From Lachnospiraceae bacterium (GTDB lineage Bacteria; Bacillota; Clostridia; Lachnospirales; Lachnospiraceae): DNA of 33,851 bases. Both the position numbers and the translations under genes were made by a program. The DNA is taken from NCBI GenBank assembly GCA_017441825.1, contig JAFRVD010000008.1, positions 1-33,851 on the forward strand, given 5' to 3'. Below, piece by piece: positions 1 to 33,851 of this stretch. The notes below the pieces were generated by a model. The model made no database searches and was not told the DNA's origin. It saw nothing but the letters and a program-made list of their open reading frames with translations. Each line of letters begins with the position of its first letter. Positions within the stretch are counted from its first letter, which is position 1.

Positions 1-20
1 CAACCACATGGGCACTGGAA

Positions 21-85
21 GGGGAAGCTGTCAGCCCAGAGGGCTGACTGATGAGGTCGGGCCACCTTCCCCCGGAGGGGGAAGG
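21..85. repeat. Intergenic hairpin repeat, copy A
   Basis: The block holds two hairpins. The first has arms GTCAGCCC (30-37) and GGGCTGAC (41-48) around AGA. The second has arms CCTTCCCCC (65-73) and GGGGGAAGG (77-85) around GGA. The same modules recur at 3442-3553. There the first hairpin has TCC/GGA in place of CCC/GGG, a compensatory change that keeps pairing. It lies just past the 3' end of the minus-strand lipoprotein gene and may also act in 3'-end formation. Similar modules are common in gut Clostridia genomes as I remember them; I did not search. The left boundary is uncertain because the window starts 20 bases away. Confidence 0.75.
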
Positions 86-112
86 CTTTATAAAGGGGGT
101 ATATTTTTTGTT

Positions 113-817
113 TTATTCGCCCATGAACGTTTCGGATTCCGGGAGTCTTACGATGTCCGTGATCTCTGCGTTGCCGTCGAGGTCCTGATAGATGTACACC
201 AGCGCGTAGGACATTTCAGCGCCCGGGTAGACGATGGTCGCTTCGCAGAGGTAGCAGTAGTTCATGCCTGCAACAACCTGCTCTTCAAGAAGGGCAACCG
301 GGACGTAGTTCACGCCGGTCAGGGGCTCCAGCGCCTTATCGAAGACCGCCTGCGCGTCTTCCGTGATCTCGGGAGTTTCCGGCTCGTACCAGCCGCCGGG
401 AAGCGTCTCGTCATGAAGATTTGTTTCAACTTCAAAGTCCTTGATGTCCGTGACCGTTACATTGCCGTTCAGGTCTTCGTAAAGGATCACGATCGCGTAG
501 GTTTCCTTCGGATCCGGGACGACCGGGGAGATCCGGCAGAGGATCGCGTGGTTCGTGCCTGCTACAAGCTGCGAGCCGATGTAGGCTACCGGGACGTACT
601 CTGCACCCAGCAGGTCCCCAACCGCCTTCTCAAGGAGCTCTCTCATTTCATCGGTGATCACCGGGGATTCCGCACGGCTCCAGCCGCCTACGATCGCATC
701 GATCACGTTCTCAATATCTTCATCGTCTGACGGCGCCGGGTTAATGTTGATGCTGATGCAGCCTGCTGCACTGACGAGAATCACACATGCCATGACTAAA
801 GCGAGAATCTTTTTCAT
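113..817 (-). CDS. Lipoprotein with two tandem cystatin-like domains
   Basis: This is a 234-residue secreted lipoprotein. Residues 1-20 form a signal peptide with lipobox SAAGC, so Cys20 should be lipidated and the protein held on the outer face of the membrane. Two ~97-residue units follow. Each starts with GGW (residues 44-46 and 141-143) and carries QLVAGTNH (83-90) or QVVAGMNY (180-187) 39 residues later. GGW plus Q-x-V-x-G-x-N-Y is the hallmark of cystatins, where the QxVxG loop enters the active site of papain-like cysteine proteases. Each unit then has a strand pair ending in DLNGNVTVTDI or DLDGNAEITDI. The cystatin assignment is mine from motifs; the second cystatin loop (Pro-Trp) is not evident, so inhibitory activity is unproven. 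The start has an AGAGGTAG ribosome-binding site on the minus strand. The gene is monocistronic and diverges from the sigma-factor operon. Confidence 0.8.
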   Translation of the reverse strand: MKKILALVMACVILVSAAGCISININPAPSDDEDIENVIDAIVGGWSRAESPVITDEMRELLEKAVGDLLGAEYVPVAYIGSQLVAGTNHAILCRISPVVPDPKETYAIVILYEDLNGNVTVTDIKDFEVETNLHDETLPGGWYEPETPEITEDAQAVFDKALEPLTGVNYVPVALLEEQVVAGMNYCYLCEATIVYPGAEMSYALVYIYQDLDGNAEITDIVRLPESETFMGE

Positions 818-930
818 TTTTTTCTACCTCTTTTCTTTTTTTGATCAGCTGTCCCGGTCCTCAACCGTGTGGCGCTGGTTTTTTGTTTTCTTGCCTTTTC
901 ACCCTATATACAAGCGGCCCGCCCGGAATG

Positions 931-959
931 TTGCACCCTTTTGAAAATTTTTTTATAAT
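931..959 (+). promoter_or_regulatory. Promoter of the sigma/anti-sigma operon
   Basis: TTGCAC (931-936), 17-base spacer, TATAAT (954-959). This is a near-consensus housekeeping promoter, with transcription expected from about 966 and a leader of about 90 bases. The leader holds a perfect palindrome, GATCTTAAGATC, at 1002-1013. No ECF-type autoregulated promoter (AAC/CGTC style) was seen, so this sigma factor may not drive its own gene. Confidence 0.7.
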
Positions 960-1058
960 ATCCGTGAACTTTTTCTCTTTCAGCGCCAATACTCAGTGAA
1001 AGATCTTAAGATCCTGATGGAAACCGCTCAAAAAAGTGTTTAAGGAAAGGGGGTCGGC

Positions 1059-1577
1059 ATGACACGGGAAGCTTTGGAACGTCTGTTTACAAGACACGGG
1101 CGTTCGATCTATTACTTTTGCCTGCACCTCACAGGACAGCGGGAATCCGGAGAAGAGCTATTCCAGGAAACCGTCCTGAAGACGATGGAGGTCTCCGGCC
1201 GGATCCGCGAGGACGATGAGCTTATATCGGCGCGGAATTACTGCATGGGGATCGCGGTCCGCCTGTACCGGAACCGCGCGCGGAAGGAAGCCATGCATCC
1301 GGTGCTGTCCTTAGACGATGACCAGTCCGGGATCGGCTTCCGTATTTCGAATGATCTGACCCCGGAAGAAAGCGCATTAAGGCTTCGGGAAATGCAGGAG
1401 GTCCGCGCGGCCATCCGCGCGCTTCCCGAAAAACTGCGGGAAACGGTCTACCTGTTCTACTATGCGGAGCAGCCGCTTCAGGAGATCGCAAAGACCCTGC
1501 GCATTCCGGAGGGTACGGTCAAAAGCCGGCTGAACACCGCGAAAAAGAGGCTCAGGAAAATGCTGGAGGAGAAATAA
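1059..1577 (+). CDS. RNA polymerase sigma-70 family factor, ECF-like
   Basis: The 172-residue length is typical of ECF sigma factors. The N-terminal half (about residues 5-80) fits region 2: ALERLFTRHGRSIYYFCLHL followed by the acidic GEELFQETVLKTME segment that binds core polymerase. The C-terminal part (about 108-170) is region 4, with ALPEKLRETVYLFYYAEQPL, then EIAKTLRIPEGTVKSRL, a helix-turn-helix that reads the -35 element, and a basic tail. The start codon has a strong AAGGAAAGGGGG ribosome-binding site at 1042-1053. One base separates its stop from the next ATG, and the next gene's GGAGGAG lies inside its 3' end, so the pair is translationally linked. By position, the downstream membrane protein is its likely anti-sigma factor. 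The stimulus and regulon cannot be read here. Confidence 0.9.
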   Translation: MTREALERLFTRHGRSIYYFCLHLTGQRESGEELFQETVLKTMEVSGRIREDDELISARNYCMGIAVRLYRNRARKEAMHPVLSLDDDQSGIGFRISNDLTPEESALRLREMQEVRAAIRALPEKLRETVYLFYYAEQPLQEIAKTLRIPEGTVKSRLNTAKKRLRKMLEEK

Positions 1578-1578
1578 G

Positions 1579-3435
1579 ATGAAGATCGATGATAAAATCA
1601 TAAAGGAGTCCCTCGCGGCGGACGGGAAGCTCCCGGAAGAGATGGCGCTGTTCGTCTCGGAGCAGCTCGGGCAGGATCACGAGGAAAGTAAGGTGCGCCG
1701 GATGGAGGCGTCCGGGAAGAGGAAGGCTTCGGAAGGAAGACGGCGCGGGCTCGTGACGGGGCTTGTGGCCATCGCCGCGATGGCGCTCCTCGTGTTCGTA
1801 GCAATCAAGCTGATCCCGACGTTCCGGCCGTCCGGGGAAGGCACGAGTACGGCGGAGCACGGTGCGGAGAACGCGCAGGAGCCCGAGGCGGAAAGCGCGG
1901 CGGAGTCCGCGGAAGAGGATACCGAAAAGAATACGGAAGAGAGTCTGGAAGTCGGAGACGGTCCGGTCGACCCGGCCGGTACCTATAAAAAGATCCCGAT
2001 CGGGGGCGGAGCGCTTAGCTGGGGCATGTCGGAGAGTGAAGTCATCGGCGTGCTGGGTGAGCCTGACGAACGGACGGAACAGAACGCGGCGGTGACCTTA
2101 ATGTATAAGAAGCCTCTGGAGACAGACCTGGGCTTCACGAGCGATTATGCGAAATTCGTCATCGGCGAAAAACAGGCGCTTTCCTACAACGAAGCCATCG
2201 TCATGGGACTGAACCACGTCGCCTTTGAATCCTATGAGACGGTGACGACGGCAGCAGACAAAGAACTTATCCGGTTCTACGGGCTCTATGACGACTATGA
2301 GGAGCATGTAAATCCGCTCACGCAGCTTGGCGAGCCGGGAGGGGACAAGATTTCCGACCGCGTATATCACTGGAAAGCATGGGAGCTTCAGAATGAACCG
2401 GAGCTCCGGAACACCATGCGTGCGAGATTGATGCAGTATAACAATTACCGCGGAGAAACGGAAGGCCGGTCGCAAAGCGCCGATGAGATCGAAGCCCAGT
2501 GTTCCCCGGAATACATGCCGGTGGTCGTCAGCATGACCCACCCGAAGGATGAAGCAGAAAAGGGCGTTGGGATCACGCTGGACGCCGCCCGGCTGATGAT
2601 CGCCACGGCGCCGGTCGAAAGGACTGTGGATCCGTCGCATTCGTCAGTTTATCTGGCGTCACTGACGGGTCTTCTCGAAACGCAGGGCATTCTCGGCGAG
2701 CTTTCAGAGGCTGCCCAAGGAAAACAGTTTGAGATCGTGAGCGCGCCGTACGTCTTCGAGTACGCAGTGCTGGCCCATTTCAGGTCCGTGGACGAGCCCG
2801 TGACTTACTGTACCGCTTACATCAAATATAAAGACGGAGCAGACCCGGAAAGCGTCGTCCTGAGTGAGAATGATGACGTGCTGGAGCTTTCCGAATATTA
2901 TATCTATGACGATCTCCGGAGCGGGGAAGCAGAGAACGCGGCCGATCTCATGGGCAGGGTCTACAGGGACGTTTACCAGATGCCGGATCAGGAGACGCTT
3001 CGGAAAGGGGCGGAGGCAGCCATCGACGCGTTCTTTAACGATCGGGCGGTGTTCGGGACCCGGGAAGACGAAGAGGATGCCGGCGCGGATACGGACACTT
3101 CGGATGAAGACGCCTTGTGGACAGAGGCGGAAATGGAAGAGCTCCGGGAGCACTTAACGACTGTCTCGATCTGCGACCCGAACACGGAATTCGCTGACCC
3201 GGCGTCCTGGGCGGATCAGAAGGGACTGTCGTTTAAAGATACGCGGTTCAAGATCGGGATTACGGCGGATAAAGAGGCGCTTTCGGACGGAGTCCGCGAG
3301 AAATGGAAGAGCATCCGGGGAGATCTTGAGTATTTCTATATGAACGTCGTTGTGGTAAACTACGAATTCCGCGTGACGGTTTATCCGACGGAGACCGATC
3401 TCATCAGCGGGACGCCGGCTGTGGAGGAACCGTGA
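1579..3435 (+). CDS. Single-pass membrane protein, putative anti-sigma factor
   Basis: This 618-residue protein has a bitopic layout. Residues 1-56 are a charged cytosolic segment ending in a Lys/Arg cluster, 57-79 form one transmembrane helix, and 85-130 are a Glu/Ala-rich linker. The rest, about 490 residues, is outside the cell. Residues 140-165 read GGGALSWGMSESEVIGVLGE, like the short alpha/beta modules in many secreted sensor proteins. I do not recognise the other outer domains. The anti-sigma role is inferred from the one-base gap to the sigma gene and the membrane topology. No zinc-binding anti-sigma motif (HxxxCxxC) is visible in the cytosolic part. The outer region is much larger than usual for an ECF partner, so it could sense an envelope or extracellular signal. 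After it comes the repeat at 3442-3553, with no clear separate terminator. Confidence 0.7.
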   Translation: MKIDDKIIKESLAADGKLPEEMALFVSEQLGQDHEESKVRRMEASGKRKASEGRRRGLVTGLVAIAAMALLVFVAIKLIPTFRPSGEGTSTAEHGAENAQEPEAESAAESAEEDTEKNTEESLEVGDGPVDPAGTYKKIPIGGGALSWGMSESEVIGVLGEPDERTEQNAAVTLMYKKPLETDLGFTSDYAKFVIGEKQALSYNEAIVMGLNHVAFESYETVTTAADKELIRFYGLYDDYEEHVNPLTQLGEPGGDKISDRVYHWKAWELQNEPELRNTMRARLMQYNNYRGETEGRSQSADEIEAQCSPEYMPVVVSMTHPKDEAEKGVGITLDAARLMIATAPVERTVDPSHSSVYLASLTGLLETQGILGELSEAAQGKQFEIVSAPYVFEYAVLAHFRSVDEPVTYCTAYIKYKDGADPESVVLSENDDVLELSEYYIYDDLRSGEAENAADLMGRVYRDVYQMPDQETLRKGAEAAIDAFFNDRAVFGTREDEEDAGADTDTSDEDALWTEAEMEELREHLTTVSICDPNTEFADPASWADQKGLSFKDTRFKIGITADKEALSDGVREKWKSIRGDLEYFYMNVVVVNYEFRVTVYPTETDLISGTPAVEEP

Positions 3436-3441
3436 GTGACC

Positions 3442-3553
3442 TACCCCTCATCCGGCCCTTCGGTCCACCTTCCCCCGGAGGGGGAAGGCTGTCAAGAAAA
3501 GGCTTCCCCTTGCGGGGAAGCTGTCAGTCCGAAGGACTGACTGATGAGGGGTA
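3442..3553. repeat. Intergenic hairpin repeat, copy B (bounded by inverted repeats)
   Basis: A 112-base element bounded by a perfect 10-base inverted repeat: TACCCCTCAT (3442-3451) and ATGAGGGGTA (3544-3553). Inside are three hairpins: CCTTCCCCC/GGGGGAAGG (3468-3488), GCTTCCCC/GGGGAAGC (3502-3521) and GTCAGTCC/GGACTGAC (3523-3541, GAA loop). Copy A at the start of the window shares two of these, with compensating substitutions in one. There is no coding capacity. The design is that of a MITE-like or REP-like element. It sits between two co-directional transcription units and could form a terminator or block readthrough. Confidence 0.85.
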
Positions 3554-3568
3554 TGTAAAAGGAAACAG

Positions 3569-3597
3569 ATGACAAACCATTTTCATTGTGCTATCTT
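3569..3597 (+). promoter_or_regulatory. Promoter of the MFS-phosphodiesterase operon
   Basis: ATGACA (3569-3574), 17-base spacer, TATCTT (3592-3597). It lies just downstream of repeat copy B and about 40 bases before the MFS start codon. The match to consensus is moderate. Confidence 0.5.
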
Positions 3598-3633
3598 AAT
3601 CTTGTGGAATATTCACAAGAGGAGGGTGGCACA

Positions 3634-5103
3634 ATGTTTTTTAAAAAGAAAGAAGCTGAAGAACCCGCCGAGCCTAAATACGGCGGTTTGAAGCTGAACT
3701 ACAAACGGACATTTCTGATCGGCTTCGCGTTTTTCGGGATCCTGCTCCTGTGGCAGGTGTACGATTCCTGGTGCCCGACGTTCCTGACGGATATCTTCGC
3801 GAACAGGATGTACGGGATGACGTCTGCGGAACTCAAGGCCTCGGATCCCGACAAGATCCTGAACGTGCAGTGGCTGGTCGGCATCATCATGGCCTGCGAC
3901 AACCTCGCGGCCCTCATCCTGCTGCCTATCTTTGGAACGATCTCGGACAAGACGAAATCGCCGCTTGGCAAGCGCATGCCCTTCATCCTGGTGGGTACCT
4001 GCGTCTCCGCCATCGCGTTCCCGTTCATACCCCTGTTCTTCCATTACAATAACATCGTCGGGATGATCATCATGATGGCGGTCGTCCTTCTGTTCATGAT
4101 GATGTACAGGAACCCGGCGGTCGCGCTCATGCCGGACATCACTCCCAAGCCGCTCCGCGCGAAGGCGAACGGCATCATCAACATCATGGGGTATATAGGC
4201 GGCGCGTTCGCGACGGTCCTCGGCATCTTCCTGAAGCTTTCGGATTATATTAACGTGACCGACCGCGCGGACAAGATGTGGATCATCGAGCTGCCGTTCA
4301 TCATCGCTTCCGTCCTCATGGTCATATCCGCAGTAGTGCTGGTCCTGACCATCAAGGAGAACAAGATCGAAGAGGAGATGAAGGACGAGATGGCGCGCGG
4401 CGAAGAGCTGGCAGCCATTGCGGAGCCTGTCACGGACGACGGGCCGATGCCCCGTGCGAACCGGGTCATGCTCCTTGGCATCCTCAGTGCGGAATTCCTC
4501 TGGTTCATGTCCGACAACGCCATCGGCACGTACATTGGAAACTACGTCATTTACTATCTGAATTCAGTATCCTCCGCGACGATGATCCTGACCATCATCG
4601 GCGGCGTCGCGTCTGTGGCCGGCTTCGCCACGGCAGGCATGATCGCGGAAAAATACGGCCGCAAGACCACGGTATGCGCCGGCCTCGGGATCACGTTCTT
4701 TGCGCTGGTCGTCATGATCTTTGTGGGGCCGACCCGGAAGGTCACCGGTGCGAACGGGGAGTTCTCCTTCCCGGCCATCCTGTTCCTGGTCTGGATCCTC
4801 AAGGGCTACGGCATGGCGCTCGTGCACAACTGCTCGTTCCCCATGGTGGTGGAGCTCTGCAGTTCGAAGAAGATCGGCCGGTTCACGGGCTTCTACTACG
4901 CGTCGTCGATGTCCGCGCAGACCATCACGCCCATCCTTCTCGGCTACCTGTTCATGCAGTTCAGCGCATGGCGCGCGCTGCCCATTTACGCGTGCGTGCT
5001 GACCGCCATGAGCTTCATGGTATTTACGATCCTTGTTAAGAACATTAAAGCGTCCAAGGTCAGAAACGCGACCGGTCTGGAAGCGATAGGAGATGACGAC
5101 TGA
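3634..5103 (+). CDS. MFS transporter, SLC45/GPH-like
   Basis: The product is a 489-residue polytopic membrane protein with about 12 hydrophobic helices. The N-terminal tail is short and charged (FFKKKEAEEPAEPK). A hydrophilic loop rich in Glu and Lys separates the two halves at about residues 250-275. The loop motif GTISDKTKSPLGKRMPFI is the MFS motif (G-x-x-x-D-x-x-x-x-x-G-x-R) in the form seen in SLC45 and GPH sugar symporters. RNPAVALMPDITPKPLRAKA is also typical of that branch, and GMIAEKYGRKTT repeats the motif in the second half. ATG 3634 is chosen over the upstream alternative because GAGGAGGG lies 7 bases before it. Its stop overlaps the next ATG by one base, coupling it to a glycerophosphodiesterase. 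The substrate could be a sugar, a glycoside or a glycerophosphodiester; the sequence does not decide. Confidence 0.85.
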   Translation: MFFKKKEAEEPAEPKYGGLKLNYKRTFLIGFAFFGILLLWQVYDSWCPTFLTDIFANRMYGMTSAELKASDPDKILNVQWLVGIIMACDNLAALILLPIFGTISDKTKSPLGKRMPFILVGTCVSAIAFPFIPLFFHYNNIVGMIIMMAVVLLFMMMYRNPAVALMPDITPKPLRAKANGIINIMGYIGGAFATVLGIFLKLSDYINVTDRADKMWIIELPFIIASVLMVISAVVLVLTIKENKIEEEMKDEMARGEELAAIAEPVTDDGPMPRANRVMLLGILSAEFLWFMSDNAIGTYIGNYVIYYLNSVSSATMILTIIGGVASVAGFATAGMIAEKYGRKTTVCAGLGITFFALVVMIFVGPTRKVTGANGEFSFPAILFLVWILKGYGMALVHNCSFPMVVELCSSKKIGRFTGFYYASSMSAQTITPILLGYLFMQFSAWRALPIYACVLTAMSFMVFTILVKNIKASKVRNATGLEAIGDDD

Positions 5104-5885
5104 TGAAAAAGAACGAGAGAGGCGCGGAGCGCTTTTATCACTGGAATTACGCCCACCGGGGGCTTCATGAAAAGGACAAATCTGTCCCGGAGAACTCTCT
5201 GGCCGCGTTCCGTGCGGCAAAGGAAGCGGGATACGGCGCGGAGCTTGACGTGCAGCTTAGTAAGGACGGGCAGGTAGTGGTGTTCCACGACGACACCCTG
5301 GACCGTGTCTGCGGGACGATTCCTGCGCCGGAAGGACTCGCAAACGGGAAGGGATTGGTCAAGGACTACACATACGAAGAGCTGCACAAAATGTCCCTCT
5401 GCGGGACTCAGGAGACCATCCCGCTCTTTTCGGACGTACTCGATGCGTTCTACGGCGGCGGCCCGCTCATTGTGGAGCTCAAGGACGCGCACGAAAAAAA
5501 TAAGGAGCTCTGTGAAAAGACGTGGGCGATCCTGAAGGACTGGAAGGGGCTTTTCTGCATCGAATCCTTTACGCCCGTTGTCGTACACTGGTTTAAGAAG
5601 AACGCGCCGGAAGTGTTCCGCGGGCAGCTTGCAATGGCGGTGAAGGAATACGAAGGCCAGGTCTCGAAGCCCATCGGCTGGCTCCTCGGGAACGGCCTGT
5701 TCAATGTCTGGACGAAGCCTGATTTTGTGGCGTACGACATGAGCGTTGAGCGTCCGAAATATGTGAAGCATCTCTTTAAAAAGGGCGAGATGGACATTTG
5801 CTGGACGTCCAGGGACCCGGAGGATCAGAAGGCCGGCTATGACGGCGTGATCTTTGAGTTTTACCGGCCGGGGATCAGGTACTGA
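5103..5885 (+). CDS. ugpQ: Glycerophosphodiester phosphodiesterase, cytosolic
   Basis: This 260-residue enzyme would hydrolyse glycerophosphodiesters to sn-glycerol 3-phosphate and an alcohol. The GDPD signature is clear: AHRG (His18, Arg19), PENS (Glu30, Asn31), AELDVQ (Glu47, Asp49) and VFHDD (His62). These are the general acid/base histidines and metal ligands of the TIM-barrel family. There is no signal peptide or membrane segment, so it acts in the cytosol, like UgpQ. The gene starts inside the stop codon of the MFS gene (TGATG), which implies coupled translation and a shared substrate or pathway. The family and fold are secure; the symbol is by analogy. No clear terminator follows, only G-rich then T-rich sequence before the next promoter. 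Confidence 0.9.
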   Translation: MKKNERGAERFYHWNYAHRGLHEKDKSVPENSLAAFRAAKEAGYGAELDVQLSKDGQVVVFHDDTLDRVCGTIPAPEGLANGKGLVKDYTYEELHKMSLCGTQETIPLFSDVLDAFYGGGPLIVELKDAHEKNKELCEKTWAILKDWKGLFCIESFTPVVVHWFKKNAPEVFRGQLAMAVKEYEGQVSKPIGWLLGNGLFNVWTKPDFVAYDMSVERPKYVKHLFKKGEMDICWTSRDPEDQKAGYDGVIFEFYRPGIRY

Positions 5886-5913
5886 GGGGGTTTTGTTTAA
5901 ATAATAACAATCA

Positions 5914-5942
5914 TTGCAATTAGAATTATGCTCTGCTATAAT
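5914..5942 (+). promoter_or_regulatory. Promoter of the membrane pyrophosphatase gene
   Basis: TTGCAA (5914-5919), 17-base spacer, TATAAT (5937-5942). A strong housekeeping promoter in an AT-rich gap, giving a leader of about 65 bases. The gene's ribosome-binding site GAAGGAGG follows just before the ATG at 6014. Confidence 0.75.
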
Positions 5943-6013
5943 TTTACTGTTTGGGGCTTTGACGCCGAAAGGCTGAAAAGATATAAAAGAAAAGTTGTCT
6001 GAAGGAGGCAGAA

Positions 6014-8143
6014 ATGATTGCAAGTTATCTGATCGCGTTAGTGATCGCGATACTGGCTCTCTGCTACGTCTGCTGGAATTTCTTCCGCATCAAGAAGATG
6101 CCGGAAGGCACTCCGGAGATGGCTGAAATGGCCGGTATCATCAGAAGCGGCGCAGTCACGTTCATGAAGACGGAATACAGGACCGTCGGAATCGTCGTGC
6201 TGATCGTCGCAGTGATCTTTTCACTGTTCGTGGAAAAGACAAGCGGCATCACCTTTATTGTGGGCGCGTGCATGTCCACAGCGGTCTGCGTACTCGGTAT
6301 GAGATCCGCAACCTACGCAAACGTACGTACATCCAATAAGGCCAGAGAATCCCTTTCAATCGGCGAAACCGTCAAGGTCGCGCTGTGCGGCGGATCCATT
6401 TCCGGTCTTGCAGTTCAGGCCTGCGGTATCCTGGGCCTTATCCTGATCCTTCTGATCTTCAAAGGCGTGAACGGTGACGCTACGGGCACAGGCTTCCTTG
6501 CGAACCTGGAATGCAACCCCACCATCATGCGTATCACCACCTACTCCCTTGGCTGCTCCGTGGTCGCCATGTTCAACCGTGTCGCGGGCGGCAACTACAC
6601 CAAGGCTGCCGACATCTCCTCTGATATTCTGGCGAAGATCCGTCACGATATGCCCGAGGATGACAGCCGTGTCCCGAACGTAGTGGCAGACTTTATCGGC
6701 GATAACGTCAACGACATCGCCGGCAACTGCTCTGACCTTCTTGAGTCCTTTGTTGCGACCATGGCTGCGGCCATCATGATCGCGCTTACGCTTCACAGAG
6801 GCTCCGGCGCTTCCGAAAGCCTTTTCGAAGCGACTGCAATTTACCCCATCATCGTTGCGGCCGGCGGACTGATCGGCTGCCTCCTTGGTCTTGGCTACGC
6901 CCAGATCAAAAAGATGGGCAACGACCCGTCCAGAGAGCTTGACCTTGCCACATGGATCTCTGCCGGCCTGACCATCGTGATCGCACTCATCGGCGCGCTC
7001 ATCGTCTTCAGCCGCGGAGAAATCAAGGCAGAGCTTTACGACAGCTTCAAACTGGGCTGGGTCTCCCCGTGGCTTTCAGCGGTGCTCGGCATCGTGTCCG
7101 GTATCGCCATCGGCTCCATCACGGAGTATTACACCAGTACGGAATATAAACCGACCAGAGAACTTGCGGAGATCGCGCCGGAAGGCGAAGCTTTCGTTAT
7201 TACGAAGGGCGATGCCATCGGCTCCCGTTCCTGCCTGTTCCCGATCCTTGTGATCAGCGTTTCACTTCTGATTTCCGGCCTGATCTGCGGCACGTACGGT
7301 ATTGCGATGTCCGCACTCGGCATGCTCGCATTCGTGGGCGCGACCGTCTCCATCGACGCGTTCGGACCCATTGCGGACAACGCCGGCGGCCTGGCAGAGA
7401 GCTGCCACCTGGATGAAAAGGTCCGTGCAATTACGGATAAGCTGGACGCTGTAGGCAACACCACGGCGGCAATCGGCAAGGGCTTCGCGATCGGCTCCGC
7501 CGCATTCGCGACCGTTTCCCTGATCGTAGCGTACGTAGGCAACTACATGGCTGCAGGCGCCGAGCCTGTCCTGAACTTTGCGTCGTTCATCGTGGTGGCC
7601 GGCGGTATCATCGGCGGCGGCCTCGTGGAATACTTCTCCGCAGTCCTGACCGACAACACCATCGACTCTGCGAAGAAGATGGCGGACGAAGGCGACAAGG
7701 AGCTTTCGATCCCCGGCGTGCTGGAAGGAAAGGTCCATCCGAATTACAACCGTCTGGTCGAAATGGCGGCCAAGGAAGCGCTCAGAAAGATGCTCTTCCC
7801 GTCCGTGCTTGCCATCGTGATCCCCATTGTGGGCGGCTTCATCTTCGGCGTCGAATTCGTGGGCGGCATCCTGGTCGGTGCGACCATCGTGGCCATCCCG
7901 AGAGCCATCTTCATGGGCAACTCCGGCGGCGCGTTCGACAACGCCAAGAAGTACATCGAGATCGGTGCTCTGAAGGGCTACGGCAAGGGTACTGCAGCGC
8001 ATAAGGCGTCCGTCACCGGCGACACCGTGGGCGACACCCGTAAGGACGTTGTAGGCGTTGCGCTTGATATCTTCATCAAGACCATGTCCACCGTCGCAAA
8101 TACGCTGGCCAGTGTGATCAGGACAGTTACGCTTGTTAAGTAA
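6014..8143 (+). CDS. hppA: K+-dependent membrane-bound pyrophosphatase, Na+- or H+-pumping
   Basis: The 709-residue, ~16-helix protein couples PPi hydrolysis to cation export. Hydrolytic motifs are present but altered from the usual: KAADISSDILAKIR replaces KAADVGADLVGKVE (both Asp kept, final Glu replaced by Arg), PEDDSR is kept, and GDNVNDIAGNCSDLLESF keeps Asp230, Asp234 and Asp241. The GNTTAAIGKG segment (Ala485, Gly488) has Ala where K+-independent enzymes have Lys, so the enzyme should need K+. Glu244 in D-L-L-E-S occupies the position used by Na+-pumping enzymes such as that of Thermotoga maritima, which suggests Na+ transport. Divergent Na+-regulated H+ pumps are also known, so the ion needs testing. 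It is a single-gene unit with its own promoter and terminator. It recovers energy from PPi made by biosynthesis, including the phosphoribosyltransferases encoded nearby. Confidence 0.93.
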   Translation: MIASYLIALVIAILALCYVCWNFFRIKKMPEGTPEMAEMAGIIRSGAVTFMKTEYRTVGIVVLIVAVIFSLFVEKTSGITFIVGACMSTAVCVLGMRSATYANVRTSNKARESLSIGETVKVALCGGSISGLAVQACGILGLILILLIFKGVNGDATGTGFLANLECNPTIMRITTYSLGCSVVAMFNRVAGGNYTKAADISSDILAKIRHDMPEDDSRVPNVVADFIGDNVNDIAGNCSDLLESFVATMAAAIMIALTLHRGSGASESLFEATAIYPIIVAAGGLIGCLLGLGYAQIKKMGNDPSRELDLATWISAGLTIVIALIGALIVFSRGEIKAELYDSFKLGWVSPWLSAVLGIVSGIAIGSITEYYTSTEYKPTRELAEIAPEGEAFVITKGDAIGSRSCLFPILVISVSLLISGLICGTYGIAMSALGMLAFVGATVSIDAFGPIADNAGGLAESCHLDEKVRAITDKLDAVGNTTAAIGKGFAIGSAAFATVSLIVAYVGNYMAAGAEPVLNFASFIVVAGGIIGGGLVEYFSAVLTDNTIDSAKKMADEGDKELSIPGVLEGKVHPNYNRLVEMAAKEALRKMLFPSVLAIVIPIVGGFIFGVEFVGGILVGATIVAIPRAIFMGNSGGAFDNAKKYIEIGALKGYGKGTAAHKASVTGDTVGDTRKDVVGVALDIFIKTMSTVANTLASVIRTVTLVK

Positions 8144-8170
8144 TTCTTGTAAAAAAGTATGCTTTTTGAT

Positions 8171-8209
8171 ATAATGAAGGGCGGCTTTTCGGAGCCGCCT
8201 TTTCATTAT
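8171..8209. terminator. Bidirectional intrinsic terminator after hppA
   Basis: A GGCGGCT/AGCCGCC stem around TTTCGG, extended outward by ATAATGA/TCATTAT (8171-8177 and 8203-8209), with A-rich sequence on one side and T-rich on the other. It begins 27 bases after the hppA stop codon. Confidence 0.85.
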
Positions 8210-8246
8210 GCAAATACCCTTTATTTCACGCGGAATTCATATTCAT

Positions 8247-8256
8247 GCGGTATGAT
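8247..8256 (+). promoter_or_regulatory. Putative -10 region GCGGTATGAT of the ABC operon
   Basis: TATGAT (8251-8256) preceded by GCGG. There is no good -35 at 16-18 bases upstream. The same ten bases GCGGTATGAT occur at both putative promoters of the divergent region near 15033-15098. This lies about 80 bases before the ABC ATPase start and is the only promoter candidate between the terminator and the gene. Confidence 0.4.
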
Positions 8257-8336
8257 GAGGCCCATGGAGGCACCGCGTGAGAAGCGGCATCATTTCCGAG
8301 GCGTGTACACACTACCCGGAAGGGAGAGGAGAAACA

Positions 8337-9365
8337 TTGATCGAGGTTAGGAATCTGACAAAAAAATATGGTGATCACTACGCCATAGAAGATCTGAACT
8401 TCACCATCGAAAAAGGGAAGATCTATGGCTTCCTGGGTCCGAACGGCGCAGGCAAGTCGACCACCATGAACATCATAACGGGCTGCCTTGCCGCTACGGC
8501 GGGAGAAGTGACCATAGACGGCCACGACATCTTTGAAGAGCCCACGGAAGCGAAGAAGCTGATCGGCTACCTTCCGGAGCTGCCGCCGGTCTATCTGGAC
8601 CGCACCATCCGTGAATACCTGAAATTTGTTGCGGAGGCGAAGGGTGTCGCGAAGGCGGACATTAAGGCCCAGATCGAAAAGGCCATGGAATACACGAAGA
8701 TCACGGATTATCAGGACCGGCTCATCAAGAATCTGAGTAAGGGCTACCGGCAGCGCGTGGGCATCGCGCAGGCGCTTATAGGGGACCCCGAGCTCATCAT
8801 CCTGGACGAGCCGACAGTCGGCCTGGATCCGCAGCAGATCATCGAGATCCGCGACCTGATCTCTTCCCTCCGGGGCGAGCACACGGTCATTCTTTCGAGC
8901 CACATCCTCTCCGAGGTACAGGCGATCTGCGAGATCATCATGATCATCTCGAGAGGCCATATGGTGGCAGTGGATACGCCGGACAACCTCGAGCACCTGT
9001 TTGAAGGCATGACCACTGTCGAGCTTCTCATGGAAGGCTCTCAGGCTGTAGTGGAGGCTGCACTCAAGGATCTTGAGAATGTTTCGTCCCTTATGGCCGA
9101 AGAGGAGGAAGACGGCGTGACCAAAGTCGTCCTGACCTCTGAAACGGACGACGAAAGGACGCTCTGCCGGAACATCTTCACCATCGCGCGGGCACTCGAC
9201 CTCCCCATCCTGCAGATGAAGACGGACAAGGCGTCGCTCGAGGATATCTTTATTGAACTTACCAACAGTGAAACGGATGAGGACGAGGAGGAAGCTTCGG
9301 AAGTTCCCGAACTCATCTCTTCAGACCCGGGAAAGGAGGAAGACACCAGTGAAAGCGGTCTATAA
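8337..9365 (+). CDS. ABC transporter ATP-binding protein (GldA/CcmA-like)
   Basis: A 342-residue ATPase that would power the neighbouring GldF/GldG-type membrane components. Walker A is GPNGAGKST, the signature is LSKGYRQRVGIAQAL (Lys in place of the usual Gly), and Walker B is LIILDEPTVGLDP, followed by the H-loop region ILSSHILSE. A C-terminal extension after about residue 215 ends in an acidic Glu/Asp-rich tail. I chose the TTG at 8337, which gives LIEVRNLTKKYG as the conserved N-terminus and has AGGGAGAGGAG just upstream. An ATG 60 bases earlier adds 20 residues unlike the family. The 3' end overlaps the permease gene by 17 bases. The substrate is unknown. Confidence 0.9.
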   Translation: MIEVRNLTKKYGDHYAIEDLNFTIEKGKIYGFLGPNGAGKSTTMNIITGCLAATAGEVTIDGHDIFEEPTEAKKLIGYLPELPPVYLDRTIREYLKFVAEAKGVAKADIKAQIEKAMEYTKITDYQDRLIKNLSKGYRQRVGIAQALIGDPELIILDEPTVGLDPQQIIEIRDLISSLRGEHTVILSSHILSEVQAICEIIMIISRGHMVAVDTPDNLEHLFEGMTTVELLMEGSQAVVEAALKDLENVSSLMAEEEEDGVTKVVLTSETDDERTLCRNIFTIARALDLPILQMKTDKASLEDIFIELTNSETDEDEEEASEVPELISSDPGKEEDTSESGL

Positions 9366-10212
9366 GAACGAGCTGTCCACTTATTTTACGACGCTGACCG
9401 GCTACGTCTTCTGTGCGTTCCTTCTTTTCTTTGCCGGACTGTATACGACCATCATCTGCTTAAAGAACCAGTTCGTCGAATTTGAGTACGTGCTTGGCAA
9501 CATGTGCTTCGTATTCTTCATCATCGTCCCGGTCCTCACCATGCGCGTGCTTGCGGAGGAGCGCCGCCAGAAGACGGACCAGCTGCTGTACTCCCTGCCC
9601 ATTTCGACCACCGAGGTCGTCCTTGGAAAGTACCTTGCGCTGCTCACGGTCCTTCTGCTGCCGCTTGCAGTGATCTGCCTGTATCCGCTGGTTTTAAGCC
9701 TTTACGGCGCGATCAACCTGACGGGCTGTTTCCTTGCGATCCTCGCCTTCTTCTTTGTGGGCGCGGCATTCCTTGCGATCGGCATGTTCGTCTCCAGCCT
9801 GACCGAAAGCCAGGCGCTTGCCGCCGGCCTCTGCTTCGTGATCCTGCTCGTCAACTACTTCCTCACCACCATCACCGGCTATATTTCCTCGAAGGCCGTG
9901 GTCTCGTTCGTGGGGCTTCTTGCGGTGGCAGCGGTCATCGCACTTATCATTTACCTGATGACCAGAAACTACTATATCAGCGTGGTCATGCTGATCGTTT
10001 CCGCAGCGGCCATCTTCATCACCTACGTCAATAACCAGTCGGCGTACAGCGGGCTTCTGCCGAAGATCCTGAACAAGCTGGCGCTGTTCGACCGCTATTA
10101 TACCTTTATGTCGGGAACGTTCAACCTGACGGATATCGTATTCTACATCAGCGTTGCGGCGGTCTTCATTTTCCTGAGCGTCCAGTCCCTGGAGAAGAGG
10201 AGGTGGAGTTAA
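9349..10212 (+). CDS. ABC transporter permease, GldF-like (ABC-2 type)
   Basis: A 287-residue integral membrane protein with about six hydrophobic helices and the N-terminal pattern VKAVYKNELSTYFTTLTGYV typical of GldF/ABC-2 permeases. LTMRVLAEERRQKTDQLLYS in the first cytosolic loop matches the coupling region that contacts the ATPase. I start it at GTG 9349 because AAAGGAGG lies just before it and this matches the family N-terminus; a longer frame would run back inside the ATPase gene. The overlap with the ATPase and the zero-gap junction with the next gene (ATG at 10213) indicate one operon. Homologues in Bacteroidetes act with GldA and GldG in gliding and secretion. In Clostridia the role is unknown and gliding is not implied. 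Confidence 0.88.
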   Translation: MKAVYKNELSTYFTTLTGYVFCAFLLFFAGLYTTIICLKNQFVEFEYVLGNMCFVFFIIVPVLTMRVLAEERRQKTDQLLYSLPISTTEVVLGKYLALLTVLLLPLAVICLYPLVLSLYGAINLTGCFLAILAFFFVGAAFLAIGMFVSSLTESQALAAGLCFVILLVNYFLTTITGYISSKAVVSFVGLLAVAAVIALIIYLMTRNYYISVVMLIVSAAAIFITYVNNQSAYSGLLPKILNKLALFDRYYTFMSGTFNLTDIVFYISVAAVFIFLSVQSLEKRRWS

Positions 10213-11670
10213 ATGAAAAAATTCCTGAATTCATTTAAGACCCGCTCCTTCCGTGTGGGCGGCTACAGCGTGTTTGCCACACTGATCCTCGTAGGCATTG
10301 TGGTCCTCGTGAACGTAGCGGTGAACGCCCTGCCGAAGCGCTATACCGAGATCGATACCTCGGGGCTCAAGCTGTTCACTTTGTCGGACGAAAGCAAGGA
10401 CCTCGTAAGGAAGCTTGACGAGGACATCACGATCTACTGGCTGACCACGAAGCCGGACGATTCGATCGGCAACCTCCTTGACCGCTACGAGGGCCTGGGC
10501 TCCCATATCAAGGTCGTACAGATAGACCCTGAGGAAAATCCGACCTTTATCAACAAATACGACCTCACATATTATACGGACAACAGCCTGATCGTGGATG
10601 GCGGCGAACGCTTCCGCTATATCAGAAACGCGGATATCTTTGTAAAGAACTTTGATTACACGGACGTCGAGTACTACAACGCGTACGGCGAGTATCCTTC
10701 CACCACCACCTTTGACGGGGAAGGCGCAGTAACCAGCGCGATCAACTACGTGGTCTTCGCGAACCTGCCGAAGGTATACTGCCTGACCGGCCACGGCGAA
10801 TCGGACCTCGATGAAGATTTCGAGAACAGCCTGAAGAAGGAGAACATGGAGCTTGCCGAACTTTCTCTGATCTCCGAGGGCAGCATTCCCGAAGACTGCA
10901 GCGTGCTTCTCTGTCTGAACCCGACCGGAGATTTCACGGAAGAGGACGTGGAAGCGATCCGGACCTACCTCGATGAAGGCGGAAAGATGATGCTGCTGAC
11001 CTCCCTCATGACGCGCGACGACCAGCGTCCGAATATCCAGGCGCTCATGGCCGGATACCACGTGATCGAGCAGCCCGGCTTCGTGGTCGAGGGAGATTCA
11101 AAATACTATCAGTCGGGCTATCCGTATTACCTGCTGCCGAACATCAAATCGCATACCATCACGAAGCCTCTCCTGGACGGCAACTACCGCGTATTTGTGC
11201 CTTACGCCACCGGAACGAAGACGGATGCAGAGGACTACTGGAATCCGGGCGAAACGATCACGAGCCTTCTCCGTACGTCCTCAAGCGCTTACACGAAGTT
11301 CCTGAATTACGAGACGCTTGAAAAGGAAGAGGGGGATATTGAAGGCCCCTTCAACGTGGGCGTACTGGTAGAGCAGGATGCGGCAAACGGGGAAAGCACT
11401 AAGATCGTCTGGTTTACCTCCGCGTTCCTTGTCGATAAGAACGCGAGTGCGATGGTCTCGGGCGGCAACCAGGACCTGTTCATCAACGCGATGAGCTATC
11501 TCACGGAAAATGAGAGCGGCATCTCGATCCACGCGAAGAGCCTTTCAGAGGATTACCTGCAGATCAACGCTTCCTCCGTGACATTCTGGGAGGTCCTGAT
11601 CATCGGCGTGATCCCGGCCATTCTGCTCATTGCAGGCATATATGTCTTTATCAGAAGACGGAGGAAATAA
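10213..11670 (+). CDS. GldG-family ABC-associated membrane protein
   Basis: The 485-residue protein has a transmembrane helix at about residues 19-40 (YSVFATLILVGIVVLVNVAV), a long extracellular domain, and a second helix near the C-terminus (VLIIGVIPAILLIAGIYVFI) before an Arg/Lys tail. This is the layout of the GldG / ABC-type uncharacterised transport family. Family-like stretches include KLFTLSDESKDLVRKLDEDI near the start, VYCLTGHGESDLDEDFENSL in the middle, and an Asp-rich DEGGKMMLLTSLM strand. It should form a complex with the preceding permease and ATPase. The gene follows the permease with no gap, and its stop TAA overlaps the next ATG by one base. The ligand is not known. There is no sign of truncation. 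Confidence 0.85.
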   Translation: MKKFLNSFKTRSFRVGGYSVFATLILVGIVVLVNVAVNALPKRYTEIDTSGLKLFTLSDESKDLVRKLDEDITIYWLTTKPDDSIGNLLDRYEGLGSHIKVVQIDPEENPTFINKYDLTYYTDNSLIVDGGERFRYIRNADIFVKNFDYTDVEYYNAYGEYPSTTTFDGEGAVTSAINYVVFANLPKVYCLTGHGESDLDEDFENSLKKENMELAELSLISEGSIPEDCSVLLCLNPTGDFTEEDVEAIRTYLDEGGKMMLLTSLMTRDDQRPNIQALMAGYHVIEQPGFVVEGDSKYYQSGYPYYLLPNIKSHTITKPLLDGNYRVFVPYATGTKTDAEDYWNPGETITSLLRTSSSAYTKFLNYETLEKEEGDIEGPFNVGVLVEQDAANGESTKIVWFTSAFLVDKNASAMVSGGNQDLFINAMSYLTENESGISIHAKSLSEDYLQINASSVTFWEVLIIGVIPAILLIAGIYVFIRRRRK

Positions 11671-12677
11671 TGAAACGAGGAGGAAAACTGCTGCTGCTTC
11701 TTGTAGTGCTTGCGGTCCTGGGCGTGGGCGCCTATGTGGCTGTCAAGCTTGGAGAGCAGGCGGAAGAGCGCGAGAGGGCCGCGGCTGAGACCACGGAGAA
11801 GGAGACCTATGCGGTCAGCGAGCTCACGGCGGACGATATCACGAAGATCAGCTGGGAGACCGCCGATGAATCTCTGTCCTTCGAAAAAGTGAACGGGGAA
11901 TGGAAGAACACCGCGGACGACGCGTTCCCGGTCAACGGAAGCGTGATCGACAGCCAGGTGGAGACCATCCTCAGCGTCACGACAGGAAAGGAGATCCAGA
12001 ACACCGAGGACAAGTCCCAGTTCGGCTTCGATACGCCGGCCGTCAAGGTCACCCTGAACGATGAGATCGAATACGTCTTTGGCAACCCGACGAATCTGAC
12101 GCAGGGGCGGTTCCTGCTTCTGAACGACAAGGTTTATACAGTGGATTACAGCCTGGCGAGGGACCTGAGCCTAACGGAGGGCGACGTCCTTATGTATGAC
12201 GAGGTGCCGGAGATGGCGTACGTTGTGGAGTACAGGGCAGACTGTCCCTCGGAGGACTTCCACGTAGATCTCATCTATATCCTGCAGGGGGAAGAGGACG
12301 GCAGCGGCAGCTTCTACATCCGCGACGACATGAGCCGCACGATCTCCCAGGACCAGACCATCTCTCTGGTCAACAATATCTACACCACAAAGTTCAAGCA
12401 CTGCGTGAACTACAACGCGGCCCCGGAAGATCTTGCACAGTACGGGCTGGATGAGCCTGTCATGACCATCTGGCTGAAGTACGTGAACAAGGCCGGGGAG
12501 ACCGGCGAGTATACGGTGTACCTGGGCTACGCCACGGACGAAGTCGGGAATTACCGCTACGCGAAGCTTCCGGACTCCAATATGATCTACGCGTACGACG
12601 GCTACATCTACAACAACGTGCTCCTGAAGACCTACGATTACCTTGAAGACAGGGCGAAGTTCGATTCAACGGAATGA
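11670..12677 (+). CDS. DUF4340-type membrane-anchored protein
   Basis: A 335-residue protein with one N-terminal helix (LLLLLVVLAVLGVGAYVAVK, about residues 6-25) and a long outside domain after a charged Glu/Lys linker. The repeated pattern of a strand (ITKISWETADESLSFEKVNG), EWKNTADDAFPVNGSVIDSQ and FGFDTPAVKVTL, recurring later as LAQYGLDEPVMTIWLKYVNK, is characteristic of DUF4340 proteins. These regularly accompany GldF/GldG-type transporters in Clostridia. It probably sits on the outer face of the same complex. It is the last gene of the operon, and a strong terminator follows at 12704. The biochemical role is unknown. Confidence 0.82.
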   Translation: MKRGGKLLLLLVVLAVLGVGAYVAVKLGEQAEERERAAAETTEKETYAVSELTADDITKISWETADESLSFEKVNGEWKNTADDAFPVNGSVIDSQVETILSVTTGKEIQNTEDKSQFGFDTPAVKVTLNDEIEYVFGNPTNLTQGRFLLLNDKVYTVDYSLARDLSLTEGDVLMYDEVPEMAYVVEYRADCPSEDFHVDLIYILQGEEDGSGSFYIRDDMSRTISQDQTISLVNNIYTTKFKHCVNYNAAPEDLAQYGLDEPVMTIWLKYVNKAGETGEYTVYLGYATDEVGNYRYAKLPDSNMIYAYDGYIYNNVLLKTYDYLEDRAKFDSTE

Positions 12678-12703
12678 GGGACGTGAAAAACTGAAAAGTC
12701 TAG

Positions 12704-12740
12704 ATGATGTGCAGGACATAAAGGTCTTGCACATCATTTT
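12704..12740 (+). terminator. Intrinsic terminator of the ABC operon
   Basis: Stem ATGATGTGCA (12704-12713) with TGCACATCAT (12728-12737), an inner GAC/GTC pairing, then TTT. Its right arm contains the TTGCAC used as the -35 of the next promoter. Confidence 0.85.
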
Positions 12741-12755
12741 GTTTAGTGATATGAT
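12727..12755 (+). promoter_or_regulatory. Promoter for the four-TM protein gene
   Basis: TTGCAC (12727-12732), 17-base spacer, TATGAT (12750-12755). The -35 lies inside the right arm of the preceding terminator. The leader to the ATG at 12856 is about 95 bases. Confidence 0.6.
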
Positions 12756-12855
12756 TTATTCAATAGTGTAAATGAGCATCTGGCAGGACCGCATAAGCCT
12801 GGTTCTGTCATATGATTTCAGCTTCACAAAATGAAAGAAAAGGAGATCACCTGTC

Positions 12856-13680
12856 ATGGCAGAAACAAAAGAGCGTAAAATCGTCAGAGCTGACGGTACG
12901 CCGGCAAAAAAGCCTGCGCCTAAGAGCAGCTCCGGCAATAAGCCGAAGAACACGAATTCCGGATCCGGAAAGAAGGTCCAGGAAGCGGCTCCGGTCGGAA
13001 ACGCTACCGGTCTTCGCGTAGGCGCCATCATCCTCTGGGTCGCGGCCATTGCTTTTGAAGTTCTTGCGATCCTTGTCCTGTTCGGAAAGATCAATCTCAC
13101 GTTCCTTCCGCAGATCTGGCAGCTTATCATCTTCATCGTGCTGGACCTTGTATGCCTGATCATCGGCTCCCAGCTCTGGAAAAAGGCGAATCACATCGAT
13201 CCCGCGTCGGAGAAGAACCAGCTTAAATTCTGGCTTTGGAACAACATGGGCGTGATCGTAGCTGCATTTGCGTTTATTCCCTTCATCATCCTGACGCTGA
13301 CGAATAAAACCGCAGACAAGAAGACCAAGACGATCGCGACCGTTGCAGCGGCAGTTGCGCTTCTTATCGGCGGCGCTGCGTCCATAGACTATAACCCGGT
13401 CTCTGCTGAAGAGAAGGCAGCGGCTATGGAGGAAGTTACCGGAGACGTTTACTGGTCTCCGTTCGGCCATGTGTATCATACGCACGATGACTGCCAGGCG
13501 CTTGCGAATTCCGAAACACTGACCGTGGGCGACGTGGAGCAGGCCATTGCGTCCAACCGTACGCGTCTCTGCGCGTTCTGCGCGAAGAAGGACGATATCA
13601 CGAACGTCCGTCTGGATGAGATCACGGAAGCCATTGTGGACGAGGTGGAGCTGGAGCCTGAAGCGGCACCGGCAGAATAA
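12856..13680 (+). CDS. Four-helix membrane protein with C-terminal Cys/His motif
   Basis: I do not recognise this 274-residue protein as a named family. Residues 1-50 are a disordered basic N-terminus rich in Lys, Pro and Ser. Four hydrophobic segments follow at about 54-77, 86-106, 128-148 and 158-176. The C-terminal part (about 200-245) contains GHVYHTHDDCQAL and, 30 residues on, LCAFCAKK. His/Cys in YHTxxDC plus a CxxC resembles small metal-binding modules found at the ends of many bacterial proteins with the pattern vYHt-C-L...C-x-x-C. A zinc or structural site is likely but not shown. The start has AAAAGGAGA 8 bases upstream. It may be cotranscribed with the next gene despite the hairpin at 13691. 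Confidence 0.75.
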   Translation: MAETKERKIVRADGTPAKKPAPKSSSGNKPKNTNSGSGKKVQEAAPVGNATGLRVGAIILWVAAIAFEVLAILVLFGKINLTFLPQIWQLIIFIVLDLVCLIIGSQLWKKANHIDPASEKNQLKFWLWNNMGVIVAAFAFIPFIILTLTNKTADKKTKTIATVAAAVALLIGGAASIDYNPVSAEEKAAAMEEVTGDVYWSPFGHVYHTHDDCQALANSETLTVGDVEQAIASNRTRLCAFCAKKDDITNVRLDEITEAIVDEVELEPEAAPAE

Positions 13681-13690
13681 ACACGATTTG

Positions 13691-13738
13691 GAACCGGCAG
13701 AGGACTGCGTGTAAGGCGCGGCGCTGCCGGTTCTCTTT
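13691..13738 (+). terminator. Hairpin between the membrane-protein and DUF937-like genes
   Basis: A perfect 10-base stem, GAACCGGCAG (13691-13700) with CTGCCGGTTC (13724-13733), followed by a weak TCTTT tail. The loop is 23 bases. No promoter is visible between it and the next gene, so it is probably a partial terminator or attenuator rather than a full stop. Confidence 0.5.
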
Positions 13739-13751
13739 GAAAGGAGAGCAG

Positions 13752-14642
13752 ATGGTTTTCAGCCATGTTTTTACGAAAGACGTGATCAAGGCGATCGCGA
13801 AGCAGACGGGCCAGACCCAGAAAACAACAGAGAAGGTCCTCCGGACGGCCATGCCGGAAATGGCGGCTAAAATGGAGGCGGACGCAAAGACGCAGGAGGG
13901 CCAGGCCAATATCCTGGGTACGCTTCAGCGGTCCACGGAAGTAGTCAAGGGTGCCGATGGCGTCGAAAGGAGCTTCCTCAATCCTTCCACGCTTCTTTCG
14001 GGGCTTTTGGGAAACAGCCTTTCCGGCATCCTCACGAATTCGTCTCAGGCGTCCGGTGCGTCTCAGGACGTCACGAGCCAGATCCTCGCGGCAGCGGCGC
14101 CGTACATGCTGAGCTCTCTGTTCAGCGGCGGCTCGAATGCTTCCGCAAATACGGCACAGCAGGCGGCAAGTACTGCGAATACGGCGTCACAGACAGCGAA
14201 TAACGCAAATAATTCGGCCGGTTCCGGGCTTGGCGGAGCTTTAGGCTCTGCTCTTCTCGGAAGCCTTTTAGGCGGCGGAAACAGCCAGAATTCGTCGAAT
14301 AACACGGCAGGGAATCTCGCCTCCGCACTTCTTGGCGGCTCCAATAACCAGCAGAGCTCCGGTGGCGGTTTAGGCGGCGCCTTAGGCTCAGCCCTTCTGG
14401 GAAGCCTTTTAGGCGGCGGACAGTCCTCAGGAAGCTCAAATTCCGGATCCGGGCTTGGCGGCGGGCTCCTTTCAAGCCTCGCAGGCTCTCTGTTCTCCGG
14501 AAACGATGAACCGGAGCCGGAACCGGAACAGCAGAGCTCCGGCGGTGGCGGCGGACTTCTCAACTTCTTCACGAGCCTCGTGTCCACGGATACGTCCGGG
14601 GACCGGTCGGTGCCGGAGGAGGAAGAAAACAAGGAGGAGTAA
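13752..14642 (+). CDS. DUF937-like protein with Gly/Leu repeats
   Basis: The N-terminal ~75 residues (about 10-55: KDVIKAIAKQTGQTQKTTEK, then LRTAMPEMAAKMEADAKTQE) resemble DUF937 proteins, helical domains of unknown function. After that the protein is Gly, Ser, Asn, Ala and Leu rich. An 18-residue unit, GLGGALGSALLGSLLGGG, occurs twice, at residues 159-176 and 206-223. The two copies differ at eight bases, all synonymous. A third degenerate copy, GLGGGLLSSLAGSLFSG, follows. The end is acidic (Glu/Pro rich). The glycine-zipper pattern suggests membrane insertion or self-assembly. There is no signal peptide. I start at ATG 13752 because AAGGAGAG lies 4 bases before it; the in-frame TTG at 13737 would precede the ribosome-binding site. 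Function unknown. Confidence 0.75.
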   Translation: MVFSHVFTKDVIKAIAKQTGQTQKTTEKVLRTAMPEMAAKMEADAKTQEGQANILGTLQRSTEVVKGADGVERSFLNPSTLLSGLLGNSLSGILTNSSQASGASQDVTSQILAAAAPYMLSSLFSGGSNASANTAQQAASTANTASQTANNANNSAGSGLGGALGSALLGSLLGGGNSQNSSNNTAGNLASALLGGSNNQQSSGGGLGGALGSALLGSLLGGGQSSGSSNSGSGLGGGLLSSLAGSLFSGNDEPEPEPEQQSSGGGGGLLNFFTSLVSTDTSGDRSVPEEEENKEE

Positions 14643-14644
14643 TA

Positions 14645-14746
14645 ATGAGTGGCTTAAGAGACAGCGGACCGCAATGCGAGGATCTTTCTGCGAACGGAGC
14701 GACCGCTGCGGCGAAGCCCTGTCAAAATGGAGAAGGCAGCCCGTAA
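14645..14746 (+). CDS. Possible 33-residue small protein
   Basis: An ATG three bases after the DUF937-like stop has a perfect AAGGAGGAG ribosome-binding site at the right distance. It opens a 33-codon frame with two Cys (in GPQCEDL and AKPCQNG) that ends inside the terminator hairpin at 14744-14746. The ribosome-binding site also encodes the last residues of the upstream gene, so it could be chance. The product has no hydrophobic segment and no family I know. Treat as a candidate only. Confidence 0.25.
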   Translation: MSGLRDSGPQCEDLSANGATAAAKPCQNGEGSP

Positions 14747-14758
14747 GGGCCGCCTTCT
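14731..14758. terminator. Terminator between convergent genes
   Basis: Stem AGAAGGC (14731-14737) with GCCTTCT (14752-14758) and inner GCCC/GGGC around GTAA. A T-rich run, ATTTTGAC, follows on the minus strand. It sits between the plus-strand genes ending at 14642/14746 and the minus-strand gene ending at 14763, so it can serve both. Confidence 0.75.
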
Positions 14759-14762
14759 CTTG

Positions 14763-14990
14763 TTATTCGTCAAACTCCAGCGTAATGAGGAACGACGATC
14801 CGTGCCGGACCTTGTCCACTATGACGCCGGAGGTGCTTGTGATCCGGTCCTGCGGGGCGAAGTTCCCAGACATGGCCACCGCGGGCTCCGCGGTGTAGTA
14901 ATACGCGCGGGGGAGACGCCCCTCCGTGATCTCGAGGCGGTCGCCCACCTCCGCAATATCGCGCTCCATCGTAAAGACCTCTTTCCGCAT
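14763..14990 (-). CDS. Small hypothetical protein, divergent from apt
   Basis: A 75-residue product starting MRKEVFTMERDIAEVGDRLE, with no family I recognise. It looks real for three reasons. ATG 14990 has GGGAGG 8 bases upstream. A good promoter (TTTACT-17-TATGAT) lies at 15033-15061. A terminator follows at 14731-14758. The N-terminal half is charged (helix-like), and the C-terminal half has alternating hydrophobic residues (ITSTSGVIVDKVRHGSSFLI) suggesting strands. It has no signal peptide and no Cys. A slightly longer form could start at 15014, but that ATG lacks a ribosome-binding site. Function unknown. Confidence 0.6.
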   Translation of the reverse strand: MRKEVFTMERDIAEVGDRLEITEGRLPRAYYYTAEPAVAMSGNFAPQDRITSTSGVIVDKVRHGSSFLITLEFDE

Positions 14991-15032
14991 TTCATCGACC
15001 TCCCGAAATATCATCGCCGCCGGGGCACTGCC

Positions 15033-15061
15033 ATCATACCGCGTCGTGCGGAAAAAGTAAA
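15033..15061 (-). promoter_or_regulatory. Minus-strand promoter of the small divergent gene
   Basis: Read on the minus strand: TTTACT, 17 bases, TATGAT (plus-strand 15033-15038). The -10 is preceded by GCGG, and CCGC-N5-GCGG (15039-15051 on the plus strand) forms an inverted repeat inside the spacer. Confidence 0.6.
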
Positions 15062-15069
15062 GAAACCCC

Positions 15070-15098
15070 TTTTAAAAACCGCTGAATGGCGGTATGAT
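15070..15098 (+). promoter_or_regulatory. apt: Promoter of the apt operon
   Basis: TTTTAA (15070-15075, weak), 17 bases, TATGAT (15093-15098). An inverted repeat ACCGC-N6-GCGGT (15078-15093) fills the spacer and touches the -10, a suitable place for a repressor. A similar repeat lies at the binding-lipoprotein promoter (19902-19914). Confidence 0.5.
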
Positions 15099-15141
15099 AA
15101 TAACGAATTCTTTCGGCTTGCCGGAGACAGGAGGAGTCCAC

Positions 15142-15666
15142 ATGAAAAAAGTAGAAGATTACGTCGTTACGATCCCGGATCACCCGATTCCGGGCATCAT
15201 GTTCCGCGATATCACGTCGGTGCTGTCAGACCCGGACGGGTTTACGCTTGCCATCGATGAAATGAATAAAAAGCTCGAGGGCTTCGATTTCGACGCCATC
15301 GCAGGTACGGAGAGCCGGGGCTTCATTTTTGGCTCCGTGCTGGCGTATCTCCATCACAAACCGTTCATCCTGATTCGGAAGGCCGGGAAGCTGCCCAGGG
15401 AGACGGTCAAACAGTCCTATGACCTGGAATACGGCAGCGCGACCATTGAAATGCACAAGGACGATGTGAAGCCCGGACAGAAGGTCGTCATCGTCGATGA
15501 CCTGATCGCTACCGGAGGTACGTCCATGGCAACGGCAAAGCTCGTAGAGTCTGTGGGCGCCGAAGTCGCCATGTTCCTGTTCCTCCTGGAGCTCAAGGGC
15601 CTCAAGGGCAGGGAAGTGCTGAAAAACTACAGGGTTGAGACGATCGTCGCGTACGAAGGAAAATAA
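15142..15666 (+). CDS. apt: Adenine phosphoribosyltransferase
   Basis: A 174-residue cytosolic enzyme making AMP and PPi from adenine and PRPP. The PRPP loop is VVIVDDLIATGGT (residues 115-127), and family segments include IPDHPIPGIMFRDIT near the N-terminus and IAGTESRGFIFGSVLAY. The length is normal for the family (about 170-180). ATG 15142 is chosen because GAGGAG lies 5 bases before it and MKKVEDYVVTIPDHPI is the family N-terminus; an in-frame start 48 bases earlier would precede the ribosome-binding site. It heads an operon with an S1-domain protein (27 bases on) and a histidine phosphatase. With xpt, guaB and the nucleoside importer downstream it belongs to a purine salvage block. Product PPi could feed the membrane pyrophosphatase. 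Confidence 0.95.
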   Translation: MKKVEDYVVTIPDHPIPGIMFRDITSVLSDPDGFTLAIDEMNKKLEGFDFDAIAGTESRGFIFGSVLAYLHHKPFILIRKAGKLPRETVKQSYDLEYGSATIEMHKDDVKPGQKVVIVDDLIATGGTSMATAKLVESVGAEVAMFLFLLELKGLKGREVLKNYRVETIVAYEGK

Positions 15667-15693
15667 TTACTGAAGAAAGAAAAACTGACAAAA

Positions 15694-16815
15694 ATGGAAA
15701 AAGAGATCAAGAAAGATATTGAAGAACTTGCGGAAGATTCTGTAAATTTCTATGAAGAATTTAATAAAGACGCAGCTGATAAGGATGAAACAGCTGCTGA
15801 GAACCCGGAAGCTCCGGAAGCCGTAGAGGAAGCGGCAGGATCCATAGTGGAAACTGTGGAAACCGCAGTGGAAGAAGCCCCTCATGAAGAGCCCGCTCCC
15901 GCGCCGGAACCGGCCGAATCCATGGAGGACTACAAGGAAGAGCTTGAGAAGTCCTTCCGCCAGATCCACGTGGGCGACGTGCTGGAGGGTACTGTCATCG
16001 ACGTTGACGAGACCGGCGTCCTGATGGACCTCGAATATTACGCGCCGGGCAGGATCCCCGTGGAAGAGATGAGCGCGGACCCGCATTTTGACATCATGGA
16101 CGCGGTCCGGATCGGCGACCGCTATCAGGCCACTGTAAAGAAGCGCGACGACGGCCGCGGCAACATCATCCTGAGCAAAAAGGACGCGGACGTGGAGCTT
16201 TCCTGGGACAAGCTCCGCCGCATGCAGGAGGAGAAGACCGTCATCACCGGCAAGATCACGGAGACCGTGAGAGGCGGCGCGATCCTCTACGTGGAAGGCA
16301 TCCGCGGCTTCATCCCGGCGTCCAAGCTGGCGCTCACCTATGTGGAGGATCCGGAAACGTACCTTCACAAGATCGTGGACGTCCAGGTCGCGGACGTGGA
16401 TGAAGAAGGAAGAAGGCTCGTGCTCTCCGCAAAGGAGCTCCTTATCGCGAAGGCGATCGAAGAGAAAAACAAAAGGATCGAGCGGCTTGCGGTCGGCCAC
16501 ATTGTAGAGGGCACTGTTGAGAACATCAAGGAGTACGGGGCGTTTGTGAACATCGGCGACGGCATCTCCGGCCTCCTCCATATCTCCCAGATCTCGAACC
16601 AGAAGATCAAGCACCCGGGCGCCGTCCTCCGTGAAGGCGATAAGGTCAAGGTCATGATCACGAAGGTCCAGGACGGCAAGGTCTCTCTCAGCATGAAGGC
16701 TGTTCAGGACCTGATGGCCAAGGAGCTTCAGGAAGAAGAGGAGAACGAGTACCACGACGGCGGCGAAGCCGTCACGTCCCTGGGAGACCTCTTAAAGGGC
16801 TTCAAATTCAACTGA
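15694..16815 (+). CDS. S1 RNA-binding domain protein, RpsA-like
   Basis: A 373-residue cytosolic protein with three S1 (OB-fold) domains at about residues 92-162 (GDVLEGTVIDVDETGVLMDL), 178-245 (VITGKITETVRGGAILYVEG) and 266-336 (GHIVEGTVENIKEYGAFVNI). Residues 1-85 are very acidic, rich in Glu, Ala and Pro. The third domain has the typical GLLHISQIS and ends KVSLSMKAV, the best-preserved RNA-binding form. Firmicute S1 homologues of this size have three or four domains and are often annotated RpsA-like; they need not be ribosomal. The start is ATG 15694 with a weak ribosome-binding site (AAGAAAGAAAA), probably reinitiated from apt. It is followed after 12 bases by the histidine phosphatase gene. 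Confidence 0.88.
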   Translation: MEKEIKKDIEELAEDSVNFYEEFNKDAADKDETAAENPEAPEAVEEAAGSIVETVETAVEEAPHEEPAPAPEPAESMEDYKEELEKSFRQIHVGDVLEGTVIDVDETGVLMDLEYYAPGRIPVEEMSADPHFDIMDAVRIGDRYQATVKKRDDGRGNIILSKKDADVELSWDKLRRMQEEKTVITGKITETVRGGAILYVEGIRGFIPASKLALTYVEDPETYLHKIVDVQVADVDEEGRRLVLSAKELLIAKAIEEKNKRIERLAVGHIVEGTVENIKEYGAFVNIGDGISGLLHISQISNQKIKHPGAVLREGDKVKVMITKVQDGKVSLSMKAVQDLMAKELQEEEENEYHDGGEAVTSLGDLLKGFKFN

Positions 16816-16827
16816 CAGGAGCGTACG

Positions 16828-17547
16828 ATGTACCTTTATTTTGTCAGACACGGCAAACCGGATTACGAAACGGACACCCTTCTTCCGGAAGGCGTCCGCC
16901 AGGCGGAGAGCGCCGCAAGGCGGCTTTCCTATTCCGGCATAGACAGGATCTATTCTTCGCCGATGGGGCGGGCTCAGGAAACGGCCCGTCCCACGGCGGA
17001 GCTTCTCGGCCTCCCCGTGACCGTCCTGCCCTGGGCCCGGGAGCTGGAGGGCGAATCCAAGACGCTTTGGCCGGACGGTGTCCCCACCCGGCTCTCCAAG
17101 GTCGACCCGCTGTATTACTACACGGAGGACAAGCGGCGGATGACGCCGGAGGAAGCGCTTCTCAAGGTGGAAGCCTTCAATGACAGCGGCTTTCCGGAAC
17201 GGTACCATGAGATCTCGGAGGGCTTAGACGCCCTTCTTCTTGAGAACGGCTACCGGCGTACCCCGGAAGGGTACTACCTTGCCGAAGCCCCTAATGACCG
17301 GCACGTCGCCCTGTTCTGCCACTGTGCGATGCAGCGCGTGATGCTTTCACATCTCTTTAATATTCCCTACAACTTCCTGGCCGCCACGCTGCAGGCCAAC
17401 TTCACCGGAATCACCGTGCTCTTTTTCCCGTCCGAAGGGCAGGGGAAGCTTACCGTTCCGCAGGTCATGGCATACGGGGACGTAGGCCACATCCACATGG
17501 ACACGCAGGAACCATTTGAAAGTCACTGGACGCACGAAGCGTTCTGA
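16828..17547 (+). CDS. Histidine phosphatase (phosphoglycerate mutase superfamily)
   Basis: This 239-residue protein has the RHG motif at the N-terminus (YLYFVRHGKPD; catalytic His8), IYSSPMGRAQETARPTAELL, and the second active-site His in ALFCHCAMQR. It is a histidine phosphatase rather than a clear glycolytic mutase. Substrates in this family include sugar phosphates, nucleotide intermediates and peptides; the sequence does not fix one. It has no signal peptide. The start has AGGAGC 6 bases upstream and lies 12 bases after the S1 gene, making it the third gene of the apt operon. A weak candidate terminator follows at 17561. Confidence 0.87.
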   Translation: MYLYFVRHGKPDYETDTLLPEGVRQAESAARRLSYSGIDRIYSSPMGRAQETARPTAELLGLPVTVLPWARELEGESKTLWPDGVPTRLSKVDPLYYYTEDKRRMTPEEALLKVEAFNDSGFPERYHEISEGLDALLLENGYRRTPEGYYLAEAPNDRHVALFCHCAMQRVMLSHLFNIPYNFLAATLQANFTGITVLFFPSEGQGKLTVPQVMAYGDVGHIHMDTQEPFESHWTHEAF

Positions 17548-17560
17548 CAGAAAACGATTT

Positions 17561-17583
17561 CCGGGCATTTTTCCGGTTTTTTT
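17561..17583 (+). terminator. Weak candidate terminator of the apt operon
   Basis: A short CCGG/CCGG stem (17561-17564 and 17573-17576) with an outer GAAAAC/GTTTTC pairing, followed by seven T residues at 17577-17583. The stem is weak, so termination may be incomplete. It lies 12 bases before the guaB -35. Confidence 0.35.
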
Positions 17584-17595
17584 CCGTGTTTTCGC

Positions 17596-19139
<1,544 letters not shown>

Positions 19140-19154
19140 TCACTTTCCGGGCGT

Positions 19155-19231
19155 GTGAAAAGGCCTTGGCACTTTCACCAAACAATTTCATTTTTACACA
19201 TTTTTTCGGTCAAATTCACAATTGTTTTTTT
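19155..19231 (+). terminator. Stem-loops after guaB, possible terminator
   Basis: A GTGAAA/TTTCAC hairpin (19155-19178) is followed by an 8-base inverted repeat, AAACAATT (19180-19187) and AATTGTTT (19220-19227), ending in a run of T to 19231. Stability is low. The T-rich arm overlaps the candidate xpt -35. This 140-base gap does not match the purine riboswitch consensus. Confidence 0.4.
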
Positions 19232-19250
19232 CAGGCCTCCGTTGTACACT
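19222..19250 (+). promoter_or_regulatory. xpt: Candidate xpt promoter
   Basis: TTGTTT (19222-19227), 17 bases, TACACT (19245-19250). This would leave a leader of only about 26 bases, too short for a riboswitch. Confidence 0.45.
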
Positions 19251-19282
19251 TTCATTAAGAGAAAGAACGGGGGCCTGATGCT

Positions 19283-19858
19283 TTGAAGGAGCTTGAGGAA
19301 CGGATCTTAATGGACGGCGTAGTCAAGGCCGGAGACATCCTGAAAGTGGATAATTTCCTGAACCACCAGCTGGATCCCCAGCTGTTTTACAGGATGGGCC
19401 TTGAATGGAAGCGCCTTTATGAGGGTGAGAAGATCACAAAGATCCTCACCGCCGCAACGTCCGGCATTGCCATCGCGGCAGTCGCGGCGCTTGCGTTTGA
19501 CGTCCCTGTCGTTTTCGCGAGAAAAGCGAGATCCTCGAATCTTTCCGACGATGTCTTCACCGTAAGCGTACATTCCTACACGCACGGTGATGAATCCACG
19601 CTGATGGTCTCGAAGCAGTACCTCGGACCGGAGGACAGCGTCCTCATCCTGGACGACTTCCTGGCGAACGGCGCGGCGCTTACAGGCCTTGTTGAGCTTG
19701 CGAAGCAGGCAGGCTGCCGGATCGTCGGTGCAGGCGCTGCCATCGAAAAGGCCTACCAGCCCGGCGGAGAACGCATACGGAGTATGGGCATCCGCGTGGA
19801 ATCACTTGCTAAGATCGTCTCTATGGACGAAGAGCACGGCATCGTGTTCGCGGACTGA
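19283..19858 (+). CDS. xpt: Xanthine phosphoribosyltransferase
   Basis: The 191-residue enzyme converts xanthine and PRPP to XMP and PPi. Family landmarks are LKVDNFLNHQLDPQLFYRMG near the N-terminus, VPVVFARKARSSNLSDDVFT, and the PRPP loop VLILDDFLANGAALTGLVEL; the tail GIRVESLAKIVSMDE also fits. The start is TTG 19283, since the ATG five bases upstream is out of frame and stops after two codons. TTG gives KELEERILMDGVVKAGDILK, which matches Xpt N-termini, and GGGGG lies 9 bases before it. The rare start could lower expression. A perfect terminator follows at 19862. It joins guaB and the nucleoside importer in purine handling. Confidence 0.95.
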   Translation: MKELEERILMDGVVKAGDILKVDNFLNHQLDPQLFYRMGLEWKRLYEGEKITKILTAATSGIAIAAVAALAFDVPVVFARKARSSNLSDDVFTVSVHSYTHGDESTLMVSKQYLGPEDSVLILDDFLANGAALTGLVELAKQAGCRIVGAGAAIEKAYQPGGERIRSMGIRVESLAKIVSMDEEHGIVFAD

Positions 19859-19861
19859 TTT

Positions 19862-19888
19862 CCGGGGACCGCGTCCCCGGTTCTTTTC
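19862..19888 (+). terminator. Intrinsic terminator after xpt
   Basis: A perfect stem, CCGGGGAC (19862-19869) with GTCCCCGG (19873-19880), around CGC, followed by TTCTTTTC. Confidence 0.9.
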
Positions 19889-19901
19889 ATTTCGGTCACA
19901 G

Positions 19902-19921
19902 ACCGCACGGCGGTTTATGAT
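19902..19921 (+). promoter_or_regulatory. Putative promoter and operator of the nucleoside importer operon
   Basis: TATGAT (19916-19921) lies 24 bases before the start codon of the binding-protein gene. Just upstream is an inverted repeat, ACCGC-ACG-GCGGT (19902-19914), similar in sequence and place to those near apt. The -35 is poor (CGGTCA at 17 bases), as expected if an activator or special element is used. Confidence 0.45.
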
Positions 19922-19944
19922 ATAAAAATTTCACGGAGGGGATT

Positions 19945-21246
19945 ATGAAAAAGTTATTAGCGTTACTGCTTGCAGCTGTAATGGTAATTTCCATGGCAGC
20001 ATGTGGAACCACGGCTCCTGCTGATACGAAGACGGAAACAGAGCCCGCCAAGGAAGAAGAGAAGACCGAGGAAGCTCAGACGGATGAAGCAGAAGAATCT
20101 GAGCCCGAAGAAGGTCAGGAAGAAGAAGCTTCTGAAGGCGCTGAAGTGAAGGTTGGTTTCATTTTCCTTCATGACGAAAACTCCACCTATGACAAGAACT
20201 TCATGGAAGCCGCAAAGGCTGCCTGCGAAGCTCAGGGCGTTGAGTACATCCAGAAGACCGGTATCCCGGAGACCAACGAGTGCTACGAAGCAGCGTGCGA
20301 CCTGATCGACCACGGCTGCAACATCATCTTCGCGGACTCCTTCGGCCATGAATCCTTTATGCTTCAGGCTGCAAAGGAATATCCGGACGTCCAGTTCTGC
20401 CACGCTACGGGCACCATGGCGCACACCGCCGGCGTCGCGAACTACCACAATGCGTTCGCGTCCATCTACCAGGGCCGTTTCCTGGCAGGCGTTGCTGCAG
20501 GCATGAAGATCAACGAGATGATCGAAGAAGGCAAATTCACTGCTGATGAAGCTCTGATGGGCTACGTTGGCGCTTACACCTACGCGGAAGTTATTTCCGG
20601 CTACACCTCCTTCTACCTTGGCGCGAAGAGCGTATGCCCGACCGTCAGGATGCAGGTACAGTTCACCGGTTCCTGGTACGACGAGACACTTGAAAAGGAA
20701 GCAGCTCAGACCCTTCTGAACAACGGCTGCATCCTGATCTCCCAGCACGCGGACTCCATGGGCGCTCCTACTGCCTGTGAAGAAGCAGGCGTTCCGAACG
20801 TTTCCTACAACGGCTCCACCGTTTCTGCATGCCCGAACACCTTCATCGTATCCTCCCGCATCAACTGGGAGCCCTACATGGAGTACATGATCGAGTGCGT
20901 GAAGAAGGGCGAAGCGATCGACACCGACTGGACCGGCACACTTGAGACCGGCTCCGTTGTTCTGACGGAAGTCAACGGACAGGCTGCTGCAGAAGGCACG
21001 CAGGAAGCGATCGACAAGCTTTGGGCTGAGCTCAACGACGGCACCGTGAAGGTTTTCGATACCGCGAACTTCACCGTGGACGGCAAGGCTGTTGATTCCT
21101 ACCTGGCTGACGTTGATACGGATGAGAACTACGAAGGCGACACCGAGGTCATTTCCGACGGTTACTTCCATGAGTCTGAATACCGTTCTGCTCCTTACTT
21201 CGATCTGCAGATCGACGACATCGAGCTTCTGAACGCTGCATTCTGA
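19945..21246 (+). CDS. BMP-family nucleoside-binding lipoprotein of an ABC importer
   Basis: A 433-residue lipoprotein. Residues 1-20 form the signal peptide with lipobox MAAC (Cys20), followed by an acidic Glu/Thr linker to about residue 67, then the binding domain starting VKVGFIFLHDENSTYDKNFM. YDKNFMEAAKAACEAQGV, NIIFADSFGHESFMLQAAKE and ASIYQGRFLAGVAAGMK are typical of the BMP/PnrA/Med family, whose known ligands are purine or other nucleosides. The ribosome-binding site GGAGGGG is strong. It is followed by a GC-rich hairpin and then the ATPase and two permease genes, so it is the binding protein of a complete importer. Its neighbours guaB and xpt support purine nucleosides or related compounds; the exact ligand is not proved. 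Confidence 0.92.
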   Translation: MKKLLALLLAAVMVISMAACGTTAPADTKTETEPAKEEEKTEEAQTDEAEESEPEEGQEEEASEGAEVKVGFIFLHDENSTYDKNFMEAAKAACEAQGVEYIQKTGIPETNECYEAACDLIDHGCNIIFADSFGHESFMLQAAKEYPDVQFCHATGTMAHTAGVANYHNAFASIYQGRFLAGVAAGMKINEMIEEGKFTADEALMGYVGAYTYAEVISGYTSFYLGAKSVCPTVRMQVQFTGSWYDETLEKEAAQTLLNNGCILISQHADSMGAPTACEEAGVPNVSYNGSTVSACPNTFIVSSRINWEPYMEYMIECVKKGEAIDTDWTGTLETGSVVLTEVNGQAAAEGTQEAIDKLWAELNDGTVKVFDTANFTVDGKAVDSYLADVDTDENYEGDTEVISDGYFHESEYRSAPYFDLQIDDIELLNAAF

Positions 21247-21271
21247 TGAATTAACGGATACTGAACACAAT

Positions 21272-21295
21272 GGGCGGGGCCGAAAGACCCCGCCC
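21272..21295 (+). other. GC-rich hairpin between binding-protein and ATPase genes
   Basis: GGGCGGGG (21272-21279) pairs perfectly with CCCCGCCC (21288-21295) around an 8-base loop. No T-run follows, so it is not a full terminator. In importer operons such structures protect the 3' end of the binding-protein message and raise its level over the membrane parts. Confidence 0.75.
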
Positions 21296-21320
21296 GACAA
21301 ATTCAAAAAAGGAGCGCTCC

Positions 21321-22850
21321 ATGGCTGAGCCGGCTATTGAACTCAGGAATATAACGAAGATCTTTCTGGGCAAGGTGGTTGCGAATAAAATCATCAATCT
21401 CACCGTAAACTACGGTGAGATATTGTCCATTCTCGGAGAGAACGGAAGCGGCAAGACCACGCTCATGAATATGATTGCGGGCATTTACTACCCGGATGAG
21501 GGCCAGATCTTCATCAACGGAGAAGAAGTACTGATCACCTCACCGAAGGACGCATTCAAGTACAGGATCGGCATGATCCATCAGCATTTCAAGCTGGTGG
21601 ACGTTTTTACTGCAACGGAGAACATCATCCTCGGACTGAAGGACGAGGGGAAGTATGACACGAAGAGAGCTTCGGAGCAGGTGAAGGCGATCGCCGACCA
21701 GTACGGGTTTGACCTTGATCCGGATAAAAAGATCTATGAAATGTCAGTTTCGGAGAAGCAGACCGTGGAGATCATCAAGGTGCTCTACCGCGGTGCGGAC
21801 ATCCTGATTTTGGACGAGCCGACTGCAGTGCTTACGCCGCAGGAGACCGAGAAGCTGTTCGCGGTGCTCCGGAGGATGCGTGAGGACGGCAAGGCGATCA
21901 TTATCATTACGCATAAGCTCCACGAGGTGTTAGAGCTTTCTGACCGTGTGAGCGTGCTCCGGAAGGGCGAGTACATCGGCACGGTGGAGACGAAGGATGC
22001 GACGGAAGCATCGCTTACAGAGATGATGGTCGGCAAGAAGGTGGCGCTCAATATTGAGCGGCCGGAACCGAAGGATTCCGAGGAGCGGCTGATCGTGGCG
22101 CATCTGTCCGTCAAGAACCGAGAAGGCCTGACCGTTTTAAAGGACGTGACGTTCACTGCCATGTCCGGGGAGATCCTCGGGATCGCCGGAATTGCGGGCT
22201 CAGGGCAGAGAGAGCTTCTCGAGACCATCGCCGGGCTCCAGCCCATTGAATACGGCGGGGTGCAGTACATCACGCCGGGAACCGGGAAGATCGAATACCT
22301 GCGTGACAAGACTCCCATGGAGATCCGGGCGTTAGGCGTACGGCTTTCCTTCGTTCCGGAAGACCGGCTGGGCATGGGCCTTGTCGGAAACATGGACATT
22401 ACAGACAACATGATGCTCCGTTCCTATACCAAAGGACGGACGATGTTCCTCGAACGGAAGGCGCCGCAGACTCTTGCGGAGCAGATCGTCGAACAGCTGC
22501 AGGTGACCCCCACAGGCACCAGCACACCGGTACGCCGCCTTTCCGGCGGAAACGTGCAGAAGGTGCTGGTGGGACGTGAGATCGCCGCGGCGCCCACGGT
22601 GCTGATGGCGGCTTACCCGGTCCGCGGACTCGATATCAATTCATCCTACATGATCTACGATCTCCTGAATGCCCAGAAGAAGCAGGGCGTTGCCGTGATC
22701 TTCGTGGGTGAGGACCTTGACGTGCTGACGGCCCTGTGCGACCGGATCATGGTCATCGGCCAGGGCAGTATTACAGGTATGGTGGACGGACGGACCGCCT
22801 CTAAAGAGGAGATCGGTCTTCTGATGACGAAGGGAGGGCATGCTTCATGA
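21321..22850 (+). CDS. ABC importer ATPase with two nucleotide-binding domains (BMP family)
   Basis: A 509-residue double ATPase that powers nucleoside import. Domain 1 has Walker A GENGSGKTT and Walker B ILILDEPTAVLTP, with signature MSVSEKQTVEIIKVL in place of LSGGQ, as in this family. Domain 2 (from about residue 260) has GIAGSGQRELLETI in the Walker A place and signature RLSGGNVQKVLVGREI. Its Walker B reads VLMAAYPVRGLD: Ala431 and Tyr432 replace the usual acidic residues, so this site probably cannot hydrolyse ATP. A degenerate P-loop in domain 2 is normal for the family; the Tyr is less usual in my experience. ATG 21321 is used because AAAGGAGCG precedes it. Its 3' end overlaps the next start by four bases (ATGA). 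Confidence 0.92.
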   Translation: MAEPAIELRNITKIFLGKVVANKIINLTVNYGEILSILGENGSGKTTLMNMIAGIYYPDEGQIFINGEEVLITSPKDAFKYRIGMIHQHFKLVDVFTATENIILGLKDEGKYDTKRASEQVKAIADQYGFDLDPDKKIYEMSVSEKQTVEIIKVLYRGADILILDEPTAVLTPQETEKLFAVLRRMREDGKAIIIITHKLHEVLELSDRVSVLRKGEYIGTVETKDATEASLTEMMVGKKVALNIERPEPKDSEERLIVAHLSVKNREGLTVLKDVTFTAMSGEILGIAGIAGSGQRELLETIAGLQPIEYGGVQYITPGTGKIEYLRDKTPMEIRALGVRLSFVPEDRLGMGLVGNMDITDNMMLRSYTKGRTMFLERKAPQTLAEQIVEQLQVTPTGTSTPVRRLSGGNVQKVLVGREIAAAPTVLMAAYPVRGLDINSSYMIYDLLNAQKKQGVAVIFVGEDLDVLTALCDRIMVIGQGSITGMVDGRTASKEEIGLLMTKGGHAS

Positions 22851-23938
22851 GAGAGCCTCTTTTCCATGTGGTAAAACGCCAGGTCATCGAGTGGTGGAAG
22901 GCATGGCTGATCCGGCTTGCGGCAGTGTTTCTTGCACTGGTGCTTTCTGCGATCGTGACCGTGATCATGACCGGTCTGAACCCGTTCCAGGTGTTCGCGA
23001 CCATCTTTGACGGCGCGCTCGGCACGACCCGCCGTACCTGGGCGTTCCTGCAGGGCACGGCCATTCTTCTGTGTATTTCGCTGGCCGTTACGCCGGCATT
23101 CAAGATGCGGTTCTGGAACATCGGCGCGGAAGGCCAGGTGCTGGCCGGCGCGATGGCGACCGCGACCTGCATGATCTTCCTCGGTAACAAGGTGCCCACG
23201 CTGATCCTCTTCGTGATCATGCTGGTCTCCGCGATCCTCGCAGGCGCCGTCTGGGGCCTGATCCCCGCGGTGTTCAAGGCGAAGTGGGGGACGAACGAAA
23301 CGCTGTTCACCCTGATGATGAACTACGTGATCATGCAGATCATTTCGTACTTTGTTTACCAGTGGTCCGTACCGAAGGGCTCCGGCCAGATCGGCATCAT
23401 CAATTCGGAAACGCATGCCGGCTGGATCCCGGCGCTGTTCGGACAGAATTACCTGCTGAACATCCTGATCGTGGTGGTTCTTACGGCGGCGGTGTACGTC
23501 TATCTGAAGTACTCCAAGCAGGGATATGAGATCTCTGTTGTGGGTGAGTCCGAGAACACGGCAAGGTACATCGGCATCAACGTGAAGAAGGTCATCATCC
23601 GGACCATGGTCATATCCGGCGCGCTTTGCGGTTTGGCAGGGTTCCTGCTTGTTTCGGGCACGGACCATACGGTCACCCGTGATACGGCGGGCGGCCAGGG
23701 CTTCACCGCCATCATGGTCTCCTGGCTCGCGAAATTCGACCCGCTCATGATGGTCATCGCCGCGGCGCTCATCATCTTCCTGCAGAAGGGAGCCGGCGAG
23801 ATCTCCACACAGTTCTCTCTGAACAAGTCGTTCGCGGACATTCTGACGGGCATTATCATTTTCTTCATCATCGGCTGTGAGTTCTTTATCAATTACAAGC
23901 TGATCTTCCGCTTCAGGAAACAGGAGGTGACAGCATGA
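22847..23938 (+). CDS. ABC importer permease 1 (BMP family, NupP-like)
   Basis: A 363-residue polytopic protein with about ten hydrophobic segments. The family signature FKMRFWNIGAEGQVLAGAM lies after the third helix, and later loops read TARYIGINVKKVIIRTMVIS and GQGFTAIMVSWLAKFDPLMM, matching branched-chain-type permeases of nucleoside importers. It pairs with the next permease to form the heterodimeric channel. It overlaps the ATPase gene by ATGA and the second permease likewise, so the three are translationally coupled. The start has GAGGGCATG-type spacing to GGAGGG inside the upstream gene. Confidence 0.92.
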   Translation: MREPLFHVVKRQVIEWWKAWLIRLAAVFLALVLSAIVTVIMTGLNPFQVFATIFDGALGTTRRTWAFLQGTAILLCISLAVTPAFKMRFWNIGAEGQVLAGAMATATCMIFLGNKVPTLILFVIMLVSAILAGAVWGLIPAVFKAKWGTNETLFTLMMNYVIMQIISYFVYQWSVPKGSGQIGIINSETHAGWIPALFGQNYLLNILIVVVLTAAVYVYLKYSKQGYEISVVGESENTARYIGINVKKVIIRTMVISGALCGLAGFLLVSGTDHTVTRDTAGGQGFTAIMVSWLAKFDPLMMVIAAALIIFLQKGAGEISTQFSLNKSFADILTGIIIFFIIGCEFFINYKLIFRFRKQEVTA

Positions 23939-24912
23939 TCACATTCTTACATCGCGCAGTCATCATGGGGATCCCGCTTTTATTCGGTGCGACCGGTGAG
24001 ACCATTACGGAAAAATCCGGCCACCTGAACCTCGGTATTCCCGGCATCATGTACGTGGGAGCCATCAGCGGCGTCATCGGCGCGTTCTTCTATGAAAACA
24101 GCGCAGGCGCCAATATGGTGCCGTTCCTTGCGGTCATGATCCCGCTTCTGTGTTCGATCCTGGGGTCGCTCCTCATGGGCCTCATTTACAGCTTCTTTAC
24201 GGTTTCGCTTCGTGCGAACCAGAACGTGACGGGTCTTGCGCTCACCACGTTCGGCGTAGGTATCGGCAACTTCTTCGGCGGATCGCTTATCCGCCTTTCC
24301 GGCGCCGATGTTCCCTCCATCAACCTGACGGCTACCTCGAACTGCTTCAAGGCGAAGTTTGCGTTCGTGGACAGTATGGGCTGGTTCGGCGAGCTGTTCT
24401 TAAGCTACAGCTTCCTTGCGTACCTCGGCATCGCGCTGGCCGTAGTGACAGCGATCGTGATGCGGAAGACGCGGGTGGGTCTCCACCTCCGGGCTGTGGG
24501 CGAGAACCCGGCAACGGCGGACGCGGCTGGCATCCCGGTCGAGCGGTACAAGTATTTCGCGACGTGCATCGGCGCGGTCATCGCCGGCCTGGGCGGACTT
24601 TACTACATCATGGACTACGCGTACGGCGTCTGGTCCAACAACGGCTTCGGCGACCGCGGATGGCTGGCCATCGCGCTCGTCATCTTCACGGTCTGGAAGA
24701 CGGACCTCGGTATCCTGGGCGCGTTCCTGTTTGGCGGCCTCCTGATCGTCCACAACTACATCCCGAACCTTGGGGTGGCGGACCAGGAGCTCATCAAGGC
24801 GCTGCCGTATGTGGTCACCATCATCGTGCTCGTGCTTGTTTCCGCGAGGAAGAAGCGTGAGAACCAGCCGCCGCAGAGCCTCGGTCTTTCGTATTTCAGA
24901 GAGGAGCGGTAA
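23935..24912 (+). CDS. ABC importer permease 2 (BMP family, NupQ-like)
   Basis: A 325-residue polytopic protein. It opens with the family motif TGETITEKSGHLNLGIPGIM, later has GIGNFFGGSLIRLSGADVPS, and near its end RGWLAIALVIFTVWKTDLG, a permease-loop region. It is shorter than permease 1, as is usual for NupQ-like partners. Four bases overlap with permease 1 (ATGA). A strong terminator at 24943 closes the operon. Confidence 0.92.
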   Translation: MITFLHRAVIMGIPLLFGATGETITEKSGHLNLGIPGIMYVGAISGVIGAFFYENSAGANMVPFLAVMIPLLCSILGSLLMGLIYSFFTVSLRANQNVTGLALTTFGVGIGNFFGGSLIRLSGADVPSINLTATSNCFKAKFAFVDSMGWFGELFLSYSFLAYLGIALAVVTAIVMRKTRVGLHLRAVGENPATADAAGIPVERYKYFATCIGAVIAGLGGLYYIMDYAYGVWSNNGFGDRGWLAIALVIFTVWKTDLGILGAFLFGGLLIVHNYIPNLGVADQELIKALPYVVTIIVLVLVSARKKRENQPPQSLGLSYFREER

Positions 24913-24942
24913 GCGAATTTTATAACGATAACCTGAAGACAG

Positions 24943-24980
24943 GCGCCTTCACCACCGGACGGTGGCGAAGGCGCTTTTTT
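24943..24980 (+). terminator. Terminator of the nucleoside importer operon
   Basis: GCGCCTTC (24943-24950) pairs with GAAGGCGC (24967-24974), with inner CCACC/GGTGG, followed by six T at 24975-24980. Confidence 0.92.
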
Positions 24981-24993
24981 ATGTGCCAAATTC

Positions 24994-25010
24994 GAAATGC
25001 TTCGCATTTC
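24994..25010. other. Short perfect hairpin in an AT-rich gap
   Basis: GAAATGC (24994-25000), TTC, GCATTTC (25004-25010). It lies just after the importer terminator and has no T-run. Read on the minus strand it is part of an 11-codon frame from ATG 25015 that is too short to support. The following 25020-25080 is nearly pure A/T with a run of TAATAATATAATAAT; no gene is seen in 24913-25267. Confidence 0.5.
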
Positions 25011-25078
25011 TCATTCAGACATTTTACCAGGGTGCTGAAATATTACTAAAACATATAATAATATAATAATAAAAAATA

Positions 25079-25107
25079 TTGTTTTTTATTCAGATATGTA
25101 TTATGAT
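25079..25107 (+). promoter_or_regulatory. Promoter of the giant protease gene
   Basis: TTGTTT (25079-25084), 17 bases, TATGAT (25102-25107), in an AT-rich region. The leader is about 155 bases. Confidence 0.6.
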
Positions 25108-25202
25108 ATATGGGAATAACTATTTTCGCTTATTCCAACGAGTATTGTTAAATATAATACAACATTTGCGTGATGTATACTGATCTTTTCAACGCCCTTC
25201 AT

Positions 25203-25227
25203 CCAAAATGCCTCTCTGCATTTTTGG
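25203..25227 (+). other. Leader hairpin upstream of the giant protease gene
   Basis: CCAAAATGC (25203-25211) pairs with GCATTTTTGG (25218-25227) with one bulged T, in the leader 41 bases before the start codon. The in-frame ATG at 25208 lies inside its left arm. It may affect mRNA stability or translation. Confidence 0.5.
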
Positions 25228-25267
25228 ACAGCTGAATGGGTGCATATCGGCAAGAGAAAGGATGAAT

Positions 25268-28200
25268 ATGAGGAAAAGAACGAAATCTTTACTGGCCCTT
25301 CTTCTGGCCGTCGTGATGATCCTCTCAAGCGCAGGTGCGAGCCTTGCGGCGCCGGAAGACGAATACGGGACCGGCACGGAAGGCCCGGGAGAAGCAGCGG
25401 ATCCCGAAGAAGGCCCGGAAGAGTCTTCGGACGGGCAGGAAGAGCTGTCTGATCCGGAAAGCGTTGAACTCGAGATGGAGGACGTGGATCCTTCATCGCT
25501 CAGTATTAAAAAGCTCGGGGAGCTTCCGGATGACGAAGAGGGTGAGGAAGAGGAGGTCGGTGAGATCTCATTGACGCCGGACACGTCTCTCAATCAGACC
25601 GTTCGCGTGTCCGTTTTCCTGGAGACGCCGGGAGCGTTGGACGCAGGCTATGCGCCTCAGGGAGTTGGAACGAACGGCGGCGCGATCGCCTACCGGGATT
25701 CACTGAGGGCGAATCAGACGCAGATGACGGCGCAGATCGAGTCCGCTATCGGATATTCGATGGATGTGAAATGGAACCTTACGCTTTTGGTCAATGCGAT
25801 CTCAGGCTATGTGAAGGTGAAGGATATTCCGATCATTGAACGCATGAGCGGCGTGGCTGCGGTCGTGCGGGAAACGCAGTACGAGGTCCCTCGCGAAGCT
25901 TCCGGCAGCCAGCCGAACACCGCGACCACAAGCAGGGATATGGTCGGGGCGACGTCCGCCTGGTCTGCGGGCTATACCGGTACAGGCACCAGGATCGCCA
26001 TCATCGACACCGGTATCGATACCACGCACCAGTCCTTTAATGCGGATGCGTTCAACTACTCGATCAACCAGCAGGGGAAATCCGGGTCGCTCATGACTGC
26101 TTCCGACGTCAGCGGGGTACGAAACCAGCTGAACAGCGGAAACAGCAACTACGTCAACACGAAGATTCCCTATGGTTACAACTATAGAGATAAAAATACG
26201 ACCATCACTCATCTGAACGACATGCAGGGGGAGCACGGTTCCCATGTGGCGGGCATTGCTGCTGCAAACCGCTACATTAAAAACGGTTCGAGCTATGTGG
26301 ATGCCGCGTCCAGCGTTTATGCGGTCGGCATGGCGCCGGACGCGCAGCTCCTCGTAATGAAGGTGTTCGGCGCAGGCGGCGGTGCGTATGATTCCGATTA
26401 CATGTCGGCTATTGAAGACGCGATCGTCCTGGGCTGCGACGCGTGCAACCTGTCTCTGGGTTCGGCAACGCAGGGCTTTACCTATGACAAAACATACCAG
26501 AACATCCTGAACGGTCTGGCTTCCGGGACGGTTAATTCCGGAATGGTCGTTTCCATCTCCGCCGGCAACAACCATGCCCTGACAGACCATCTTGATACCG
26601 ACCTTTATATCGACGACGTTTACATGCATACCGGCGGCTCGCCGGGCACGTATATCAACAGCCTCTGTACGGCTGCGGCAGAGAATATCGGCGCGATCGG
26701 TACGCCGCTCGTCTTTAACGGCAGCAATATTTATTATACTGAGACTTCATCGAACGGCGCGGCTATGGCGAGCATTGCCGGGACGTACGATTTTGTGTAT
26801 ATCGACGCGCTGGGTGACACGGCGGATTACCGGACGGTCAATAATACGATCAGACTATCCGGGAAGATCGTCATCGTCAACCGCGGCGAGCTTAACTTCT
26901 ATGATAAAGGCAACAACGCGATAAACTACAGTCCGAAAGCGCTGATCGTGGCGAACAACCAACCCGGTTCCATCAGCATGGATCTGACTAACTATTCCGG
27001 CAAGTTCCCGATGGTCTCGATCACTCTTGCGGATGCGGAGATGATCAAGACAGATGGTGCAAGGCAGACAGTCGGCAGCTATACCTGCTATACCGGCAGG
27101 ATCACCGTGACGAGCGGAGTATCGAGCGGCCTGATCACCTCCCGTGAAAATGCCGAAATGTGCGGGTTCAGCTCCTGGGGCGTGCCCGGCTCGCTTCTCA
27201 TGAAGCCGGAGATCACCGCTCCGGGCGGAAATATCTACTCCGTTTTCGGCACGAACAGGACGAATTCCGGTACGGAGGGCGGCTCGAACCAGTACGAGCT
27301 CATGAGCGGCACCTCCATGGCCGCACCGCATATTGCGGGCCTCGCGGCAGTGGCGGCCCAGTACCTGAAGGAAAAGAACGTCACGGTATCCGGCTACAGC
27401 CGCCGTGCGCTCGTCCAGTCCCTCTTAATGTCTACCGCGACGCCCATGAAGAGCGGCACTTCATATATTTCAATTCTGCAGCAGGGCGCCGGTCTTGTGG
27501 ACGTCAGTAAGGTCGTCAATGCCAGATCCGCCATTTTCATGACGGGCACCAACCTCACCAGTTCGACCGGGGCGGCTGCAGACGGCAAGGTGAAGGTCGA
27601 GTTCGGCGATGACCCGGGCAGAAGCGGAAACTACAGCTATTCCTTCCGGATCTATAACCTGACGAATGAAACACTGAATTTTGAAGCGCCCGAAACGGAT
27701 ATCTTTACCCAGGGATATTACACTGCTGACGGTGAAAACTTCATGAGCGGAGGTACCATCGGCGCAGGAAGCCAGACAGGCTTTACCTGGACGCCAAGCG
27801 TTGTCGTATCCAATCCGTATGACGTGAATCAGGACGGTTCTACGAATCAGGCGGATGCCCAGGCGATCCTGAATTACCTGACGGGAGAAGCTGATGGAAC
27901 GGGTCTCAACCTTACTGCTGCGGATTATGACGGCAATGACTCTATAACCACCTATGACGCGTACCAGCTTCTTACGTATCTCAAAAATGAGGAAGAAGCG
28001 GCAGCAGGGTGCTTCATTCCGGCGAACGGCTACGCGGACGTGAGCATAAGTTTCAGCTTTGGCGTGGATACCGGCGTTTACACTGCCGGCGCATACATCG
28101 AAGGCTTTACCTATGTGACTGAAATGCCGACAGGCGACGGGGCACAGGGCGTTCAGCATACGATCCCGATCCTGGGCTTCTACGGCTCCTGGACGGATCC

Positions 28201-31200
28201 TTCCATGTTTGACAATACGTCATACGTGGATACGGTCTACGATACGAAGAAGACCCCTTATACAGGGGTTAAGGACACCAATTACCTGACGGTCAATTAC
28301 GGCGGACACTCTTACAAGTTCTCAGGCAACCCGTACATCGTTGAGGATGAGTTCCCGGCGGACAGGCTGGCTGTCAAGAGCAGTACCCGGTTCGTGAATA
28401 TCACGTACAGTCTTTTCCGTTCGGCGGGAACCACAGGCTTTGCTGTGTCAAAGCTGGACGAACCGCTCGGAAATGTAAGTACGGTTCTCAGTGCTCAGCG
28501 CGGCGAGACAGAAGTTAACGGAATCTATTATTCATCGAGCGCCGGCGGGTTAACTAACAAAGCGCCGAAGATCCACTCTGTCAATAAGACGGTTTCTTCA
28601 TACGGCCTCAGTGAAGGCGACGTATTCCGGATCGGTTTCTATGCGGTTCCGGAATACACCGGCATGAAGGTGAACAGCAGCCTGACGAGCGGATCCGCAG
28701 GAATTCTGACCGAGGAAAGCTTCAAGAACGTGCTGAGGAGCAACATCCTGGGAAGAGGCACGTTTGTCGGCTATGATTTCACAGTAGACGATACGGCGCC
28801 GAGAATCGAATCAGCGGTTCTCAACGGAGACGAGCTGACCGTGACGGTGCACGATAACAAGAACATAGCTTATCTTGCACTGCTGTCTCTGGACGGCGAA
28901 ACGGTTTATGCGAAAACAGCGCCGGGTACCGATGAATGCAGCTTTACCTTTAATGCGGCGGAAGCCGTTGAAAACGCGAAGGGATTTGTGACGATCTTTG
29001 CCGCCGATTACGCGGGCAATGAAACGGCCAAAGCGGCAAGGGTCAATGACAACCTGGTGGCAGAGAAAACCGTTTATGTGCTGACGAATACGCTGACCTC
29101 CGGTGAAAAGTACCTGATCGTGAACAATAATTCAGAAGGTTCCGGATATGCACTGGGTCATTCGGGTACGACGGTCGCAGCAGTTCAGGTCACGGTAAAT
29201 GAGGGGATCAGCGAGACTGACGGCAAGGTTTATATTTCCGGAAGTGACGTGGATGAGACCTCTGTGTGGACAGTAGGCGGAAACTATACGTTCAAAAATG
29301 AATCGTATTATCTGAACTCTGTTAATAACAATTCACTCAGCTGTTCGAATTCGTCAAGGACTTGGTCTGTCGGGACGAATACGCTGTTCTACACTGTCAG
29401 GAGCGTTTGGAGCAACACTAATTATTATGTGGCATACTACGGCAGCAGATGGACCTTGGGCACCACCAGCAGCAACGTCTACTTCTACGAAGAGAAGAAG
29501 ATCACCCTTGTGATCGATCCGGACAGGATCAACTCGATCACGGTTACACCATCGAGCCTGGACCTTTACAAGGGCAATACGGCGGAGCTGACGTATGAAG
29601 TGGATCCTATCACGGTAGAAGATCACTCGGTTACGTGGTCCTCGAGCAACAATGCCGTAGCAACAGTCGATGAATTCGGAACGGTGACAGCGGTTGGTGC
29701 CGGAACGGCCACCATTACGGTGACTTCCGATTCGGACAGCGGCAAGAGTGCTGAATGCACCGTGAAGGTGACAAGCATCAACAAAACGTTCAATGCCATC
29801 ATCTGGGATGAACAGAGCGGCGAGTATTTCTCAACCTTTAACACCGATAGTCTGCCTGCCTGGACAAAGAATCATGGCGATGCAAAGGGGCTGTATCTGG
29901 TTTCTGCTTTCATGCAGAACTCGAATACGCTGTACGCGGCAACGTTCAATACCAGCGATTTAGAAACGAAGCTGTATACAGTCAACCGGTCTGGGTATGG
30001 GCTGACGGAATATGGAACGAACTATTTGTGGGCTTCGGATATTGCAATAGGTGCGATTGGAAGTGACAGAATACATTATGAAGACTATGTCGGAATGGTT
30101 TATACCTTCGCTTCATATATTGTGGGCGGGACAATTGCCCCCAGTGACGATGGCGAAGGCGGCATATACTGCGGTGTGCCATATGCAAAGTTTGACTTCA
30201 GCAGCGTGACGGGGGATGTGTTCCTCGCGGGCATAGCATGTGAATCCCGCAGTGCATCCGGCGGAACCTATTATGTATTAGATGAGAACGGTGCGATTTG
30301 GCAGACGACGCTCAGCTTTAACAACCGGAGCAGGTCTTTCTCCTTCAACACTCCGACTAAGATCATGGAAACCGGCATCAGGACCAGTTTCCTGTTCCAG
30401 AATCTGTATTACGATGGAACTTACCTGTACTGGTCACATACAGACGGTGATTACGCGACGTTGTACATAATCGACCTTACGAATCAGGTAATCTACAACG
30501 CCGGCGATTTTGGTGCTAACGTGTGGCCGGTGACCGGCTTGTATGTGAACGGTTCCGTGGCACCTGCATCTGACGGCGAGACAATGGATGATGGTGCGCC
30601 TGCTGACGCAGATTTTTCCGGCCTTCAGATCTTAGCGACCCGTGACCAGCTGATGACGCCGGCAGTCCGTGCACGGTTCATGGCGGAAGCAGCGAAATAT
30701 GCGAGCAAGAATGTGAAGTCGGCGGCGCCTAATGAGGAATCGGACGAGCCGGAAGCTCCGGCAGAGCCTGAAGTGGAGGAGCCGGAAGAACCCGCAGAAG
30801 ATGAGGGTTCCGGTGAGGACCAGGAAGAACCGGGAGACGGGTCTCAAGAAGGCTCGGACGGAGAAGACGTACCCGGCGGTGACGATGAAGAATCATCCAG
30901 CGGACCTGAAGAGGGTTCGCCTGGCGGGTCAGATGAAGGAGTTTCCGGAGGAGGACCCGGCGGTACCGGAGAAGGATCGGCCGGGGAAGAGTCCGCCGGT
31001 GGTTCTCTGGAGGAACCGGCGGAAGGCTCGACACCCGGCGGAACGGGCGGCGGAGCCATTGAAGACCCCGGGGCATCTGACGGTGCCGGAGAGCAGGAAC
31101 CGGGGAACGAGGAGACTCCTGACCCGGCGTACATGGGCTCGCTCAATGCTGTCAGCAATGGTTCCGGGACGAAACGGCCTGTCAGAAACGCCGTTACGAT

Positions 31201-32659
31201 ATCAGGCGCGGATTCTGCGGAAGAGGGTGATACAATCGAAATCCGGCTCTTTGAGACGGATGCCACACACAACGGTCTCTACGAGATCAGCTATGATCCG
31301 GAAGTGCTTGAATATAACACCAAGGCGACTAACAATACGGTCCTCTGGTCCGCCCATACGGATGAAGAAGTCGGAACCGTGACTCTCGCCTATGCAGGAG
31401 CGGAGTCCGTAGCTGCCGACCAGGATATAGCTACAGTGACCTTTAATCGAATCGCAAACAGTGGGACGACCCTGTACGTGGAGACCAGAGAACGGAATAG
31501 CCAAGCCGGGCTGCACGATTCGAAAGAGACAACGCTGCCGGAGATAGAGGTGGAAGAGACGGTGACGGTGACGTTCGTAGAGACAGACGGAACCGCAGTA
31601 AGCGGAGTAGACGCCCAGACAGTTGAGACAGGCGGAAAGGTCACAGAACCGGATCCGGCACCGACGAAGGATGGGTTTACCTTTGGAGGATGGTTCAAGG
31701 AATCAACACTGGCCACACCTTGGGCATTTGATAGTGATACTGTAAGTGAAGACACTTACTTATATGCTAAGTGGATCCTGACAGCGAACTGCACTATAAC
31801 AGACGTCATAGTTCTTAAGGATAATATTGACTTCCTTGTTGATGTCTCCAATTTTACAAATTCGACATATTCAGATTGGACGATCGTGTCGAAATTTGCA
31901 AATGGTGAAGAAGTTGAACATCCTCTTACAGAGGCGACTCTGACTGGCAGCAGGTACAGATTAAGATTAGCTACAGCTGATTCGCGTCAGATGACTGAAC
32001 CTGTGGAAGTTGCTTTATACTTCAGGCGTACACATAATGAAAGCGGTGCTGTATTGGATGAAGGCGTATTCTGCAAATCATATGTTTCATCGATACAGGA
32101 TGTTTGCGAATATAACATCAGGAACAATACCAGCGCTAAAGCATTGTGTGAAGCAATACTGGAATATGGTGCGGCAGCCCAGACACACTTTGGATATAAG
32201 GTGGATGATCTCGCGAACGCAAATATCAACACATACGATCCTTCATATGTCAGCCATATTGACGACACAGTCATTGATACAGAAACGTATAAGTATAGTT
32301 TAGTAGGCACAAAGAATTTCACAAGTATGACACCGTCGCTTGTTCTTAAATCAGAAATTTCTTTGAAGCTGAATTTCATACTCAGTGATCCCGATACTGT
32401 GTTCAAGGATTCAACGGGGAAGGTGCTTTCAACTACGACGAATGGGAATTATACGGTTGTTTCATTCCTCGGAATTAAAGCTATTGACCTTAGTAAACCG
32501 ATAGTAATCACAATTGAAAACAGCAGTGGGACAACAACAATGACGTATTCACCCTTCATTTTTGCCGCCGAGAACCAGACAGGGAACAGTACTTTGGCGA
32601 GACTGTGCAGAGCCCTGTACTGCTACGGTGTCAAGACTATTGAATACGCAGGAGATTAA
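25268..32659 (+). CDS. Giant secreted S8 subtilisin-like protease, multidomain
   Basis: 2463 residues. Signal peptide 1-27/28; acidic linker to about 110; I9-like propeptide 115-215. The S8 domain has Asp247 (IIDTG), His323 (EHGSHVAG) and Ser683 (GTSMAAPH), with a PA-type insert at about 485-600, as in lactocepin/C5a peptidases. The following Fn3-like region contains a dockerin-type repeat pair (about 850-912; DVNQDGSTNQADAQAI and DYDGNDSITTYDAYQL). Then come an unassigned beta-rich region, a Big2 domain (1421-1500), a propeller-like region (1500-1815), a Glu/Pro/Gly linker (1818-1954), a cohesin-like domain (1970-2076), an InlB-type repeat (2098-2168) and a 295-residue C-terminal domain. There is no LPXTG or C-terminal membrane anchor. 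ATG 25268 is chosen since AAAGG lies 6 bases upstream; ATG 25262 abuts it. GC content drops sharply near base 31,700. It is probably surface-bound; the substrate is unknown. Confidence 0.9.
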   Translation: MRKRTKSLLALLLAVVMILSSAGASLAAPEDEYGTGTEGPGEAADPEEGPEESSDGQEELSDPESVELEMEDVDPSSLSIKKLGELPDDEEGEEEEVGEISLTPDTSLNQTVRVSVFLETPGALDAGYAPQGVGTNGGAIAYRDSLRANQTQMTAQIESAIGYSMDVKWNLTLLVNAISGYVKVKDIPIIERMSGVAAVVRETQYEVPREASGSQPNTATTSRDMVGATSAWSAGYTGTGTRIAIIDTGIDTTHQSFNADAFNYSINQQGKSGSLMTASDVSGVRNQLNSGNSNYVNTKIPYGYNYRDKNTTITHLNDMQGEHGSHVAGIAAANRYIKNGSSYVDAASSVYAVGMAPDAQLLVMKVFGAGGGAYDSDYMSAIEDAIVLGCDACNLSLGSATQGFTYDKTYQNILNGLASGTVNSGMVVSISAGNNHALTDHLDTDLYIDDVYMHTGGSPGTYINSLCTAAAENIGAIGTPLVFNGSNIYYTETSSNGAAMASIAGTYDFVYIDALGDTADYRTVNNTIRLSGKIVIVNRGELNFYDKGNNAINYSPKALIVANNQPGSISMDLTNYSGKFPMVSITLADAEMIKTDGARQTVGSYTCYTGRITVTSGVSSGLITSRENAEMCGFSSWGVPGSLLMKPEITAPGGNIYSVFGTNRTNSGTEGGSNQYELMSGTSMAAPHIAGLAAVAAQYLKEKNVTVSGYSRRALVQSLLMSTATPMKSGTSYISILQQGAGLVDVSKVVNARSAIFMTGTNLTSSTGAAADGKVKVEFGDDPGRSGNYSYSFRIYNLTNETLNFEAPETDIFTQGYYTADGENFMSGGTIGAGSQTGFTWTPSVVVSNPYDVNQDGSTNQADAQAILNYLTGEADGTGLNLTAADYDGNDSITTYDAYQLLTYLKNEEEAAAGCFIPANGYADVSISFSFGVDTGVYTAGAYIEGFTYVTEMPTGDGAQGVQHTIPILGFYGSWTDPSMFDNTSYVDTVYDTKKTPYTGVKDTNYLTVNYGGHSYKFSGNPYIVEDEFPADRLAVKSSTRFVNITYSLFRSAGTTGFAVSKLDEPLGNVSTVLSAQRGETEVNGIYYSSSAGGLTNKAPKIHSVNKTVSSYGLSEGDVFRIGFYAVPEYTGMKVNSSLTSGSAGILTEESFKNVLRSNILGRGTFVGYDFTVDDTAPRIESAVLNGDELTVTVHDNKNIAYLALLSLDGETVYAKTAPGTDECSFTFNAAEAVENAKGFVTIFAADYAGNETAKAARVNDNLVAEKTVYVLTNTLTSGEKYLIVNNNSEGSGYALGHSGTTVAAVQVTVNEGISETDGKVYISGSDVDETSVWTVGGNYTFKNESYYLNSVNNNSLSCSNSSRTWSVGTNTLFYTVRSVWSNTNYYVAYYGSRWTLGTTSSNVYFYEEKKITLVIDPDRINSITVTPSSLDLYKGNTAELTYEVDPITVEDHSVTWSSSNNAVATVDEFGTVTAVGAGTATITVTSDSDSGKSAECTVKVTSINKTFNAIIWDEQSGEYFSTFNTDSLPAWTKNHGDAKGLYLVSAFMQNSNTLYAATFNTSDLETKLYTVNRSGYGLTEYGTNYLWASDIAIGAIGSDRIHYEDYVGMVYTFASYIVGGTIAPSDDGEGGIYCGVPYAKFDFSSVTGDVFLAGIACESRSASGGTYYVLDENGAIWQTTLSFNNRSRSFSFNTPTKIMETGIRTSFLFQNLYYDGTYLYWSHTDGDYATLYIIDLTNQVIYNAGDFGANVWPVTGLYVNGSVAPASDGETMDDGAPADADFSGLQILATRDQLMTPAVRARFMAEAAKYASKNVKSAAPNEESDEPEAPAEPEVEEPEEPAEDEGSGEDQEEPGDGSQEGSDGEDVPGGDDEESSSGPEEGSPGGSDEGVSGGGPGGTGEGSAGEESAGGSLEEPAEGSTPGGTGGGAIEDPGASDGAGEQEPGNEETPDPAYMGSLNAVSNGSGTKRPVRNAVTISGADSAEEGDTIEIRLFETDATHNGLYEISYDPEVLEYNTKATNNTVLWSAHTDEEVGTVTLAYAGAESVAADQDIATVTFNRIANSGTTLYVETRERNSQAGLHDSKETTLPEIEVEETVTVTFVETDGTAVSGVDAQTVETGGKVTEPDPAPTKDGFTFGGWFKESTLATPWAFDSDTVSEDTYLYAKWILTANCTITDVIVLKDNIDFLVDVSNFTNSTYSDWTIVSKFANGEEVEHPLTEATLTGSRYRLRLATADSRQMTEPVEVALYFRRTHNESGAVLDEGVFCKSYVSSIQDVCEYNIRNNTSAKALCEAILEYGAAAQTHFGYKVDDLANANINTYDPSYVSHIDDTVIDTETYKYSLVGTKNFTSMTPSLVLKSEISLKLNFILSDPDTVFKDSTGKVLSTTTNGNYTVVSFLGIKAIDLSKPIVITIENSSGTTTMTYSPFIFAAENQTGNSTLARLCRALYCYGVKTIEYAGD

Positions 32660-32692
32660 TGATTTTGTTCATGCACATGTGGTCGCAGTGAA

Positions 32693-32721
32693 TTACAGCG
32701 GACAAATGTTATGAAATAATA
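32693..32721 (+). promoter_or_regulatory. Candidate promoter of the peptide gene
   Basis: TTACAG (32693-32698), 17 bases, ATAATA (32716-32721). The match is poor, and the -10 ends 16 bases before the peptide start codon. No terminator is visible after the protease gene, so readthrough is also possible. Confidence 0.3.
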
Positions 32722-32737
32722 CGAAAAGGAGAGAATA

Positions 32738-32854
32738 ATGAAAGATACGTATACGAACCCGGAGATTCAGTTTGTCACGCTTGATTGCAGCGATATCATT
32801 ACTGCATCAAATCCGTGTGGTGAGGTTACAGAAATTTCTGGACCCAGCCATTAA
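32738..32854 (+). CDS. 38-residue RiPP precursor candidate
   Basis: This short gene encodes a 38-residue peptide with no signal peptide. It opens MKDTYTNPEIQFVTLDCSDI, the probable leader, and continues ITASNPCGEVTEISGPSH, the probable core. Cys17 and Cys27 are the only two cysteines. The start has AAAAGGAGAG 5 bases upstream. A perfect hairpin and then a radical SAM maturase gene follow immediately, which is the standard layout of a ribosomally made, post-translationally modified peptide. Short peptides with N-terminal Y-x-x-P-E-I and a D-I-I-T-A-S segment recur in gut Clostridia as I recall. Modification type (thioether to an alpha, beta or gamma carbon, or another C-C/C-X bond) cannot be read from the sequence. 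The alternative, a small regulatory protein, is less likely given the neighbour. Confidence 0.75.
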   Translation: MKDTYTNPEIQFVTLDCSDIITASNPCGEVTEISGPSH

Positions 32855-32864
32855 TTAGTTTGAA

Positions 32865-32892
32865 ACGGCAGGCAGTAAACACTGCCTGCCGT
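32865..32892 (+). terminator. Hairpin between precursor and maturase genes
   Basis: A perfect 12-base stem, ACGGCAGGCAGT (32865-32876) with ACTGCCTGCCGT (32881-32892), around AAAC. The following ATTCTT is a poor T-run, so it is likely a partial terminator that yields much more precursor than maturase message, common in RiPP operons. Confidence 0.85.
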
Positions 32893-32915
32893 ATTCTTAA
32901 GGAAGAGGGTATATT

Positions 32916-33851
32916 TTGGAGATAATAAAAAGACCAATTCCAGCCGTTCTTACTGTTTTGGGAACCCAACCAGACATGAAACCGGAAAGATGTAAAGAAT
33001 CGGTTTTCAGTATACATGTTCCCTGTAAAGACGGGATCCTTTTATATCATTCTTTAACCGGAGAATTACTGCTCCTCACAACAGCAGAATATACCGGGAG
33101 AATATCAGATCCGGCACTTTACAATGAACTAGTGAAACGCTTCTACCTGGTTGACGGCAGAACAGATGAAGTCAAACTGTGTAATCAAACCAAGAAGATA
33201 TTAAAGGCTATTAAACCGCAGTCTAAGATCGTAAAGAACTATACTATATTTACAACTACAGATTGTAACGCACGTTGTTACTACTGTTTTGAGATGGGTC
33301 AGCGTCGAATTAAAATGTCTGAAAAAACTGCAGGCGACGTGGCCGATTATATCAGCCGATCCTGTGATAAGGAAAAAGTATCGATCCGCTGGTTTGGAGG
33401 TGAGCCGCTTTTCAACATCAGGCCCATTGATATTATTTCTGACCGTTTACATAAATCGGGTATCAGTTTTGAAAGCCATATAGTGACTAACGGGTATTTA
33501 TTTGATCAGGAAATAATCAGGAGAGCGAAGTCAAAATGGATGTTAAAGTACGCGATCGTCACTTTGGACGGAACTGAAAAGACATACAATACAACTAAGG
33601 CGTATATTTATAAAGATCAAAATCCATTCCGGCGTGTACTGGATAATATTGAGGACCTGCTGCGTGCAGGTATAGGTGTCATAATTAATCTGAATATGGA
33701 CGCTGATAATGCGGGAGATCTGGATCTGCTTATTGAAGAGTTGGCGAAAAGGTATCGTAATTATCCTGACTTTAGTGTCAGATGTGCATTGTTGGAGGAA
33801 TACGCCGGTAATATTCATCATTTCGCAAGTCAGGAAACAGCTTTTAATACA
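32916..33851 (+). CDS. Radical SAM peptide maturase, 5' part (cut by window edge)
   Basis: 312 codons are open to the window end with no stop. I read the start as TTG 32916, with GGAAGAGGG at 32901-32909. The N-terminal ~110 residues contain ESVFSIHVPCKDGILLYHSL, typical of the peptide-recognition region of SPASM-type maturases. The radical SAM motif is CNARCYYC, Cys117-x3-Cys121-x2-Cys124, which holds the 4Fe-4S cluster. IRWFGGEPLFN is the SAM-binding GGEP motif. Later strands include IVTNGYLFDQEII and YAIVTLDGTEKTYN, normal for peptide-modifying enzymes. SPASM cysteines would lie past the edge. It would modify the adjacent 38-residue peptide. The gene is AT-rich compared with the rest of the window. 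Confidence 0.88.
   Translation, partial: MEIIKRPIPAVLTVLGTQPDMKPERCKESVFSIHVPCKDGILLYHSLTGELLLLTTAEYTGRISDPALYNELVKRFYLVDGRTDEVKLCNQTKKILKAIKPQSKIVKNYTIFTTTDCNARCYYCFEMGQRRIKMSEKTAGDVADYISRSCDKEKVSIRWFGGEPLFNIRPIDIISDRLHKSGISFESHIVTNGYLFDQEIIRRAKSKWMLKYAIVTLDGTEKTYNTTKAYIYKDQNPFRRVLDNIEDLLRAGIGVIINLNMDADNAGDLDLLIEELAKRYRNYPDFSVRCALLEEYAGNIHHFASQETAFNT

Follow-up and report, generated by a model that had tools for sequence, protein, structure and literature searches.

The end of the stretch of Lachnospiraceae DNA analysed here (the window, 33 851 nucleotides) probably encodes a PqqD-guided radical SAM RiPP pair, that is, a short precursor peptide and its maturase. The leader of the precursor would be recognized by a PqqD-type protein, Cys27 in its tail would be crosslinked, a hairpin between the two genes would have an attenuating role, the precursors are dispersed over the genome and the product would act at the cell surface. 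Taken across genomes, the precursors point to a family of modified, surface-linked peptides that has not been described previously; the literature searched, mostly at the level of listings, yielded no published description of the leader family.

The window is the entire contig C40 of genome G000 (2.6 Mb, 82% complete). Its last three genes encode a subtilase with a dockerin, a small peptide starting 78 nt behind the subtilase gene, and a radical SAM enzyme running off the contig, with the hairpin between the last two (Table 1). The subtilase matches the Pfam models for S8 peptidases (5.6e-44), Big_2 (3e-18), the Listeria-Bacteroides repeat (Flg_new, 4.3e-15), PA (1e-8) and the type I dockerin (Dockerin_1, 3.4e-8); its final ~290 residues are without any Pfam match. 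A C-terminal motif of roughly the form A.Y.YG.SA..Y (32580-32656 in the window) is common to several giant proteins that precede precursors, the others being in L044, L045, L047, L048, L094 and L103. Many ORFs in the window are as short as 38 aa, and length alone is unremarkable; the peptide gene stands out because its leader is shared with peptides of other genomes and because the pair recurs. The short gene with a good ribosome-binding site and no cysteines other than Cys17 and Cys27, the 12-base perfect stem and the TTG-started frame with CxxxCxxC and WFGGEP motifs were all described correctly in an earlier note on this DNA. The same note called the maturase truncated. The frame stops at the contig end, which rules out natural truncation, and since the window is the whole contig, the term applies to the assembly and says nothing of the gene itself; the eight relatives of full length have 438–575 aa. 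The enzyme matches the Pfam Radical_SAM model PF04055 (2.4e-13; 51 bits, above the cut-off of 29.5), and its TTG start is supported by identical residues from position 2 on in the alignment with the enzyme of L022. No dedicated exporter adjoins the pair in the window.

Table 1. Positions of the features in the window and of tail matches in related loci
Feature	Position	Strand	Basis or sequence
Giant subtilase, 2483 aa from first start	25208..32659	+	likelier start 25268; C-terminus ALYCYGVKTIEYAGD
Ribosome-binding site of precursor, AGGAG	32727..32731	+	sequence
Precursor peptide gene, 38 aa, ATG start	32738..32854	+	sequence; family alignments and family searches
Precursor leader, residues 1-24	32738-32809	+	family alignments
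Precursor tail/core, residues 25-38	32810-32851	+	NPCGEVTEISGPSH; family alignments
Perfect 12-bp hairpin, 4-nt loop	32865..32892	+	arms 32865-32876 and 32881-32892, 100% complementary
Radical SAM maturase, N-terminal 312 aa of ~450, TTG start, cut by contig end	32916..33851	+	Pfam; clade tree
CxxxCxxC (CNARCYYC), maturase residues 117-124	33264..33287	+	sequence
WFGGEP, maturase residues 159-164	33390..33407	+	sequence
Precursor/anchored-protein tail match	L098, 5202-5942		EVDEDGWTTIIVKP/ETDEDGWTVIIVKP
Precursor/anchored-protein tail match	L102, 5271-5870		EEYELPFIP/DEYELPFIP
Precursor/anchored-protein tail match	L089		DDGWTGYY/ESGWSGYY
Precursor/anchored-protein tail match, window's own genome	L048 (C77), 6528-7019		EQNEGELD/DPNEGERD
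Linker protein with same or similar tail as precursor	L104, 4792-5664		
Linker protein with same or similar tail as precursor	L181, 1600-2112		

Family alignments divide the precursors into a conserved leader, Y..PE.EVI.F...DIITxS (looser form Y..PE.EhhxF...DIITxS), and a variable tail. The core start proposed earlier, from about ITASNPCG on, was nearly right, the conserved leader ending in ...DIITAS at residue 24. At an E-value of 0.001 or lower, a profile of 35 leader-family peptides matches 15 of the 250 genomes in the family sample. The genomes searched were sampled from one family and one order and are partly incomplete, the profiles were built partly from genomes that were afterwards searched, the genes of the loci were called by a simple custom script, and the statistics given below ignore kinship. 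With a first, smaller profile, weak matches (E above 0.01) were discarded unless confirmed by the later one (G249); when 15 genomes of the same genus were searched permissively (E up to 10), five gave matches, seven of these matches being in G012 and some of the weakest being chance. An NCBIfam scan of 11 precursors gave a single match, judged chance (E 0.099). The precursors are dispersed: the three copies of G000 are each on a different contig, as are the eight clear ones of G012, a genome that has in addition a weak ninth precursor and one clade maturase.

In a tree of 26 enzymes, from which those of G178, G402 and G340 were left out, the window maturase belongs to a clade of nine (support 99/99), together with the enzymes of L022 (G610), G012, G603, G537 and G010, two of G160 and a partial one of G285. 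When genome contigs were scanned with the window enzyme, two loci were obtained, of which L022 was useful. Leader-family peptides occur in seven of the eight clade genomes versus 15 of the 250 genomes of the family sample; the profile included peptides from six of these clade genomes, and the two peptides of G537 were new. The earlier note had named peptide homologues next to radical SAM genes as a check on its radical SAM RiPP-type pair, and the recurrence of the pair supports it: a leader-family peptide is present in five of the nine clade loci, namely the window and four of the other eight, and is directly adjacent to the enzyme in three (window, G610 and G603). The same search found no such peptide in 18 enzyme loci outside the clade. 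G603 (L164) repeats the window order of surface protein, peptide, hairpin and enzyme, followed by another surface protein and PqqD; in G610 (L022), the order is enzyme, peptide and PqqD. In the two G160 loci, the peptide is 1.1–1.2 kb from the enzyme with PqqD nearby (PqqD was identified by Pfam in all these loci), precursor and enzyme being on opposite strands at C52 and the pair at C94 resting on a weak peptide match (22 bits). The loci of the G537, G010 and G285 maturases contain no precursor, and the G010 genome (73% complete), which has the enzyme, gave neither a precursor nor a PqqD match. Neither peptide nor PqqD lies beside the G012 maturase, and the single PqqD match of that genome is on another contig, so that the parts would have to meet in trans.

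Beyond the clade, a more distant radical SAM enzyme of 369 aa adjoins PqqD and a leader-family peptide (G171:C6), and 12 of the 15 precursor genomes of the 250-genome sample are without an enzyme of this clade; the leader alone therefore does not define the substrates of the clade enzyme. The window peptide might be the substrate of a different system, either PqqD with an HPrK-like kinase, NTP_transf_5 and an ABC exporter or the PqqD and ABC genes at G000:C33, and its radical SAM neighbor would be there by chance. Most leader-family peptides are indeed located away from the clade, several of them beside PqqD, HPrK-like, NTP_transf_5 or ABC genes, and the only PqqD match of G000, at C33, adjoins another precursor. 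Chance adjacency is nevertheless distinctly unlikely given that four further clade loci have the pair, side by side in two of them, and that tail cysteines go with the maturase clade (see below).

PqqD (E 1e-6 or better) is found in 110 of the 250 genomes, including all 15 with precursors and 95 of the 235 others (p 2.5e-6); this co-occurrence supports, short of proof, presentation of the leader by PqqD. The overlap is less tight for a broader radical SAM profile, with five of its 19 genomes among the 15 precursor genomes (p 0.003) and two of these five enzymes (G026 and G103) outside the clade. Three PqqD proteins of related clusters score 28–45 bits versus a cut-off of 70 for the lasso PqqD model. 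In the window genome, leader residues 1-24 would be recognized by a PqqD-type protein that is either supplied in trans from C33 or encoded beyond the contig end; the N-terminal domain of the maturase itself may take part in this recognition. The predicted order of strands and helices in residues 25-95 of the L022 enzyme only loosely suggests an RRE-like domain, the AlphaFold model from a two-row alignment being poor (mean pLDDT 46.7). In L093, L099, L111, L112 and L197, leader-family precursors, or the PqqD genes of precursor genomes, are clustered with genes for HPrK-like proteins, small S24/S26-like peptidases, NTP_transf_5 and ABC exporters; these gene sets vary, and some members were run against Pfam or NCBIfam and the rest judged by eye.

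Among the 45 distinct precursors, a tail cysteine is present in 12 of the 20 from clade genomes versus one of the 25 from elsewhere (p 4e-5) or, by genome, in six of seven versus one of 13 (p 0.0012). Outside the clade genomes, the sole precursor with a tail cysteine is that of G171:C6, which has a different radical SAM gene for a neighbor, and the clade genome without a tail cysteine is G285, whose enzyme is partial. Since the tail cysteine goes with the maturase clade, it is probably what the clade enzyme acts on, and Cys27 is the likely site of the chemistry. The earlier note singled out Cys17 and Cys27, but Cys17 lies in the leader, leaving Cys27 as the tail cysteine. Leader cysteines occur in five of the 45 precursors, and only one other (G014) has a cysteine in the Cys17 column; a Cys17–Cys27 crosslink was rejected as the default. 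The radical SAM cluster and the SPASM-like auxiliary clusters of the maturase would instead link Cys27 to a nearby residue of the tail, perhaps an acidic one. Glu29 or Glu32 is a guess by analogy with PapB, an enzyme that crosslinks Cys with Asp/Glu and takes Cys-Xn-Asp substrates with n of 0–6 (PMC9413430, in part).

Eight of the 20 precursors from clade genomes, including two of the three in G000, are without a tail cysteine, and hence not every leader-family peptide can be a cysteine substrate of the clade enzyme. One precursor near a clade enzyme, the + one of G160:C94, has no tail cysteine. This case and the count of eight are compatible with a maturase that makes something other than a Cys thioether, such as a C–C bond or an epimerized residue, Cys27 having another part; the NCBIfam models matched below cut-off also span several chemistries. 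The clade association of the tail cysteine weighs against such a product, as does the closest solved relative by profile match, PDB 5wgg (E 1.3e-24), which we take to be CteB, the thioether-forming SCIFF maturase. This other chemistry appears rather unlikely, and a thioether-type crosslink at Cys27 is the preferred reading.

The auxiliary-cluster part of the enzyme is missing in the window, and SPASM-like cysteines, which the earlier note proposed to look for in a complete enzyme, are present in the relatives. The pattern CX2CX5CX(5-7)C is found in all seven full-length clade enzymes (the partial G285 enzyme being left out of the count), versus CX2CX5CX3C in 15 of 17 enzymes outside the clade, the exceptions being G103 (X4) and G171 (X2). 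The widened spacing marks a group of enzymes whose auxiliary clusters may differ. The Pfam SPASM model matches one of seven scanned enzymes, at 17.3 bits and thus under the cut-off of 21.5, in scans of which one listed E up to 0.01 only; a search of G000 with this model gave a single match, on another contig. Directly beside radical SAM enzymes in L143 (7933-9342) and L145 (5191-5943), there are lipoprotein-like proteins of 229–250 aa with Cys-rich C-terminal tails, possibly radical SAM substrates carried on an anchored protein.

Comparison with known systems reveals likenesses to several and a close match to none of the models. The best NCBIfam match is TIGR04463, the rSAM_vs_C_rich radical SAM/SPASM RiPP maturase, with 103 bits for the window enzyme and 96, 116 and 125 for three full-length relatives; these scores are far under the 525-bit cut-off, and the clade has the wider SPASM spacing instead of CX2CX5CX3C. 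The partners of TIGR04463 enzymes are Cys-rich peptides, not the leader family found here. Ranthipeptides and PapB share with the window a radical SAM enzyme and a Cys-bearing core with acidic residues, but the window enzyme and its relatives score 67–82 bits for PapB (NF047865) versus a cut-off of 340, and the precursors differ from ranthipeptides in having one tail cysteine and no repeated CX3D, a separate PqqD in relatives, and a dispersed arrangement. Despite the profile match to 5wgg, scores for the SCIFF model TIGR03974 are 36–63 bits versus 425, and SCIFF peptides have six cysteines. The SynChlorMet cassette consists of ScmC, ScmE and ScmF. Some other leader-family clusters resemble it in combining an HPrK-like gene, PqqD and a radical SAM gene, and the HPrK-like gene of L111 matches ScmC (42.9 bits versus a cut-off of 125). 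However, the window enzyme scores 33 bits for ScmE versus 400, and nine precursors scanned matched no such model; no ScmC kinase was noticed by eye among the window ORFs. Prochlorosin precursors are dispersed as well. The present family would resemble the prochlorosins, in which one promiscuous enzyme, ProcM, serves many precursors (PMC10783134, in part), but theirs is lanthipeptide chemistry, and the G012 paralogues keep their tails while the leaders drift.

The 65-nt stretch around the window hairpin folds at -26 kcal/mol (z -6.7; not equaled by any of 200 shuffles). L164/G603 (z -3.6, followed by T-rich sequence) and L022/G610 (z -4.4) likewise have a stable hairpin immediately after the precursor; the gap between enzyme and precursor in L022/G610 has no notable fold (z -0.9). 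The place directly behind a precursor is a usual one for a partial terminator that favors the precursor message. The window hairpin, in which only four of the next eight bases are T, was not among the hits of a terminator scan. It may be a terminator- or attenuator-like element that would let the short precursor message outnumber that of the maturase.

The surroundings of the precursors point toward the cell surface. Of the 41 scorable precursor rows (identical copies included; six of 47 rows were unscorable), 28 have an ORF of 400 aa or more on the same strand no more than 300 nt upstream, versus 69 of the 273 other genes of these loci (p 1e-7). Read from their N-termini, these large ORFs would be putative secreted proteins; the S8 protein in the window is a protease, and many other precursors follow proteins that are not S8-like. 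The precursor would be encoded with a giant secreted protein because its product acts at the cell surface. The same arrangement is what would be expected if the short gene were an ordinary small accessory protein of a surface-protein operon, with the conserved N-terminus as the working part. Such a role is very improbable in view of the presence of PqqD in every precursor genome, the tracking of the maturase clade by the tail cysteine, and the codon changes among the G012 paralogues. In three pairwise comparisons (three distinct sequences), the counts of synonymous/replacement codons are 6/0, 4/1 and 7/1 in the tails and 2/11, 4/11 and 5/7 in the leaders; the changes being mostly synonymous in the tail and mostly replacements in the leader, the tail is the constrained part there. 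Each of four G012 precursors with a near-identical tail (PGGQ/SHAGDPDCLVDF) comes after a different gene, and the products of these four genes have similar C-termini. In L101 (G285:C67:23000-36000), two alike, inverted units of surface protein and precursor flank an integrase-like gene and could be an invertible switch.

In several loci, a small membrane-anchored or lipoprotein-like protein with a low-complexity linker is encoded near the precursor, and its C-terminus resembles the precursor tail (Table 1). A candidate neighbor exists for 28 of 45 precursors, with a summed score of 513 versus 349 ± 24 in permutations, none of 20 000 reaching it; the choice of filter followed inspection of examples, and two versions with different filters agree. 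When the three best loci are left out, 24 of 20 000 permutations are as high. The score reaches 20 in eight of the 28, with 1.4 expected, and a single genome (G021) accounts for three of the four best matches. No tail-matching anchored protein is visible in the window. At L138 (6904-7526, G160:C94), the frame of a linker protein stops before a short frame ending in ALPIFH, similar to SMPIVH in the precursor, the two frames being different. A more far-reaching proposal, which is unlikely, is that the system serves surface display, not a secreted natural product: genome-specific cores would occur both as leader-guided, PqqD/radical-SAM-modified peptides whose genes follow those of giant secreted proteins and as C-terminal tails of anchored linker proteins, and the matching cores would tether, label or recognize the cell's own surface proteins.

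The earlier note is thus supported in its RiPP-type pair and its core start; a Cys17–Cys27 pairing is not supported, and the truncation of the maturase is that of the contig. It overlooked how the family is scattered over the genome, how often its members follow large surface proteins and that they co-occur with PqqD. The sharing of tails between precursors and anchored proteins suggests that RiPP chemistry may be used at the surface of gut bacteria. If the reading given here is right, gene-cluster mining would miss most members of the family because their genes follow those of surface proteins at a distance from the enzyme gene.
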